Source: a virus
Length of the DNA: 64,000 nucleotides
Reading direction: 5' to 3' (one strand)
Virus record (IMG/VR): IMGVR_UViG_3300005471_000011
Coordinates: 40,108-104,107 of that record
In this document: piece by piece, positions 1 to 64,000 of the stretch
Layout: each line of letters opens with the position of its first letter
How positions within the stretch are numbered: the stretch's first letter is position 1
Made by a program: the position numbers and the translations under genes
Notes under the pieces: model-generated
The model's database searches: none
What the model saw: only the letters and a program-made list of their open reading frames with translations
Told to the model about the DNA's origin: nothing

Positions 1-27
1 GGCGACCTGTAGCAAAGGAACCTAAGT

Positions 28-681
28 ATGCCGATCCGCATCAACCTTCCCGCCGCAGCCCGCATGATCCAGCAGAAGTCCCCTGCGGAGTTGACCGGCG
101 TTTACGTCGCCGTCGCAACCAAGTGCAAGGAGCTGAAGCTCACTCCGGGCCGTCGCGACACGGTGGCACCGCAGCCGTCCACCGGGGAAGGCAACATCAA
201 CTTCCGAACTCTGATCCAGTTCGCTGAATCAGTGGAGCCTCATCCGGAGAATGAGCCGGAGGCGCCGAAGATTCTGGAGCAGGACAAGCTGCGTGACGGC
301 GACAGCCAAGAGGTAATCGACGCGAAGGCATCGACCCAGCAGCGCAAGACGCAGGATCAGAGACGATTCGAAGCGGCGAAGGCAGAACGCAACGAGAACC
401 ACCGGGCGTTGCGGGTTCTGCTGGGAGCTTTGACGGCGCGGTTCACTACGGCCGGCATTCCGCTGCCGGAGATCCCCAAGACAGCAGCGGAAATTGCTGC
501 GGCCGATAAAGTCGCGGCCGACAAGAAAGCCGCTGATGACAAGGCAGCGGCCGATAAAGTCGCCGCGGAGAATGCTTCATCCCAGGTGCCGGCGCAGCAA
601 ATGAAAGCGCCGGCAGCGCCGCCCAAGGTTGGAGCACCGCCACAACCACCGGCAGGGCGCAGGGGTCCTCCTGTTGGCTAA
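28..681 (+). CDS. hypothetical Ala/Lys-rich protein of the capsid module
   Basis: This 217-residue protein is not recognised. Its first ~125 residues are charged and probably helical. Residues ~150-185 are a low-complexity Ala-Asp-Lys tract of repeated AADK-type units, and the C-terminus is rich in Pro and Gly. The start follows an AAGGAA ribosome site. It lies just before the prohead protease gene, a position often held by portal-associated or scaffold-like proteins, but nothing in the sequence assigns it that role. Confidence 0.7.
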   Translation: MPIRINLPAAARMIQQKSPAELTGVYVAVATKCKELKLTPGRRDTVAPQPSTGEGNINFRTLIQFAESVEPHPENEPEAPKILEQDKLRDGDSQEVIDAKASTQQRKTQDQRRFEAAKAERNENHRALRVLLGALTARFTTAGIPLPEIPKTAAEIAAADKVAADKKAADDKAAADKVAAENASSQVPAQQMKAPAAPPKVGAPPQPPAGRRGPPVG

Positions 682-748
682 CGCACATTTCATGGATGAG
701 ACGGCAGCCGCGGCCGGAAAACGCGGCATATTTTGAGAGCCAAGAGTC

Positions 749-3727
749 ATGCCGATTCCAAAACCCAACGACGGCGAATCCGAGTCCGACTTCCACGCAC
801 GCTGCATGGAAGCTATCGGCGGAGAATACGAGCCGGACCAAGCCAACGCGATCTGCTTTTCGCAGTATCGCGGCGACAAGCGGTCCGTGATGCTCTCGAT
901 GGTCAAGGGTCGCACGTCGGGCGAGTTCGGCTACGGCATCACCACGGCGGATCGGTATGTGGAGCAGGTGATCAAATCCTGCGGCGTGGAAGCCTCGCTG
1001 TTCAACGGCCCGGCGGCGCAGGTCGCGGCGGCGATGAAGCACGCGGCTGGCATGCTGGCGTTCTGCGGCAAGGACCAGCGCCAGGACAAGATCGAAACCG
1101 GCATGGCGGCGATGCGCAAGTTGATCGGCATGGAGCCGCCGGTGCACTCCATGATGGCAATCGTCCACCGGCTAACGACGCCGCGAGAGGACCGGGACGG
1201 CGACACGCTCCAGACCAAGGGCGCACGTCCCGACCCCAAGATGCCGTTCCTGTGGCAGCATGTGTCCACGATCCCCATCGGCAAGCTGGCGCGGGTGCTA
1301 GAGCACACGGAAGAAGTGCTGAAGATGGCGACCGTGCTCCTGGACTTGAACTCGCTGACATCAGATGTCGGCAAGCTGTTTGAGGCAGAGGCGCTGCGGT
1401 TCAGTCACGGGTTCATCCCGACCAACTTTGAGGAGCGCAAGGGCGGTCCGATGGCACGGTTCAACGTGCTGGAGTTCGATGTGGTCGAGGAGTCCGCCGT
1501 CAGCGTGCCTTCCAATGTGGACGCGGAAGTGGAGCTGTTCAGCCGAGGCAAGCTCTCCAGCGATCTGGTCAAGTCCCACGCGAAGTCGCTGTTCGACGCG
1601 CGTATCAAATCCATGCCAGTAACCGACAAGGCCAAGGCGATTTTCGAGAAGGAATCCAGCGGCAAGGGATTCCCTCGCTGTGAGGTCTGCGGGCAGATCG
1701 CCAAGCTGGAGGGCACCAAGCGATGCAAGGCGTGCCGCAGCGGCAAAAAGGAAACCAGCAACCTCGTCCGCAAGATGTTCGACATCGCGACCCAGCGAGT
1801 CGAACCGACGACGATGGAATGCGACTGGGCGGCGCGGTACATCGGCTGCTCGGTCAAGGACCTGCACATCCATTCCACGTCGGCGCGCGGGATTATGGTG
1901 GGCGGATTTCTCAAGGGGCTGGAACTGGCATGCCAGGAATTTCAGTGCAGCGACACCCGCAACATCAAAGGCGAATCGGAGTCGCCGCCGGTCTTTGAAA
2001 CCAAAGAGATCGACAGCAGCACGCGGCAGAACTTCCTGGTGGAAGGCATCCGATTCTGGCACGGCGAAGGCTATAAGATCGTCACGCGCGTGGAGCCGTA
2101 CTGGGATTCCCAGCAGCTCGTCGTTTACGCCGAAGAGGGCGAGCAGGCGCAGAAAATCATCGACGATGCCTGGGAATGGCTGGCCAAGAACAACCCGCTC
2201 AAGGGGCAGGCGTTCGCGCTGACGGGAAGTTGGATCAGCAAGAGCGGCATTGGCTGGGACGACGTGTTCCTGGAAAAGAAGATCGAGGATTCCCTCAAAC
2301 GCACGGTGCGGGTCATCAATGAAAAAGGCATTGACGCTGCCAACCGCGGCCTCATTCTTAGTGGCCCACCGGGTACGGGAAAAACTTTGTCCGCGCGGGT
2401 CATGCTCAACGAGACGAAGAACACCACGTTCATCTGGGTTAGCCCCAAGGACTTTTATCGCGGCGGCGGCTTCATGGAGGCGTTCTCGCTGGCGCGCCAG
2501 CTTGCCCCGACGGTGCTGATGTTCGAGGACATCGACAACTGGATTGACCGGTACTCGGTGGACCTGATCAAAGCGGAGATGGACGGGCTGCAAGAGTCCA
2601 CGGGCGTTGTAACGATCCTGACGACCAACTTCCCGGACCAGTTGCCGGCGGCGCTGATCGACCGACCCGGTCGTTTCCATGACGTGCTGGAAATCCACTT
2701 GCCGTCCAAGGACGTGCGGTTGCGGATGCTCCAGAAGTGGGCTGCGGATGCCACTCTGGACGCTTTGGCGGCGATGGCAGAGGAGACGGAGGGCTACAGC
2801 GGGGCGCACGTGTATGAGTTGTGCAGCTTCGCCAAGGTGCTCAAGGACGAAGACGGCAGCACGCTCGATGAAGCACTGACCAAGGCGTTTGCCAAGGTTA
2901 AGGATCAGCGCGAACTGATCAATCAGAACCAACTTGCCGGCAGCAGCTACCGTCCAAGCCGCCGGGATATCACTGACTTGGTCGCTAAAGGCTGGACGCG
3001 AGAAGAACGAATCACCGAAGGCGGAATTCAATACCGCCTCACAAAAGGAGTGGCGGCAATGGACACCAAGATCGGCGATGTGCTGCCCATGATCGGCCCC
3101 ATCCCACATGAAGGGGAAGCAGCGGCTGATTTCCAGTCGCGCTGCATCCTCGATCCAACAATGCTTGGCAACTACCCGACGGTGTCGGACCGGGAGAGCG
3201 CCTGCCGAATTTTGTTCTCTCGCGGCGACGGCATCTTCGCGGCAGCCAAGCCAACGACCAAGGAAGTCGGCACGTGCAAGGAATGCAGCAAGGAGATGGA
3301 ACTCAATCCCCAAGGCTTGTGCGCCGAGTGCGCCAGGAAACGCGACGCCGCCGGCTACGACGAGAGCGGCCAACCGAAGTCGGCACCGGTTCAGATCAAG
3401 GCAGGGCGCGTGCTGTCCAAGCGAAACATCGAGCGGCTCAGCGAAGCGCTCAAGCGGCACCAGGAAGGCATCGAGCGGATCAAGGGCGTGCTGGACGACG
3501 CCAACCCGACCGAAGAAGTCGCACCAACGGAGCCAGGTGCCAATGCACCGCTCGCCGGACCAGATCACGTGATGACCCAGGCGGTGCTGCTGGTCGCCGA
3601 GGACCGCGCCGCGCGGGACAAACTGCGCAAGGCCATCGATGCGTTCGATTTGGCGGACGAAGAGGAGCAGAAATCATCGGATTACGAATCACTGTTCGAA
3701 GAGGCGTTAGTTGCGGAAACGGCTTGA
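749..3727 (+). CDS. prohead protease fused to an AAA+ ATPase
   Basis: A single 992-residue frame joins two enzymes. Residues ~140-265 look like the HK97 prohead protease (S78 serine protease) family: FLWQH (His171), RFSHGF (Ser219), then the typical closing EFDVVEESAVSVPSN. Residues ~520-700 are an AAA+ domain with Walker A GPPGTGKT (539-546), Walker B VLMFEDID (589-596), sensor TTN (625-627) and an FtsH/proteasome-like RPGRF (639-643). Two zinc-ribbon-like CxxC pairs (311-330 and 843-862) lie on either side of the ATPase. A short module near the N-terminus (SDFHARCM...CFSQY) recurs near residues 790-825 (ADFQSRCI...ILFSRG). The position directly before the capsid gene fits a maturation protease. 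The fused ATPase is unusual; it could unfold substrate for the protease or act in head assembly. Confidence 0.85.
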   Translation: MPIPKPNDGESESDFHARCMEAIGGEYEPDQANAICFSQYRGDKRSVMLSMVKGRTSGEFGYGITTADRYVEQVIKSCGVEASLFNGPAAQVAAAMKHAAGMLAFCGKDQRQDKIETGMAAMRKLIGMEPPVHSMMAIVHRLTTPREDRDGDTLQTKGARPDPKMPFLWQHVSTIPIGKLARVLEHTEEVLKMATVLLDLNSLTSDVGKLFEAEALRFSHGFIPTNFEERKGGPMARFNVLEFDVVEESAVSVPSNVDAEVELFSRGKLSSDLVKSHAKSLFDARIKSMPVTDKAKAIFEKESSGKGFPRCEVCGQIAKLEGTKRCKACRSGKKETSNLVRKMFDIATQRVEPTTMECDWAARYIGCSVKDLHIHSTSARGIMVGGFLKGLELACQEFQCSDTRNIKGESESPPVFETKEIDSSTRQNFLVEGIRFWHGEGYKIVTRVEPYWDSQQLVVYAEEGEQAQKIIDDAWEWLAKNNPLKGQAFALTGSWISKSGIGWDDVFLEKKIEDSLKRTVRVINEKGIDAANRGLILSGPPGTGKTLSARVMLNETKNTTFIWVSPKDFYRGGGFMEAFSLARQLAPTVLMFEDIDNWIDRYSVDLIKAEMDGLQESTGVVTILTTNFPDQLPAALIDRPGRFHDVLEIHLPSKDVRLRMLQKWAADATLDALAAMAEETEGYSGAHVYELCSFAKVLKDEDGSTLDEALTKAFAKVKDQRELINQNQLAGSSYRPSRRDITDLVAKGWTREERITEGGIQYRLTKGVAAMDTKIGDVLPMIGPIPHEGEAAADFQSRCILDPTMLGNYPTVSDRESACRILFSRGDGIFAAAKPTTKEVGTCKECSKEMELNPQGLCAECARKRDAAGYDESGQPKSAPVQIKAGRVLSKRNIERLSEALKRHQEGIERIKGVLDDANPTEEVAPTEPGANAPLAGPDHVMTQAVLLVAEDRAARDKLRKAIDAFDLADEEEQKSSDYESLFEEALVAETA

Positions 3728-3799
3728 CGCCGCCCGCAGTGTTCCATAGACGGGCCGCTGCTGCGGCGATAGAACTGTAACCTTCCTAGGAGAATGATC

Positions 3800-5428
3800 A
3801 TGAAAGTCACGAGCCAATTGAAGGCGTGGCTCCAGAGCGAAAAAGGCGTCAAGCCGGACGCGACGGAGCAGGACTACCGACAGGCCGCCGCCAAGGCGCT
3901 GACGGATGACACCAACCCGCTGTCTGCGGAGAAGTTTGCGGAGCTGACGGCAGGGGAGGCAGTAAAGCCCGCCAACGCCATGCTGGCGATGATGGAGAAG
4001 ATGAACGCCCGGCTGGACGAGCAAGATGCTCGTTTCAAGAGCATAGAGACAGGTGGTCACCGCGCGGAAGCACCGATCGTTCCAGCCGGCTTGAAAGCGG
4101 CGATCATGGGCGGTGCCAGCGAGATCCCCGACGCCAGCGGTCAGCCGCGCATCAAGCGAGCGGCGGAGCGCTACAACAAGGCGCGCGGCGAGCTGCGATT
4201 CCCGGAGCCGGAGATCAAGAACGAGCGGTATGCCCTGCATCCCCGCAAGGGCCAGCTCGCCAGCTACGGCTCCGCCGGTCGCCATTGCGGCGAGTTTCAG
4301 GTCGGGCAACTTTCCGAGCTGGAGAAGGCTTGCTGCGGCTCATTCATCAAGTTCAGCATCCACAAGGCAGCCAACGGCTTTGGTCCGCCGGTGCCGCACA
4401 ACCTGCGCATGAACGATCAAGACTGGGACTTGGTCCAGTACATGATCGAGGAGTGCGAGTGGGGCGGTGTGCTCCACGGGGAAGGCAGCGACTTCGAAGG
4501 CGCGGTCGGCTTGAACGGCAAGCAGCGCCTGATCAAGGGCGCGCAGTTCAACATGCAGAAGGCGCTGCTGGACGATAACACGTCCGGCGGTCTGGAAGCG
4601 GCGCCGATCTTCTTCGACGAGATGCTGATCACCACGCCGCTGCTTCACGGGGAATTGTTCCCGTCGGTGGAAGTTATCAACGTCACGCGCGGGCGGCGCA
4701 TCGAGGGCGTCACGATGTCCAACGTGACCCTCGGCGCGGCGACGGAAGGTTCCACGATCACTCTGTTCAACACCGCAGCTTTCATTGCGGCGTTCGACAC
4801 GACGATCTTCGTGTGCATGGGTGCCATCGAAATCGGTCTGGACTTCCTGTCCGACTCTCCGATTGACATTGCCGGCGCGGTGGCCAAGAGCTACCAGGAG
4901 CGGCTGCTGTCCTGGCTGGACGAGCAGATCGCCATCGGCGACGGCACCACGGAGCCGGAAGGTTTGCTTAACAGCGGTGCCACGTCCGTCGGTTCCACCA
5001 ACACGTCGGCAGGTCCTTGGACGATTGGCGATGAGTTGGCGCTGATGTTCGCCGTGGCCAAGCAGTATCAAACTGGCTTTGACCGCTCGCGTATCCGCTA
5101 CAGCGGCAACGAAGTGACGTACCGCCGGCTGCGGTCGATCCAGGTGACGACCTCGGATCAGCGACTCGTCCAGGGCATGGACGTGCGGTCGTACATGATC
5201 CTGGACCAGCCTTACGCCGTGAACGGCAACTGGACCAACCGCCAGCTTGCCTACGCGAATCTGGCTCGTTACCGGATGTATCGCCGCCTTGGCATGACCG
5301 TCCGCTGGGAAACCGCCGGCGCCACACTGGGTCGCAGCAACACCGGTTTGCTGATTGCCCGCTCGCGTTGGGGTGGGCAGTTGACGGACGCGCTGGCCGC
5401 TTCTCTTTGCACCGACGGCATGTCGTAA
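3800..5428 (+). CDS. major capsid protein, HK97 fold
   Basis: The predicted protein has 542 residues. The first ~100 residues are rich in Ala, Lys and Glu, with a coiled-coil stretch (AMLAMMEKMNARLDEQDARF), as in the cleaved delta/scaffold domain of HK97-type capsid proteins. The rest is beta-rich and ends in a region with the pattern of HK97-fold capsids (IGLDFLSDSPIDIAGAV, LLSWLDEQIAIGDGT, then a long C-terminal domain). The start chosen is the second of two nearby ATGs because AGGAG is 7 bases upstream of it and only one base upstream of the first, at 3794. It follows the protease, which would be expected to trim the N-terminal domain. Confidence 0.88.
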   Translation: MKVTSQLKAWLQSEKGVKPDATEQDYRQAAAKALTDDTNPLSAEKFAELTAGEAVKPANAMLAMMEKMNARLDEQDARFKSIETGGHRAEAPIVPAGLKAAIMGGASEIPDASGQPRIKRAAERYNKARGELRFPEPEIKNERYALHPRKGQLASYGSAGRHCGEFQVGQLSELEKACCGSFIKFSIHKAANGFGPPVPHNLRMNDQDWDLVQYMIEECEWGGVLHGEGSDFEGAVGLNGKQRLIKGAQFNMQKALLDDNTSGGLEAAPIFFDEMLITTPLLHGELFPSVEVINVTRGRRIEGVTMSNVTLGAATEGSTITLFNTAAFIAAFDTTIFVCMGAIEIGLDFLSDSPIDIAGAVAKSYQERLLSWLDEQIAIGDGTTEPEGLLNSGATSVGSTNTSAGPWTIGDELALMFAVAKQYQTGFDRSRIRYSGNEVTYRRLRSIQVTTSDQRLVQGMDVRSYMILDQPYAVNGNWTNRQLAYANLARYRMYRRLGMTVRWETAGATLGRSNTGLLIARSRWGGQLTDALAASLCTDGMS

Positions 5429-5512
5429 TGATGCCGTGACAAACCATCGAGCCTGTCAGCAGGAACGCTGGCAGGCCGATTTCCCGCGTGTTTCATTTCT
5501 TAGGAGCCTCAC

Positions 5513-6199
5513 ATGAGCAACGAAGGTCAAGGGTCGAGTCAGCCTCCGCCTGAGCAGAAGAACCAGCCGCAGCGCGCGCGCTGGCCGGATGTGCTCACGG
5601 TGGAGTTTGGCAACGATCACCAGACGGTCCAGGTGGTCATCAACAGCAAGCCCATCGACGGTCCCGTTCGTGGGTCGTTCAACAAGGGGCGCATGGGCAG
5701 CCGCAAGCACCGCGCCAGCTCCTCCAACAACGCCTACGAGGAGGGAACGCTGCTGGGCATGCGCACGCTTTCCGACGCTACAAACCGAATCCCTGACATG
5801 CCAGGAATAAGGCTGGTACTGGACTGCCAGCGACGCACGGCGATCCTGTTTGATCCCTGCGAGCCGGGCGGGGACGGGGAAGCGGCGATGAAAGCCTACA
5901 ACGTATTCGCGGAGTCCAAGCAGTTCCCAGGCTTCGACGTAGCGGCACCCGTTCGCCGCCGGGAATACAAGAAGCTGGAGGACGACCAGATGAAGTCCAT
6001 CCTGGTCGAGCTTCGCAACAAGCTGGATGGCGGCATGCTGAGCGTCGTCAGCGGAGATCTTCCGAGCATGGAAGCCATCGACAAGATGGCGGGGCGAGAG
6101 ATTTACGACCCGTGGAACACCGATGGTCCCAAGCCCAAGTACAAGGATGAGCTAGGCAAGTGGCGTGAAAGCCGCGAGCGACTGGCCTCGCAGTTCTAA
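5513..6199 (+). CDS. hypothetical virion-module protein
   Basis: This 228-residue protein follows the capsid gene with a TAGGAG ribosome site 7 bases from the ATG. The N-terminus is rich in Gln and Pro. The middle (VLTVEFGNDHQTVQVVINSK; IRLVLDCQRRTAILFDP) suggests small beta-sheet domains, and the C-terminus is charged and helical. No family was recognised. It is the last gene before a strong terminator, so it probably belongs to the head operon. Confidence 0.72.
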   Translation: MSNEGQGSSQPPPEQKNQPQRARWPDVLTVEFGNDHQTVQVVINSKPIDGPVRGSFNKGRMGSRKHRASSSNNAYEEGTLLGMRTLSDATNRIPDMPGIRLVLDCQRRTAILFDPCEPGGDGEAAMKAYNVFAESKQFPGFDVAAPVRRREYKKLEDDQMKSILVELRNKLDGGMLSVVSGDLPSMEAIDKMAGREIYDPWNTDGPKPKYKDELGKWRESRERLASQF

Positions 6200-6253
6200 A
6201 TCATTTGAGCCAGCACGGCTGTGGGATGAGGCTCCTCCGGCCTTGCAGCGGGA

Positions 6254-6301
6254 CCGAGCAAGCCGGGCCAGTAACCCTGGACCCGGCTGCTCGGCTTTTT
6301 T
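6254..6301 (+). terminator. rho-independent terminator after the capsid operon
   Basis: A long GC-rich hairpin is followed by six T residues. The arms are CCGAGC/GCTCGG, AGCCGGG/CCCGGCT and CCAG/CTGG, with one-base bulges and a five-base loop. It separates the protease-capsid operon from the tail-side genes. Confidence 0.9.
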
Positions 6302-6313
6302 GGAGTGTAAACC

Positions 6314-6475
6314 ATGCCGGGGACGCAAGACAAGGCGCAGCGGCCGGCGGAGCAGGCAGGGAAGTGCCAGCATTGCTCCGGCACCGGGACGACGAAGAAG
6401 GCAAACGGCGCAAAGGTCGCGTGCATGCACTGCCGAGGAACGGGCAGCGCGGCGCGCGGCTATGTGACCAAGTAA
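6314..6475 (+). CDS. small DnaJ-type zinc-finger protein
   Basis: This 53-residue protein contains CQHCSGTG and CMHCRGTG, two CxxCxGxG units like those of the DnaJ central zinc finger, joined by a short basic linker. No J domain is present. It starts a few bases after the terminator. The same kind of protein recurs at 32736-32960. Paired zinc-binding cysteines support a real gene despite the small size. The role is unknown; it may bind protein or nucleic acid. Confidence 0.7.
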   Translation: MPGTQDKAQRPAEQAGKCQHCSGTGTTKKANGAKVACMHCRGTGSAARGYVTK

Positions 6476-6506
6476 AGTTCGGGGCATTCATGGACGCAAT
6501 CAGGCG

Positions 6507-6794
6507 ATGGACGGCGACCCGTTGCATTCTGAACAGCTAATGCGGCTGACCATCGCGGTTGAAAAACTCGCGAGCGAGGTCGCCAACCAGACCAGGGTGA
6601 TTAATGATTCAACCCAAAAAATAGCCGAGATTGAGGAGCGGATTGCCGGCGAGAACGGCATATCAACCAGGTTGGCCGTTGGCGAGGATCGCTTGAAGCG
6701 GCTCAGCACGACGGTGTACGGGACGATTGCTGTGGTCGGGACGGAGTTCATTGGTTTCGTGTTCATTATCCTCGAAAGACTGCTCAAGCGATGA
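6507..6794 (+). CDS. small coiled-coil protein with C-terminal membrane segment
   Basis: This 95-residue protein has a heptad-like helical stretch (LTIAVEKLASEVANQTRVI and following) and then one hydrophobic segment (VYGTIAVVGTEFIGFVFIIL) close to the basic C-terminus. A coiled coil plus a single membrane anchor is common in small phage proteins near lysis genes, so a holin or spanin-like accessory role is possible but not shown. Its end overlaps the next start in an ATGA. Confidence 0.65.
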   Translation: MDGDPLHSEQLMRLTIAVEKLASEVANQTRVINDSTQKIAEIEERIAGENGISTRLAVGEDRLKRLSTTVYGTIAVVGTEFIGFVFIILERLLKR

Positions 6795-7294
6795 CGATGT
6801 CTGAAAGCATTAACACAGACTCCGTCGCTTCCGTCATCGAGGAACTGAAGGGAATCAGGGCAGCGCTGCGAGGCGAGCGCAAGATCGGCGCCCTGCCCAT
6901 CATGCTTCAGGATGTGCTGTCGAGCGTGCCGCTGCTGATCGTCGATATGGATAGCGGCAAAATCCTGTACGCGACGGAAGAAGCGGATGATCTGTTCGGC
7001 TACATCCCAGGCGAGTTAGCCGGCAAAGACTTGCACGTTTTGATCCCCAAGGAACTCCGGGATCGGCATCGTGAACATCTTCAGAAATACCGCGAGTGGC
7101 CTCGCAAACGCCGGATGGGGATATTCGGGATGGATTTAATGGGACTGCACCGGGATGGCCATACGTTTCATTTGGCGATTGGGCTCGTGCCGCGCGTCGT
7201 GGATGAGCAACGCATCGTCATCGCAACGATCTTCGACGCGGATACTTCCGTGGAACCATCGCTGCATTACGACGCGGGAGGGTTGAAGCATTGA
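6791..7294 (+). CDS. PAS-domain protein
   Basis: The protein has 167 residues. From residue ~45 it carries a PAS sensory domain: PLLIVDMDSGKILYATEEAD, then LFGYIPGELAGKDLHVLIPK and the helix DRHREHLQKY, followed by a beta-rich end. No kinase, cyclase or DNA-binding domain follows, so it is a stand-alone PAS module. Such domains bind ligands or partner proteins. It overlaps membrane-protein genes on both sides (ATGA and TTGA), which suggests the three are translated together and may act at the membrane. Its presence in a virus is unusual. Confidence 0.78.
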   Translation: MTMSESINTDSVASVIEELKGIRAALRGERKIGALPIMLQDVLSSVPLLIVDMDSGKILYATEEADDLFGYIPGELAGKDLHVLIPKELRDRHREHLQKYREWPRKRRMGIFGMDLMGLHRDGHTFHLAIGLVPRVVDEQRIVIATIFDADTSVEPSLHYDAGGLKH

Positions 7295-7488
7295 ACCCGC
7301 AGTCCAATCAATTTGTGGTGGCAGTGTTAATCGGGTTGGCGCTGGTCTCGCCTTGGTTCGGCGTCATAACAGTGTGGGTCTTGGTCAACGGGTTGTCGAA
7401 ACGGTTCGATTATTTCCAGGGCTATTGGGAGAGCAGGCTGGCGAAGCGAGACAGCACAGTCAAGGATGCGCAGGTAGCTCAGAAGTGA
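7291..7488 (+). CDS. small membrane protein
   Basis: This 65-residue protein begins with TTG overlapping the stop of the PAS gene; GGAGGG lies upstream. Residues ~8-33 (VVAVLIGLALVSPWFGVITV) form one long or two tight membrane segments, and the rest is charged. It could be a holin or a membrane partner of the PAS protein; the sequence does not decide between these. Confidence 0.6.
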   Translation: MNPQSNQFVVAVLIGLALVSPWFGVITVWVLVNGLSKRFDYFQGYWESRLAKRDSTVKDAQVAQK

Positions 7489-7524
7489 GATTGCCGATGC
7501 GCAGAGCGATGACAAGAGCGACTC

Positions 7525-10500
7525 ATGCGGACAAAGCGAAAACTCATCTTCGTGCCGGCGGCAGCGGAAGGGCCTAGTAATTTCCCGTCTGGAGCTATTG
7601 GCATTTTTCTCTTAGGCGGTGGCAGCGGCGACACGATTCCTAATCTCGTCTCTGGTATATCTGACCTGACGCTCGTCGGCTCGGAAGACCCGCCCGACGA
7701 CGCTTCGAATCCGCCAGGCAATCACGATGCCATAAGATTCGATGGCAAGTTGACGCTCAACTCCGGCATCGGACCAACCTACACGCATACCTTCCCGCTC
7801 GACTACACGAAGGGCACCTACGCGGTCAGCGAGCCATTTCCCAATACGTTCGGGAGTGGCGGGACGTGGGGAGTTAGGTTCCGCTCAGCGCCGTGGGTGT
7901 TTTACGGAGAAGGAGAGTACCTCCCGATGGCAAGTGCCGGACAGATGGGCATTTGCACTTTCCGGCCTTACGACATGGCTACCGAGAGTGAGCTGTACCC
8001 CAACATCGAGGACGGCGCGCGGTATCTTAGATTCATCCGGTATGATCCTACCCCCGGCCAGCTCTTTATGGTTGCTGGAGAGGGCAACCCGGAACTCGGC
8101 CCGAACTCAGACAGGATCGACGCGGTTGACGCCTATCCTGACTACGGCATGAGCGACATGGACGTTGACCATATCGCTATCGTCTCGTTCACGCCTGAGT
8201 ACGTAAAGCTTTACGTTGACAATGTGCTGGTTGGCACGACTACTCGTCAGACAGAGAACTACGAAACTGACTATTTAACGATCCAGCTTGGCCTTCACAA
8301 CCTGATTCATTCTTCGGAGCGATGCTACTTCGACGGCGAGTTGAACTGGCTTGCCGTCTATGACAGAACGCTGACGGGCGATGCGACAAACGAAGGGGAA
8401 AACCCGACCGGAGAAATCAACGCTCTGTATGAGGCGATGGCCGCTGAGCCGGGCACGTATCCGACTTACGAGTCCATCGTCCTCCCGCACGACACGATTC
8501 CCAATCTAGCCGTCTCGGCTGACACCAAGGCCATAAGCAGCGGGCCGTGGTCTAGTTCTGCTACTTGGGATAACGGGCTGCCGGCTGCTGGCGACACTTG
8601 GGGAATCTGCGCTGGGATCGTCGTTGACTATGACATGGGCAACGACACGACTCGCTATCGGGCGGGCGGTATCGCTCCCACAGGACGGTTGAGGTTTCCG
8701 CGAGACGCAGACAGCCAACTCTGGATTCAGCACCTGATGGAGTATTGGGACGAGGATAGCGGCAAGCTCGGCTGGCTGGACATGGGCACGGAGACGAATC
8801 CCATCCAAGCAGCATTCACCTGCGAGACCATTATTCTCAATGAACCGCTGGAAACAGGAACAGCAGCGTCTCCCGGTGTTGACCCCAAGCAGTACGGCAA
8901 CGGTTTGATTTCTCTTGGCAAGTGGACGGCGAAAGGTAAGGAACGCACGCGGCTGCTGCGACTGGGTGCCGAGCCGCAGGCGACGGATACGACGCTCACT
9001 CTCTCGGCGACTCCGACCGGCTGGGAGGACGGCGACGATCTTCTCATACCCGACAGCCGCCAGCTTGATTCCAGCACCTATCTAGGAAACTATGCCTCAC
9101 ATTGGGAGATTCGGCAGCAGGCCAGTCGCAGCGGGACGGTGGTGACGCTTGACTCCGCTTTGAGCTACGACCATCCAGGCGGTGAGTCCAACTACAGCGT
9201 CGGGCAAGGGACCGGTGAGGCGGACTTTCTGCCGCACGTCGCGAATCTGACGAGCAACGTCATTGTGCGGTCGGAGGACGGGACCGGAACTCGTGGGCAT
9301 ATCTTCGTGACGCATCGGGCACATCTTGATATCTGCGACATCCGAATCTCGCAGATGGGCCGGACGGCTAATGGGCCGGCGTCCAGCGGCACACAGGGAT
9401 TAAACAACACGATCCTCGGCAAGACTGTAACTGGGGCGACGAACGCCAGCCCAATCGTCGTCACGGTCTCCGACGACTTCACCGAACTGCGGAACCTGCT
9501 CCACAATGGTGATGAGGTCTATATCTCTGGCGTCGGTGGCAACACGGCAGCCAACGGCACGTTCACTATCGCCAACGTAACGCTGGGGCTGTTCGTATAT
9601 ACGTTCGAGCTTGTCGGAACGACTGGGAACGGCGCATACACCAGCGGTGGAACTGTCAACCACATCGGCACGAATCAGATCGGCCGGTATGCCTTCCACG
9701 CTCACCACTTGTATGGACCCGTGAACGGCGTCGGTGACTTCTCGACCGAGACCGCTGACTTGGTATTGGAGGCGACAACAGCCACTGGCGACTCTATCTT
9801 GGCGGCCACCGGATCAGCGGGACCTGACCCAATCGACCTGACAGGCGTCCAGCGTCAGGGAAGGATCGAGCGGGTAGTGATCGACGATCCGTTGCCGGCC
9901 CCGCCTTCGGCCACGCTGCCGGCGTCGAAGTGGGGCATGACAGTCCACGGTACGGGCTACCTGGAAATCAAGGACTGCGTTGTTTTGCACTATGCCGGTT
10001 CTGGAGGTGCCATTGAGGATGGCAGCGAGAAGCACAATGCATTCATCCGCGTCGCCAACTTTAGCTGCATTGGAGACGTGAGCGCCCGCGAGACGGACGG
10101 TCGCTCCGGCACCGGCATCTTTGGCATCGGCTTCAACAACTTCTTCATCGACTGCGTGTCCGCCGGCTGCGCTGGCAAGTACAGCGGCATCGTCTCTGGT
10201 TCGGGCTATCTGCTCTTTGTTCCCCCGTCTTCTACAGCCAACACGCGCCAGCCGCTGTATCCGGGTGCGGACGTCCACGACGGCACGGAGGGCGTGGATT
10301 ACGAGTTGGTCAACATCTTGGAACAGCCAATCGCTGCGTTCTATCGCAATGAGGCATACGGTGCCATCGCCGCAGCTATTGACATCTGGCACCTCGGCAG
10401 CGGTGGGTACAGCACGGTGGACGTGACGCCTACCGTGCTGCTGGAGTGCGTGAGTTGGCACGCCTGGGAAGAGGGTCTAGCGTTCCTCTACCCGACCTCA

Positions 10501-11181
10501 AATCTCATCATCGACGGCTGCGTGTATCGGGGCGACACCACCGCGGGAGAACCAACGTATCGCGGACTGATGTGGGGCGACTACTGGAATGGCGGCGACT
10601 CCCACATTCGCAACTGCGACTTCCGTGGATGCATGGATGGGATTAGCGGGAACACCAACATTCACGGTACTCTGAGGATCGAGAACGTCAATCTGCTGGT
10701 GAAGCAACACGGCATTGCGATTGATACGCCGTCAACGCCGGGCACGGGCAGCGGCTCCGGGGACCAGGAAATCCGCATCGTCAACTGCCCGGAGGTGACG
10801 TTCTACGGCTCGGTGAGCCCGCGATATGAAATCGCGATGGTTTATTCGATTGCCGCTGGCAATACCAACCTGCGTGTGTTGCAGGCGGTGTACATCGAGG
10901 ACTACCACCAAGTCACTGATGACAACTTCCGCTTGTATTACGAGGAGCAGCTCAGCACATACGTGATGCCGCAGTCCGTCGGCTCACCGACGTTCCTCAC
11001 AGCTTGCCCAGAGGCTGATTTGACGAACGCGGAAGCCTACGTGGCCTACCACCAGGACGGCACCGCCAAGAGTCCGCCGGGCAGTTTAGGTGACAGCGAA
11101 GGCTGTGCGATTGCGGGGGCGGTCGCTCCAGACGACTATACGACGCGAGCAGAGATTCTCGGTCTCATCGACGAAAGCTAG
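7525..11181 (+). CDS. large tail adhesin: LamG-like, G8-like and beta-helix domains
   Basis: This 1,218-residue protein has three recognisable parts. Residues ~60-290 resemble a concanavalin/LamG-type sandwich (HIAIVSFTPEYVKLYVDNVL ... FDGELNWLAVYDRTL). Residues ~340-450 match the G8 pattern (GPWSSSATWDNGLPAAGDTW with following beta strands). The remainder has the repetitive short-strand pattern of a right-handed beta-helix (DICDIRI, LEIKDCVVLHY, SHIRNCDFRGC, LRIENVNLL). This is the general plan of CEMIP-like and polysaccharide-binding or degrading proteins, and of many tail spikes. It opens a block of virion proteins. No catalytic residues can be assigned with confidence. The ribosome site is weak. 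Confidence 0.72.
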   Translation: MRTKRKLIFVPAAAEGPSNFPSGAIGIFLLGGGSGDTIPNLVSGISDLTLVGSEDPPDDASNPPGNHDAIRFDGKLTLNSGIGPTYTHTFPLDYTKGTYAVSEPFPNTFGSGGTWGVRFRSAPWVFYGEGEYLPMASAGQMGICTFRPYDMATESELYPNIEDGARYLRFIRYDPTPGQLFMVAGEGNPELGPNSDRIDAVDAYPDYGMSDMDVDHIAIVSFTPEYVKLYVDNVLVGTTTRQTENYETDYLTIQLGLHNLIHSSERCYFDGELNWLAVYDRTLTGDATNEGENPTGEINALYEAMAAEPGTYPTYESIVLPHDTIPNLAVSADTKAISSGPWSSSATWDNGLPAAGDTWGICAGIVVDYDMGNDTTRYRAGGIAPTGRLRFPRDADSQLWIQHLMEYWDEDSGKLGWLDMGTETNPIQAAFTCETIILNEPLETGTAASPGVDPKQYGNGLISLGKWTAKGKERTRLLRLGAEPQATDTTLTLSATPTGWEDGDDLLIPDSRQLDSSTYLGNYASHWEIRQQASRSGTVVTLDSALSYDHPGGESNYSVGQGTGEADFLPHVANLTSNVIVRSEDGTGTRGHIFVTHRAHLDICDIRISQMGRTANGPASSGTQGLNNTILGKTVTGATNASPIVVTVSDDFTELRNLLHNGDEVYISGVGGNTAANGTFTIANVTLGLFVYTFELVGTTGNGAYTSGGTVNHIGTNQIGRYAFHAHHLYGPVNGVGDFSTETADLVLEATTATGDSILAATGSAGPDPIDLTGVQRQGRIERVVIDDPLPAPPSATLPASKWGMTVHGTGYLEIKDCVVLHYAGSGGAIEDGSEKHNAFIRVANFSCIGDVSARETDGRSGTGIFGIGFNNFFIDCVSAGCAGKYSGIVSGSGYLLFVPPSSTANTRQPLYPGADVHDGTEGVDYELVNILEQPIAAFYRNEAYGAIAAAIDIWHLGSGGYSTVDVTPTVLLECVSWHAWEEGLAFLYPTSNLIIDGCVYRGDTTAGEPTYRGLMWGDYWNGGDSHIRNCDFRGCMDGISGNTNIHGTLRIENVNLLVKQHGIAIDTPSTPGTGSGSGDQEIRIVNCPEVTFYGSVSPRYEIAMVYSIAAGNTNLRVLQAVYIEDYHQVTDDNFRLYYEEQLSTYVMPQSVGSPTFLTACPEADLTNAEAYVAYHQDGTAKSPPGSLGDSEGCAIAGAVAPDDYTTRAEILGLIDES

Positions 11182-11186
11182 AACCA

Positions 11187-12011
11187 ATGGCATGGACCCA
11201 GCAAGTCGAGGACACTTTTACTGGTAGTTTTACCGACCAGATCGCCGGTCGGACCCCAGATACGCAGGGATCAGCTTGGGGGGCTGATCAAGGGACGGCT
11301 GCCGACTGGGTTATTGATGTAACACCCGACGCAATCGACATCGGGGCTTCCGGCGACACTTGGATACTGAACACGACAGCGCTGGCCGACAAGCAGGCGG
11401 CGGAAGTCGTGATGAAGGATGCGCAAGGGATCATCGGCGTCGGCGTGCGGCTGGACGCTTCCGGCAACGGCTACATGGCTCGTTGGGACAGCCGAGCAAT
11501 CGCTCAGGATTTGCAGCTTTCCAAGATTTCTTCGGGGACGTTTTCCAGTCTAGGCAGTTACACGTCTGCAAATGGTGCTGATGGCGACGTGTTAAGAATT
11601 GAGGTTGATGGAACATCGTTGACCGTGCTAATCAACGGTTCTGTGGTAATAGGCCCGACGACGGATGCAACTTACAGTTCTGGCAACGCCGGAATGTGGA
11701 CGAATGCGGCAACGAACGGAAAGATCAACTCGTTTAAGGCTTTTGACGAGGCGGCTGATGAAAGCAGCTCCAGTGCGTCCTCGTCAAGCACTAGCAGCGT
11801 TTCGTCCAGTTCGACATCCTCCGCGAGCAGCTCCAGCACGAGTACGGTCAGTTCGTCATCGACGAGCAGCGAATCGTCCTCTTCGACATCTTCTGCATCC
11901 TCTAGTTCCACGTCTTCAGCGTCCAGCTCGTCAAGTTCTTCGAGCGCCGACGTTATCGCTTTTGTCCCCATCCTGAAACGGAGATACGTCCATGAGAGTT
12001 TATACGCTTGA
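11187..12011 (+). CDS. virion protein: beta-sandwich head plus Ser/Thr-rich stalk
   Basis: This 274-residue protein starts with a beta-sandwich of ~190 residues similar in pattern to carbohydrate-binding/DUF1080-type domains (MARWDSRAIAQDLQLSKI, VLRIEVDGTSLTVLINGSVV). A stalk of about 60 residues follows, almost entirely Ser with regular Thr, Ala, Val and Glu (SSSSTSSVSSSSTSS type), then a short basic-aromatic tail (FVPILKRRYVHESLYA). An acidic residue pair precedes the stalk. Its 3' end overlaps the next gene. It is one of five stalked proteins here. Confidence 0.75.
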   Translation: MAWTQQVEDTFTGSFTDQIAGRTPDTQGSAWGADQGTAADWVIDVTPDAIDIGASGDTWILNTTALADKQAAEVVMKDAQGIIGVGVRLDASGNGYMARWDSRAIAQDLQLSKISSGTFSSLGSYTSANGADGDVLRIEVDGTSLTVLINGSVVIGPTTDATYSSGNAGMWTNAATNGKINSFKAFDEAADESSSSASSSSTSSVSSSSTSSASSSSTSTVSSSSTSSESSSSTSSASSSSTSSASSSSSSSSADVIAFVPILKRRYVHESLYA

Positions 12012-12480
12012 GCATCAGATCGCGGCGCTGAACCCGGCGGCTGGCGACAGCCTGCTGATCATCGAGCTGCCCAGTGATCTCGTCGTCGCGATCTTTAAGG
12101 TCGGGGTTTACAATCTCGACAATGACGTGCACGAAATGATCGACGTGGGGCTGTTCCGCGTCAACAACAAGGGCAGCCTTGCGGGCGGTGGCTCAGCGCC
12201 AACGCCGCGCCTGCATGACGGCGGCGATGTAGCCAGCAGCGTGGTTGTCTATGAAGCAGGCAACACTGGCATGGCAACGGAGCCGACGAGCTGGTTTTCC
12301 AATCCATACGATCAGCAGGGCGTGTCGAATCTATCCGGCTACGAGCGGGAATGGCCGCGCGACGTGTCGAAATGCCCGATCCTCAGCCCCAGCCAATTGG
12401 CTGGCCTGCGCCTGATGACGGCAGTATCCACGGGATTCAAAGCCCAGTGCCTGATTGAGTTCGCCGAGATCGGAGGCTAG
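11992..12480 (+). CDS. hypothetical virion protein
   Basis: This 162-residue protein has a beta-rich start (DSLLIIELPSDLVVAIFKVG) and no recognised motif. It begins inside the end of the stalked-protein gene in another frame. Its place among adhesin genes suggests a small structural or tail protein. Confidence 0.65.
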   Translation: MRVYTLEHQIAALNPAAGDSLLIIELPSDLVVAIFKVGVYNLDNDVHEMIDVGLFRVNNKGSLAGGGSAPTPRLHDGGDVASSVVVYEAGNTGMATEPTSWFSNPYDQQGVSNLSGYEREWPRDVSKCPILSPSQLAGLRLMTAVSTGFKAQCLIEFAEIGG

Positions 12481-12504
12481 TACGAATGACATGGAGGCGC
12501 AGCA

Positions 12505-12822
12505 ATGGTCACGTGGAAAATCTATTACGGGGACGCGAGCACGTTTTCCAATGAGGACGGGCCGCCTGAATCTGCGCCATGCGGCCGAGTCATCTGCGTA
12601 GCGTTCTACGACGAGGACAATCGCCGCAAACTCTGCCATCAAGCGGACTTCTACATCTGGGACAAAGGCCGCTGGTTCTCCGCCAGCGATTCCGGTTTCT
12701 GGCAGTACATGGGCGAGCCAGGTTTCAAGGTCGTGAAGTTCGGCCGTGAGATCGGCGACTTGGAATACCGGCGGATCATGTCGGCAGCAATGAACGACCT
12801 GCCGCTGGAGAACGCCGACTAA
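12505..12822 (+). CDS. hypothetical small protein
   Basis: This 105-residue protein is rich in aromatic residues (MVTWKIYYGDASTF, FYIWDKGRWFSASDSGFWQY). Nothing assigns a function. It resembles the many single-domain hypothetical proteins of phage accessory regions. Its stop overlaps the start of the giant Ser-rich gene by one base. Confidence 0.62.
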   Translation: MVTWKIYYGDASTFSNEDGPPESAPCGRVICVAFYDEDNRRKLCHQADFYIWDKGRWFSASDSGFWQYMGEPGFKVVKFGREIGDLEYRRIMSAAMNDLPLENAD

Positions 12823-15314
12823 TGACATGCCCGGCCGCATTCAACCAGAAAGCTTTTCGCGGCCGAAACGACGACGGCAACGAGACGACTGCCACCTGGA
12901 AGGCGAACCAGAACACCAACTGGACGCAACTCGTTGACGTCAATTTCCGGGTGCGGTTTGAGATCCAGGAGACGGCCGCTTGCGCGGGGGCCAACAAGGT
13001 TTGGCGCCTGCAATACAACCGCAATTCCGCTGGCTGGGTTGACGTCAGCGGTTCCAGCAACGTCGTGCGCGCATCCGCGTCCGCGAATTTAGCGGACGGT
13101 GCAAACCTGACCGACCAGCTCACGGTTGGGACCGGGACGTTCATCGGCGCGACTGGCTTCGACGAAGTGGACGGCAATGCCGGCGGTGCCTCGATGGACG
13201 TGGCCGCGTCCGGCCATTCGGAGTGCGAGTTTTCCGTACAACTGCGCTCGGCCGATGTGTCGGACGGCGACGCGATTCAGCTTCGCGTCAGCGACGCCGG
13301 GACGGCAATCGCCGCATACGATGCGACGCCTAGCATGACCGCAGACGTGCAAAGCGCCAGCTCTGCAAGCTCGGTCAGCAGTTCCAGCACCAGCAGCATT
13401 TCATCGTCCTCGACGAGTTCTGCGTCATCATCGTCAACGAGTTCCGCAAGCTCAGTCAGCAGCTCTAGTACCTCGTCGGCAAGCTCCAGCAGCACGTCGT
13501 CAGCCTCAAGTGTTTCCAGTTCATCAACCTCCAGCGCCAGTTCTGTTTCGTCGGAATCATCTTCCAGTACGAGCAGCGAATCTTCGTCGAGCACAAGCAC
13601 GGCCAGCTCACTGTCTTCATCATCAACTTCGTCGGCCAGCTCGGTATCAAGCAGCAGTTCTAGTACCTCGCAGAGCGCCGGCGGTACCAGCTATCGTTAC
13701 GTCATCACGCGGCGGACGACGCGGTTCCTGTACGAGGAATATCCGCTGCCAAGAACAGCCGCGGATCGCCTGGCACCACAGGAGGAAGAAAGCAGCAATA
13801 GTTCTAGCTCGACCTCCAGCGCAAGTTCTTCGTCAACGTCTAGCGCTTCGTCCTCAAGCACGAGCACGGAATCATCGAGCGTCAGCAGCTCCTCGACATC
13901 CACGGCTTCAAGCAGCTCAACCTCGTCGGCGTCGTCGAGCAGCACGAGCACCGCTTCCTCGCTGAGTAGCGAATCCAGCGTCAGTTCGGTTTCGAGTTCC
14001 TCTACTAGCAGCGAGTCATCAAGCAGTACGTCCTCGGCAAGTAGTATTTCGTCATCGAGCACCAGTAGCGCCAGTTCTGTTTCCAGCAGCTCAACATCCT
14101 CACCGACAAGCGAATCCAGCGCTAGTTCGGTGTCCAGCTCCAGCGTCAGTAGCTCATCCACCTCCAGCGAATCATCTTCCAGTACATCGTCGATCAGCTC
14201 TAGCTCCACAAGCACTGCCTCCACAAGTTCTTCTGGCGTTGGCCCAACCATCGTTTATGTGGTGATCCGGCGAACCATGCGGTTTGCTAAGCCGGAAGAT
14301 GATCGCTCGGACGCCGTCATCGTCGAAACGACTGTTGTCGAAGATGAGGAGTCGAGTTCATCCACAGCCAGCAGCGTTTCTTCGTCGAGCACAAGTTCCG
14401 CCAGCTCCAGCTCGACATCCACTGTTTCTTCATCCTCGACCAGCTCGGCAAGTTCGGTCAGTTCGGTCAGTAGTAGCTCCACTTCATCCGCTTCTTCAAG
14501 CAGCACGTCGAGCGTCTCAATCGCCAGTTCGCTGAGTTCGGTTTCCAGCTTATCGACATCAAGCATCTCGTCGTCTAGCACCAGTACCGCGAGTAGCAGC
14601 GTTTCATCCTCTAGCACTAGCAGTGCGAGCAGCAGCTCGACATCCAGCGCATCCTCAAGCAGCACGTCAACGCAAAGCAGCTCAGTATCGAGTTCTTCTA
14701 CGTCGAGCATTTCAAGCAGCTCTACGTCGTCGATCAGCTCTAGCTCAACGTCAACCGAAAGCAGTTCCCAGTCGGTGGACGAGTCAACGTCCAGCACGCG
14801 ATCTTCGTCCAGCACGTCGAGCATTTCGAGTTCATCGACCTCCTCCGCATCGTCGATCAGCTCCGTCAGCAGCAGCTCGACCTCCAGCGTTAGCTCGGCA
14901 TCCTCCGCCAGCTCGTCTAGCACGAGCACCGCGTCGAGTTTGTCCAGCTCCTCAACGTCCTCGGTCAGCAGCGTTAGTTCTGTTTCAAGTTCAAGCACCT
15001 CAAGCGTCAGCAGCGCATCGACGCTCAGCTCCTCTTCGACGAGTTCAATCTCCAGCCTGTCCTCGGCCAGCTCGCAAAGTTCCTCCAGCACCAGCTCGGC
15101 AAGCAGTTCCTCGACAAGCAGCATCTCCTCATCGAGCACGAGTAGCCTGTCTTCTCAAAGCAGTTCCAGCCTTTCCACGAGTTCCAGCTCCAGCGGTTTG
15201 GGATTGTTTCCGGCCTGCGCAGGTGCTACAAGGGTTGGGATTGCTCACGCGGGAGCACGACGGGTAGGACCATACACTGCGGGGGCGCAGCGCAAGTCGG
15301 AGGAACGCGAATGA
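12822..15314 (+). CDS. giant Ser/Thr-rich virion protein with bead-like inserts
   Basis: This 830-residue protein has an N-terminal beta domain of ~170 residues and then more than 600 residues that are mostly serine with spaced Thr, Ala, Val, Ile, Leu and Glu. Two short folded inserts interrupt the stalk: one with YRYVITRRTTRFLYEEYPLP and one with IVYVVIRRTMRFAKPEDD. Both have the pattern Y-V-I-x-R-R-T-x-R-F and both return to the stalk through an acidic EEES/DEES junction. The tail (GLGLFPACAGATRVG) is Cys- and Gly-containing. All six serine codons are mixed, so the DNA is far less repetitive than the protein. A mucin-like stalk on the virion is the likely role (inference). Confidence 0.8.
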   Translation: MTCPAAFNQKAFRGRNDDGNETTATWKANQNTNWTQLVDVNFRVRFEIQETAACAGANKVWRLQYNRNSAGWVDVSGSSNVVRASASANLADGANLTDQLTVGTGTFIGATGFDEVDGNAGGASMDVAASGHSECEFSVQLRSADVSDGDAIQLRVSDAGTAIAAYDATPSMTADVQSASSASSVSSSSTSSISSSSTSSASSSSTSSASSVSSSSTSSASSSSTSSASSVSSSSTSSASSVSSESSSSTSSESSSSTSTASSLSSSSTSSASSVSSSSSSTSQSAGGTSYRYVITRRTTRFLYEEYPLPRTAADRLAPQEEESSNSSSSTSSASSSSTSSASSSSTSTESSSVSSSSTSTASSSSTSSASSSSTSTASSLSSESSVSSVSSSSTSSESSSSTSSASSISSSSTSSASSVSSSSTSSPTSESSASSVSSSSVSSSSTSSESSSSTSSISSSSTSTASTSSSGVGPTIVYVVIRRTMRFAKPEDDRSDAVIVETTVVEDEESSSSTASSVSSSSTSSASSSSTSTVSSSSTSSASSVSSVSSSSTSSASSSSTSSVSIASSLSSVSSLSTSSISSSSTSTASSSVSSSSTSSASSSSTSSASSSSTSTQSSSVSSSSTSSISSSSTSSISSSSTSTESSSQSVDESTSSTRSSSSTSSISSSSTSSASSISSVSSSSTSSVSSASSASSSSTSTASSLSSSSTSSVSSVSSVSSSSTSSVSSASTLSSSSTSSISSLSSASSQSSSSTSSASSSSTSSISSSSTSSLSSQSSSSLSTSSSSSGLGLFPACAGATRVGIAHAGARRVGPYTAGAQRKSEERE
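13360..15200 (+). repeat. coding low-complexity Ser/Thr tract
   Basis: The DNA is dominated by AGC, AGT, TCG, TCC, TCA, TCT and ACG/ACC codons in irregular order. It encodes SSSSTSS-type units broken by two short folded peptides. The antisense strand is open for long stretches because reversed Ser codons read as Leu, Asp, Glu, Val and Arg. Confidence 0.85.
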
Positions 15315-15691
15315 CGGTTGCCAACAATGCGGGGCTGACGTTCTACGCCGAGCGCAACCGCAAGTGCGTGTTCGAGGTGCCAATCGGGGAAGCGGACCTT
15401 GACGACGCTTTGATCGCCAGCGACGACAATGTTCGCGTCAAGATCGGGCGCAATGGGCAGGCACCGCTTCTAGAAATCCAAAGCGCCAGCGCAACGGACA
15501 ACGGGAGCATCTGCACGGCCGCCAACCCAACTATTGTCACCATCGCGGCCGGGGACATGACTTTCGCCGCCGGCATCTACGATATGGAGGTTCTGATCAT
15601 CGACAAGTCGGAAGCCAACGCGCCGAAGAAGGCGGAGACCGGCGTGTTTGTCTTGCGTGAATCTTTCGGCGGAGATGTTGGGCTAACGTAA
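15311..15691 (+). CDS. hypothetical beta-sandwich virion protein
   Basis: This 126-residue protein overlaps the giant stalk gene by ATGA. It is predicted to be mostly beta (FEVPIGEADLDDALIASDDN; FAAGIYDMEVLIIDKSEANA). The pattern resembles small phage structural proteins with an Ig- or baseplate-type fold, but no family is certain. It sits directly before the head-tail connector. Confidence 0.65.
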   Translation: MTVANNAGLTFYAERNRKCVFEVPIGEADLDDALIASDDNVRVKIGRNGQAPLLEIQSASATDNGSICTAANPTIVTIAAGDMTFAAGIYDMEVLIIDKSEANAPKKAETGVFVLRESFGGDVGLT

Positions 15692-15702
15692 ATGGTGCCA
15701 CT

Positions 15703-16527
15703 ATGATTGTCCTTGAGGCTGAACTTCGCGGGGCGCTGGGATTGCTGCCGAACATCACCGACGTGCAGCGGGTGCGGTGCACGCTGGCGCTGCTGGGCGG
15801 GCACGCTGCCGTGCGGACCTATATCCACTACGACCCCGAGCAAAAGGCAGGTATTGCTGAGTTCTACCCCAGGAACGAGCTGAGCGCCGTAGAAAGCCTT
15901 GACGGCACGTGGGACGTGTCCGGCGGCAAGGCTGTCTTTGAAGGCGACACGCTGCTCGGAAGGTATTTGCAACTTCAGCGGCTTCCGGTTCGTGCAGTCA
16001 CTGATCTTCGCGTTGACCTGGACGCACGCAGCGGGCAAGGAGCAGGGGATTTTGCATCCGATACCATCTGGACCGTCGGCGAGGACTACTGGGTGGAGTG
16101 GGACCAGGCGAATGTGTGCTTATCGGGGCAGTTGATCAGCGACCGCGGTTGGCCAGCATCCATCGGTAAGGTCCGCGTCGTCTATCGCGCGGGCTATAGT
16201 CCAATCGAGTTCAATGGTCCGGCGGCGGAAAGCGACACCGATGGCGAGGATGTCATCACGACGCAAGGGATTGACGCCAGCGCGCTGAAGTACGGCTGCC
16301 TGATGGCTTGCGTCGCCAAGTTCCATACCCTTAGCTCGTGGGCGGTCAACTCGATCACCGGATCGCTCACCACCGGTCCGCTCCAGAGCGAACGCATGGG
16401 CGACTACAACTATACGCTCGCCAATCCCCAGGCTTCGTCGCTAGTCGCCGGCATGGCAAATACGCTGCCGAACGAGATCAAAGAATACCTTGAGCCCTTC
16501 GTCAATTATGGGATTCTCGTTGGATGA
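15703..16527 (+). CDS. head-tail connector (adaptor) protein
   Basis: This 274-residue protein has the layout of gp6/gp15-type head-tail adaptors. An N-terminal helical part is followed by a beta insert, the hallmark KVRVVYRAGYSPIEFN near residue 165, and helices that count columns of residues (ALKYGCLMACVAKFHTL). Adaptors form the ring below the portal. The following genes complete the connector set (head closure, gp10-like, terminator), which supports the call. Confidence 0.72.
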   Translation: MIVLEAELRGALGLLPNITDVQRVRCTLALLGGHAAVRTYIHYDPEQKAGIAEFYPRNELSAVESLDGTWDVSGGKAVFEGDTLLGRYLQLQRLPVRAVTDLRVDLDARSGQGAGDFASDTIWTVGEDYWVEWDQANVCLSGQLISDRGWPASIGKVRVVYRAGYSPIEFNGPAAESDTDGEDVITTQGIDASALKYGCLMACVAKFHTLSSWAVNSITGSLTTGPLQSERMGDYNYTLANPQASSLVAGMANTLPNEIKEYLEPFVNYGILVG

Positions 16528-16718
16528 GCTTGCCGACAAACCTGTACTGCGAATGCGGACGCATCGCACTTTACGCGCGGAACGTACAAGGCAAGGCACG
16601 AGCGCAAAGCGTCTGCCGGGAGTGCCACGAGCAGGAAGTCCGCAACAGCATTCGCGAGCCTGGTTTTATTGAGTCTCGCGCCGAGCGCATCATCCGCAAG
16701 CCGATTGGGTCTGTATGA
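16524..16718 (+). CDS. small zinc-ribbon protein
   Basis: This 64-residue protein contains CECG near the N-terminus and CREC about 22 residues later, spacing expected for one structural zinc site, followed by a basic C-terminus. It is coupled to its neighbours by ATGA overlaps on both sides. The function is not known. Confidence 0.62.
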   Translation: MSLPTNLYCECGRIALYARNVQGKARAQSVCRECHEQEVRNSIREPGFIESRAERIIRKPIGSV

Positions 16719-17176
16719 TCTACAAACTGACGGAACAAGTCTGGTGGGGCAACTGGGAATCGCCAGTGGAGGCCGGGCGGGATGTTCGCTGCATCATCAA
16801 TGTTGCACATAGCTTCAGCCGCCGCCGAGGACGGAATGCCTATTGGGCGCGCCAAGAGCAGGTCCCGTGGGAGACGATTACCTTTCGATTTGCCAAGAAG
16901 GACCGGATGGATGTGACGCCTGAATACCTGGCAGCAATAGCGTCCGCCGTTGATTCAGCAGTGCTTCTCGGCAAGCTGCCAATCTTGACGCATTGCCAGA
17001 TGGGCGGGCATCGCGGGCCAACCACTGCCTTGTTCGTCGCGTGGCATTTGGCGGGCAGAACGCGATCCGCCTTCAATGAGCTGCACGCCAAGGCGCTGAA
17101 GTTGTTCCCGCGTCTCGCCAACGGCAGCAATTTTTACAAGTCAACGCTGGCTTTCTGCGAAGTGAACAGCCGATGA
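16715..17176 (+). CDS. PTP/DSP-like cysteine phosphatase
   Basis: This 153-residue protein carries the protein tyrosine/dual-specificity phosphatase loop HCQMGGHRG, that is HCx5R with Cys94 and Arg100, after the usual beta strand (LPILTHC) and followed by helix GPTTALFVAWHL. Asp63 or Asp66 could be the general acid. The size matches minimal dual-specificity phosphatases. It would remove phosphate from protein, RNA 5' ends or small molecules. Its place inside the connector operon, overlapping zinc-ribbon and head-closure genes, is odd and suggests co-expression with virion assembly. Confidence 0.75.
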   Translation: MIYKLTEQVWWGNWESPVEAGRDVRCIINVAHSFSRRRGRNAYWARQEQVPWETITFRFAKKDRMDVTPEYLAAIASAVDSAVLLGKLPILTHCQMGGHRGPTTALFVAWHLAGRTRSAFNELHAKALKLFPRLANGSNFYKSTLAFCEVNSR

Positions 17177-17526
17177 GCCTGCTCGACAACTTTCCGCACA
17201 CGATTGACTTAGCCAGGGCGACGTACAGCGTTGGCGGCTACGGTGGCGACAAGCATACGCTGACGAGCTTCATTACGGGAGAAGCCGCGTGGGTTCAGGT
17301 CGCTTCGCAAAAAGAAATCGCGGAGTTCGCAAAGAAAGACCAGGACGTCAGCCACAAGATTTACCTTCGCCGCGATCCAGGACTTCAGCTTGACGACGAT
17401 ATCTTGGTCCACGGCGGACCCTACGACGGCAAGCACCTAAAGGCGAAGAGCTGGGCGGACGCGACGGCTGGCCTTGGGTACGCATGGAAGTTGTTCGCAT
17501 CCCTCAACCGCGAGTCGCAAGCATGA
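17173..17526 (+). CDS. head closure / head-tail joining protein
   Basis: This 117-residue beta-barrel-type protein resembles the phage head-tail joining family (SPP1 gp16 group). It has an N-terminal strand pattern, then SQKEIAEFAKKDQDVSHKIY and DPGLQLDDDILVHGGPYDG, which are characteristic of this family's central region. It would cap the connector after DNA packaging. Gene order (adaptor, closure, gp10-like, terminator) agrees with HK97-type phages. Confidence 0.75.
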   Translation: MSLLDNFPHTIDLARATYSVGGYGGDKHTLTSFITGEAAWVQVASQKEIAEFAKKDQDVSHKIYLRRDPGLQLDDDILVHGGPYDGKHLKAKSWADATAGLGYAWKLFASLNRESQA

Positions 17527-17864
17527 ACGTCGTTGGATTCGCCTCGCTGGATGATTTCATCGGCGAGCTGCGCCGCGAGAAAAACAACATCGCCGACCGC
17601 ATCGTGCGCTGGCACGAGAACCGCAGCCCGGAGCAGGAAGAACAGCTAACATTTCACTTGGAAGTCTGGGCGACAGCCATCGCCAAGTGCGAGGACAATG
17701 ACTACCTGCTGGAGTTCGAAGCGGCGGCGGGACGGGACAGCGAGATCGACGGGGACCGCTCCAGCGAAGCCAGCCAGCGGGCGGCGACGGCACGCGCCAA
17801 GCTAGCGGAAGCGTGCGACGACCTGGGGCTGCAACTGCGTCCCGGCAAGATTGAGGTCTGCTAG
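17523..17864 (+). CDS. hypothetical protein of the connector module
   Basis: This 113-residue, mainly helical and acidic protein was not recognised. The start was set at the ATG that overlaps the preceding stop (ATGA) rather than at an upstream in-frame ATG inside the previous gene, because coupling is the rule in this operon. Confidence 0.66.
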   Translation: MNVVGFASLDDFIGELRREKNNIADRIVRWHENRSPEQEEQLTFHLEVWATAIAKCEDNDYLLEFEAAAGRDSEIDGDRSSEASQRAATARAKLAEACDDLGLQLRPGKIEVC

Positions 17865-18344
17865 ATGGCGAAGCTGCCAAATTCGCGCATGCCGCTGGAA
17901 GCGTTCAACGCCCGCACGCTCAAAAATTGGAACCTCAAGCGGATCAAGTTCGACGTTCGGCTCAACCTGAACATCGACCGGCTGGTTGCCAATACCAAGC
18001 TGACGGTCGCGCAGAGGATCAAGATTGCAGGCCAGCTACTGCGCGACGGCGTTGTGGTAAATTTGTCCCGCCCAGTCCGCAAGTACCGCAGCAAGCGCAC
18101 CGGCAAGATGGTGGTCGATCCCAAGAGCCGCAGCGTGCGCGGGGAATTCCCGCGTGCCGATACGACGCGGCTTCTCAAGGACATCTACCATCTCTTCCGG
18201 TCGGAGGAGCTTGCCAGCTACGTAGGCACGCGCCTGCTATACGGGAAGATTCTGGAAACGAGAATGGATCGTTCGTTCCTGCGCCGCACACTGAATGAGC
18301 TGCGCGGAAAATTGCTGATGATCGTCCGGGGAAGCAAGCTATAA
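17865..18344 (+). CDS. HK97 gp10-like tail completion protein
   Basis: This 159-residue basic protein has the profile of HK97-gp10-like connector proteins: an N-terminal helix, then VNLSRPVRKYRSKRTGKMVV, and a C-terminal helical segment with FLRRTLNELRGKL. It follows the closure protein as in many siphoviruses. Confidence 0.6.
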   Translation: MAKLPNSRMPLEAFNARTLKNWNLKRIKFDVRLNLNIDRLVANTKLTVAQRIKIAGQLLRDGVVVNLSRPVRKYRSKRTGKMVVDPKSRSVRGEFPRADTTRLLKDIYHLFRSEELASYVGTRLLYGKILETRMDRSFLRRTLNELRGKLLMIVRGSKL

Positions 18345-18351
18345 TCCGGCC

Positions 18352-18870
18352 ATGACAATTAACCCCCGCGGCAGTTGGTCCATCCATAAGGCAATCGAAG
18401 AGCGCTGGGTGGACAAGGGCTTGGACACAGCATTCCGCGCCGAGTGGCCCACCCCGGCTACCACGCAGTATCTCAGCCTGAACGATTCAGAGGCGCGCCC
18501 CGGCAAGCCGATCCATCCGACGCCGTATTGCGTCTATGAGGTTGGCGAGCCAATCATCCTGAGCCACAGCACGGGCGCGGCAGATGACGACGTTCCGGTG
18601 GATACCCATCGCAAGTACATCGACGTTCCTGTGCAGTTCACGATCTACGCCATACAGAAGGGTGCTTTAAACGGCAAAGAGATGGCTGTCCAGTTCGCCA
18701 AGCTTGTCGCCCGGCAATTCGACAGGGCTTTATATACGCTTGAGGAGGACGAGCAGATCGACGTGATGATCGATCCCGACTTCGGCACCAGGCAGGATGA
18801 CCAGACCTGGTCCTGGACGCTCCAGTACCGCATCAGAATCGAAGGCAAGTATCTGATCGCCTTGTCTTGA
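18352..18870 (+). CDS. tail terminator-like protein
   Basis: This 172-residue protein matches the general plan of tail terminators (DUF3168/gpU-like): an N-terminal helix (SIHKAIEERWVDKGLDTAF), a beta-rich middle including VPVQFTIYAIQ, a helix that lines a ring (MAVQFAKLVARQFDRAL) and a final strand TLQYRIRIEGKYL. Its position before the tail tube fits. The family assignment rests on pattern and order, not on a catalytic motif. Confidence 0.62.
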   Translation: MTINPRGSWSIHKAIEERWVDKGLDTAFRAEWPTPATTQYLSLNDSEARPGKPIHPTPYCVYEVGEPIILSHSTGAADDDVPVDTHRKYIDVPVQFTIYAIQKGALNGKEMAVQFAKLVARQFDRALYTLEEDEQIDVMIDPDFGTRQDDQTWSWTLQYRIRIEGKYLIALS

Positions 18871-18883
18871 GCGTTACGGCTTG

Positions 18884-18950
18884 ACCCGCCGGAGAGGCGG
18901 GTGCTACAACTACGCTCTGCATTCGGACCCGGCGCGAGCATTCCGCTCGC
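18884..18950 (+). other. two small hairpins in the gap before a stalk gene
   Basis: ACCCGCC and GGCGGGT pair around a five-base loop, and GCGAGC and GCTCGC pair around ATTCC further on. Neither is followed by a T-run, so they are not classical terminators. They could shape the leader of the next message. Confidence 0.4.
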
Positions 18951-18998
18951 AACGCCTCGCCGCTGGTTCGCACCTTCCTTGGGAAGCGGTGCGCGGCG

Positions 18999-19766
18999 AT
19001 GAACCGAAGCGCGAGCGGCAAGATTCGGCTAACGCTGGAATCCACGCTGGTCAACTTGCTTGACAGCCAAGTCCCGGCGACCTGCTCCGTCGGCGCGGAC
19101 TTCTCGGCCACGCTGAACAACGGCATCGAAGCTGACCAGTTTAACCGCGCCTGGGCAAGCGGGGACCGGGCGCTTTCTTCCGGCGCAAGCGAGACGCTCG
19201 ACCTTTACCAAATGACCGGCATGGACATCGGTGCCGGAGCGGGCAATGACGGCTTGGGGTTGGCGTGCCTTTTTGAAGAGATCGTCGCCATTGTGATCAA
19301 TGTTTCGGCAGGGACCGGGGCGCTGGAAATCGAGCCCGGTGGCGCAAGTGGGTTGACGGCACTGGGGATATTGACGGCGGCGCTGGGCGGCGCGTTGAGC
19401 TTGAACGACTCACTGGTGCGGATTGCCAGATCGGCCGGCGGGATCGACCTATCCTCGACCAAGAAAAATGTCAAGTTCACTGCCAACGGTGGGCCGGTCA
19501 CATACTCCGTGACGATCTTCGGACGCCATGACGACGAGGAAAGCTCATCTTCCAGCAGCAGCTCCACCAGTTCGCTGTCTTCTTCGAGCACGTCGTCCGT
19601 AAGCAGCGAGTCGTCCAGTAGCACCGCAAGCTCCAGCACAACTTCAACTTTGAGCAGCGTCAGCAGCTCTAGCACGTCGAGCGTTTCTTCGTCGAGCACT
19701 TCATCCGCGAGCAGTTCGTCTTCATCCACTAGCACAGCGAGCAGCAGCTCGTCCAGCAGTTCCTAG
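18999..19766 (+). CDS. stalked virion protein, paralogue 1 of 3
   Basis: This 255-residue protein has an N-terminal domain of ~180 residues and a C-terminal Ser/Thr-rich stalk of ~70 residues. The domain ends with VTYSVTIFGRHDDEESSSS. The same domain occurs in the proteins at 25922 and 27638, with shared ENQ/DQFNRAW, DIGAGAGND and a closing YSV/YTV-x-ILGR followed by acidic residues and then serine. The three are therefore diverged copies of one gene. They are likely virion decoration or tail-surface proteins; no enzymatic motif is seen. Confidence 0.72.
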   Translation: MNRSASGKIRLTLESTLVNLLDSQVPATCSVGADFSATLNNGIEADQFNRAWASGDRALSSGASETLDLYQMTGMDIGAGAGNDGLGLACLFEEIVAIVINVSAGTGALEIEPGGASGLTALGILTAALGGALSLNDSLVRIARSAGGIDLSSTKKNVKFTANGGPVTYSVTIFGRHDDEESSSSSSSSTSSLSSSSTSSVSSESSSSTASSSTTSTLSSVSSSSTSSVSSSSTSSASSSSSSTSTASSSSSSSS

Positions 19767-19781
19767 TAAGGAAACACCACG

Positions 19782-20216
19782 ATGAGCGGTCAATCTGCAA
19801 TCAACGGCAAGTACGGCAAAGCCGTCATCGATGGGACGCTTGTTACGCGCCTGACCAATTGGCGTATCAATCCCATCGCAACGACCAGCGTGTGGGCGGA
19901 CAGCGAGAGCGCTGGCTACGCCAACAGCTTGACGGCGCGCAAGCACGCCACGGGCACCATCGGCGGCAAGTTCGACACCAACAAGAAGCCGTACACGATC
20001 TTCGACGTCGGCGATAACGTCATCTTGGCGCTGTTCAATGAGCTTTCCAGCACGCTCTACTGGCTGTTCCTTTCCGCGAACATCACTTCCTTCGAAATGG
20101 AAACCGACATCGACGGTTTGACCGTGGTTGGATGGACGGCCAACTGGGAAGCGGACGGCATTTTCTACAGCCCGTCGCAAAACAAGCCCATCGCGGTGAC
20201 ACTGCCATCGTCTTAG
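19782..20216 (+). CDS. major tail (tube) protein
   Basis: This 144-residue protein is small, beta-rich and begins MSGQSAINGKYGKAVIDG, like several short tail-tube proteins. The segment WRINPIATTSVWADSESAGY and the final WTANWEADGIFYS fit the strand order of tube folds. It lies between the terminator-like gene and the frameshifted chaperone pair, the standard place for the tube gene. Confidence 0.72.
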   Translation: MSGQSAINGKYGKAVIDGTLVTRLTNWRINPIATTSVWADSESAGYANSLTARKHATGTIGGKFDTNKKPYTIFDVGDNVILALFNELSSTLYWLFLSANITSFEMETDIDGLTVVGWTANWEADGIFYSPSQNKPIAVTLPSS

Positions 20217-20246
20217 TGAATCGAGCAAGACCGGAGGAGCCTACCT

Positions 20247-20756
20247 TTGGAATCGAACGGAAAGAGCCTCAGCGCCGGCTGCCGCAAGCGGCGCAACATG
20301 CCCATGCAGGACGGGACGCATGTGGAGCTTTACGCTCTGCTGCTGACCGATTTAGCGTTTCTTCAGGAAGAAGCGGCGCACGCCAGGCGCAGGGAGCTGA
20401 TCGAAACCTACGTGCGGAATATCGACCTGCTGCCGGATACAATGTCGCCGGAGCAAAAGCTGGAAATCATCAAGGACGCTTTCAGGCGTGCGGAGGATAT
20501 TCGCGCCGACACCATCGGCATTGCTGGCGGTGATCAGTGGGCGGACAACACGATGCGAGGGTTGCTCACGCAAATCTGGGTCAGCCTGCGACCGGGCATA
20601 CCTGGATTGACGTTTGACCAGACCGCCGAGATGTGGTCCCAGCGCAGCCGCGAAGAGGTCCAGGCAACCGCCGCAGCGGTCCAGGAGATAAGCAAGCCAA
20701 CCCTGGGAAACGCATTGCCCCCGGCGGAGATGGCTCCGGCGGGGGCGGGCCGATAG
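20247..20756 (+). CDS. tail assembly chaperone (G-type, short form)
   Basis: This 169-residue acidic, helical protein starts at TTG with GGAGGAG upstream. It lies between the tail tube and tape-measure genes, where tail assembly chaperones sit. A canonical slippery heptamer near its end lets part of the ribosomes shift to the -1 frame and make a longer protein. The short form ends in a Pro/Ala/Gly-rich tail read past the slip site. Confidence 0.8.
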   Translation: MESNGKSLSAGCRKRRNMPMQDGTHVELYALLLTDLAFLQEEAAHARRRELIETYVRNIDLLPDTMSPEQKLEIIKDAFRRAEDIRADTIGIAGGDQWADNTMRGLLTQIWVSLRPGIPGLTFDQTAEMWSQRSREEVQATAAAVQEISKPTLGNALPPAEMAPAGAGR

Positions 20757-21055
20757 CCTGGGCCAGAATCTTTCGCACGATCTACGTCGAGTCAATGGGC
20801 CGCGTGCTGCCAAACGACCTGGAGCAGCTCACGCTGGACCAATTCTTGATAACATGGCTGAGCAATGAGGAGCTTGGCGCGGGCAAGACGAGCTTCACAC
20901 CGGAGGAAGCAGCGGAGAAAGGACTGGACGTGGAAGTGGGCGGCAAGACCGGGGTGCAAATCGCGCTAGAGAAAGCCGCCAAGAAGCGGCGCGCCGAGGC
21001 TCGCGCAGCGCGGATCGCCAAGCGTGCGGCGCGCAAGGAGGTCGCCAATGGCTGA
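20247..21055 (+). CDS. tail assembly chaperone, frameshifted long form (GT-type)
   Basis: Reading 155 codons in the first frame through AAC at 20709-20711, then slipping back one base, continues through 114 further codons to 21055, giving ~269 residues. The extension has RIFRTIYVESMGRVLPNDL, LTLDQFLITWLSNEELGAG and a very basic helical end, typical of T domains that bind the tape-measure protein. It has no ribosome start of its own that would explain expression, and the heptamer sits in the correct phase. The product is inferred from these signals. Confidence 0.82.
20705..20711 (+). promoter_or_regulatory. -1 ribosomal frameshift site GGGAAAC
   Basis: The heptamer G GGA AAC has the X XXY YYZ form with GGA and AAC in the zero frame. 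A GC-rich stretch with potential pairing lies downstream. It joins the two tail-chaperone frames exactly as in lambda-like phages. Confidence 0.88.
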
Positions 21056-22322
21056 CATGCTGGGCGAAGCCTACGTTGTCATCCGCGCCAGCATGGACAA
21101 GGTGCGCGGCGACTCCGCCAAAGCAGGCGATGAGATCAAGCGCAGCCTGCTACAATCGCTGACAGGTTTTGATCTGCCGGAAGGCATTTCCCCGAAGATG
21201 ATTGCCGGGGTTGGCGCTGCTGCGCTGGCAGCGGCCGGTGCCTATGGGGTGTTTCGGACGGCCCAAGCCGAGTGGAACGAGAACATCAAGGAAGGCACAA
21301 AGCTATCCGAGGAGTTCAGTAAAGCTGAGGCGCGGCGGCGGGCGGCGCTGGAGGTCAACAGCCGAGTCGGGTTCAACGTCAGCGAGCTGCGAGAACAGGC
21401 CAAGGTCATCGACGACGCAGTTGCCGGTTCCAAAGCGAAGATCACGGAAGCCCAAACTCAACTGTTGGCTTTCCGAAACATTCAAGGCGACAACTTCAAA
21501 CGGGCCACGAAGGACGCGGTGGATTTGGCGGCGGCGATTGGCTCGGACTTGCCATCGGCGGCGCATCTCTTGGGGCGTTCGCTGAGCGATCCGGAGCGCG
21601 GCATGATGCATCTACGCCGGGCAGGCGTGCTGCTGACGGATACTCAACAGAAGCTCGTGCGGCAGTTCGCCGCCGCCGGCCAATCGGCCAAGGCGCAGGA
21701 AGTCTTGCTAGGCGCCCTAGAAAACCAATACGGCGGATTCGCTGAGAAAGCCGTGCGACCATTAGACCGCCTGAAAAGCGAGCTGGAAGACGTGCGGAGA
21801 AAGATCGGCGACATCATGCAGGAGCGAAAGCCGCTGCTGCTGCAAGTAGAGATTGCTTTCGCGCATGGACAATTGGGGTTGGAGGACGAAGTCCAGAACC
21901 TTCTCACGCCGTTGTCGAAGGCGCTGAACACGACCAGCGACAAGCTGATCAATGGACTAATCGAAAACTCAGCTCGGACATGGGTGATGCTCCAATCTAT
22001 GTTTTTTGGTCCGGCTGGCCCAGCAATGATTCTACTTGGAAGGCTGCAACGTGCTCGTCAAAAGCAGTTCGCAGATGCGATGCCGGGCAAGGATGGTCAT
22101 GGCGGTTTGGCACCAGAACCTCCAGAGCGGGAGACGCCGCAGGGAGTCTTCACCGCCATCCAATTATCTAACAAGCTCGACGAAATATACCGCGGCGACA
22201 ACCAGCGGAAACTTCTGGATCTGACGGCTGAGGGCAACCAGATCGCCAAGGACGGGTTCAGCACTTTGGCCGAACGACTGAAGCCGCAGAACGATACCAT
22301 CCCCGTCGCGAGGCCCCGATGA
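21048..22322 (+). CDS. tape-measure protein, short
   Basis: This 424-residue protein starts at the ATG preceded by AAGGAGG, inside the end of the chaperone frame. After a Gly/Ala-rich hydrophobic stretch (MIAGVGAAALAAAGAYGVF) come long helices and a prophage tail-length domain: LLAFRNIQGDNFKRATKDAV, LPSAAHLLGRSLSDPERGMM, LRRAGVLLTDTQQKLVRQFA. Tape-measure length sets tail length, so a tail shorter than in typical siphoviruses is expected. It is possible that only part of the usual protein is kept. Confidence 0.82.
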   Translation: MADMLGEAYVVIRASMDKVRGDSAKAGDEIKRSLLQSLTGFDLPEGISPKMIAGVGAAALAAAGAYGVFRTAQAEWNENIKEGTKLSEEFSKAEARRRAALEVNSRVGFNVSELREQAKVIDDAVAGSKAKITEAQTQLLAFRNIQGDNFKRATKDAVDLAAAIGSDLPSAAHLLGRSLSDPERGMMHLRRAGVLLTDTQQKLVRQFAAAGQSAKAQEVLLGALENQYGGFAEKAVRPLDRLKSELEDVRRKIGDIMQERKPLLLQVEIAFAHGQLGLEDEVQNLLTPLSKALNTTSDKLINGLIENSARTWVMLQSMFFGPAGPAMILLGRLQRARQKQFADAMPGKDGHGGLAPEPPERETPQGVFTAIQLSNKLDEIYRGDNQRKLLDLTAEGNQIAKDGFSTLAERLKPQNDTIPVARPR

Positions 22323-23344
22323 CCGCAACCTCGGAGCTAACTCGTTCGCGCTTCTCGACGCCAAGGGGGATCAAGTACGCGCTGACCAAGGGGCCGGACT
22401 TCCAGCGCGAAGCGCACGGCAAGACAACGGCCGAAGCTACCTATCGGGTTTACGGGCGGCAGGTATTGGACTTTATCGACGAGATGTTGCCGCTGCCTTT
22501 CATCCGGGACGGCAAGATCATCCAGCCACAGATAACAAGGATAAGAAATACCGTCAGCCAGGCCGGCGGCGGATATCTGTCAGCGGCGCGAATCAGTTCC
22601 GTCGCGATGGCGGAGCCGGATGGCATCGGGATTATCGATCCATTCAAGCTAGATACGAATGCGGACAGTTTGACAAACGGCCATCAGACCTACAGCCGCT
22701 ATGCGCTGGTGACGATCCAGTACGAGAGCAACATTGACGCGGCGTGGAGCGGCGACCGCACCAACAAGGATGACCCGGTTCGGTTCCTGGACATGACAGT
22801 TGGTGCGAATTTTGAGTTCTATTCCATCAAGTCGAACAGCAACTTACTCGGAGCCTCTCCTGAATTATCCGTGTCCGCCGGTGCGGCAGTCGCAACTCCG
22901 ATCAAAGACCTGACCGCTCCAGTCGTCTATTTACGTCCGCTGGTCGAACACACTGGCCATTGGGCCTGGGCCGTGAACCCAAACTTCGGAAAAATATGGG
23001 AGCAACTTGGCTCGGTCAATTCGAAGAAGCTGAGCTACATCAAGGATGCCGAGCCGGAGACGGTGATGTTCATGGGGATCGCTGGCAGGCAGGAATACCG
23101 CCATGCCGGGAACTCACGGACGCTTCGCACGTGGGCGCTTGATTTTAGGTTTCTTCAGCGGCAGATTCGCGCACCGGCAATCGTCAACGGACTGGAGTCA
23201 ACGGTGCTCTGCGGTTGGAATCACACCTACGATGCCAGCACGCAAAGCTTCATCCGGCTGTATCGAAGGCCAAGTCCAAACGCTTCTCGCGTTCCTCTGT
23301 ATCGGCTTTCCGACTTCTCTGACCTCTATGAGACTGGGCCATAA
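22319..23344 (+). CDS. tail-associated structural protein, unassigned
   Basis: This 341-residue, beta-rich protein overlaps the tape-measure stop by ATGA. It contains many aromatic residues and strand patterns (YSRYALVTIQYESNIDAAWS; TLRTWALDFRFLQRQIRAPA). Genes in this place usually encode distal tail or hub components. No specific family is recognised. Confidence 0.7.
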   Translation: MTATSELTRSRFSTPRGIKYALTKGPDFQREAHGKTTAEATYRVYGRQVLDFIDEMLPLPFIRDGKIIQPQITRIRNTVSQAGGGYLSAARISSVAMAEPDGIGIIDPFKLDTNADSLTNGHQTYSRYALVTIQYESNIDAAWSGDRTNKDDPVRFLDMTVGANFEFYSIKSNSNLLGASPELSVSAGAAVATPIKDLTAPVVYLRPLVEHTGHWAWAVNPNFGKIWEQLGSVNSKKLSYIKDAEPETVMFMGIAGRQEYRHAGNSRTLRTWALDFRFLQRQIRAPAIVNGLESTVLCGWNHTYDASTQSFIRLYRRPSPNASRVPLYRLSDFSDLYETGP

Positions 23345-24828
23345 TGCTTCGCGCAGACTTCCGCGACACACCGATGATCCCGACCGGGGGACTGCTCAAT
23401 GAGATGAGCGGTGGCGTCAACGCTGTCCAACCCGCTGGGCTATCGAGCTTCAATCAGGGGATATTTGGAAAGCACGTCGGGACGCCAGAAACGATCATCG
23501 GTACGGCGGTGATCACGGATGACAGCAACCTCTGCCAGATTCCTGCAGGCCAGACGGAGACAGATGCCCCATGCGGGCGCGAAGGAAAGTACGCGGCGGT
23601 CTTTCGCTACCACGACGGCAACCGCTGGCAGAACCGCGAGACGGTGCTGCGGATCGACGCGGGAGGCTACCACAATGGTACGCCTGGGCAAGGCAACATC
23701 CCCATCTACGGCGTCGGCGACGTCGTCCCGGCGTTCTACGATCAGCAGAGGCTGTGGTGCATCCCCATCCAGTCGCCGCCCGACAGGGATTGCGTGGCGG
23801 CGTTCCGCGGGCAGACAAATCAAGGCGTGCCGCGCGGCCAAGCGGGGGACTGCCTATCTCCGGATGCTGCGGAGGTTCATTGCCAGCAGTTCCGCTCTTC
23901 GTTCGGCAATTGGAAGTCATTGACGCCAAAGCTGATCTTTCCACCTATGCGGCAGAAGGACGGGCACATAATTGCGCAGTGCAGCGCGATCACGGTCTTG
24001 CACCACATGGAAGAGGTCCGGCTGGCTTGCGTCATGCATCAGCACTCGCGAGCGGTGCTGCGGATTCCCGGCCACGGCATCGACTTTCGGTTCATCGCCA
24101 AGCTTGGCGCCGGCGCAGGTTCCGGAGTGGCACCGCTGATCAACACTCCCAAGGGCGTGGCGACTCTGGGCGGGCTTGCCAAATACGCGGAATCCTCCGG
24201 CAGGTTCATCGGCTCGCCGGCGGTTCTGTCTTTCGGCAATTCCATCCGCGTGGCGATGGCCAGCGCCAACGATGAGTGGTTGGTGGAGCTGACCTGGGGC
24301 GCGGAGGTCATCCAGGACAATCTGACGACGTTCGCCAAGATCAAGGTGCCGCCGGGGGACAGCTCCGGCAACACCTTGCAAACCGGCGAGTTCATGGACC
24401 CCATCGAGGACGCTTACCACGATGCGATCCTGGTCAAAGACCACACCGGCGCAGAGTACACGGATCGCACGATGAGAATCTGGCTGTCCTTTATCGACCG
24501 CTGGTCATCGGACATTGTCGCAGGGGAGCAGGGCAGGGTTTATGGTCCCGTGGAGTACGCCGGCATCGTCACTGCCGGCGGCGAAGAACGACCGCTATAT
24601 GTGACGACGGCAATCGAGGAGGAGTATTTTGCCAAGACCGTTAACGGCAGCGGCACGATGGCGAAGGATACCAGCGAGAGCTTCCTGCTGTACTACAAGA
24701 ACTGGCAGCCATCTAAGGTGACGAAGAACGCTACAAGTTCCTTCGGCGCGATCAAGCGTGGCAAACGGTGCGTGCTCAAGCGCATGAACGGGTTCCTGGT
24801 CGCCAGCCAAGCGGAGTGCGGCTCGTGA
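23344..24828 (+). CDS. tail-associated protein, Cys-containing, unassigned
   Basis: This 494-residue protein overlaps its neighbours at both ends. Residues ~60-190 contain a cluster of cysteines (NLCQIPAGQTETDAPCGREG; DRDCVAAF; GDCLSPDAAEVHC), unusual for a virion protein and suggesting metal sites or disulfides. The second half is beta-rich with YGPVEYAGIVTAGGEERPLY. It probably belongs to the tail tip or baseplate set by position. The function is unknown. Confidence 0.7.
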   Translation: MLRADFRDTPMIPTGGLLNEMSGGVNAVQPAGLSSFNQGIFGKHVGTPETIIGTAVITDDSNLCQIPAGQTETDAPCGREGKYAAVFRYHDGNRWQNRETVLRIDAGGYHNGTPGQGNIPIYGVGDVVPAFYDQQRLWCIPIQSPPDRDCVAAFRGQTNQGVPRGQAGDCLSPDAAEVHCQQFRSSFGNWKSLTPKLIFPPMRQKDGHIIAQCSAITVLHHMEEVRLACVMHQHSRAVLRIPGHGIDFRFIAKLGAGAGSGVAPLINTPKGVATLGGLAKYAESSGRFIGSPAVLSFGNSIRVAMASANDEWLVELTWGAEVIQDNLTTFAKIKVPPGDSSGNTLQTGEFMDPIEDAYHDAILVKDHTGAEYTDRTMRIWLSFIDRWSSDIVAGEQGRVYGPVEYAGIVTAGGEERPLYVTTAIEEEYFAKTVNGSGTMAKDTSESFLLYYKNWQPSKVTKNATSSFGAIKRGKRCVLKRMNGFLVASQAECGS

Positions 24829-25565
24829 TCGGCATGGCTGGAGAAATCTGCTGCTGCGGAATGCCGGTTGTCGCTCTATGGACGCTGGACTCAAGTTGGC
24901 ACTACGCACAGCTTTGCAGCTTCGAGTCGGCCGACGGGTGCTTCCCGACGGTGGCTTTGACGGCACCACCTTGCGCCAGCGCTTCCATCGAATGCCCGAC
25001 GAAACCGGAGACGGACCCGGACGGTAGCGGGGTTGGCACACCAAAGTCCAGCGACATCGACCGATGGAACGAAGATCGAATCGCACTGAACACGTACCGG
25101 TCCGCGCACGAGGACCGCTGGCCAATCGCTATCGGGGAGCTTGGAGGTAAGTTCCGCAACTGGGCCGGAGTCATCGGCGCTCTAATGCCTAGCGGGGAGG
25201 CCAACGCCAAGGACACCTACGGCGACGTGGAAATAAGATTCACGGGGACCAGCCCCACGGCTCGTGTCACGCTCGCGGATCTCCAAGACTTATTTGACGA
25301 CTTGTTCGCCAAGCACAACTTGGGTGGCAAGACGGGGACGGCGACGCTTCTGCTCGGCGTTGATAATTCAGGATCGATCACGCTCAGCCAATGGCCAGCG
25401 GCGGTCAAGGCGAGTTTTTTGGCTTACATTGCCTCGGACTATCCCAACGTGACCATCCGCGAATACACATTGACCATCGCTTTGTCTTCGGGGGACACGG
25501 AGCGGTGGCTGAAGCAGATCAAAGATCAATATCAAATCTTAATTCAAGCAGCGGAGGGGCCGTGA
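24825..25565 (+). CDS. tail-module protein with a VWA-like MIDAS motif
   Basis: The predicted protein has ~246 residues. The start was set at GTG overlapping the previous stop (GTGA); an ATG nine bases on is an alternative. The C-terminal third has the strand-plus-DxSxS pattern of von Willebrand A domains: TATLLLGVDNSGSITLSQWP, then helix VKASFLAYIASDYP and a strand. DNSGS would be the metal-ion-dependent adhesion site. The N-terminal part is Cys-rich (ICCCGMP). VWA domains bind ligands through a metal, so a role in adsorption is plausible but unproven. Confidence 0.6.
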   Translation: MIGMAGEICCCGMPVVALWTLDSSWHYAQLCSFESADGCFPTVALTAPPCASASIECPTKPETDPDGSGVGTPKSSDIDRWNEDRIALNTYRSAHEDRWPIAIGELGGKFRNWAGVIGALMPSGEANAKDTYGDVEIRFTGTSPTARVTLADLQDLFDDLFAKHNLGGKTGTATLLLGVDNSGSITLSQWPAAVKASFLAYIASDYPNVTIREYTLTIALSSGDTERWLKQIKDQYQILIQAAEGP

Positions 25566-25873
25566 AGTGCGACCCGCAAAAGATCGGCGTGGCGATGGCC
25601 GTGTGCCGAGTCTGCAGACAGCCGTTGCAAGGAGATTCCTTGCCGGACTGTCCAGGACCAGGGACAGCGCAGCCTGCCTCGCCGCAATCCACCAACGAGT
25701 TCACCGCCCAGGAGATTGCGGTGCTGCTGCCGGGCATCGAGGATCAGACTTTGATCGGGAACAGGTTGGCGGCAATGTTCAAGGAAATTGGCTTTCCGCC
25801 GTGCGAAGCCTGCGACGACAGGCGAGCGTATCTGAACCGCGCTGAACTTTGGCTGCGAAACTATCTCGGATAG
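25562..25873 (+). CDS. zinc-ribbon protein
   Basis: This 103-residue protein starts at GTG overlapping the previous stop, with GGAGGGG upstream. It has CRVC with a third Cys shortly after, and CEAC near the C-terminus, followed by a helix. The pattern suggests one or two structural zinc sites. The function is not known. Confidence 0.6.
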   Translation: MKCDPQKIGVAMAVCRVCRQPLQGDSLPDCPGPGTAQPASPQSTNEFTAQEIAVLLPGIEDQTLIGNRLAAMFKEIGFPPCEACDDRRAYLNRAELWLRNYLG

Positions 25874-25921
25874 TGCCGCGAGACTCGCGGTGATATGCTT
25901 TGAGGCAACAGGAATCCAAGC

Positions 25922-27634
25922 ATGGGCGTCAGGTCTGCCACCGGCACATTCTCCTTGCTGGCCAAGGTGGAGTTGACCAATGCGCAGGACGATGCCCAAA
26001 CCGGCACGGCCAACCTGGGCACGTTCATCCGGCAAGCCCTGGAAAACGGCGTCGCGGAAAACCAGATCGACAGGGCCTGGAGCAACCAAAGCGGCTACTT
26101 GCAATCCGGGGAAACGCTGGACATCTCCCTGAGCACCTTTGCCAACCAGAACCTGGGCATGGGCCACGGCAAGGATGCGCTGGGCCAGACGATGGACCTG
26201 CTGGCGATTGTCGGATTCGGTTTGACGCAGACCGCCGGCGCCGGCCGCCTTGAATTGAATCCCAGCCTGCCGGCGAGTAATGCGACATGGGTGCCAACTT
26301 TGAGTGTCGCTAACGGCGGCGCGTTCTATCCGGGCCGGGCAATCGCATTGTTTGCGCCGGGAGAACCGGCGATTAACATCACCCCCGGCAGCGCGGACGT
26401 CATCCGCTTGAAGGCGACGGGCGGTGACGTCAACTATTCCCTGGCGATTCTGGGCCGGCACGACGAGGAGGAAAGCAGCTCGTCCAGCACGAGCAGCACT
26501 TCGTCCGTGAGTAGCTCGTCATCGAGCACGAGCACGAGCACCAGCTCCCAGAGCACGGAATCCAGCAGCACGACTTCGAGCGTTTCTAGTTCATCTACGA
26601 GCGCAGACACTTCCAGCGTCAGCTCGTCCAGTAGCTCGACCTCGTCAGTATCTTCCAGCTCAACCAGCAGCGTCAGTTCATCGAGCAGTTCGAAGTCCGG
26701 TGAGAGTTCAACACGGTCGAGTTCATCCACCTCTTCGGCATCGAGTTCGAGCACGTCTTCGGCTAGTAGCAGCTCCACAAGTTCGGCGTCGTCTAGTTCC
26801 ACCAGTTCGGTGTCGAGCAGCAGCAGCTCCCAGAGCTTCTCGTCCGCGTCATCCAGTTCCACGAGCACGCTATCGAGTTCCAGCACTTCAAGCGCAAGCT
26901 CGTCAAGCTCGTCGAGTTCGAGTTCGTCGAGTCAGTCGGCTTCTAGCCAGTCCAGCCTTTCCTCCTCCAGTACAAGCAGTGCATCGTCATCATCGTCCAG
27001 CACGCTGACCGGAAATCTGCGATTCTCCGATTCATTCAACCGTGAGCTTCTGGGATTGACAGACGGATTGGGCTATACCGCGGCAGGGTTTGAAGATCTT
27101 GGAACCGGAGGAAGCGGCTTTGACTTAAATTCCGCCAACGGGGCGAACATCGTAGCGAACAAGATGCGTCTCAATTACGTCGATGGAGACGCGGAAGTCA
27201 ACGTCATCATTTTCCCGAACGTCAACGGGGACATCTACGCCTATTATCGCCTTGCATTTCTTGGGACGTCCTCGTTCGTCGCGCTGCGCCTCTACACGGC
27301 GAGCGATCTATCCACCTGGGTGGAAGTGCGGTTCACAAACGCGGTGGACGAGTTCGACAACGACAAAATCTCGATCCGGACGCAAAGCGCCACGCTCGAC
27401 GAGGAAATTGCCGGCAGTGCCGTTCCTAATGTATATCTCCAGTTGGAGGGAACTGTCCTGTCCGCCCAGTGGGAGGACGTTGTCGTGTCCGCTGATCTTG
27501 GTTCAGTGCCGACGTTCTACCGCGCCGCCATCGTCGCGCAGAACAAGGACCTGGACACCGGGATCGCGCACGAGTTCGACAACTGGTTTGTCTGCACGGT
27601 GGTCCCGACCGGCACTTCCACTTGGCCGCTCTAA
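25922..27634 (+). CDS. stalked virion protein, paralogue 2 of 3, with C-terminal lectin-like domain
   Basis: In this 570-residue protein, residues ~1-180 match the domain shared with the proteins at 18999 and 27638 and end in YSLAILGRHDEEESSSS. About 180 residues of Ser/Thr stalk follow. Unlike the two copies, it then has a ~200-residue beta domain (LRFSDSFNRELLGLTDGLGY ... VNVIIFPNVNGDIYAYYRLA ... WVEVRFTNAVDEFDNDKISI) like LamG/carbohydrate-binding sandwiches. The plan is anchor, stalk, binding head, as expected for an adhesin. No motif shows the ligand. Confidence 0.75.
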   Translation: MGVRSATGTFSLLAKVELTNAQDDAQTGTANLGTFIRQALENGVAENQIDRAWSNQSGYLQSGETLDISLSTFANQNLGMGHGKDALGQTMDLLAIVGFGLTQTAGAGRLELNPSLPASNATWVPTLSVANGGAFYPGRAIALFAPGEPAINITPGSADVIRLKATGGDVNYSLAILGRHDEEESSSSSTSSTSSVSSSSSSTSTSTSSQSTESSSTTSSVSSSSTSADTSSVSSSSSSTSSVSSSSTSSVSSSSSSKSGESSTRSSSSTSSASSSSTSSASSSSTSSASSSSTSSVSSSSSSQSFSSASSSSTSTLSSSSTSSASSSSSSSSSSSSQSASSQSSLSSSSTSSASSSSSSTLTGNLRFSDSFNRELLGLTDGLGYTAAGFEDLGTGGSGFDLNSANGANIVANKMRLNYVDGDAEVNVIIFPNVNGDIYAYYRLAFLGTSSFVALRLYTASDLSTWVEVRFTNAVDEFDNDKISIRTQSATLDEEIAGSAVPNVYLQLEGTVLSAQWEDVVVSADLGSVPTFYRAAIVAQNKDLDTGIAHEFDNWFVCTVVPTGTSTWPL

Positions 27635-27637
27635 CCC

Positions 27638-28342
27638 ATGTCCAGCCGCGAAGCTACCGCCGATATCAAACTCGTCCTGGAGGCGACGATTGTCAATGCG
27701 CTGCCCGATGGGCAGGAGCCATCGGCAGGGCTAGGACTGACGGTCGCTACTAAGTTCGACAGCGGCACATCCGAGAATCAGTACAACCGCGAATGGGAGG
27801 ACAAGCGAACGCTGCTGTCCGGCGCTTCGGAAGACTTGGACTTTTTCGACTTCACGGGATTCGACATCGGTGCAGGAGCGGGCAAGGATGCCTTGGGGCA
27901 GGACTTGCGGTTGCAGGAAATCGTCACGCTGATCATTCAGCAGACCGGCGGCGATGGAAAGCTGGAAATCAACGCGACCGATCCTACGGGCATGCTGCTG
28001 TGGGTGCGCAGGTTCACAGTGGCCAATGGCGCGGCGACAGGTAAGACGTTGCTGTTCATGCACTCGCCGGGCGAGATCGGCTATCCGGTGATTGAAGGAT
28101 CTTCATTCGAAGTCCGGGTAAGTGCCAACGGCGGGGACGTTGAATACACGGTCGTCGTGCTGGGGCGCGACACCGAAGAAGAATCTACGAGCAGCCGGTC
28201 ATCGAGCAGCTCCAGCGTCAGCAGTATTTCCAGCAGCTCGACAAGTTCACGGTCCAGTTCGTCCACGAGCAGCGCGAGTAGTTCGTCAGTATCTAGCAGC
28301 TCGACGAGCAGCGTATCCTCTTCCAGTAGCAGTTCGTCATGA
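27638..28342 (+). CDS. stalked virion protein, paralogue 3 of 3
   Basis: This 234-residue protein contains the shared domain (SENQYNREW, FDIGAGAGKDALGQDLRLQE, VEYTVVVLGRDTEEES) and a ~50-residue Ser/Thr stalk that runs to the stop. It follows paralogue 2 after only three bases, which suggests tandem duplication with loss or gain of the C-terminal head. The stop overlaps the next start (ATGA), linking the virion block to the sugar-modifying block. Confidence 0.72.
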   Translation: MSSREATADIKLVLEATIVNALPDGQEPSAGLGLTVATKFDSGTSENQYNREWEDKRTLLSGASEDLDFFDFTGFDIGAGAGKDALGQDLRLQEIVTLIIQQTGGDGKLEINATDPTGMLLWVRRFTVANGAATGKTLLFMHSPGEIGYPVIEGSSFEVRVSANGGDVEYTVVVLGRDTEEESTSSRSSSSSSVSSISSSSTSSRSSSSTSSASSSSVSSSSTSSVSSSSSSSS

Positions 28343-29382
28343 GCCAGGAAACACGCGCGGAAGGAATCGCCCGACGCCGGCGGGAGCGTGAGGCTCGCAA
28401 GGCGGCGAGGGAAGCCAAAAGCCAGCAGCGGCAGGCGCAACGCGAGGCAATGGGCGGACCCATGCCGGAAGCAATGGCCGATCCCGGCACGGATGATCCG
28501 CTGGAGGTCTGCGACCGGGACAAGCGGCCGACGCACGCCATGCGCAACCAGTGGGCGGGCTGCGCGGCGTTCCTCGTCTGCGGGGGACCGAGCCTGCGGC
28601 AGATCGACCTATCGTTCCTGCGCGAGCGCGGGATCGTTTCGCTTGGCATCAACAACGTCGCGGGATACGCTCCCGTCCGCGCGTGGTGCTACAGCGACTC
28701 CACACACAAGTTCCACCACGGGATATTCTTCGATCCCAACATCATCAAGTTCGTTCCCAAGCCGAGATTAGAGAAGAACGACAAGAGCCGCGTGCGCGCC
28801 AAGCTGCCGGACGGAACGTTTCGCTGGACCGGCAGGCACGTTTCGCAGTGTCCCAACGTGTTCGGGTTCCCTCGCGAGACGAAGTTCTTCCCGGAGCAGT
28901 TCTTCTCGCTGCCGTATGCCAGTTGGGGTGCGAGCGACAAGCACCCGGAGATGAACTACCGCGCAAAAAACATTTTCACGTTCTTCATCGGGTTCCGGCT
29001 GCTCCACTACCTGGGCGTGCGACGGGTTTACATGTTGGGCGTGGACTTCAAGATGGACGCCGCGCAGGGTTATGCTTTCGGTCAGGCGCGCTGGCCCGGC
29101 GCCGTCAACGGCAACAACGGCAAGTACCGGATCGCCACGGGCATGCTCCAGGAGTTGCGCCCGCATTTCGAGAAGGCTGGGTTCGAGGTTTATCAGACCA
29201 ACCCGGACAGCGCGCTGCGGGTATTCGATTACGTTCCGCTGGCGACCGCCATCCAGGATTGCCGGGGAGCGGTTCCGCCGGAACCGTGGTCAGAAGATGC
29301 CTTGGAGGGGTGGTACGAAGATATCACCCCGGAAGGGCAGCAGAAGCCGACGGATGCGCCAGAAACCGCAGAAGAGGACTGA
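28339..29382 (+). CDS. DUF115/MptE-like protein, possible glycan-modifying enzyme
   Basis: This 347-residue protein has a charged coiled-coil N-terminus (~60 residues) and then a Rossmann-like domain starting CAAFLVCGGPSLRQIDLSFL, the GGPSL signature of DUF115 proteins and some sialyltransferase-like enzymes. Further matches are a SDSTHKF turn and RRVYMLGVDFKMD, where the conserved Gly-x-Asp lies. Such proteins act on nucleotide sugars or pterin phosphates, often in flagellin or capsule glycosylation. Coupled translation with a Ser/Thr-rich virion protein makes a glycan role attractive, but this is inference. Confidence 0.68.
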   Translation: MSQETRAEGIARRRREREARKAAREAKSQQRQAQREAMGGPMPEAMADPGTDDPLEVCDRDKRPTHAMRNQWAGCAAFLVCGGPSLRQIDLSFLRERGIVSLGINNVAGYAPVRAWCYSDSTHKFHHGIFFDPNIIKFVPKPRLEKNDKSRVRAKLPDGTFRWTGRHVSQCPNVFGFPRETKFFPEQFFSLPYASWGASDKHPEMNYRAKNIFTFFIGFRLLHYLGVRRVYMLGVDFKMDAAQGYAFGQARWPGAVNGNNGKYRIATGMLQELRPHFEKAGFEVYQTNPDSALRVFDYVPLATAIQDCRGAVPPEPWSEDALEGWYEDITPEGQQKPTDAPETAEED

Positions 29383-29912
29383 TGCGCTATCTCGTGGTTG
29401 ATCTTGAGGCTACGTGCTGCGATGATGATTCGATTGCAGCCAGCGAGCAGGAGACCATCGAGATTGGTGCGGCGATGCTTGATCGAGCAGTGGTCGCAAC
29501 CTTCCAGACGTTCGTGCGCCCGCAAAGACATCCGTTGCTGACTCGGTTCTGCATGGAGCTGACAGGCATCAAGCAGCAAGATGTTGATAGCGCCGCGCCA
29601 TTACCGGCGGCATTCACGTCATTCCTTGAATGGGCGCTTCAATTTGGGGCATGGCACTTTGCCTCATGGGGGACATTCGATGAGCAGCAATTGTTGCGCG
29701 ACTGCGCCTTCCACGACATAGCGTACCCGATGGGAAGGCACATCGACTTGGCGCACGTGTTTAGGAAGCACGCGGGCTGCACCGCTGGGCGCGAGCGAGC
29801 AATGCGGTTGCTTGGAGTTAAGCCGGAAGGCACACGCCATCGCGGGATAGATGACGCCAGGAACGCAGCAGGCATCGCCGCAGAGATGCAGTCGCGTGGT
29901 TGGATGACGTAG
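29382..29912 (+). CDS. DEDDh 3'-5' exonuclease
   Basis: This 176-residue protein has ExoI VVDLEAT (Asp7, Glu9), a central TGIKQQDV, ExoII SWGTFDEQQLL and ExoIII HRGIDDARNAAGI, which gives the DEDDh set. The compact form resembles ERI1/KapD-type exoribonucleases and the proofreading epsilon family. It starts one base before the end of the previous stop. It would trim RNA or DNA 3' ends; the sequence does not say which. Confidence 0.85.
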   Translation: MRYLVVDLEATCCDDDSIAASEQETIEIGAAMLDRAVVATFQTFVRPQRHPLLTRFCMELTGIKQQDVDSAAPLPAAFTSFLEWALQFGAWHFASWGTFDEQQLLRDCAFHDIAYPMGRHIDLAHVFRKHAGCTAGRERAMRLLGVKPEGTRHRGIDDARNAAGIAAEMQSRGWMT

Positions 29913-29918
29913 CAGTCA

Positions 29919-30632
29919 CTACGGGAGTTTGCCGCGTCGCAATTCGGAGTAGGAGATCGGCGGACGCGGCGATAGGTTCTCAATGGGCTGCTCGACCGCT
30001 TGCTGTGCCGCCTGCTGAATGTCGAGCACCTGCTTCTCCGCTTGCTCGCGCTCGACGGCTTCGATGTCCCGGCGCACCTGCTCAAGCTGGACCTGCCGGA
30101 CCTCGGCGGCGGTAAGTCGTTTTGGCTGGGGCAATGTCGGCTCGCGGACGATCTTGGGCTTGACGTTGGCGGCGACGCTGACGGTTTGCGGCTCCGCAGC
30201 TACCGGTGCCGGCTGGGCGGGGTTGAAGGGGTCCAAGTTCTGGACGCCGCAGATGATCAGCCAGCCCAAGGCCAGCCCGCCAGCGCCCCCCAGGACGCAG
30301 CGGACGACGTGATCGGCTAGCGAAGGCAGCTTGTCGCGATGCCTGCGCCGGCGGTGCTGGCGGATGGCAAATGCAGGCCGGGCAGCTTGAACCGCGGGGG
30401 CGCAGGTCAAGGGTGGAGCGAACGGTTCGCCGGACTCCAGCTCGATCCCCTGGCTCTCGCCGCCCAGGGCTCGCCAGGACGCCCAGAAGTCATCCCGGTT
30501 GGCACACATGCCTTCATGGACCAACAGCGGTCCCAAGCCTCCTGCGCAGCTACAGTGCAGCCCCAGGCCCATGACGGCGACGGGTGTAGCCACAAGCTGC
30601 TGTCCGAAGAACGTCACGTTAAGCGGTTTCAT
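29919..30632 (-). CDS. membrane-anchored coiled-coil protein
   Basis: This 237-residue protein lies on the minus strand, convergent with the exonuclease. The start was placed at the ATG with GGGAGG upstream; another in-frame ATG lies 24 bases further out. It has a Gly/Cys-containing N-terminal region, a basic patch (RQHRRRRHRDK), one membrane segment (residues ~112-130, VLGGAGGLALGWLIICGV), a Pro-rich linker and a Glu/Gln-rich coiled coil (~173-215). No family is recognised. Its reversed orientation hints at separate control. Confidence 0.65.
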   Translation of the reverse strand: MKPLNVTFFGQQLVATPVAVMGLGLHCSCAGGLGPLLVHEGMCANRDDFWASWRALGGESQGIELESGEPFAPPLTCAPAVQAARPAFAIRQHRRRRHRDKLPSLADHVVRCVLGGAGGLALGWLIICGVQNLDPFNPAQPAPVAAEPQTVSVAANVKPKIVREPTLPQPKRLTAAEVRQVQLEQVRRDIEAVEREQAEKQVLDIQQAAQQAVEQPIENLSPRPPISYSELRRGKLP

Positions 30633-30831
30633 TGCCAAGCCTCCCAGATTTCCCATGTTGCCGGTGTCATTTTACCGTCACGCGCCAAACAAAAAAACGG
30701 CGCATTTGTATAGGGGGACGGCTGATCACGGACATGCGGCGCATATGAGTTTGGCGTGTCCCTATTGACTTTGCCGGCAAACCGCCATAGCGGCACTGTG
30801 GTTTACGGGATTTTCCAGGTATTTTCAGCTA

Positions 30832-30860
30832 TTGACGCAGAAACTTTGAATCGGTAAAAT
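30832..30860 (+). promoter_or_regulatory. sigma70-type promoter
   Basis: TTGACG and TAAAAT are separated by 17 bases, with a predicted start near 30867. The gap between the divergent genes is AT-richer than the surroundings and also has a poly-A stretch near 30690. Confidence 0.78.
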
Positions 30861-30902
30861 AACGGCACTGGGCCAACGAATACATGATAGGGAACGCAAA
30901 CC

Positions 30903-31307
30903 ATGACCACCGAGGACGAAAATGAAAACCTTCAGCAAGCAGCGGTTGACCAAGGCAATTCAGAAGTACGCCAGGAAGCACGGCTTCAGCGCCAGCACGG
31001 TGAGGACGGTAACAAGCCTGCGACTGGCCGCGCTCCGCGAAAGCGGTTTGGTTTAGGCTCCGGCAACACGCCGGCAATCGGCTGGCACACATTTCAGCAG
31101 TGCGAGAATGCCATCCGCTGCGACCGAATCAACGTGATGCTGGATTCCGGCAAGCGAGTGTTCGGCGACGACGGGAAGGACGAGCCAGGGACATGGCACG
31201 AGATAGAAGAGGCGGTTGAACCGATGAGCCACGGCTTGTATGTGAAAACAAAGGACGGGAGGAGGATTCGGATTTATGCCTACGACGCATCGGATGCACG
31301 ACAATAG
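30903..31307 (+). CDS. hypothetical protein
   Basis: This 134-residue protein has a charged, disordered-looking N-terminus (~50 residues rich in Glu, Gln and Asn) and a compact C-terminal part (HTFQQCENAIRCDRINVMLD; HGLYVKTKDGRRIRIYAYDA) that looks like a small beta domain. It is first in the unit behind a strong promoter, so it may be expressed early. The function is unknown. Confidence 0.65.
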   Translation: MTTEDENENLQQAAVDQGNSEVRQEARLQRQHGEDGNKPATGRAPRKRFGLGSGNTPAIGWHTFQQCENAIRCDRINVMLDSGKRVFGDDGKDEPGTWHEIEEAVEPMSHGLYVKTKDGRRIRIYAYDASDARQ

Positions 31308-31343
31308 GGCTTCGGCCCTTAATGCGGCTCGGCACGTTGCCGA
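31306..31343 (+). other. two hairpins between genes
   Basis: AGGGC-TTCG-GCCCT is a very stable UUCG tetraloop hairpin placed at a stop codon. A second hairpin, TCGGCA-CGT-TGCCGA, follows. There is no T-run, so partial attenuation or message-end protection is more likely than termination. Confidence 0.5.
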
Positions 31344-31364
31344 ACGGTCCCAAGGAGCCCAGTA

Positions 31365-32327
31365 ATGGCATGGCATGACTACCCACTTGCGATCCGCGGC
31401 ATGGCTGCGACAGCCGGCCGCACGGAGCAGGGACTCATCGACCACATGCAGGAGATCGTGCGGCGGGACATGATCACCGGCGCTCGCAAGGTCGCCTTCA
31501 TCAACAGCCTGGCGCATTTCGGAGGGGAGTTGCGGTGGACACAGGCGCATCGCCCGTACTATGACGTCTATCCGTCGGTAGTTCGGGCTTTCCTCAACGT
31601 GGACCTGGACAAGCTGCTTTGCGACCACGTGCGGCTGCCAATCCCGGACTTGCTTGTCCGATTCCAGCCGGGGCATGAGTTGCCGGGCGGCGACGGCGCT
31701 TTGGTGCGCAGCTTCCTGGTGAGCATGACCGAGCAGCACAGAACCTCCAACGCCGGCATGCTGGTCGGCATCGATGAATGGCGGGAAGGGCAGGAAGTCC
31801 CCAACCACACGGTCACCGTAGTATCGCTGGCACCTGGGACGACCGTCATGTCGCGGCTAGTTCGCGGGCGTGAAATCACGGGCACGCTGATCGAGGCCGG
31901 CGTGAATGATACCACAGTGGATAACGTATTCCGGTTCGCGGTGGCTCTGTGCCTACTCAAAGACCAGATGGACTTAGTCAGCCCCGAACCGCTGGAGGCC
32001 GACCGCAGTAAGTGGGACGCGACCCATGATCCAAAGCTGCTGGAAAAGGCAGCGCGGCGCGGCAAGCGATGCTGGTCCATCGGCAAGCACATCGAGGTCG
32101 CACCGGGATTCCGCCGTCCGCATTTTGCGATCCGCTGGATGGGCAAAGGCGGCACGGACCCGAGGCTGCGACCCATCAAGGGCTGCCTTGTGCGGCGTGA
32201 GAAGCTGGCGGAAGTCCCCACGGGCTACCTGGACATCCAGCTAGACGAGGAAGCCTTAGCCGCAGTAGAATCCGCGCATGGAACGCCAGCCAAAGCCGTG
32301 GGGACGGACGACCCCCATCATCCGTGA
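31365..32327 (+). CDS. hypothetical protein, predicted intracellular
   Basis: This 320-residue protein has a helical first half (HMQEIVRRDMITGARKVAFI; PYYDVYPSVVRAFLNVDLDK) and a second half with RGKRCWSIGKHIEVAPGFRR and FAIRWMGKGGTDPRLRPIKG, a basic pattern seen in some uncharacterised phage and plasmid proteins. No catalytic motif is seen. AAGGAGC precedes the start. Confidence 0.62.
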   Translation: MAWHDYPLAIRGMAATAGRTEQGLIDHMQEIVRRDMITGARKVAFINSLAHFGGELRWTQAHRPYYDVYPSVVRAFLNVDLDKLLCDHVRLPIPDLLVRFQPGHELPGGDGALVRSFLVSMTEQHRTSNAGMLVGIDEWREGQEVPNHTVTVVSLAPGTTVMSRLVRGREITGTLIEAGVNDTTVDNVFRFAVALCLLKDQMDLVSPEPLEADRSKWDATHDPKLLEKAARRGKRCWSIGKHIEVAPGFRRPHFAIRWMGKGGTDPRLRPIKGCLVRREKLAEVPTGYLDIQLDEEALAAVESAHGTPAKAVGTDDPHHP

Positions 32328-32727
32328 CCCGCTGTATCACGTTGATCGCATCGCCGTTGAGCCGGGAGGGCACTGCTCCATCCACCGCCACTTGCACAAG
32401 AGCAACGCTTTTCACGTACTATCCGGCGCGCTGCTCGTAGTGCGGTTCACCCAGGTCGGAGGCGTCGGGCCGCACACGTGGATGACCGCCGGGAACACTT
32501 ACACGCTCTATCCCGGCTGGTGGCATCAGTTCTGGACGAAGATCGGCGCTGAGGCATTAGAGGTGTACCTGCCGGCGACGGAGAACCCGGTTGACGTGGC
32601 AGACATCGAGCGGCATCCGCAGTTCAGCGAGGGCGGAATTCTGGATTACAACATGCTCACTCCGCGATGGCACCAAGTATTCAAGCCGCTGGAGATCGAA
32701 GTCCCGGCGCTGCAACTCCAGCTATAG
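32278..32727 (+). CDS. cupin-fold protein, mannose-6-phosphate isomerase-like
   Basis: This 149-residue single cupin has HVDRIAVEPGGHCSIHRHLH, FHVLSGALLVV and a late PGWWHQFW, giving the conserved His cluster and Gly turns. The opening KPWG and overall spacing resemble the C-terminal cupin of type II phosphomannose isomerases and small sugar-nucleotide isomerases. It starts inside the previous gene in another frame. Near several glycosyltransferases, a role in making or tailoring a sugar is reasonable. Confidence 0.78.
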   Translation: MERQPKPWGRTTPIIRDPLYHVDRIAVEPGGHCSIHRHLHKSNAFHVLSGALLVVRFTQVGGVGPHTWMTAGNTYTLYPGWWHQFWTKIGAEALEVYLPATENPVDVADIERHPQFSEGGILDYNMLTPRWHQVFKPLEIEVPALQLQL

Positions 32728-32735
32728 GAAACCTG

Positions 32736-32960
32736 ATGGGCTGGTATCCGTGTGAGCTATGCAAAGGCAACGGGTGGGCGCTGAAGCCGGGCAAGGGCTG
32801 GTGGCACGTGCTGCTGTGGGCGTTGCACTGGGACATGGCGTCACCTTCGCGGACCCCTTGGATGCAATGCCCACACTGCAACGGCAGGGGCTACGAGCCG
32901 CCGCCGTGGACGGGAAGCAGGCCATTGCCTCCACCTCCACCGCCGAAGAAGTATGCCTGA
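32736..32960 (+). CDS. small DnaJ-type zinc-finger protein
   Basis: This 74-residue protein has CELCKGNG and CPHCNGRG, two CxxCxGxG units separated by a Trp-rich stretch, and ends in a proline run. AGGAAA lies 7 bases before the chosen ATG. It resembles the product at 6314-6475. Confidence 0.68.
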   Translation: MGWYPCELCKGNGWALKPGKGWWHVLLWALHWDMASPSRTPWMQCPHCNGRGYEPPPWTGSRPLPPPPPPKKYA

Positions 32961-33166
32961 TGCACGAGACGTTCCGGCGCTGGCAGGAGATCGGCGGCTT
33001 GGTCCGCGAATCTGGCTGCTTCGCCCTGGTGGACCGGATGGCTTTGCGGGAATATACCAACGTGGGCAGCTTGCAGCGTTGGCAGGTGATTGACGAGTCC
33101 CAGGAGTGGTATCGGACGTTTCGCAGCGCGGCGCAGGCAGCGACCTGCCTGGAGGATCAAACCTGA
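32960..33166 (+). CDS. hypothetical small protein
   Basis: This 68-residue, mainly helical protein (FRRWQEIGGLVRESGCFALV) is coupled to both neighbours by stop/start overlaps. Nothing identifies its function. Confidence 0.55.
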   Translation: MHETFRRWQEIGGLVRESGCFALVDRMALREYTNVGSLQRWQVIDESQEWYRTFRSAAQAATCLEDQT

Positions 33167-33429
33167 TGGCTGCCACGATTCTCACCGATGAGCTTTCACC
33201 CGCTGAGCGATTTGCCACGGCCGTCGGCTTGGTGCTTGCCGGCGACTACTTCAAGCTGGACGCGAAGAACCCAGACGAGGAATACCAAATCACGATCATG
33301 ATCGCCAAGCTGGTAGAGAGATTGAACGTCAGCAAGGAATTCAGCCGCGCCGCTGCGGAGACGGCGGAGTTGGGCCAAATCTTCCGCGAGGCGCGTTCCG
33401 AGATCAACGCCAAGAGGCGCGGTAAATGA
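33166..33429 (+). CDS. hypothetical small helical protein
   Basis: This 87-residue protein starts at an ATG overlapping the previous stop. Its helices (PAERFATAVGLVLAGDYFKL; AAAETAELGQIFREARSEIN) end in a basic tail. The function is unknown. Confidence 0.58.
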   Translation: MAATILTDELSPAERFATAVGLVLAGDYFKLDAKNPDEEYQITIMIAKLVERLNVSKEFSRAAAETAELGQIFREARSEINAKRRGK

Positions 33430-33710
33430 AGTGCGAAAACAACTGCCGCAAGACTTCATCTCACTGCCATTGCTGCGCGGAAGTCTCGCCGCCGCTGGAG
33501 TGCGTCCCGTGCCGGCTATGCGGGGATCGCGACGAGATGTACGCGGAGATCCCCGTGGAGGGCGACTGGCACGGGCAAGGCTTCGTCATGCGGATCGGCT
33601 GCCTCTGTCCGGCGTCGATGGAGCTTGAGAAGGACGAGACGCGAACGGAGTTTGAAATCTACGAGGAATCTATTTTGCAGTGGAACGAAATGCAGGAGGA
33701 TCGAGGGTGA
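33426..33710 (+). CDS. Cys-rich zinc-binding protein
   Basis: This 94-residue protein has at least nine cysteines, including CHCC and CRLC near the N-terminus and CLC later, then an acidic helix. It could hold two zinc ions. Overlaps on both sides place it in the same operon as the following glycosyltransferase. Confidence 0.62.
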   Translation: MKCENNCRKTSSHCHCCAEVSPPLECVPCRLCGDRDEMYAEIPVEGDWHGQGFVMRIGCLCPASMELEKDETRTEFEIYEESILQWNEMQEDRG

Positions 33711-34534
33711 ACATCCGCGAGAACCTAACCGTCGTCGTGGGCGTGGACGCCAAGACGCTGATCCAGTTCGAGCAGTCCCACAGGACATGGCGGCTGCACC
33801 ATCCGTGGCTGTTTCAAATCCCTTGGGTCGTGTTCTTCGACGGCGAAGTCGAGAACCTTAAGACCGCCATCCATGAGCGCAGGCAGTTCCCGGAAGGCAC
33901 AACGTTCGTTTCCTGGCCGCACTGCGCCTACAAGCTGGACGGGGAGACGCTGCGGAAGCCCAAGTACGAATCCCAACGGGAAAAAATGCTTTCCGGGCAC
34001 GTTTACGTTCCAGCAATGTTCGTTGAAACGGATTGGCACCTGAAGCTGGATACCGACTGCGTGGCACAAGGGCCATCTCCAAACTGGCCAGACCCGGAAT
34101 GGTTCAGACAGGACGACTTTGATCGGTTCCCAGCGTGGGTCGCGCCGAAATGGTTTTACACGAAAGGGATCAATGCTCTTGGCAGGCTAGAGGATTGGGG
34201 AGACCGCGTGCAGGCGCTGGCTCAGAAGCCGCGATTGAACATTCCATTTGATCCAAAAGCGATGCGGGTCGGGCATCCACGTATGTGTAGCTGGTGCTCT
34301 TTTTATCGAACGTCCTTTACAAAGAGGCTTGTCAATTGGCTCAGCGAAACTATGCCGCCTGGGCAATTACCAATCCCAAGTCAAGATGGCGTCGCGTGGT
34401 ACGCCGCAGCGCGCGCAGGTGAATACACTCGGATTGCTAATCAGAAATCGCATCTTTGGACCAATGTCCCGAAGCTCGGTAACTTGATCGCGCTCGTGCA
34501 GCGAGTCATGCGCGGAGAGCCGGTTGATGCTTAA
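33707..34534 (+). CDS. GT-A-like glycosyltransferase with DxD motif
   Basis: This 275-residue protein starts at GTG overlapping the preceding stop, with AGGAGG upstream. The N-terminal region has Rossmann-like strands (VVGVDAKTLIQF; IPWVVFFDGEV), and the metal/nucleotide-sugar motif WHLKLDTDCVA gives Asp115-x-Asp117. A Trp-rich C-terminal part follows (WYAAARAGEYTRIANQKSHL). The DxD after a hydrophobic strand is the classic GT-A feature. Donor and acceptor cannot be read. It is one of five such enzymes in the accessory block. Confidence 0.68.
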   Translation: MNIRENLTVVVGVDAKTLIQFEQSHRTWRLHHPWLFQIPWVVFFDGEVENLKTAIHERRQFPEGTTFVSWPHCAYKLDGETLRKPKYESQREKMLSGHVYVPAMFVETDWHLKLDTDCVAQGPSPNWPDPEWFRQDDFDRFPAWVAPKWFYTKGINALGRLEDWGDRVQALAQKPRLNIPFDPKAMRVGHPRMCSWCSFYRTSFTKRLVNWLSETMPPGQLPIPSQDGVAWYAAARAGEYTRIANQKSHLWTNVPKLGNLIALVQRVMRGEPVDA

Positions 34535-35073
34535 GACAGCCATTTCCAGGTCGCGCCGTACAGTACATCCCTTACGCAACCGACGCTGACGTTGAACACT
34601 GCTGCGATCCATTTATGACGCTTGCCGACAGCGCGAAATGCTCGAATCGCATGGACCTCTTGTTCGGTCAGGATGGCACTTCCGTGTCCTTCTCCTTTGG
34701 CAATTGTGCCGTGAATGATTTTATCATTCATGTTGCTCTTGCGGGTATCCCATCGCAAGTTGTCAATATCATTATCGTGCTCGTTCCCGTTTTCATGGCA
34801 GCCTTCCAGGCCGACCGGACATGGCCCAACAAAAACTGCAAGCATTAATTGATGCATCAAAATTTGCAATTCGCGGCCAGCCTTTCCGTCTTTCAATGTG
34901 GCCTTGAGGTAATTGCCACGACGTTGCAATTTCAATCTGCGAGGCGTTTTGTAAACCCCACCATTCCCGCCAGGTTTTTTGATTGACCAGAGTTGCCCGG
35001 ACCGCGAGAGAAAATAACCGGGCCAATCCGGGATTGGCGTCAATTCAGGAATAGCGGTAGAATCCGCAGACAT
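34531..35073 (-). CDS. HNH homing endonuclease with NUMOD4
   Basis: In this 180-residue protein, residues ~12-35 (PIPDWPGYFLSRSGQLWSI) are a NUMOD4 module. Residues ~70-115 carry the HNH-type ending CHENGNEHDNDIDNLRWDTR. The C-terminus (LTEQEVHAIRAFRA, WIAAVFNVSVGCVRDVLYG) is a helix-turn-helix DNA-binding module. This is the I-HmuI-like architecture of free-standing phage homing endonucleases. It is inserted against the direction of the neighbouring genes, overlaps the end of the preceding gene by four bases and seems to have interrupted nothing. Confidence 0.86.
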   Translation of the reverse strand: MSADSTAIPELTPIPDWPGYFLSRSGQLWSIKKPGGNGGVYKTPRRLKLQRRGNYLKATLKDGKAGRELQILMHQLMLAVFVGPCPVGLEGCHENGNEHDNDIDNLRWDTRKSNMNDKIIHGTIAKGEGHGSAILTEQEVHAIRAFRAVGKRHKWIAAVFNVSVGCVRDVLYGATWKWLS

Positions 35074-35106
35074 TCGATGTACCTCCAGTAAAGGTGCATT
35101 GGGTTC

Positions 35107-35136
35107 GGCCGTGCCGGGGCTAAATCCGGCACGGCC
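35107..35136 (+). other. perfect 11-bp inverted repeat
   Basis: GGCCGTGCCGG and CCGGCACGGCC flank an eight-base loop between the homing endonuclease and the next gene. There is no T-run on either strand. It may be an RNA stem or a protein-binding site. Confidence 0.55.
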
Positions 35137-35158
35137 CCTATTGTACAGTAGGCGGGGA

Positions 35159-35392
35159 ATGATTCAACGCATGGCCAAGAGCATCCTCAAGGATGATGAA
35201 CCCCAGCCTCGCAAGCTCAAGGATTCCGAGCGCAGCGCGCGAGGGTTGGGCTGGGAATACAAGCGACGCGGCCGGTTGCTCAAGTCCAATCCATTTCCAG
35301 CCGGCACCTTGAAGCACTCAGAATTCATCGCGGGCTGGAACGAATACACGCCGCCGGACAGCAAGACGGCGCACGACGGGGACATCGAATGA
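35159..35392 (+). CDS. ribosome modulation factor-like small protein
   Basis: This protein has about 77 residues; the start could also be the ATG 12 bases on. The C-terminal half, SARGLGWEYKRRGRLLKSNP followed by FPAGTLKHSEFIAGWNE, fits the RMF-type pattern: a helix with G-x-x-x-x-x-G, then NP(F/Y) and a closing GW motif. RMF silences ribosomes by forming 100S dimers; phage relatives of unknown role are common. The similarity is a short pattern only, so the function is tentative. Confidence 0.52.
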   Translation: MIQRMAKSILKDDEPQPRKLKDSERSARGLGWEYKRRGRLLKSNPFPAGTLKHSEFIAGWNEYTPPDSKTAHDGDIE

Positions 35393-36300
35393 ATGACGGT
35401 TGTTTGTTTTTTAACGCTGGTTCCCGCCATGCCATCCACTTGATCGTCGCACTGGCTTCGCTGCGCAAGCACTGGCAAGGTCCCGTGGCAGTCGTCACGG
35501 AGGTTGACGGACCCGGTCGGCGCGTCGCGGAAGCGTGCGCCGAGGATGGGCGGCTGGGTGCGATCCAGGTGATCCCCAGCGAGGAAGTCCAGGCTGGCGG
35601 CAGCGGCAAGGCTTATTACAGCAAGACCAAGCTACCGCGTCTGACGCCGTTCGACCGCACAATATTCCTGGACGCCGACGTGCTGGTGGTCAAACCATTC
35701 CAGGAGCTGTGGCCTGAAGAAGGCGAGGCAGTGATCACGCAATTCTCTGACTGGGTATCTACGGGCGGCAAGATGTCCCAGAGAATTAAAGGCTGGCGGG
35801 AGGTAGAGCCGCATCGCGTAGCAAGGCAGCTCGCGGAGAAGTGGCCGGCGATCAACACTGGGGTCATCGCGTGGTGCGGCGACGGCGGCGAGTGGGCACA
35901 GGACTGGACGGACACCGGTTCGCGGCGGATCAGCTTCATCGGCGATGAAATAGCGATGCAGTTAATCTTTCCGGATCATGAGTGCCGCATCGTCGCGTGC
36001 CATTTCAACGCCAGTCCTGTGTTCGATGCCTGTCCCATCCGCGAGAAGTATAAGTGGCCTTGGGACGAGGAGCACGGCGTTGCGGTGCGCAGCGAGGACG
36101 TTCGGGTTTGGCATTTTCATGGGTTCAAAGCGTGGAAGCGTCCCGCCGGTTGGAAGCTCTATCGGCAGAACTACATGGACGCACTGGACGTGAATCTAGC
36201 CGGCATCCGCGAACACCCGGTCAATGGCAAGCACTTGAATCTGCTGCCGGAGCAGGATCAGCGGATCATTCGCGGCGCTATGATGGCGGCGGTTAGTTGA
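35389..36300 (+). CDS. GT8-like glycosyltransferase
   Basis: This 303-residue protein has a GT-A fold with LIVALASLRKHWQGPVAVVT as the first beta-alpha unit, RTIFLDADVLVVKPFQELW with the DxD (Asp95-Ala-Asp97), a mid-region INTGVIAW typical of glycogenin-like GT8 enzymes, and a C-terminal VRVWHFHGFKAW where a metal-binding His is expected. It is a relative of the protein at 42369. It probably transfers a sugar from a nucleotide donor; the acceptor is unknown. Confidence 0.8.
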   Translation: MNDGCLFFNAGSRHAIHLIVALASLRKHWQGPVAVVTEVDGPGRRVAEACAEDGRLGAIQVIPSEEVQAGGSGKAYYSKTKLPRLTPFDRTIFLDADVLVVKPFQELWPEEGEAVITQFSDWVSTGGKMSQRIKGWREVEPHRVARQLAEKWPAINTGVIAWCGDGGEWAQDWTDTGSRRISFIGDEIAMQLIFPDHECRIVACHFNASPVFDACPIREKYKWPWDEEHGVAVRSEDVRVWHFHGFKAWKRPAGWKLYRQNYMDALDVNLAGIREHPVNGKHLNLLPEQDQRIIRGAMMAAVS

Positions 36301-36325
36301 CGGTTGAATGTAGCGTCTGTAAAAT
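36297..36325 (+). promoter_or_regulatory. sigma70-type promoter
   Basis: TTGACG and TAAAAT are exactly 17 bases apart. Transcription would begin near 36332, at the ATG chosen for the next gene, which suggests a leaderless or nearly leaderless message. The TTG of the -35 box also overlaps the previous stop and could serve as a coupled start. Confidence 0.72.
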
Positions 36326-36332
36326 GCTGGTC

Positions 36333-37157
36333 ATGAAAACCGTCGAAATCATCACGCATTGTTTCGCCGAGAAGATTCCCGCGTTCGCTTCACTGCTGAC
36401 GGCACAACTCAGCAGCTTGATCCTGTGGGAGCCGAGGAACTGCATGGCGGTTCTAACGATTTGCTATGCAGAAGATGACCAGCGAACAAAATGGGTTATC
36501 GAACGACTGGTCGAAATTGTGGACGGTTGCAAGGAGGATGAACCGGAACTGGCCCGTGCAATTGATACCGGCTTAGTGCCGTGCCCGCATCCTAGAGTCG
36601 ATATGAAGTTGCTGTTTGAGCTAGACCGCGCAAAACTATTTCGTCGCTCTATCGGACGCAACATGGCAGCTCGCCGTAGCCGCGCAGACATCGTGTGGTT
36701 CGCAGACTGCGACTACATCTTCGGAGAAGGCTGCCTGGACGCGCTGGCTGCCTCTGAGTTCACCGGCTTGACATATCCCCAAGAGGTCCAAATCCACCGC
36801 GCACACCACATCGGCGACGCGGAGATTGCCAGGATCAAGCCGGGCGAGCTGTTCACGCCGGACCTGTCGTTGTTTGAAACCAAGCGGGAGAAGTTCGCCA
36901 TCGGCGGGCTGCAAATCGTTCCCGGCGACGTGGCGCGGAAGTATGGCTACTGCGACGGCGGACGCTGGCAGAAGCCGGCTGATCCGGCGCAAGGATTCCA
37001 GGACACGCGAGAGGACAAAGCTTACCGCCAGGAGATGATCGAGAAGTGCGGGCCAAGCAAGGCGATCCATCTACCCAACCTTTATCGGTTCCGCCACAGT
37101 GAGTCGGCTTTTGAGGATTCCGCCAAGCGGCTGGCGCAGACCGCTGGAAAGGTCTAA
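36333..37157 (+). CDS. GT2-like glycosyltransferase
   Basis: The predicted protein has 274 residues. MKTVEIITHCFAEKIPAFAS opens like a family 2 enzyme. FRRSIGRNMAARRSRADIVW followed by FADCDYIFG is the usual approach to the DxD (Asp125-Cys-Asp127), and FAIGGLQIVPGDVARKYGY marks the acceptor side. An upstream in-frame TTG overlapping the previous stop is an alternative start, but the promoter overlaps that region. Confidence 0.75.
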   Translation: MKTVEIITHCFAEKIPAFASLLTAQLSSLILWEPRNCMAVLTICYAEDDQRTKWVIERLVEIVDGCKEDEPELARAIDTGLVPCPHPRVDMKLLFELDRAKLFRRSIGRNMAARRSRADIVWFADCDYIFGEGCLDALAASEFTGLTYPQEVQIHRAHHIGDAEIARIKPGELFTPDLSLFETKREKFAIGGLQIVPGDVARKYGYCDGGRWQKPADPAQGFQDTREDKAYRQEMIEKCGPSKAIHLPNLYRFRHSESAFEDSAKRLAQTAGKV

Positions 37158-37357
37158 TGTCAAAGCCAGATTCCTATCGCCAATGCACGCTCAGGCGGAC
37201 CGCTGCAAAGAACACGATCATTGAAATGGTCGAGTGGGTGCCGCAGCGCATAGCTTCCATCGACAACGTGGTTGAATGCAACGGCTTCGCTTGGTTTATA
37301 GTCCATGTTGGTCAGGAATCCAGCGATCCGCGTTCGGCGCATGTGAAAACCAAATGA
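37157..37357 (+). CDS. hypothetical small protein
   Basis: This 66-residue protein with a mixed alpha/beta pattern (NTIIEMVEWVPQRIASIDNV) overlaps the previous stop by one base. It is not recognised. Confidence 0.55.
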   Translation: MSKPDSYRQCTLRRTAAKNTIIEMVEWVPQRIASIDNVVECNGFAWFIVHVGQESSDPRSAHVKTK

Positions 37358-37896
37358 GCCGCCTCTTCCCTGAAGTCATCCGCGACCGTGGACTAGTGCG
37401 CGAAGTGTTCATAGAAACCGGCACGGGAGGCGGCATGTCCGTGCGGCGCTGCCGCAGGCTGTTCAGCATGATCCACACGATTGAGTCCGACCTAGCGACC
37501 TACCAGAAGGCTGCACATGACCTGCGCACGTTCGGCAACGTGCGGTGCCACCACGGGCGCTCACCAGACCTGCTGCGCCGGATCATTGATCCCAAACTGC
37601 CGACGCTGTTCTACCTGGATGCGCACGCTGTGGCGCAGAACCCAGAACTGCCGGCACCCATCCAGGAATGTCCCCTGCTGGACGAGCTGCGCGCGATCTT
37701 CTCTTTCTCTTGGTCTGAGCCGCCGCCGATCATGGTGGATGACGCGGGCATGTACGGCGAGGAGTTCTGGTCTGGCAAGCGGGCGAAGGGCTATGACCGG
37801 GCGCAGTGGCCGACGCTAGCGCAGGTGCTCGACGAACTCCCGGCGGGCTACCGCGCCAGCAACCACCGGGATATTCTGATCCTGGAGCCTCAATGA
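37354..37896 (+). CDS. SAM-dependent methyltransferase-like protein
   Basis: This 180-residue protein has motif I-like FIETGTGGGMSVRRC, a following acidic strand end (MIHTIESD), then PTLFYLDAHAV where class I enzymes carry the motif IV acidic residue, and PPIMVDDAGMYG. The plan resembles class I methyltransferases of the Methyltransf_24/FkbM group in phage glycan clusters. It starts at the ATG overlapping the previous stop. The substrate is unknown. Confidence 0.65.
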   Translation: MSRLFPEVIRDRGLVREVFIETGTGGGMSVRRCRRLFSMIHTIESDLATYQKAAHDLRTFGNVRCHHGRSPDLLRRIIDPKLPTLFYLDAHAVAQNPELPAPIQECPLLDELRAIFSFSWSEPPPIMVDDAGMYGEEFWSGKRAKGYDRAQWPTLAQVLDELPAGYRASNHRDILILEPQ

Positions 37897-37934
37897 AAAA
37901 CTACACATCAACCGTTCCCGCTGACCGCACTGTC
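37893..37934 (+). pseudogene. 5' fragment of a phage gene split by a transposon
   Basis: ATG at 37893 overlaps the previous stop (ATGA) and begins MKNYTSTVPADRTV. The fragment ends at the 10-bp target duplication. Joined to the sequence after the right-hand copy at 41950 it reads through in the same frame to 42372, giving a 154-residue protein of a conserved phage type (MKNYTS..V...T..IE.ML...GA). The gene is therefore disrupted, not short. Confidence 0.9.
37925..37934 (+). repeat. left target-site duplication
   Basis: CCGCACTGTC directly abuts the left inverted repeat and is repeated without mismatch at 41940-41949. Confidence 0.92.
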
Positions 37935-37990
37935 GGCTTTGCCTAGAAAGTCGCGTTTGCCTAGTAAGTCGGCGGTCTGCCCAGAAAGTC
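37935..37990 (+). repeat. left inverted repeat with three sub-terminal motif copies
   Basis: The terminal 18 bp begin GGCTTTGCC. The motif TTTGCCTAGAAAGTC recurs as TTTGCCTAGTAAGTC and TCTGCCCAGAAAGTC at intervals of about 18-20 bp, like multiple transposase-binding sites at one end. Confidence 0.85.
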
Positions 37991-40633
37991 TTAGCGAGGC
38001 TTGCGATTTTTAGCCACTGCTTTTGGCGGCGGCATTTGTCGCTTCTGGATCTTTGGCAAGGAGCGTTTTCTTGTCTTAGCTGTTGCTTGCGGCGCTGACT
38101 CGGCCAACGGCGATGACCGCTTTGCCAGAACCTCCACGGGAATGTCGCTTTCGCTCACGCCTCCCATCGGCAACATTCTGGCGATTCCAGCGGTTAGCTC
38201 GCCAAGTTCTTCGATTGCGCTAACTTGCTGTCGCTTTAGCTCCCTAGCACGATCAAGAAGCGCAACAACCGTTTTCATCTGTGATTTTGTCTTCGGCAGA
38301 GCGACAACCATTTCAAGGAATCGTTTTTCTTTATAGCGATTGCGGCTTGTCTTCGTCGATCCGGTCGAAATTCGGTCCACTTCGTCAAGGTATTGCGGGC
38401 TGTTTAAGCAATGAACGACATACGACGACACCAACTCAGGTTCATCAACGTCCCCGCGCACGATGAAGGTTGGGAACTCGCCGGAAACATGACAGCCATC
38501 GTGCTCCGGCGGGACTACGGCGAATGAGCCACGGAAGGCAAACAGGCGATTGTAAATGACGCTGCCCGCGGAAACTTGATTCAGCTTGCTACCCTTAATC
38601 AACCGCCCTGACTTCTCCTCTCGGACGAAGGTGCCCAGCCCCCACCACTTTACCCCCAATACGCGATAGTGACGCTCCCGGTCAATCTTCTCCATGTGTT
38701 TAGTCTGAATGAACAATTCAGATAGCGCAACTGGCTGAGTTTCGAGGCCAGAGAATGCTATGCGAATATCAGCCAACGCTGATTTCAGGGCCGTGGTTAT
38801 CAGAGAAAGATGCCCCTCGACAGCGGCTACGTTGGTTGCAATTTCAGCATCGGTTGGCGGAACGACTGGCAGTCGCTTTCGGTAATACTCCGCATCCATG
38901 CGATCTTCGAGCGTGGCAACCCAGCTTTGCGGGTGCGCTTGACTCTTCTTTCCGCGCGAGAATGCCCTGTAGTCAAGTAGAACCTCTGGAAGTTGATTGC
39001 CGGCCACGGGAGCACCATTCGGCGCGTAGCCGCTGTTTTCAACCACCGCCATGAATGTTTCGCCCTGCGCCCCAGTCTCATCGACTTCGGGCTTCTTTTC
39101 CAAAAACAGAATGCTCGTCTTGGACCTCGCGTTGTAGCCTTCAAACGTAACCGCTGGCAAACTGACTATCCCCTTAATCCAGGCGTGCTGCTTGATGTAG
39201 TCGCGAACCTTAACCTTGCTGTCGTTGTTCAAAATGCCGTCGATTACGACAATGGCAACTGAGCCACCCGGCTTCACCAATCGCAAGCTACGCTCGACAG
39301 CTAGGATTACTCGATCTTGTTTGTGCTTTCTCCTGAGTTCATACCGACTCAAGATCGCGACATCGCTCTCGTATGACCCGAACGGTGGATTAGTGATGCA
39401 GAGATCGAATGTCCCCTCTTGGATTTTCCCCGGCACGTCCACTAAGCCATGATGCTTAACAATCCCAGCGCTGCCGTCCCCGTGGACGATCATGTTCATT
39501 TTGCAAGCCAGTGTCGTCCGCTCTTTCCAATCGGTTCCAAAAATGCAGCGATTTGATAGCTCGATTTTCCACTTCGATTTTTCATCCTCGCTGAACTCCT
39601 GAAGCCTGATTTTCTCGCTGACGACCTCAAAGGCATAGATTAGGAATCCGCCTGTCCCGCAAAATGGGTCGATGATCTTTTGGCCGATCTTCGGGTCAAT
39701 CGCGTCCACCATGAACTCGACTACATTACGCGGCGTGAAAAACTCTCCTAAGCCGCCAGTGAATGTGTCCCCAAGAAAATACTCGAACGCTTCGCCCTTC
39801 ACGTCGAACGCCGTCAGTGATAGGTCGTAGCCTTCAAACTGGCTTACGATGGTGCGAATTGTTCGATCATCTAGGGCGATATTGCTGTCAGGATCGAAGA
39901 GGTCGGAGAATTGCGGGTCTTCCTTGGTTTCTTGCCAAATCTGCTTGACGACGTTGACGCCCAGCTTCGCGAGCGTGTCATCGAATACCTTTGTCCGAAA
40001 CCGATTGGCGTCCCCCGGATGCGTTCGCTCTTCGTGCATTTTGCAGAAGAGCACCTTCGACATTTCGTCAAATGCCTTGGTGGGGTCATCGCCTTGGTTA
40101 TTCCGTATCTCGTTGTGGCAGGCGCGCAAGATCGACTTGAACGACTGCACGTCGTCGATGATGAAGAGTTCGTGTTTCGCCTCCAGCCGTAGCGATTCCT
40201 GCACTTCGGCGCTGACGACGAACTTTACAAAATCATCTGAGAGATCTCGCCTGTGCGGTAGATCTGCAAGCCGGTTTTTGCTAAGCGACTGATACACCCG
40301 CGTCTGGAGGCCGTTGGTAACGACCACTAGCGGCGCGATTCGCGGCAGCAGCCTTGCGTAAGAAATCGCCTGCTCAGTATCCCGGCGAATTAACGGTTCC
40401 CCTGGAGGCTTGGTTTCGCAAACGATTAGCGGCGTGGTCTTGGCGGTCGTCGTATAGACCACCGCATCGGCAAAAATCGTCTTTGTTTTGCGCCCCTCTT
40501 GGATCTCGATTGGCTTGTTAAAATCAATACAGTTCTGCTTGTATCCACGCAACCCCAGATAGGGAACAAGGAACTTGACCTTCACGTCCTCCTCGGACAA
40601 AAGATCATCGGGGGCCGGCAGAGAATAGGACAT
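37991..40633 (-). CDS. single-chain restriction-modification enzyme (nuclease + N6-adenine methylase + specificity)
   Basis: This 880-residue protein starts at the ATG with GAGGG upstream, overlapping the zinc-ribbon stop. Residues ~14-110 are an HsdR_N-like PD-(D/E)xK nuclease: Asp56 in IFADAVVY, Glu73-x-Lys75 in VCETK. Residues ~285-540 are an HsdM-type methyltransferase: FFTPRNVVEFM, motif I DPFCGTGGF (322-330) and motif IV NPPF (415-418). From ~640 a target-recognition half like HsdS follows (RVLGVKWWGLGTF, AGSVIYNRLFAFRGSF), and a basic tail ends it. No helicase motor is seen. This is a type IIG-like layout, expected to cut DNA and methylate adenine at one site. Confidence 0.86.
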   Translation of the reverse strand: MSYSLPAPDDLLSEEDVKVKFLVPYLGLRGYKQNCIDFNKPIEIQEGRKTKTIFADAVVYTTTAKTTPLIVCETKPPGEPLIRRDTEQAISYARLLPRIAPLVVVTNGLQTRVYQSLSKNRLADLPHRRDLSDDFVKFVVSAEVQESLRLEAKHELFIIDDVQSFKSILRACHNEIRNNQGDDPTKAFDEMSKVLFCKMHEERTHPGDANRFRTKVFDDTLAKLGVNVVKQIWQETKEDPQFSDLFDPDSNIALDDRTIRTIVSQFEGYDLSLTAFDVKGEAFEYFLGDTFTGGLGEFFTPRNVVEFMVDAIDPKIGQKIIDPFCGTGGFLIYAFEVVSEKIRLQEFSEDEKSKWKIELSNRCIFGTDWKERTTLACKMNMIVHGDGSAGIVKHHGLVDVPGKIQEGTFDLCITNPPFGSYESDVAILSRYELRRKHKQDRVILAVERSLRLVKPGGSVAIVVIDGILNNDSKVKVRDYIKQHAWIKGIVSLPAVTFEGYNARSKTSILFLEKKPEVDETGAQGETFMAVVENSGYAPNGAPVAGNQLPEVLLDYRAFSRGKKSQAHPQSWVATLEDRMDAEYYRKRLPVVPPTDAEIATNVAAVEGHLSLITTALKSALADIRIAFSGLETQPVALSELFIQTKHMEKIDRERHYRVLGVKWWGLGTFVREEKSGRLIKGSKLNQVSAGSVIYNRLFAFRGSFAVVPPEHDGCHVSGEFPTFIVRGDVDEPELVSSYVVHCLNSPQYLDEVDRISTGSTKTSRNRYKEKRFLEMVVALPKTKSQMKTVVALLDRARELKRQQVSAIEELGELTAGIARMLPMGGVSESDIPVEVLAKRSSPLAESAPQATAKTRKRSLPKIQKRQMPPPKAVAKNRKPR

Positions 40634-40791
40634 TATGCCCTCTTTGTCCCGGTAGGTTTCTTCGGCTTGTCCCAATAGGGGCTTTTGCAGTGCGGGCACA
40701 CTCGCGGATGTTCGTCCGGTTTCCGCGGAACCCATTCGTGAGAACATCGCTCACAACGATACCCCGGCACGGTGAGTTTGATTTTCGCCAT
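40633..40791 (-). CDS. zinc-ribbon protein upstream of the RM gene
   Basis: This 52-residue protein starts MAKIKLTVPGYRCERC and contains CERC, then CPHC 16 residues later, the spacing of a zinc ribbon, with a conserved-looking SPYWDKP after it. Its stop overlaps the RM start (TAATG), so the two are translated together. Small zinc ribbons in this position may regulate or tether the enzyme. It is too short to appear in routine gene calls. Confidence 0.72.
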   Translation of the reverse strand: MAKIKLTVPGYRCERCSHEWVPRKPDEHPRVCPHCKSPYWDKPKKPTGTKRA

Positions 40792-40845
40792 AGCCGGTAT
40801 CTTACCAGATAATCAGTTATTTCAAAGGCAAATACTAGCCGGGGA

Positions 40846-40874
40846 TTGACGAATACTTACTTAGATAGTATATT
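40846..40874 (+). promoter_or_regulatory. promoter of the transposase gene
   Basis: TTGACG and TATATT are separated by 17 bases in the AT-rich gap between the divergent zinc-ribbon and transposase genes. The start codon lies ~40 bases downstream with TGGAGT before it. Confidence 0.78.
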
Positions 40875-40913
40875 ACTACGAAAGTAAGACACAGACTGAC
40901 TGGAGTTACTGCC

Positions 40914-41921
40914 ATGAACGACCGCGAGCAACGTGGGTTGACAATCGCCGCACTGACGAAGTTGGTCCGCAAGGGCGGTATTTGGGTTGTGCCTTCACAA
41001 TCTGGACCAGCGAAATATACCGTTTGCCCAGATCCGATCAATCCCCACTGCACGTGCGCGGACCACGAAACCCGCGGCTGTAAGTGTAAACACATTTTCG
41101 CCGTCGAATTCGCGATGAAGCGCGAAGAGGCGGCAGACGGCACGGTGACGGAAACGCGGTCGATTACCCTGACTGAGAAGCGGACGACCTACACTCAGGA
41201 TTGGCCCGCGTACAATGCCGCCCAAACCACTGAGAAGGGCACGTTCCAGGTAATGCTCCGCGACTTGTGCAATGGAATACAGGAACCGCAGCAGGGGATG
41301 GGACGCCCTCGCATCCTGCTCCGAGATGCCCTCTTCGCAGCTTGCTTCAAGGTCTATTCCACGTTCTCAGGCCGGCGGTTTATGACCGACCTGAAAGAGG
41401 CGCACGGGGAAGGCCACCTAACCCGCTGCCCGTCGTACAATTCGATCTTCGCTGTTTTTGAATCGCCAGAGACCGATGGCGTACAGCTTCCCAAGCTGCT
41501 CGGAACGACGGCCCAGCGATTCACGGTCAAGGAGGTTTCTGCCGACTTAGCTTACTCGACTAACACGAACCTAGCGGAAGTGGACGCGCTCGGCGCGTCG
41601 CCAATGATCCCATTCAAGCGGAACGCGGTCGCCACATCCGGCGGCTTGTGGTCCAAGATGTTTCACTACTTTCAATTTCACCGCCAAGAATTTCTGAGCC
41701 GCTATCACCTGCGGTCGAATGTCGAGAGCACATTCTCTATGATCAAGAGGAAGTTCGGCGATTCGCTGCGGAGCAAGACTGACGTAGCGATGAAGAATGA
41801 AACGCTGGCCAAGCTGGTTTGCCACAACATTTGCTGCGTCATTCAGGAAATGCACGAATCGGGCGTCGATCCGACTTTCTGGGCAGATTCGGCAGTTGCC
41901 CAGAAAGGAGCCAACAACTAG
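40914..41921 (+). CDS. SWIM-finger DDE transposase, probably catalytically incomplete
   Basis: In this 335-residue protein the N-terminus has a SWIM zinc finger (CTCADHETRGCKCKH, Cys46, Cys48, Cys58, His60). The C-terminal DDE part has FTVKEVSADLAYST (Asp211), PMIPFKRN and LRSNVESTFSMIKRKFGDS (Glu271), matching IS4-type transposases. The segment that should carry the first catalytic Asp (usually a DSTGF-like motif and ~70 residues) is absent between IFAVFESPE and TDGVQLPKLLG. The reading frame is intact, so this looks like an in-frame internal deletion. Confidence 0.85.
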   Translation: MNDREQRGLTIAALTKLVRKGGIWVVPSQSGPAKYTVCPDPINPHCTCADHETRGCKCKHIFAVEFAMKREEAADGTVTETRSITLTEKRTTYTQDWPAYNAAQTTEKGTFQVMLRDLCNGIQEPQQGMGRPRILLRDALFAACFKVYSTFSGRRFMTDLKEAHGEGHLTRCPSYNSIFAVFESPETDGVQLPKLLGTTAQRFTVKEVSADLAYSTNTNLAEVDALGASPMIPFKRNAVATSGGLWSKMFHYFQFHRQEFLSRYHLRSNVESTFSMIKRKFGDSLRSKTDVAMKNETLAKLVCHNICCVIQEMHESGVDPTFWADSAVAQKGANN

Positions 41922-41939
41922 GACTTATTGGGCAAAGCC
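41922..41939 (-). repeat. right inverted repeat of the transposon
   Basis: On the reverse strand it reads GGCTTTGCCCAATAAGTC and matches the left end at 14 of 18 positions, with the first nine identical. Confidence 0.9.
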
Positions 41940-41949
41940 CCGCACTGTC
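41940..41949 (+). repeat. right target-site duplication
   Basis: This is a second exact copy of CCGCACTGTC, directly after the right inverted repeat. Confidence 0.92.
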
Positions 41950-42372
41950 TCAGAAATCGAAAGCATGCTCGTTCGCGCTGGTGCCAGAAGTATCTCCAAG
42001 GAATACGCCAACGGCTCAGTCCAGGCGCTTAACTTTGTGATCATGTGTCCTGAGACGCAGGCACCACTTGGCGTGCGTTTGCCGGCTGACCAGGAAGCGG
42101 TTTTTCAAGTATTGAAAAAGGCGCGCAGCCCTCGCGCTCGCTGGCATCGCGGGTGGGAAGATAAAGTCCGCGAGCAAGCCAAGCGAACCGCCTGGAGGCT
42201 GATGTTCGACTGGGTAGCCGTGCAGCTCTCGCTGATAGAGATGAAGCAAGCGGAGCTAATGCAGGTGTTCTTGCCGTATTTGTGGGCTGGCAAGACGACG
42301 TTTTACGAGTCGATCAAGCAAAACAAATTTGCTGCGCTGAGCTATGAGGGCGAAAGGCCGAGCGAGCAATGA
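41950..42372 (+). pseudogene. 3' fragment of the transposon-split phage gene
   Basis: The sequence continues the frame that starts at 37893: SEIESMLVRAGARSISKEYA, then YETQAPLGV-like strands and helices to KQNKFAALSYEG. It encodes ~140 residues. The natural start is now 4 kb away behind the transposon, so it is either silent or made from an internal start or read-through from the transposase. Its stop overlaps the start of the next glycosyltransferase gene (ATGA). Confidence 0.88.
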
Positions 42373-43187
42373 ACGCACGAGGCGTCCTGTATTACAACAT
42401 CGGCGACCGCTACGCCGTGCCGCTGGCGGTGTCCCTGATGACGCTGCGCGACTGGTACGCGGGTCCGGTGGCAATCGTCACGGACATGGCTGGTATCCCG
42501 TGGATTCGCAAGATGCTCAAGATTCCCGGCTTGCTGCCACTGGATATCATCCCCATGCTGCCGGAAAGCTCCTCCGAGCAGTGGCGCTATCTTGCCAAGC
42601 TCGAACTGCCGGAGCTATCACCGTTCGCCTCCACGGTCATGCTGGACGCGGACACGCTGGTCGTCGGGTCCATCGAGGAGTTGTGGCCCGACATGAAATC
42701 CGGGGAAGTGGTCCTGACAAATCGTTCCAACGGCGCCACGGCTCACGTCAAGATGCGGCTGCGATGCCAGCAGTGGATTGATATCGCTCCGCTGCGCGCG
42801 AGGCGCGTGCGTTCCCAGCGGTTCAAGGTTGCCGCGATCAACACGGGCATCATGGCTTGGTCGCGCAACAGCTCGCCTTTCGTGCGCGAATGGTACCGGC
42901 TGGCGAGGCTCCGTCCGATCCACAGTTGCGACGAGATGGCGGCACAGCTCACCTATCCCGACTTCCCGCACAGGATTCTGGATTCCCGCTACAATGCCAA
43001 CGTGACCTACGACCGGGAGGACGTGCGAATCTGGCACGGGCCGCGGTCACAGTTCTGGAAGGCAGGCGGGCGCGGCAGGGCGCTGTGGACGCCTTATTTC
43101 CGGCGAGAACTGCCATTGCTGCGAGAGCTGCTGCCAACGGCGGCGTGGCTTGGTGGCTGGCTGGAAAGGGAAACAGGGAAAGCATGA
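42369..43187 (+). CDS. GT8-like glycosyltransferase
   Basis: In this 272-residue protein, VPLAVSLMTLRDWYAGPVAI forms the first Rossmann unit, STVMLDADTLVVGSIEELW carries the DxD (Asp93-Ala-Asp95), FKVAAINTGIMAWSRN is the glycogenin-like middle, and VRIWHGPRSQFW supplies the late His. It is a clear paralogue of the protein at 35389. It is coupled to the split gene upstream and to an FkbM-type methyltransferase downstream. Confidence 0.8.
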   Translation: MNARGVLYYNIGDRYAVPLAVSLMTLRDWYAGPVAIVTDMAGIPWIRKMLKIPGLLPLDIIPMLPESSSEQWRYLAKLELPELSPFASTVMLDADTLVVGSIEELWPDMKSGEVVLTNRSNGATAHVKMRLRCQQWIDIAPLRARRVRSQRFKVAAINTGIMAWSRNSSPFVREWYRLARLRPIHSCDEMAAQLTYPDFPHRILDSRYNANVTYDREDVRIWHGPRSQFWKAGGRGRALWTPYFRRELPLLRELLPTAAWLGGWLERETGKA

Positions 43188-51267: not shown

Positions 51268-51801
51268 ATGGAAGGTGCGACTAGAGAAGCGGTAATGGAT
51301 CATCCGCCAGTCCGAGATAATTGGTTTCAAGCCGTCCGTAGAGCCTTCAGCGCGCAGGTCAAGCCGTTTGCCGGCAAGCCGATCACCTACGTCGAAACGG
51401 GCTGCTGGTGCGGAGCCTCTGCGGAGTGGGTCTGCCAGAATCTGCTGACGCACCCAGATGCCTGCGGCTATGGCATCGACCCGTGGGTATCGATGGGCGG
51501 CAAGCACGACCAGAAACGCATGGATGAGATCGCGGCGTATGCTGACTTCGTGCTGGCGTTCCCGCATTTGAAGGTCGGGTCACTGGTCATCTGGGACGAC
51601 TACGGTATCGCGCTGCGCAAGCCGGACCATCCGATCCCTGACGTAGCGGCGGCGGTGGAGTCGATCATGCACTCATTCAAGATATTCCTGGAGCAGACCG
51701 GGCAGGGCAAGCAGTTCTACGCGCGAGTGGTGCGCAAACCGGAGCTGGGGCGGTATATTGGTCCCGAAGAAATTCTGCAAGGAGCACGCGATGCCGGTTG
51801 A
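51268..51801 (+). CDS. short methyltransferase-like protein, possibly internally deleted
   Basis: In this 177-residue protein TYVETGCWCGASAEWVCQNL is motif I and YGIDPWVSMGG the second strand. The protein then goes almost directly from KHDQKRMDEI to VLAFPHLKVGSLVIWDDYG. Full-length relatives have about 50 residues there, including the IDG-x-H motif seen at 51791. The loss is in frame, so the product may be a pseudoenzyme. A further partial methyltransferase pattern follows. Confidence 0.62.
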   Translation: MEGATREAVMDHPPVRDNWFQAVRRAFSAQVKPFAGKPITYVETGCWCGASAEWVCQNLLTHPDACGYGIDPWVSMGGKHDQKRMDEIAAYADFVLAFPHLKVGSLVIWDDYGIALRKPDHPIPDVAAAVESIMHSFKIFLEQTGQGKQFYARVVRKPELGRYIGPEEILQGARDAG

Positions 51802-52516
51802 AGTGCCGCCGCTGGAGTTGACGCCCGGCGAGTATTCTTACTCCCACGATTGGTTCGAGCGGGACTACGGCTCCAAGCCGCACCTGAAGCGAGAAAGCAC
51901 TCGGCAGCTCTACGAGCGGCTGCTGCTGCCGCAGAAGAACAAGATTCGCCGGATACTTGAAATAGGAATTTCCGAGGGCCGCAGCGTCGTCTGGTTCCTG
52001 CAAACAATGCAACCAACTGAATGGCTGGGAATCGATCCTTGGTTACCGGGGCGTTGGGAAACTTATCAGCCGGAGCATCGGCGCCGAAGGTTCTGGCACA
52101 ACATGGGCGTTCTTGCTGGGGTCCAAGAACTCGTTGGCTTTCCACGCAAGGCAGATTACGGACTGCCTCGCGAAACATTCCGGCTACTCGATTGCCACTG
52201 CGCCGTCGCCTGGGCGAGGAGCCAGGAATATCTTCAGCACCAATACATACAGGACTACGGCAAGGAGAAATTCGACCTGGTCATTATCGACGGATTACAT
52301 CATGGATGGGGGGCGCTTACAGACGCGGTGCTCTCGTTCGGCATCCTGCGCAACGGCGGGTTGATCATCTTTGACGACACCCATCGTCGTTGGCAGCACG
52401 GCAAGGCGCACGTCCACGAGGCGGTCAACGGCTTTCACATGGGCTTTGAAGGATGGGTGAGACGCGAATTCGAGAACGGCCGACAAACTTGGCTGCGTAA
52501 AATCAGGGATACGTAA
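51791..52516 (+). CDS. class I SAM-dependent methyltransferase
   Basis: This 241-residue protein has AAGGAGC 7 bases before the chosen ATG. RRILEIGISEGRSVVWFLQ is motif I, EWLGIDPWLPG the second strand, and FDLVIIDGLHHGWGALTDAV with LRNGGLIIFDDTH the catalytic core of the Methyltransf_24 group. Compared with its neighbour at 51268 it keeps the IDG-H region. The substrate is unknown but probably sugar-linked given the context. Confidence 0.78.
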   Translation: MPVEVPPLELTPGEYSYSHDWFERDYGSKPHLKRESTRQLYERLLLPQKNKIRRILEIGISEGRSVVWFLQTMQPTEWLGIDPWLPGRWETYQPEHRRRRFWHNMGVLAGVQELVGFPRKADYGLPRETFRLLDCHCAVAWARSQEYLQHQYIQDYGKEKFDLVIIDGLHHGWGALTDAVLSFGILRNGGLIIFDDTHRRWQHGKAHVHEAVNGFHMGFEGWVRREFENGRQTWLRKIRDT

Positions 52517-52517
52517 A

Positions 52518-52796
52518 ATGCGGCTCGACGTCAGCACGGAAACAAAAATCACCCGCTGGCAAAAAGGACGAAAGAGAACCGCTTGCGTCTTGCCGCCGGG
52601 ATATCGGGTGATCATCCGCGCGCCGAAACCGCTGTTTTTATGGGCGAGCACGCACGACGTTTGTTTCACACGGCTCCAGGATGCGCAGCGTGCCAAGGCT
52701 GCGCTGGAGCAAGCGGGTCTGGTCACATTTCAGGCGCTGATGAAAGCGGGACCGGAGAAGGTGCGGCAGATCATGCTTGAGGCAATGGCGTGGTAG
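52518..52796 (+). CDS. hypothetical small basic protein
   Basis: This 92-residue protein has a beta-rich, basic N-terminal half (TKITRWQKGRKRTACVLPPG) and a helical C-terminal half (QDAQRAKAALEQAGLVTFQA). It is not recognised. It is the last gene before the tRNA. Confidence 0.58.
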   Translation: MRLDVSTETKITRWQKGRKRTACVLPPGYRVIIRAPKPLFLWASTHDVCFTRLQDAQRAKAALEQAGLVTFQALMKAGPEKVRQIMLEAMAW

Positions 52797-52813
52797 CTCC
52801 TTGCGCCCCCCTG

Positions 52814-52841
52814 TTGACAAACCGGCACGGGCGGTTAAATT
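52814..52841 (+). promoter_or_regulatory. promoter of the tRNA gene
   Basis: TTGACA and TAAATT are 16 bases apart. The predicted start, 7 bases after the -10 box, is the first base of the tRNA. Confidence 0.75.
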
Positions 52842-52847
52842 GGTCGC

Positions 52848-52921
52848 CGTGGGGTGGAGCAGCCCGGTAGCTCGCGAGGCTCATACCCTCGAGGACGGCG
52901 GTTCAAATCCGCTCCCCACAA
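52848..52921 (+). tRNA. tRNA-fMet: initiator tRNA-fMet (CAT anticodon)
   Basis: This is a 74-nt cloverleaf: acceptor CGTGGGG/CCCCACA, D stem GAGC/GCTC, anticodon stem CGAGG/CCTCG around CTCATAC (anticodon CAT at 52882-52884), T arm GGCGG-TTCAAAT-CCGCT. Position 1 is C facing A72, an unpaired end found in bacterial initiators, and the D stem has A11-U24, a second initiator mark. The third mark, three G-C pairs at 29-31/39-41, is only partly kept: A29-U41 replaces G-C. CCA is not encoded. The 248 bases that follow hold no convincing gene. Confidence 0.93.
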
Positions 52922-53169
52922 CTTGCCGCGATCTCCCGCGGATAATCACGTCCAGGAGACAAACGAGCCAATAGACAAAATTCGAGCGCTGGCCCGGTCT
53001 GTGGGTAGTCAATCCCGCAGTCATCCACTTGCGAATATCAGCGGCCTTCTTTGGCCCACCTGGACGGACGTCGTAGGGGAGAGGGAGAGCTGGGCCGGTG
53101 CTCGTTTTGCGCGCAGAGCCAGCGAAGCCTCACGCGAGCTTTGAGCCACGGACTGAAGGAACGACGGCT

Positions 53170-53925
53170 ATGGACGTCGGTGAGCGCCAGGCTGGCGCAG
53201 ACGGTAGGCGATTCGTAATCATCGGCATGGACGCTTTTAAGGCGATCAGCCAAGTCGGCCATTCAGGATTCTGCGTGCTGGCAGCGCTCAACTCTTATGC
53301 GGACCAGCACGGCCGCTGCTGGCCTTCCCTGGAGCGATTGGCAGCCTTGACGTGCCTGAAAAAGCGGGCGGTCCAGAACGCTCTTGGAAAGCTCAGGAAA
53401 GCCGGTCTGGTGTCCTGGAAGCCGCATTATACCGGCAATCTAACCCAGACTTCCAATCACTACTTAATCGCGGTCAATGCCCTACCGTTGGTAGGGCGCA
53501 CCAAAATGCGCGGGGAGGGCGCACCGGAGTGCGCGGGGAGGGCGCACCAAAATGCGCCCGAACTAGACCAGGGTGAACTAGACCAGGGTGAACTAGAAGT
53601 GATTGACCATGTAAATGTCTTTGTTTCTTGTGAAGACTGGCAAGCGAAATTTAATGAATTCGTTTCCATGCTGCCGCGTCGCGCCGCGCCGGAGGACCGG
53701 GCGTTTGTTGGCCAGCTTGCGTGGCTGCTGAAATCTGGGGCCAATATCTGGCCGAAGATCCGTGACGCATTCGCCGGTGTCAAAGCGTGCCGGCCAAGGC
53801 ACCCGGTCGCCTATCTGCGGACGATCCTCAACGGCACGGTCGGTGAGGAGACGCTGAAGGCAATGCTGCGCCGAGCGCCGAGCTATGACGAATCCCGACG
53901 TCAACTTAAAGGAGCAGTCGCCTGA
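53170..53925 (+). CDS. replication initiation protein, lambda O-like (HTH_36)
   Basis: In this 251-residue protein, residues ~20-95 are a winged helix of the HTH_36 type: FCVLAALNSYADQHGRCWPS, LERLAALTCLKKRAVQNALG, LRKAGLVSWKPHYTG. A Gly/Glu-rich linker encoded by DNA iterons follows, and then a helical C-terminal domain (AFVGQLAWLLKSGANIWPKI) that could contact the helicase. The DnaB gene follows with a stop/start overlap. This is the O/DnaB order of lambdoid replication modules. The start was set where AAGGAA precedes ATG. Confidence 0.82.
   Translation: MDVGERQAGADGRRFVIIGMDAFKAISQVGHSGFCVLAALNSYADQHGRCWPSLERLAALTCLKKRAVQNALGKLRKAGLVSWKPHYTGNLTQTSNHYLIAVNALPLVGRTKMRGEGAPECAGRAHQNAPELDQGELDQGELEVIDHVNVFVSCEDWQAKFNEFVSMLPRRAAPEDRAFVGQLAWLLKSGANIWPKIRDAFAGVKACRPRHPVAYLRTILNGTVGEETLKAMLRRAPSYDESRRQLKGAVA
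53495..53660 (+). other. candidate replication origin inside the O-like gene
   Basis: Three iterons of the form GGCGCACC-NNA/AA-TGCGC start at 53495, 53518 and 53541, exactly 23 bp apart. Each is a near-palindrome (GCGCA...TGCGC). Then come two full copies and one partial copy of GAACTAGACCAGGGT (53560, 53575, 53590). An AT-rich stretch with TGTAAATG and AAATTTAATGAATTC lies at about 53608-53662. The 23-bp period is not a multiple of three, so the copies are read in three frames, which points to selection on DNA. Confidence 0.82.
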
Positions 53926-55370
53926 TGCAACCAAACGGCAAAGTTAAAACAAACGGCAAGCAGAATGGAAAACAGAACGGCGCATCGCCAGTTGCCGAGT
54001 TTCTTGAGCGACAGCAACCGTTCGACCTCAAGGCGGAGTGTTCGCTGCTCGGCAGCGTGATCCTGATGAACGAGGCTATCGATGAGACGTCGCTGATCCT
54101 CAAGGCGGAAGACTTCTACGACGATGCCAATGAAAAAATCTACCGCCAGTTCCTTAAGCTCCACGACGAAGGCAAGAAGATCGACAGCACGCTGCTCGTT
54201 GACCGACTGAAGAAGGACGGGGACTTCGAGGCCATCGGCGGCGCGGCGTACCTGTCCAAGCTGATCAACTGCGTGCCCAACGCGGCGCACGCGGCCTATT
54301 ATGCCGAGATCATCCGGGACGCGGCGGTGCTGCGCAAGATCATCCTGCGGTCCACGGAGCTGCTGCGCGACGCTTACGACCGGGCATGCGAGCCGGCGGA
54401 CCTCGTCGGCATGGCGGAGAACTACTTCGCGGAGATAGCCGAGCAGGCATTGAACTTGAACGTTGAGCCAGAAAACTTCGGGCCGGTAATGATGCGATCC
54501 CTCGCCGAACTGGAAAAGCGCATGAGCGGCGAGTCATCGCTTGGCGTAGCATCTGGAATTCACAGATTTGATGACATCGTGGGCCTGAAGGCAGGGGCTA
54601 TGACGGTGATCGCTGGAAATAGTTCAATGGGCAAGTCAGCTTGTGCCGGCGGAATTGCGGTTCACGTTGCCAAACACTCGCACGGCGCGGTCCTGTTTGT
54701 CAGTTTAGAGATGACCGAGTTGGAAATGACTGACCGCGTGCTCGCGGCAGAGGCTCGCGTGGAATACTGGCGCATGACCAACGGAACACTCAGCACGGAC
54801 GATCGCCAGCGGATCGTTGAGCAAGCGAACGCTCTGAGCAACATTAAATTATTCATAGAAGATTCGCCGGGCATGACGGTATCGCAGATCGCGGCGCAAG
54901 CGAGGCGCATCAAACGCAAGCACGGGCTTGCGTTGCTAGTGGTCGATTACATCGGACTCGTCGAGCCAGACAATCCGAAAGACAACCGGCAGGAGCAGAT
55001 CGCCAAGATAAGCCGGAAGCTTAAGATGATGGCAAGAGAACTGAGCGTCCCGGTGATTTGCCTTGCGCAGCTCAATCGAAATGTTGAAAACGCCAAGGAT
55101 TGCAGGCCGCGCCTGTCACATCTGAGGGAATCGGCAGCAATCGGCCAGGACGCCGACAACGTGCTGTTCGTCCACCGTCCCAAGTATTACCTACGCGAGA
55201 TGCCAAGCGACGGCAGCGGGGAGGAGGCGGAGATATTGCTGGCCAAGGCGCGCAACGCGCCCACGCGGGAGATCAAGATGCTGTGGTTCGGCAAGTGGAT
55301 GCGGTGGGAGAACCCGGCGTCTCCGCAGCACCAGAATTTTAGCGCGCCGTACAGCGACGGAGGGTTCTGA
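53925..55370 (+). CDS. dnaB: replicative DNA helicase, DnaB family
   Basis: This 481-residue protein has a Lys/Asn/Gly-rich N-terminal tail, then the DnaB N-terminal domain (KAECSLLGSVILMNEAIDET), and the RecA-like motor with Walker A GNSSMGKS (231-238), LFVSLEMTELEMTDRVLAAE, Walker B LALLVVDYIGLV, and the late QLNRNVE and LRESAAIGQDADNVLFVHRP. All are DnaB hallmarks; the Walker A wording GNSSMGKS deviates slightly from the common GRPSMGKT. It unwinds DNA at the fork as a hexamer, presumably loaded by the preceding protein. Confidence 0.95.
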   Translation: MQPNGKVKTNGKQNGKQNGASPVAEFLERQQPFDLKAECSLLGSVILMNEAIDETSLILKAEDFYDDANEKIYRQFLKLHDEGKKIDSTLLVDRLKKDGDFEAIGGAAYLSKLINCVPNAAHAAYYAEIIRDAAVLRKIILRSTELLRDAYDRACEPADLVGMAENYFAEIAEQALNLNVEPENFGPVMMRSLAELEKRMSGESSLGVASGIHRFDDIVGLKAGAMTVIAGNSSMGKSACAGGIAVHVAKHSHGAVLFVSLEMTELEMTDRVLAAEARVEYWRMTNGTLSTDDRQRIVEQANALSNIKLFIEDSPGMTVSQIAAQARRIKRKHGLALLVVDYIGLVEPDNPKDNRQEQIAKISRKLKMMARELSVPVICLAQLNRNVENAKDCRPRLSHLRESAAIGQDADNVLFVHRPKYYLREMPSDGSGEEAEILLAKARNAPTREIKMLWFGKWMRWENPASPQHQNFSAPYSDGGF

Positions 55371-55882
55371 TGAAACCGATTCAGGTTGACGCATCTCAAT
55401 TTCGCCCGCTTATGCCGACAGCGTCATTGATCTTGCTTGAGAAAATCCACGGCTGGAAATGGTGGTCCTATTTAGCAACGCAGAGAAATGCTGACGGCAA
55501 GCGCGAGAAACTGCGGGTGCGTACACTTCGCGATCCAGACTTTCCAAACGATCGGTGGAAAAGATGGGGCGCAGAACCGGACGTTCAACTGCGAATGGCC
55601 GACGGCAACGAGCCGCTGATGCGCATCGAAGGCACCGGCGATGCCATGAGCTTGCCGATCTATCCTTACTTAGAGGGTGACGATGGAGACGCTGCCGAAA
55701 TGCTGACGCTGATTGCCAAGGCAGGTTGGCGAGTATCGGCAACGTTCGGATCAAAGCAAGTTGCCGTAGTGCTTTCATGCGCGACCACAATGATCGCAGG
55801 ACATGGCGAGCGATTAGCACATGCCGCGTGTGAGGCCGCAATGTTGCTTCCGAACGACTGGAAACTGAAGGCGCGAATATGA
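55370..55882 (+). CDS. phage ABA-sandwich-like protein, second copy
   Basis: This 170-residue protein overlaps the helicase stop (TGATG). ILLEKIHGWKWWSYLATQRN carries the same GWKW landmark as the protein at 50734, and the C-terminus (RLAHAACEAAMLLPNDWKL) matches the family's closing helix. The function is unknown. Confidence 0.64.
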   Translation: MKPIQVDASQFRPLMPTASLILLEKIHGWKWWSYLATQRNADGKREKLRVRTLRDPDFPNDRWKRWGAEPDVQLRMADGNEPLMRIEGTGDAMSLPIYPYLEGDDGDAAEMLTLIAKAGWRVSATFGSKQVAVVLSCATTMIAGHGERLAHAACEAAMLLPNDWKLKARI

Positions 55883-56312
55883 AATGCCTCACGATCTGCC
55901 AGCCGCACACATTTTTCATCTTTGCAACGCCGGCGCAGGCTTAACGCAACCCAAGCGAATCGAGAACCGCGAATGGGACACGAACCATCGCGGACCGCTG
56001 CTGATCCACGCCGGCAAGAGCCGCGCATGGTTCAAGGAGTTCGTCAACGAGGTCCATTGGCCGCCGATGACGTTCGGCGCTATCGTCGGCGTGGTAGATT
56101 TACTCGACGTGTGGTGGTGTGAAGCCACGGCACAAGCACCGGAATGGATTTGGTCCCACGAACATCGCGACCCATTCGCGCAGTATTGGTGGTTGCTCGG
56201 AAACGTGCGCAAGTTCGCGGAGCCAGTTCCGTTCCGCGGCGCGCAGGGGTTGTTCAACGTGCCGGCTGGCGCGGTCGCTTCGCAGCTCGCGTTGACGAAC
56301 GCAGCTAAATAA
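55879..56312 (+). pseudogene. ASCH/PUA-type gene with a -1 frameshift
   Basis: ATG at 55879 overlaps the preceding stop (ATGA) and opens MKCLTICQPHTFFIFA, the usual QP-containing start of ASCH-domain proteins, but reaches a stop at 55942-55944. The continuation LTQPKRIENREWDTNHRGPL, then LIHAGKSRAWF and the rest of the domain, lies in the -1 frame and runs to 56312. A run of five T near 55912 is one likely place for a lost base. It is a broken gene, a sequencing error, or less likely programmed frameshifting. Confidence 0.8.
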
Positions 56313-56320
56313 TGTAAAAT
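56292..56320 (+). promoter_or_regulatory. sigma70-type promoter
   Basis: TTGACG and TAAAAT are separated by 17 bases. They overlap the 3' end of the ASCH gene. Transcription would begin near 56327, so the ATG at 56342 with GGAGGA before it is the better start of the next gene. Confidence 0.78.
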
Positions 56321-56341
56321 GCTGGCATGGAGGAACATGCG

Positions 56342-57040
56342 ATGCGAGAAGGCGATAAAGAATTCCAAGACCAAACGATCACCAAGGTTGAAGATTACGG
56401 AGGCTCGTGGGCCGTCACGGGCGATTGCGGAACGCTGTGCATCCCCAAGTACAGCCAGACGCCAAAGGTAGGCGATCCGATAACGTATTATGGGCGCGGT
56501 TTTGGATACCCGGTCCGCGGCGTGGTTATCAACGGCATAGAGGTCTATTACTCGACCGCCGCCGAATACGAGCAGAAGTGGCTAAGGGACCAGGAGGCCG
56601 CTCGGCTGAATCGCAACGCAGAGTACGCTGCCGCAAAGGACGGATTCACGGCTCGCATCAACGCACTGCCGGCACCGCTACAAAAGCGGTTATTCCAGTT
56701 CCGCGAGCGCAGCCGGGACTTTGGACCAGACTTCGAGGGCTACGAGTTAGCGACGGCGGAAATGGCGGCCGCGGTTGCGAAAGCGGCTGAGCTTCGCGTG
56801 GATGAATCAGCGGAAGCGTGGTTCAGGCGGTTCAAAGAGTCATCGTGGGAGTCGCAAGCTGCGATCTTCGGCAAGTCGTGCGATGGCGCATCCGGCAACA
56901 TGGCTAGCTTCGCTATTCGGCAAGCGTGGCTGCTGGTGACGCAGCCGGACCTCGTTCCCAAGGACCACGGAGCGTTGTGTATTCTCGTCGGCTGTGATGG
57001 ATTCAAGGCGTGCGATTCCTACATGGCGAAACACGCATGA
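56342..57040 (+). CDS. hypothetical protein
   Basis: This protein has ~232 residues; a start five codons upstream is possible. The N-terminal ~80 residues form a beta-barrel-like domain (SWAVTGDCGTLCIPKYSQTP, VGDPITYYGRGFGYPVRGVV) and the rest is helical (TARINALPAPLQKRLFQFRE; AWFRRFKESSWESQAAIFGK). No motif assigns a function. It leads a new transcription unit in the replication half. Confidence 0.68.
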   Translation: MREGDKEFQDQTITKVEDYGGSWAVTGDCGTLCIPKYSQTPKVGDPITYYGRGFGYPVRGVVINGIEVYYSTAAEYEQKWLRDQEAARLNRNAEYAAAKDGFTARINALPAPLQKRLFQFRERSRDFGPDFEGYELATAEMAAAVAKAAELRVDESAEAWFRRFKESSWESQAAIFGKSCDGASGNMASFAIRQAWLLVTQPDLVPKDHGALCILVGCDGFKACDSYMAKHA

Positions 57041-57303
57041 TCCAAAACTATTTCGGCATCTACCACGAGGAGCCTTGGCGCGGGGACGACCCGCTGTGCA
57101 TTGGCTGCGTGCGCGCCGCCACTGACCTGGAAGCGGAGAAGTACGTGGATATGTTCCTCGTCCGCTTGCGCGGCGGCGAGCGGCTGGTGGCGGTTCCGTG
57201 CGAGGGCATGGCGACGGTGCGAGCGTGCCAGACAGCAAACCGCCGGCGGATGAAGATCAACCGGGACTGCGCGGAGATCGTCAAGAGATTGGGGCTGAAC
57301 TGA
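57037..57303 (+). CDS. hypothetical small protein
   Basis: This 88-residue protein starts at the ATG overlapping the previous stop. It is mixed alpha/beta with VDMFLVRLRGGERLVAVPCE and a basic helical end. It is not recognised. Confidence 0.58.
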   Translation: MIQNYFGIYHEEPWRGDDPLCIGCVRAATDLEAEKYVDMFLVRLRGGERLVAVPCEGMATVRACQTANRRRMKINRDCAEIVKRLGLN

Positions 57304-57872
57304 TGCGCCGCTTGACCGCTTACGACTATTTCGACGTGGTGCAATGGCTGCAACAGCTCGCGCGCTGCGGCATGTCCGGCACTGGCTGGTCAAATCTTCG
57401 CAAGGAACAGTCCTGCGACATGGCGCTGCGGGCGGCGATTCACGGCGGCGCGAAGTTTCCGCGAGACGCTTTTATCAAAGGCGGCGTGTGGCACCCGGAA
57501 TGGGTTTATGCTTTGGCATGCGAGGTGAATAATCGCTCGGCATGCTTGGCGCTGGAAAAATATCTCGGTCGTCCAGCGTTGATCTGGGATGGTCAGCGGA
57601 TGCATGAAGGATTTCAGTTCTGGCATGAGGGCATGCACCGGCATTGGCGGATCAACTCGTTCGGCAAGGATCATCAAGGCTGGTACGCGAACGCGGTCAA
57701 CATTACGCACATCGAAAAGCAGGAAACAATTCGGCACATGAACCTGGACGAGAAGGAGCCGAAGAACGAGCTACCGAAAGGCGAGCGGCGGCGGATGCGT
57801 TTCTATCACGCGGAGCTTGTCGAGCGCGAGCGGCAGCGGTTGGCGGCAAAAAAGCCGAAAGTGGCGGGCTGA
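57303..57872 (+). CDS. hypothetical protein, Trp-rich
   Basis: This 189-residue protein has many Trp and His residues (FQFWHEGMHRHWRINSFGKD) and a basic coiled C-terminus (RFYHAELVERERQRLAAKKP). It is coupled to the preceding stop by TGATG. The function is unknown. Confidence 0.62.
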   Translation: MRRLTAYDYFDVVQWLQQLARCGMSGTGWSNLRKEQSCDMALRAAIHGGAKFPRDAFIKGGVWHPEWVYALACEVNNRSACLALEKYLGRPALIWDGQRMHEGFQFWHEGMHRHWRINSFGKDHQGWYANAVNITHIEKQETIRHMNLDEKEPKNELPKGERRRMRFYHAELVERERQRLAAKKPKVAG

Positions 57873-57876
57873 ACTA

Positions 57877-58428
57877 ATGGCAATGCGACTCTACGATGCC
57901 AGCGAAGCAGGGGCGGACGGTTATCCTCTGGCGTGGCACGAGACGATCAAGCACCTTGTGCGTCAGCAAGCAGGCAATCGCTGCGTCCGCTGCAAGCACC
58001 CATATCAGAACGGCGAGCACTGGCGCGGTGAGTGGACGCCTTGCGATGAGCAATGCGAGCATGCCGGGCCATTCAGATTCCGGCGAGGCGTTTCCAGTGA
58101 GTGGATACTGCGAGAAATATCGAAGCCAAATAACTTTACGCGGCTTGAAGCTCAGTGGCGAATCTTGACCGTTCATCATTTATCCGGTCAGAAATTAGAT
58201 TGCCGCTGGTGGAATCTTGCGGCGCTTTGCCAGCGCTGCCATCTAACGATCCAAGGTCGAGTCAAGATGCACCGCCCGTGGTTGCTCGACCACTCAGAAT
58301 GGTTCAAGCCTTACGTCGCTGGCTATTACGCTTGGCAATTTCTAGGCCAGGAGTTAGCCCGCGAAGTTGTCCTTGAGCGTCTCGACGAGTTGCTGCTTCT
58401 TGGTCGCGGTGGGGTGGTCCATGCCTGA
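57877..58428 (+). CDS. HNH endonuclease
   Basis: In this 183-residue protein CVRCKH near residue 35 gives the first metal-binding pair. ILTVHHLSGQKLDCRWWNLA and ALCQRCHLTIQGRV form the HNH core (His-His, Asn, Cys-x2-Cys-His). Such stand-alone HNH proteins serve in packaging, recombination or mobility. No terminase lies beside it, so a DNA-processing role with the RusA-like gene next to it is possible. Confidence 0.82.
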   Translation: MAMRLYDASEAGADGYPLAWHETIKHLVRQQAGNRCVRCKHPYQNGEHWRGEWTPCDEQCEHAGPFRFRRGVSSEWILREISKPNNFTRLEAQWRILTVHHLSGQKLDCRWWNLAALCQRCHLTIQGRVKMHRPWLLDHSEWFKPYVAGYYAWQFLGQELAREVVLERLDELLLLGRGGVVHA

Positions 58429-58816
58429 TTCCCTGACCATCACGATCCCCATGCCGCCAGAGGCAACACATCCCAATTCCAGGCCAAGCTTGCGCCTGCT
58501 CATGTCCTCCAAGAAGAGCCAGCGCAGCGACGCACATTTGGCAGCGCTGGCCGATATGCAGGCCCAGAACCTGGAGAAGCCTCACTGGCAGCGGGCGACG
58601 ATCCAGGCGACGTTCCACAAGCCGAGCAGGCGGGCTCGCTTGCATGACCAGGACGGGATTACCGCGTGGCTGAAGGCGACGGCGGACGGAATTCAGGACG
58701 CAGGCGTGGTCGCGGACGATTGTGGGTTGGTGTGGTTGCCACCGGTGCAGATACTCGGTCCTACGGCTGGGCCGAAGCCAAAGGTGGTGATCGTGGTCAC
58801 TGAAATCAAGGAGTAG
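58421..58816 (+). CDS. rusA: RusA-like Holliday junction resolvase
   Basis: In this 131-residue protein LTITIPMPPEATHPNSRP is the usual opening strand. RLHDQDGITAWLKATADGIQ and DAGVVADDCG contain the acidic set (Asp77, Asp79, Asp99/100) and Lys85 that bind metal in RusA. It would cut recombination junctions before packaging or during replication. The start overlaps the HNH gene. Confidence 0.82.
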   Translation: MPDSLTITIPMPPEATHPNSRPSLRLLMSSKKSQRSDAHLAALADMQAQNLEKPHWQRATIQATFHKPSRRARLHDQDGITAWLKATADGIQDAGVVADDCGLVWLPPVQILGPTAGPKPKVVIVVTEIKE

Positions 58817-58818
58817 CA

Positions 58819-59190
58819 ATGTCGCTTTTGCAAATCCCGCCAGATGTGTCGGTTCTCAACTGCGGAGCCGGAGACATGACGTTCTCTTTCGATGGAAAAG
58901 ACCCGCTGGAATGCGCCCGCGCTGAGCGCGTCATTAAGGACATGCTGAAACGCGGCTACCTGCTATTTGCCAAGGTCAAAGACAAGTTGACCCGCGTGCT
59001 GGAATTCGACGCCAAGACGCACGAGTACATCATCGCGGACGGACCGGAGAATGCCCCGGCTGCATTCGACGAAGGCGATCCGAAGGTGAAAGACCAGGTC
59101 GTCAAGAAACATGCCGGGAGGCCACGCAATATCCGCGTCCCGGCCAAGGGTACTCCAGTCACTGGCATTGCACCGACGGCAGGCGGCTAA
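58819..59190 (+). CDS. conserved hypothetical phage protein
   Basis: This 123-residue protein has DMTFSFDGKDPLECARAERV followed by KDMLKRGYLLFAKVKDKL and a basic, Pro-rich end with VPAKGTPVTGIAPTAGG. The closing Gly-rich motif is seen in several uncharacterised phage proteins. AAGGAG precedes the start. Confidence 0.64.
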   Translation: MSLLQIPPDVSVLNCGAGDMTFSFDGKDPLECARAERVIKDMLKRGYLLFAKVKDKLTRVLEFDAKTHEYIIADGPENAPAAFDEGDPKVKDQVVKKHAGRPRNIRVPAKGTPVTGIAPTAGG

Positions 59191-59191
59191 C

Positions 59192-60022
59192 GTGATCAAC
59201 ACCGCAAAACTACGCAAGCAGCACGAGCGGCGGCAGCTCCATAGGCTGGCCATGATCGCCGACAAGCTGAACGGCGACGCGCTACTCGACAAGCAGGACG
59301 CAATGCTCGCGGGCTTGGATGACGGCTGGAACCACATTCGCGCCAAGATCAACGAGATCGCCGAGGAACGTGGGGAGTGGGCGGGCTATCCGATGCCGGT
59401 CGAACATTGCGAGTTGACCATCGAGCCGCGGCACCCGCTAAAGAGCTTGGAAGGTGCAACGCTGAGCAAGGAAACAGCCCAGCCAGCGACGGAAGTTGAC
59501 TACGAAGTAATCAACCAGTGGCCGGACTACAATCGAGGACGGGACGTGTACGTGCTTCGCATAAAATCCACCGGCAAGTCGCAATGCGCAGTGATCCCTA
59601 AGCACGAGGCAACTGGCCGCGCAAGGTTCATTATGGACACGCTTGCTGCTTCGCAGGCGTGGAGCGCTGAAGCGGAGTTCACGGCGATCTCGCGGTTGAA
59701 AACGCTGATCAAGCCATCCGCATTTCGCTATTACCTGCTGACCGGCACGTTCCTAGAGACGAGCCAGCGTAGCCGAGTGATCTACTTGTTTCGTAAATGC
59801 CGTCCGACAATTGCATTCAAGGCTTGCCTTGGGCATGACGATACGAAGCTGCTGTGCGCTCTTTGTCTGCATCCAATCGGTTACTACAAGGGCACGTATG
59901 CCGGCAGCTTGGTGCCGACCGACGACGTCATTGCTCACATCACGATGATGCGGGGAGACGAGAAGAAGTTCTGGGGGAAGTGCAATCAACACGACTGCCG
60001 AGCGGCGGAAGCTGGCGTATGA
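59192..60022 (+). CDS. hypothetical protein with C-terminal Cys/His cluster
   Basis: This 276-residue protein begins at GTG. The first ~80 residues are helical and basic. The C-terminal half has FRYYLLTGTFLETSQRSRVI, YLFRKCRPTIAFKA, LLCALCLHPIGYYKGTYAGS and CNQHDC, which may bind zinc. The wording matches a group of phage proteins of unknown function. A DNA-associated role is possible from the location only. Confidence 0.64.
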   Translation: MINTAKLRKQHERRQLHRLAMIADKLNGDALLDKQDAMLAGLDDGWNHIRAKINEIAEERGEWAGYPMPVEHCELTIEPRHPLKSLEGATLSKETAQPATEVDYEVINQWPDYNRGRDVYVLRIKSTGKSQCAVIPKHEATGRARFIMDTLAASQAWSAEAEFTAISRLKTLIKPSAFRYYLLTGTFLETSQRSRVIYLFRKCRPTIAFKACLGHDDTKLLCALCLHPIGYYKGTYAGSLVPTDDVIAHITMMRGDEKKFWGKCNQHDCRAAEAGV

Positions 60023-60441
60023 AGCTACAGGAAAAAGATACCCAGCATCGCTACGCCAATATGCTGGCAGAGGTTGACCTGCAATGGTGCTGGGCGTGCG
60101 GGCGCGACGACTCGTTCATCCACAAGCCAGAGCATTGGCACGCGCGATGGGAGCTACACCGCGCCCACATCGTCAACAAGCCGCGTATCGAGGACCGCCG
60201 CGTCGTAGCTATCCTCTGTCCGCTGTGCCACGGGATTACGCACGGCACCAACTACGGCACCGAGCTGGTGCCAATCGGGTTCCCGAGGCTATCACTCGCC
60301 AACCTGTTGTGGCTGAAGTTCCACCGCGATCCCGGCTATTGGGAGCCAGCGTTCCTCCAGCGGTTCAGCATCAAGCGTCTGCCGCTGCCGAAAGCGCCGG
60401 CGAACATCTACCTAGCGAGCTACGAATCGAGGCGGGGTTAA
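60019..60441 (+). CDS. HNH-like zinc-binding protein
   Basis: In this 140-residue protein WCWACGRDDS supplies a CxxC, ARWELHRAHIVNKPRIEDRR the central His and Asn, and AILCPLCHGITHG the second CxxCH, which is the HNH order with a short core. It overlaps the previous stop by ATGA. It could be an endonuclease or a degenerate relative. Confidence 0.68.
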   Translation: MKLQEKDTQHRYANMLAEVDLQWCWACGRDDSFIHKPEHWHARWELHRAHIVNKPRIEDRRVVAILCPLCHGITHGTNYGTELVPIGFPRLSLANLLWLKFHRDPGYWEPAFLQRFSIKRLPLPKAPANIYLASYESRRG

Positions 60442-60653
60442 TGGGACTGGGAAACATTACCCGCGAGCATACGGCATGGTGCTTTCTCTGCGAGCACTGG
60501 GAGCAGGAAGGTGAGCATAGCAAGTCGCGTTTCATCAAATGGCTGAAACGCGGAGGCTGGAAGCTAGTTGCCGGTAAATGGGTTTGCCCGAAGTGCGTAG
60601 CAAGACATGGCCGCTATCGCCTAGCGGACCTTGTTAATTCGGAGGGTAAATGA
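60441..60653 (+). CDS. small zinc-ribbon protein
   Basis: In this 70-residue protein CFLC and CPKC, about 35 residues apart, can hold one zinc; the rest is basic (SRFIKWLKRGGWKLVAGKW). It is coupled to both neighbours. Confidence 0.62.
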   Translation: MGLGNITREHTAWCFLCEHWEQEGEHSKSRFIKWLKRGGWKLVAGKWVCPKCVARHGRYRLADLVNSEGK

Positions 60654-61504
60654 CCGAGGACATGCAGATCACGGCGCTGGCACCCTGGAAGGGATCGAAT
60701 CGGATGCTGGGTCCAGAGGTCGGCAAGGCGCTCAAGGGCTGCGAGTGGTGCGGCATTCCGTTCGCTGGCGGCATGGCGGAGGTTCCGCATATCCAGGCGA
60801 GGACGATCTTGGTCAATGACAAGCATGAGCACGTAATCAATCTTGCGGCCTGCGCGGCGCATCGAGCCTACGGTCCAAAGCTCTACCGATTCCTACGCCG
60901 GTTTGTATTTTGCCAACAGGCGCTCGATCAAGCGAGACGGATATGCGTTAAGGCCGAAAATGAAAACTGGGCTGCCCTTGGACACGCCGAGCGCGATTAT
61001 GACTGGGCTGCCGCTTACTTTGTATCCTGCTGGATGGGTCGCAGCGGGACCGCTGGCACGGACAGCGAGTTCAAGGGCAACCTATCGCTGCGATGGAACG
61101 CTGGCGGCGGGGACTCGGCGCTGCGCTACCACCACGCCGTGCTCGGCATCCCGGCGTGGCGCAGGACGCTGCGGCGGTGTAACTTCAGCACGCTAGATTT
61201 CCGCGAGTTCCTGCGCAACTGCCTGAAGCACGATCTGCCAAAGCATGGCATCTACAGCGACAGTCCGTTTCCTGACGCTGGCGACGACTACAAGCACAAG
61301 TTCACTGGCAAAGACCAGCGCGACCTCGCGGAGCTGCTTGGCAGCTTCAAGCAGGCGAAGGTCGTCATTCGGTTCTACGATCACCCGCTGATCCGGAAGC
61401 TGTGCGCCCGCCATCCAGGAACTTCCAAATCCAGCGATCTTCTGGATACCCAGGCGAACAAGAAGGCACCGGAAGTCTTGCTGTTTTCAAGGAGCCAACC
61501 ATGA
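60650..61504 (+). CDS. D12-class DNA adenine methyltransferase with altered catalytic motif
   Basis: This 284-residue protein has ALAPWKGSNRMLGPEVGKAL (motif X), CGIPFAGGMAEVPHI (motif I, FxGG), LVNDKHEHVINLAACAA, IYSDSPFPDAGDDYKHKF where the family has DPPY, and VVIRFYDHPLIRKLC late. The order X-I-IV is that of Dam-type D12 enzymes. Motif IV reads Asp204-Ser-Pro-Phe207, so the first Pro is replaced by Ser. The enzyme may still methylate adenine, have a different base preference or be inactive. Confidence 0.72.
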   Translation: MTEDMQITALAPWKGSNRMLGPEVGKALKGCEWCGIPFAGGMAEVPHIQARTILVNDKHEHVINLAACAAHRAYGPKLYRFLRRFVFCQQALDQARRICVKAENENWAALGHAERDYDWAAAYFVSCWMGRSGTAGTDSEFKGNLSLRWNAGGGDSALRYHHAVLGIPAWRRTLRRCNFSTLDFREFLRNCLKHDLPKHGIYSDSPFPDAGDDYKHKFTGKDQRDLAELLGSFKQAKVVIRFYDHPLIRKLCARHPGTSKSSDLLDTQANKKAPEVLLFSRSQP

Positions 61505-63111
61505 TTCACCTCCAATCCCCTGCCGCTGACTCGCTGCCGATGGTGGGCGGCAGGCAGCCACATATCGTGATGAACCTCGAAGGCGATTATGTGATTGTCA
61601 CAGAGGATCATGCGTTTTGCCTTTGCACTGATGGCCGCTGGTATGACAATCACGGCGAGTTGCCGGTTCCGTATTGGCGGACAAAAGCGATCGCGAGCAA
61701 GTTAGCAAACTGCCGCGCCGCCGCCGAGTCCGCGATTCGCCAGTTTGCCGCCCGCGAGCAAGAGCAGGCAGCCGGGACACAGCTTGACTCGCGACTTGCT
61801 GTTCAGTCGCCGCAAGACGACGCCCGGCTGCCTACCGCTTCCGAAGCCAAAGCCCTGGAGGACTTCGCCGACGCGATGGAGAAGCCAGCCGAGCCGGGAG
61901 CGGAAAAGGAACTGCCGGACTCGTGGGGCCATTGGCTCGACAAGGATGGCAACGATTGGTGGATATTCGGCAAGCCCGGCAAGTTCATGGCTCAGTGCCT
62001 TGACCAAGAAACCGGAATGCCGGACGACGAGATGCCTTCGGCACGGCTGCAAGAGTTGACTGGGCTGATGAGAAGTGGCTGGAAAAAGGTTGGTGGCTTA
62101 AGTTGCAAATGGCCACCGGATGCCAAGCAGACCGTCGAATATTGGAAGCGAGAGGCAGGGAAATTCACCCCCTCCCCCCCCTCCCCCTGCCCACGCTGCG
62201 AGGAGTTGGAGTCGCGTCTAGCCGTGAAGCCCGGTGGCTGCCAGATTCTCAGCAAGGGCGATGCCTGCGATTGCACGCTGTGCCAGATGGGCAGGGAGTA
62301 TAGCCGGCAAGTCGCCGAGCTAACCGCCGAGCGAGACCGTCTGCGTGGGGAGGCGGCGACACTGACAGCCGACGAGCGAACCACGGCACAGCATTGGCGG
62401 CTGGATGCAGAGGCATTGCGGAAGCAAGTCGCCTCCCTCACCGCCACGCTCGACACAGAGCGCGAATGCCGCCAGTCTGCCGAGAAGCTGCTCAGCGACA
62501 TCCCGACGCTTTGCAGCGGCGATTTCTCCATCACGACCGCGTTACACGTTCGCGAACCAATCAAGGCCCTCTGGGACAAGATGGACGAATACCGGAGTGA
62601 CAACGAGGAGATGGGCAAGCTCATCGGCTGCGAACACGTCGAAGATGGGCACGCTCGCTGCCTGGATGAAGTGCTGGCTGCAAACCACTCCGAGATAGAC
62701 CGGCTCACCGAAGAATTAAAACTCTGGAAGCCAATGACGCCAGAGGAGGCGGAAGCCGCCCTTGCCGAAGTCGAGGGCATCCCGATCAGCGACGAAGAAA
62801 TTAACGCGATTGTGGAGAGAGTGACAGACCCAGCCTACCGACCGACCGAGCCAGAACACGTCAAGCTGGCCGCAAAGGTGAAGCAACTTCAGCGGGGGCT
62901 ACAGGAAGAAAGGGACCGCCTAAACGTAATCAGCGTGGACGTTGCCAACACGAATCCAGGCGGCGCTGACTACCTGGAGCACTTGATAGCCACGGCAATG
63001 CTTGGCAAGCAGACGACGCTGATAGGACGCAAGCGGTACGAGCAGCTCACCGCCGCCGAGCGTGAACTGGCGGAACTGCGAGGGAGAGTGGTGGATAGGA
63101 GAGAAATTTAA
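61501..63111 (+). CDS. large coiled-coil protein
   Basis: This 536-residue protein has AAGGAG before the chosen ATG. A short N-terminal beta domain (VMNLEGDYVIVTEDHAFCLC) is followed by long charged helices, a Cys cluster (CPRCEEL; CDCTLCQMG) and coiled-coil stretches (VAELTAERDRLRGEAATLTA; KLAAKVKQLQRGLQEERDRL). The plan resembles phage proteins that bundle small residue-rich repeats. The function is unknown. Confidence 0.66.
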   Translation: MIHLQSPAADSLPMVGGRQPHIVMNLEGDYVIVTEDHAFCLCTDGRWYDNHGELPVPYWRTKAIASKLANCRAAAESAIRQFAAREQEQAAGTQLDSRLAVQSPQDDARLPTASEAKALEDFADAMEKPAEPGAEKELPDSWGHWLDKDGNDWWIFGKPGKFMAQCLDQETGMPDDEMPSARLQELTGLMRSGWKKVGGLSCKWPPDAKQTVEYWKREAGKFTPSPPSPCPRCEELESRLAVKPGGCQILSKGDACDCTLCQMGREYSRQVAELTAERDRLRGEAATLTADERTTAQHWRLDAEALRKQVASLTATLDTERECRQSAEKLLSDIPTLCSGDFSITTALHVREPIKALWDKMDEYRSDNEEMGKLIGCEHVEDGHARCLDEVLAANHSEIDRLTEELKLWKPMTPEEAEAALAEVEGIPISDEEINAIVERVTDPAYRPTEPEHVKLAAKVKQLQRGLQEERDRLNVISVDVANTNPGGADYLEHLIATAMLGKQTTLIGRKRYEQLTAAERELAELRGRVVDRREI

Positions 63112-63113
63112 TT

Positions 63114-63281
63114 ATGAGTTTTTCAAACAACCGAAGCGGCTCATTGATCGGACGCAGGCAGTACCACAACTGGAAATGCCAGAAGTGCGGCGGTTCATTC
63201 AAGAAAGTCAAGCCGGGAGAACCGCGTCGATGTCCGCGATGCCTCGACAGAGGCGTGAAGTCGTATCTCGGAAGATATTAA
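63114..63281 (+). CDS. small zinc-ribbon protein
   Basis: In this 55-residue protein KCQKC and RCPRC, 18 residues apart, form a single zinc ribbon between basic ends. It starts two bases after the previous stop. A competing longer frame overlaps this region, but the zinc pattern and tight spacing favour this one. Confidence 0.62.
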   Translation: MSFSNNRSGSLIGRRQYHNWKCQKCGGSFKKVKPGEPRRCPRCLDRGVKSYLGRY

Positions 63282-63326
63282 GGTTCTCCGCGTCGATGAA
63301 ATCTTTTCCGCGAAGTGAGGTGAGGG

Positions 63327-63674
63327 GTGAGTGACTACATCGACGAGTGTGACGGTTCATTTCCTGACGACGATATCGTTCACTGCACGCTCTGCGGCGG
63401 ACAGTGTGACCTGTGCATTGACTGCGTGGTGGTCGAGGCTCCGCTCCCGCCTGGAAAAACTTTCAACGACGACGGCTTCGGTGGCATCGGCCAATTGAAG
63501 CTGTGCCCCGAATGCGTCAAAGCGGTCAGTGCGGCAATCGACCAGCACTTTCACGACGCTGGCGTTTTCGAGCACGGTGAACGCGAAGGTGATTGGTGTG
63601 CCGAGTGCAACGCGGCGTACAAGATGGCGAGAGTTGATCCAGAGAACGCAACCCCTAACCCCACCAACCCATGA
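63327..63674 (+). CDS. Cys-rich zinc-binding protein
   Basis: This 115-residue protein starts at GTG. Cysteine pairs CTLC, CDLC, CPEC and CAEC are spread along the protein, enough for two zinc sites. The role is unknown. The end overlaps the next start. Confidence 0.6.
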   Translation: MSDYIDECDGSFPDDDIVHCTLCGGQCDLCIDCVVVEAPLPPGKTFNDDGFGGIGQLKLCPECVKAVSAAIDQHFHDAGVFEHGEREGDWCAECNAAYKMARVDPENATPNPTNP

Positions 63675-63898
63675 GCAAGAGCAAGACGATGATTCCCGCA
63701 AAGCTGCCAACCGAAGATCAACCCAGCGGAGAAATCCTGAAGCTGCCAACCAGTCTTGGATGGTGGTGGTGCTTCGACGATGAATCGGAATTATGGTGTC
63801 CGTTCAACATCACAGAACTAGACGCGGCTTTGCGCGAGATTGAGTATCAGAAGATTGGGGACGGACGGTGGATTAAGGATGAAAGCGAGCGACCATGA
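63671..63898 (+). CDS. hypothetical small protein
   Basis: This 75-residue protein has a Trp-rich centre (SLGWWWCFDDESELWCPFNI) and an acidic helix. It overlaps both neighbours by ATGA. Not recognised. Confidence 0.57.
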   Translation: MSKSKTMIPAKLPTEDQPSGEILKLPTSLGWWWCFDDESELWCPFNITELDAALREIEYQKIGDGRWIKDESERP

Positions 63899-64000
63899 GC
63901 GGGAAACAGTGTTGCGGGGAGTGCCGCTTGTGGAACTATACGTCCGGCGACGGAGGATTCCGCTGGGGCGACTGCGTTGCTCCAGTTCCAGATTCTGTGT
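63895..64000 (+). CDS. Cys-rich protein, truncated by the window edge
   Basis: The frame opens MSGKQCCGECRLWNYTSGDG and continues to the last base. A CCxxC start suggests a metal-binding protein like several neighbours. Only ~35 residues are visible. Confidence 0.5.
   Translation, partial: MSGKQCCGECRLWNYTSGDGGFRWGDCVAPVPDSV

What the first reader, a model, noticed from the sequence alone, without database searches (positions are those of the whole stretch)
37935..41939. Precisely delimited transposon carrying a one-chain restriction-modification enzyme
Eighteen-bp inverted ends and a perfect 10-bp target duplication define the element to the base. Its cargo is a nuclease-methylase-specificity protein plus a zinc ribbon. 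An RM gene moving on an IS4-like element into a phage is a neat case of nested selfish elements; it could also arm the phage against rivals or addict the host.
Basis: partly seen in the sequence, partly recalled or inferred. Interest (0 to 1): 0.86.

Follow-up and report, generated by a model that had tools for sequence, protein, structure and literature searches.

The report
Restriction-enzyme transposon stranded in a phage
A 4-kb jumping DNA element carrying a DNA-cutting-and-marking enzyme has landed inside a phage gene; it has since lost part of its own jumping enzyme, but it belongs to a family, not found described in the papers searched, of gene-carrying jumping elements in uncultured viruses, bacteria and archaea, about 40% of which carry DNA methyltransferase genes, mostly of restriction-modification type.

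Summary
37935-41939 (4005 bp) has 18-bp ends matching at 15/18, a perfect 10-bp target duplication, a 335-aa transposase, and an 880-aa single-chain nuclease-methylase-specificity protein with a 52-aa zinc ribbon. It splits a phage gene after codon 14. Joined flanks give an intact 154-aa ORF that aligns end to end with an uninterrupted homologue in another viral contig. The contig has terminase, tape-measure and DnaB genes.

Two things change the picture. First, the transposase has lost exactly 76 residues, including the first catalytic aspartate kept by all 17 relatives compared, so this copy is almost certainly stuck unless helped in trans. Second, it belongs to a family I found in no library or paper searched: SWIM-zinc-finger + DDE transposases with RGCTTTG ends. 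I delimited 43 elements with 9-10-bp duplications, 2.0-7.1 kb, none bare, in viral contigs, DPANN and other archaea, and a few bacteria. 18 of 43 carry DNA methyltransferases of four chemical classes, strongly enriched over flanking DNA. Cargo turns over fast along the transposase tree.

'IS4-like' is only partly right: YREK signature and duplication length fit, catalytic spacing does not. A planctomycete host is unsupported. What the restriction enzyme does for phage or host is untested.

The parts
37925..37934 (.). left copy of the 10-bp target-site duplication CCGCACTGTC
   Evidence: identical to 41940-41949
37935..37952 (+). left terminal inverted repeat GGCTTTGCCTAGAAAGTC
   Evidence: 15/18 with right end; RGCTTTG ends in 43 delimited elements
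37940..37990 (+). three spaced copies of the end motif (37940-37952, 37958-37970, 37978-37990), probable transposase-binding array
   Evidence: the family shows the same element-specific arrays
37991..40633 (-). 880-aa single-chain restriction-modification protein: HSDR_N_2-type PD-(D/E)XK nuclease, gamma-type N6-adenine methylase (DPFCGTGG, NPPF), half HsdS specificity domain
   Evidence: Pfam HSDR_N_2 4.5e-9, N6_Mtase 5.3e-38; PADLOC Specificity_I 1.2e-16; PDB relatives incl. RM.BsaXI
40633..40791 (-). 52-aa zinc-ribbon protein, overlapping the RM start by 1 nt (TAATG), probable translational coupling
   Evidence: translation; weak Zn-ribbon hits, below cut-offs
40914..41921 (+). 335-aa transposase: N-terminal SWIM-like C-x-C / C-x-C-x-H zinc motif plus DDE_Tnp_1 domain; 76 residues with the first catalytic Asp are deleted in frame
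   Evidence: Pfam DDE_Tnp_1 from profile position 61 on; alignment with intact relatives; two separate matches to the family profile, 5-186 and 259-406
41873..41907 (-). subterminal copies of the end motif at the right end (GACTTTCTGGGCA 41873-41885; TGCCCAGAAAG 41897-41907, opposite orientation), inside the transposase 3' end
41922..41939 (-). right terminal inverted repeat GACTTATTGGGCAAAGCC
41940..41949 (.). right copy of the target-site duplication
37893..37934 (+). first 14 codons of the interrupted phage gene
   Evidence: joined-flank ORF, alignment with L024
41950..42372 (+). rest of the interrupted phage gene (154 aa when joined)

Best explanation
A cargo-carrying DDE transposon inserted in a phage gene by a staggered cut of about 10 bp. 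It is a member of a so far unnamed family whose transposases join an N-terminal SWIM-type zinc finger to an RNase-H-like DDE domain. They probably recognise arrays of an element-specific word repeated near both ends. The family carries exchangeable passenger genes between left end and transposase and sometimes right of it, DNA methyltransferase/RM genes being the commonest identified kind. In this copy the passenger is a single-chain, ATP-motor-free R-M-S enzyme with a zinc ribbon. Inferred: the RM gene lowers the chance of losing the element (loss leaves unmethylated DNA to be cut) and may protect its carrier from competing DNA. The transposase has since lost part of its catalytic core by a 76-codon in-frame deletion, so the element is now a fixed, phage-borne RM module unless an intact transposase acts in trans. 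Shown: anatomy, target duplication, empty site, deletion, family, cargo enrichment. Inferred: binding arrays, loss of activity, role of the RM.
For: Ends, duplication, restored ORF and uninterrupted homologue. Transposase relatives in viral contigs and genomes; 43 delimited elements, duplications 38x9 bp, 4x10 bp, 1 with a mismatch. All 17 compared relatives have the first Asp 73-78 residues before the second; the window lacks it. Predicted fold of an intact relative (pLDDT 79) matches ISCth4 and Tn5 transposases weakly. Cargo methyltransferases: 19/209 ORFs inside vs 4/635 in flanks, p=5e-9, or p=2e-5 without the seeds; NPPY-like motif 14/82 vs 1/260. The TIR hexamer recurs 2.2 times on average near the ends against 0.10 for hexamers of other elements. 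Closest transposase, L030, carries other cargo; the methyltransferase label needs at least 11 changes.
Against: No transposition or restriction was tested. The contig is a metagenome assembly, so the deletion could be an assembly error, though the frame stays open. Seven of 50 ends-defined elements lack a duplication, and about a dozen further loci gave no ends. Some viral contigs of the family may be misclassified cellular DNA, and a few bacterial assemblies may hold contaminant contigs.
Confidence: 0.85

Rival explanations
1. Passenger genes are picked up by chance and RM genes are common only because they are abundant mobile genes; the family has no special tie to RM or defence.
For: Most delimited elements carry no recognised methyltransferase; cargo includes helix-turn-helix proteins, AAA ATPases, membrane proteins and unknowns. 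Tn7-like transposons also carry mixed cargo with RM as the commonest defence type (PMC8649781).
Against: Strong enrichment over flanking DNA of the same contigs and repeated independent gains of four methyltransferase classes.
Confidence: 0.35
2. The RM gene now serves the phage (exclusion of rival phages or degradation of foreign DNA) and is kept by selection on the phage.
For: RM frame and catalytic motifs intact while the transposase is broken; other phages carry single-chain relatives without a transposon, e.g. L005 and mycobacteriophages.
Against: Insertion breaks a phage gene of unknown value; the age of the insertion is unknown, so an intact frame may only mean it is recent. No tyrosine integrase in the 104-kb record, so long maintenance in a host is not evident.
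Confidence: 0.3
3. The contig is a chromosomal or plasmid fragment, not a phage, and the nested-in-phage reading is wrong.
For: Many proteins have no match; the record may be incomplete and has two further DNA-methyltransferase-like genes.
Against: Terminase large subunit, tape measure, head-tail adaptor, DnaB and replication initiator in one 104-kb record; the interrupted gene has a relative in another viral contig.
Confidence: 0.04

Closest known systems
IS4 family (De Palmenaer 2008, PMC2266710), incl. IS231 elements with passenger genes
   Same: single-ORF DDE transposase, Y(2)R(3)E(6)K signature, about 10-bp duplication, passengers between left end and transposase as in IS231
   Different: D-E spacing 59-61 instead of 100-150, ends start RGCTTTG instead of CA/CT, N-terminal SWIM-type zinc motif, RM cargo
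IS5 family (NCBIfam NF033579 IS5_2)
   Same: best-scoring curated model for the family; short D-D-E spacing
   Different: window copy 64.7 and relative L006 99.2 bits, below the 140-bit cut-off; SWIM zinc finger and systematic cargo; lysine rather than arginine in the signature (the latter from memory)
Tn7-like transposons with defence cargo (PMC8649781)
   Same: variable cargo, RM among the commonest defence cargo
   Different: one transposase gene instead of a multi-protein machine, no known site targeting, 2-7 kb
IS-linked and composite-transposon movement of RM systems (PMC3031569)
   Same: transposable element and RM gene travelling together
   Different: here the RM gene is inside a unit with one transposase and single ends, not between two IS copies
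Type IIG/IIB R-M-S fusion enzymes (RM.BsaXI, PDB 8w0p)
   Same: nuclease and gamma-class N6A methylase on one chain
   Different: HSDR_N_2-type nuclease domain and a fused half specificity domain; sequence similarity only over the methylase

Membership tests
IS4 family | Y(2)R(3)E(6)K signature | tested here: met
   YHLRSNVESTFSMIK in the window; YREK in most aligned relatives
IS4 family | D(60~110)D(100~150)E spacing | tested here: not met
   intact relatives D(72-77)D(59-61)E; the window lacks the first D; definition in PMC2266710
IS4 family | target duplication of about 10 bp | tested here: met
   10 bp here, 9-10 bp in the 43 delimited elements
IS5 family (NCBIfam IS5_2 equivalog) | score at or above the curated cut-off of 140 bits | tested here: not met
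   64.7 bits for the window, 99.2 for L006; the best member, E 5.7e-41, may be near the cut-off
SWIM-DDE RGCTTTG-end cargo transposons (family defined here) | transposase of the family between RGCTTTG ends with a 9-10-bp duplication and cargo | tested here: met
SWIM-DDE RGCTTTG-end cargo transposons (family defined here) | complete DDE triad | tested here: not met
   first D deleted in the window copy: a defective member
Type IIG-like R-M-S enzymes | nuclease, methylase and specificity regions on one chain | tested here: met
Type IIG-like R-M-S enzymes | cuts DNA next to the site it methylates | not testable with these tools
   needs purified protein or methylome data

The most novel reading that the evidence does not exclude
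An undescribed transposon family spans viruses, bacteria and DPANN archaea and acts as a dedicated shuttle for restriction-modification and similar addictive genes. Each lineage of its transposase reads its own end-repeat word, so different elements do not mobilise each other, while cargo is exchanged between them.
Probability: 0.4. Interest if true: 0.82.

Novelty: new variant of a known kind. Interest (0 to 1): 0.72.

Why it matters
RM genes are long suspected of being selfish movers, but their vehicles are seldom caught with both ends. Here is a family of small, base-precise vehicles with repeated, independent RM uptake, found in viruses and in tiny archaea, which makes the spread of RM genes across domains and into phages directly traceable. 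The element-specific repeat arrays also offer a simple system for how a transposase and its ends co-evolve.

Tried and rejected
Zinc ribbon as a conserved RM partner: relatives in seven viral contigs showed no adjacent RM, MTase or nuclease among the ORFs inspected, so probably a common small phage protein. Searching the end sequence alone in viral contigs: 40 hits, none forming a pair with a duplication. Planctomycete origin: no full relative in 294 genomes. RM relatives in 240 genomes of the Verrucomicrobia phylum: none at E<=1e-60, with no positive control. Relatives of the transposase in PLSDB plasmids and INPHARED phages: none. RM structure prediction from 6 sequences: too poor to use (pLDDT 60). 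PDB sequence search with the transposase profile: nothing. Literature searches for a SWIM-zinc-finger transposase family found no description.

Full report
What is there. The stretch 37935-41939 is a transposon, defined to the base. Its ends GGCTTTGCCTAGAAAGTC and GGCTTTGCCCAATAAGTC agree at 15 of 18 positions, and the flanking 10-mers CCGCACTGTC are identical. Chance would give about 3e-6 such pairs in this stretch. It interrupts a gene after exactly 14 codons. With the element and one duplication removed, the flanks give a 154-aa ORF that aligns from its first residue with the uninterrupted gene of viral contig L024 (49% identity).

The carrier. The 104-kb record has a terminase, a tape-measure protein, a head-tail adaptor, a DnaB helicase and a replication initiator, so it is a tailed phage. 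No tyrosine integrase was found in it. The element is single copy and has lower GC than its surroundings, 0.53 against 0.60.

Cargo. The 880-aa protein starts at 40633 on the minus strand. It has an HSDR_N_2 nuclease domain with D56 and ETK75, an N6-adenine methylase with DPFCGTGG and NPPF, and a C-terminal half specificity domain. There is no sign of a helicase motor. A 52-aa zinc ribbon ends at TAATG over its start codon. Zinc-ribbon relatives in other viral contigs showed no RM neighbour in the ORFs inspected. A 48%-identical RM sits alone, without transposon, among head genes of an unrelated phage (L005), and more distant relatives occur in phages and plasmids.

The transposase is broken. 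Against intact relatives of about 400-440 aa the 335-aa protein lacks exactly 76 residues. These include the first catalytic aspartate, which all 17 relatives in the alignment have. Pfam's DDE_Tnp_1 begins to match only at profile position 61, and the family profile matches in two pieces. The perfect duplication shows that a working transposase was present at insertion, either this one before the deletion or another in trans.

The family. Relatives were absent from 72,556 plasmids and 50,697 phages. They were found in IMG/VR contigs, in Aenigmatarchaeota, Woesearchaeota, Micrarchaeota and other archaea, and in a few bacterial assemblies. At E<=1e-60 they were in 21 of 156 genomes of the Aenigmatarchaeota phylum, 1 of 387 of the Verrucomicrobia phylum, and 0 of 294 of the Phycisphaerales assembly's phylum. 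A scripted search for RGCTTTG ends with a 9-10-bp duplication delimited 43 non-redundant elements, 42 with an exact duplication, of 2015-7105 bp, median 4408; none is a bare transposase gene. No target-site motif stands out.

Ends. The hexamer at the end of each element recurs within the next 119 bp on both sides 2.2 times on average, against 0.10 for hexamers of other elements. The copies are usually two further ones per end, 18-20 bp apart. I read these as transposase-binding arrays with element-specific words; binding is not shown.

Cargo across the family. Pfam finds N6_Mtase in 11 of 109 cargo proteins, plus Eco57I, N6_N4, D12 and C5 methylases, HSDR_N nucleases, helix-turn-helix proteins and IrrE-type peptidases; PADLOC agrees. 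By sequence comparison 18 of the 43 duplication-bearing elements, 19 of all 50, carry a DNA methyltransferase. The same procedure on flanking DNA of the same contigs gives 4 of 635 ORFs against 19 of 209 inside (p=5e-9; 2e-5 after removing the seven seeds, which came from inside). An independent motif count gives 14/82 against 1/260. One other viral element (L055) has its own, distant one-chain RM, 871 aa, with a ribbon-helix-helix-like partner. On the transposase tree the methyltransferase label needs at least 11 changes, and the window's nearest relative L030 has different cargo, so cargo is exchanged.

Classification. The YREK signature and duplication length fit IS4, but D-to-E spacing of 59-61 does not (IS4: 100-150; PMC2266710). 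NCBIfam's best model is IS5_2, with the window and L006 under its cut-off. The predicted fold of an intact member matches ISCth4 and Tn5 transposases at low TM-scores, which supports an RNase-H-like DDE core. I therefore file it under no named family. Cargo-bearing IS231 elements (PMC2266710), Tn7-like transposons with defence cargo (PMC8649781) and IS-linked RM movement (PMC3031569) are the nearest known kinds.

Function. RM genes can punish loss of their carrier (PMC3031569 shows this for PaeR7I), so the RM gene may hold the element in place; or it may help the phage against rivals. Nothing here separates these. With the transposase broken and the RM frame whole, the present value of the insert, if any, lies in the RM gene.

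Noticed in passing
family loci, e.g. L008, L010, L012, L015 element ends: Each element repeats its own end word (TG + 4 variable bases + A-rich tail) about three times per end; the word differs between elements but is shared by both ends of one element.
   Followed up: partly
L028, L030, L040, L042, L047, L048 and L111, L113, L125, L129: Winged-helix-looking accessory ORFs recur near the transposase in several elements and may be transposition regulators.
   Followed up: no
L123:6726-8258 and 8218-10968: Archaeal element whose cargo is a protein beginning with a Vsr-like endonuclease followed by a C5 methylase, next to a UvrD-like helicase.
   Followed up: no
L035:6695-7819 and L058:6613-7677: Related P63C-domain-like proteins as cargo of two different viral elements.
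   Followed up: no
IMGVR_UViG_3300037083_000054 (L027, L028, L058): One 123-kb viral contig holds three different members of the transposon family.
   Followed up: no
window:34531-35073: Minus-strand ORF that looks like an HNH homing endonuclease, a second possible selfish gene a few kilobases from the transposon.
   Followed up: no
window:43977-44486 and 60650-61501: Two DNA-methyltransferase-like PHROG matches elsewhere in the phage.
   Followed up: partly
window:33680-37157 and 42369-43187: A run of glycosyltransferase- and methyltransferase-looking genes surrounds the insertion site.
   Followed up: no

Follow-up and report, generated by a model that had tools for sequence, protein, structure and literature searches.

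In bacteriophage lambda, the initiator protein O binds inverted-repeat iterons that lie within its own gene, and two iterons together with an AT-rich tract make up the minimal unwinding unit (PMC7466680). The lambda iterons, four in number and arranged at 20/24/23 bp, are located midway along gene O, the AT-rich tract is positioned toward the next gene, and the gene adjacent to O encodes the helicase loader P. Phage P22 also has its origin inside the initiator gene (annotated rep_origin at 32840–32984 within gene 18); its iterons, at 20/24/23 bp, fall in different reading frames, and the next gene encodes the phage DnaB. HTH_36 proteins encoded beside cI have been described for Stx phages, with iterons not mentioned (PMC8951638). 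In a literature search that covered few subscription journals, we found no paper describing the architecture of HTH_36 origins.

Here we analyze a stretch of 64,000 nucleotides (the window), which corresponds to positions 40108–104107 of a 104,107-bp virus record. Judging from its sequence and from a comparison with relatives, the locus described below is very probably a phage replication origin situated inside the gene of its own initiator, an O-like protein with an HTH_36 domain. As in lambda, inverted-repeat iterons lie in the central part of the initiator gene and an AT-rich tract is found toward the next gene; the window has three iterons and an extra 15-bp repeat, whereas lambda has four iterons, and the HTH_36 protein is followed by DnaB, whereas O is followed by P. 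An initial annotation had assigned the locus to the lambda plan. The in-gene iterons and the AT-rich tract agree with that assignment, but the helicase itself, and not a loader, is encoded next, so that P22 18/12 is a closer model than lambda O/P. The window has, like P22, an origin (here a probable one) inside the initiator gene, a phage DnaB as the next gene and a change of reading frame between iterons, whereas the iteron sequences differ and host and phage are unrelated; the likeness is one of gene order and in-gene origin. The in-gene plan is already known, and the pattern that accompanies HTH_36 origins, a rule connecting recognition helix to iteron together with a second repeated element, is the more interesting part.

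Results

Anatomy of the initiator gene and its surroundings

The initiator matched the HTH_36 profile (PF13730) with an E value of 2.1e-13 and a score of 50.3 bits, compared with a curated cut-off of 25, and its matches among PHROG families, with E values of 5e-13 to 1e-11, were to replication initiation proteins and O-like proteins. No sequence relative of the HTH alignment was found in the PDB. The ATG at 53170, which is preceded by GAAGGA, is more likely to be the start of the protein than is the GTG from which the gene is delimited in Table 1.

Table 1 Features of the putative origin and of associated replication genes (window coordinates).
Feature	Position	Strand	Description
O-like replication initiator gene	53098..53925	+	275 aa from GTG 53098; PF13730 and PHROG matches
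HTH_36 DNA-binding domain	53269..53412	+	PF13730 match coordinates; recognition helix CLKKRAVQNALGKL
Iteron 1	53494..53511	.	GGGCGCACCAAAATGCGC; GCGCA-N6-TGCGC
Iteron 2	53517..53534	.	GGGCGCACCGGAGTGCGC; GCGCA-N6-TGCGC
Iteron 3	53540..53557, arms reaching 53559	.	GGGCGCACCAAAATGCGC; GCGCA-N6-TGCGC
Second element, 15-bp direct repeat	53560..53597	+	GAACTAGACCAGGGT, two copies, plus GAACTAGA (8 bp); similarly placed counterparts in Margaery, L206/L227/L278 and L374
AT-rich stretch, probable unwinding region	53589..53668	.	65% AT in a 41% AT genome
DnaB-type replicative helicase	53925..55370	+	PF03796 E 4.7e-79, PF00772 E 1.2e-29
RusA-like Holliday junction resolvase	58367..58816	+	phrog_34 E 5e-11; same early cluster as the initiator

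A tRNA-Met (CAT) gene is present immediately 5' of the initiator gene (window 52848–52922). In the region adjoining the putative origin (window 47895–52516), a radical SAM protein (PF04055) is encoded along with three Methyltransf_24 proteins, an unusual cargo next to a replication module. A metalloprotease-like protein, identified by weak matches, is encoded at window 49971–50717, and its N-terminus, FEQLEKRDTPA, is one that we take to be similar to the start of planctomycete surface proteins.

The three near-palindromic iterons were located where the initial annotation had placed them, with a period of exactly 23 bp. Their arms, GCGCA and TGCGC, are invariant in all three copies, with variation being confined to the spacer (CCAAAA, CCGGAG and CCAAAA in order), and the arms of iteron 3 lengthen to 7 bp. 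The pattern GCGCA-N6-TGCGC occurs at these three sites and at no others in the 104,107-bp record, and the self-match score of the region was 24, the highest score among 1000 codon shuffles being 11. The copies fall in three different reading frames, and the translation of the open reading frame contains the peptides that had been assigned to them initially (RTKMR, APECA and HQNAP). Given that the iterons of lambda and P22 are also read in different frames, this property is ordinary.

The AT-rich stretch that had been noted after the repeats ranks second among the 80-bp segments of the record by AT content. The top-ranking segment, at approximately 40809, lies between two divergent genes, at window 37991–40747 (minus strand) and 40914–41921 (plus strand). 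The former encodes a 918-aa protein with N6 DNA methylase and HSDR_N_2 domains, and the latter, which is the next gene, a DDE transposase. Cumulative GC skew, proposed initially as a check on the origin, rose steadily through the record with no change of direction at 53.5 kb and so lent no support to an origin there, although it is a weak test in this case because the genes are mostly on one strand. The whole window contains no DnaA box (TTWTNCACA).

This anatomy suggests how the locus might operate. The O-like protein would bind the three palindromic iterons through its HTH_36 domain, and, with the iterons 23 bp apart, or about two helical turns, the bound proteins would be placed roughly on one face of the DNA. 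The bound complex would strain and open the AT-rich DNA immediately downstream, a step that we infer may be aided by the 15-bp GAACTA repeats, and DnaB from the next gene would be loaded at the opened DNA without an adjacent gene for a loader of the lambda P type.

Palindromic iterons in relatives of the initiator

No close relatives of the O-like protein or of DnaB were found in viral contigs, nor were any of the O-like protein found in genome contigs, and conservation was therefore tested on distant relatives alone, with approximately 30–50% identity in the HTH. Collection of HTH_36-like O genes from named phages and viral contigs yielded 86 non-redundant genes, 83 of which were long enough for analysis. 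A palindromic iteron array that outscored 20 codon shuffles was present immediately after the HTH in 60 of the 83 genes. Palindromic iterons were likewise detected in 18 of 19 testable genes of a held-out set, compared with 4 of 150 control open reading frames from the same loci. In 52 of 59 relatives, the 80 bp following the iterons were richer in AT than was the remainder of the gene, with means of 48.6% and 41.0%, respectively. DnaB was the next gene in 31 of the 84 loci examined, including the window. In phi297, a near match for DnaB, the upstream replication gene has no comparable palindrome array, and the layout is therefore not universal among DnaB-linked initiators.

In MD8, PotUPM1, phiV10 and mEp010, phages of the Pseudomonas and coliphage group with HTH_36 O-like initiators, the HTH_36-type domain is directly followed, as in the window, by palindromic iterons, which are arranged at 16–24 bp (23/22/23 in mEp010 and its relatives) and then give way to short repeats of the GAACC/AACC type. 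A P-type loader comes next in MD8 and phiV10, in place of the DnaB of the window. For several mEp010-like loci (L013, L014, L015, L018 and L022, as well as L016, L017 and L026), the long open reading frame gave no HTH-profile hit or the open reading frame was short, at about 130 codons, whereas the tblastn match spanned the complete protein; a split or frameshift may separate the HTH-encoding portion of the gene from the remainder at these loci.

The repeats might instead serve as an operator through which the O-like protein regulates the transcription of either its own gene or dnaB, with replication starting elsewhere. A protein able to read the sites could also act as a repressor, and plasmid iteron initiators often autoregulate. 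However, the sites are situated approximately 320–400 bp into the gene, away from its promoter, an AT-rich tract follows them here as well as in most relatives, and their in-gene position is retained in the two sets of relatives described above (60/83 and 18/19), as it is in lambda and P22. A role restricted to transcriptional control is thus improbable, and an origin within the initiator gene remains the preferred reading.

Spacing of iterons and covariation with the recognition helix

Adjacent iteron spacings in the first set (n = 196) formed clusters at 16–17 bp (26 at 16 and 47 at 17) and 21–23 bp (21 at 21, 62 at 22 and 29 at 23), corresponding to about one and a half and two helical turns, respectively. 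The spacings of the window (23 and 23) are within this range, whereas its spacer is N6 rather than the N5 found in most relatives. Multiples of three were under-represented, with 88 of the 196 spacings leaving a remainder of 1, 78 a remainder of 2 and 30 a remainder of 0 on division by three; the corresponding values for the held-out genes (n = 70) were 29, 34 and 7. Such spacings, unlike those of a protein repeat, are mostly not multiples of three, which indicates that the repeats are kept as DNA, so that the argument from reading frame that had been made for the 23-bp period of the window alone is valid for the family.

One residue of the recognition helix tracks the sequence of the half-site. 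Glutamine was associated with [CT]GCA in 34 of 35 genes, and all 9 genes with arginine had GGCA (Fisher p = 1.4e-8, a value that is too small given that the genes surveyed are related to one another). Arginine was found in several different helix backgrounds. All four held-out genes with arginine had GGCA or CGGCA, and arginine together with GGCA was also found in L206, L227 and L278, which had been identified by DNA pattern. The window, with glutamine and the half-site CGCA, conforms to the rule as judged by eye, the automatic count having taken only N5 spacers and thus not having scored its N6 sites.

These observations also bear on the idea that the repeats are a feature of the protein alone, a disordered, duplicated linker that joins the HTH to the COOH-terminal part and has no role as DNA. 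The encoded peptide is indeed rich in Pro, Gly and Ala, resembles a linker and separates two parts of the protein, but a period of 23 bp yields three different peptides, the spacings of relatives avoid multiples of three (30/196 and 7/70), and the half-sites follow the recognition helix, which leaves this idea scarcely credible and again favors DNA sites for the initiator.

A search of all viral contigs with the iteron pattern of the window returned 11 loci, 8 of which (7 distinct genes) lay within an HTH_36-like domain or shortly 3' of one, some of these domains being weak profile matches only. A corresponding search of bacterial genomes yielded many matches in Pseudomonas without an HTH_36-like gene, but also one in Planctomycetes bacterium syqfu, where a single gene has four such palindromes at 22 bp. 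The planctomycete match (L443) and the protein beginning with FEQLEKRDTPA provide a hint of a planctomycete host. Formation of RNA hairpins by the palindromes, as a terminator or for translational control in the O-dnaB transcript, is highly improbable given that, even though a short stem of 5–7 bp is conceivable for each iteron, the conserved arms are just 3–5 bp in most relatives, no T run follows, the covariation is with a DNA-binding helix, and the pattern by itself finds HTH_36-like genes.

A second repeated element after the iterons

The 15-bp direct repeat proved to be real, consisting of GAACTAGACCAGGGT twice plus 8 bp and being found nowhere else; the GAACTA triple at period 15 has a single occurrence in the record. 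Given that 15 is a multiple of three, this repeat is uninformative about frame. Among the 60 HTH_36 genes, 48 (L005–L191; for example, L110, L102 and L058) contain repeats of AACC[AG]T[CA]A directly 3' of the iterons, with 119 copies in 5.6 kb of post-iteron DNA compared with 5 copies in the remaining 46 kb of gene DNA. The AACC cores are mostly spaced at 10–12 bp and make use of all three frames, and the sequence is near-constant across genes while the iterons vary. The element is thus common, but, being missing in 12 of the 60 genes, it is not defining. No AACC[AG]T[CA]A repeats at 10–12 bp, the usual form in the Pseudomonas and coliphage group, follow the iterons of the window, which instead has GAACTAGACCAGGGT, with GAACTA at period 15, a minority form.

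In Microbacterium phage Margaery (gp51), as in L206, L227 and L278, this minority form also comes directly after the palindromes, and L374 has GAACCAGACCAAGGA at period 15, with 12 of 15 positions identical by eye to the unit of the window. These five loci share with the window an HTH_36-like domain and palindromes at 22–23 bp. The iteron half-sites of Margaery gp51, L206, L227 and L278 differ from those of the window, whereas those of L374 do not, and no DnaB gene was seen immediately adjoining any of the five. It is plausible that the AACC[AG]T[CA]A form and the period-15 GAACTA form are one element. A search of viral contigs for three tandem units of GAACTA-N9 recovered mostly low-complexity coding repeats, and, with just 4 of the 80 loci kept being near an HTH_36-like gene, the pattern by itself is not diagnostic.

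Discussion

The initial interpretation of the locus as an in-gene iteron origin, with repeats kept for their DNA sequence and an AT-rich unwinding region, is well supported by comparison with other phages, whereas the P22 18/12 plan is closer than the lambda O/P plan to which the locus had been assigned. Nor are the sequences unrelated to those of other systems, as had been stated: CGCA is the half-site usually associated with HTH_36 proteins that have such a recognition helix, and counterparts of the 15-bp repeat occur in other viruses.

We tentatively suggest that HTH_36-type phage origins might constitute a distinct two-part class, a reading that we regard as possible rather than probable. 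In such a class, the iterons would change in step with the recognition helix and would be accompanied by a near-constant, strand-oriented GAACC/GAACT repeat that has a period of 10–12 or 15 bp and is in many cases read in different frames.

The layout that has long been familiar from phage lambda thus recurs in many phages with an initiator from another protein family. For the phage studied here, the probable origin is narrowed to approximately 180 bp, and the protein that would read it is named. For many other phage genomes, a combination of features (an HTH_36 gene, palindromes at 16–17 or 21–23 bp, GAACY repeats and an AT-rich tract) provides a recipe for finding the origin, and a rule based on one residue links initiator to iteron in a manner that can be tested. 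If the two-part class is real, the near-constant repeat would point to a second recognition step, carried out either by the initiator, acting on single strands, or by a component of the host or the helicase, and this step would be common to phages of very different hosts.
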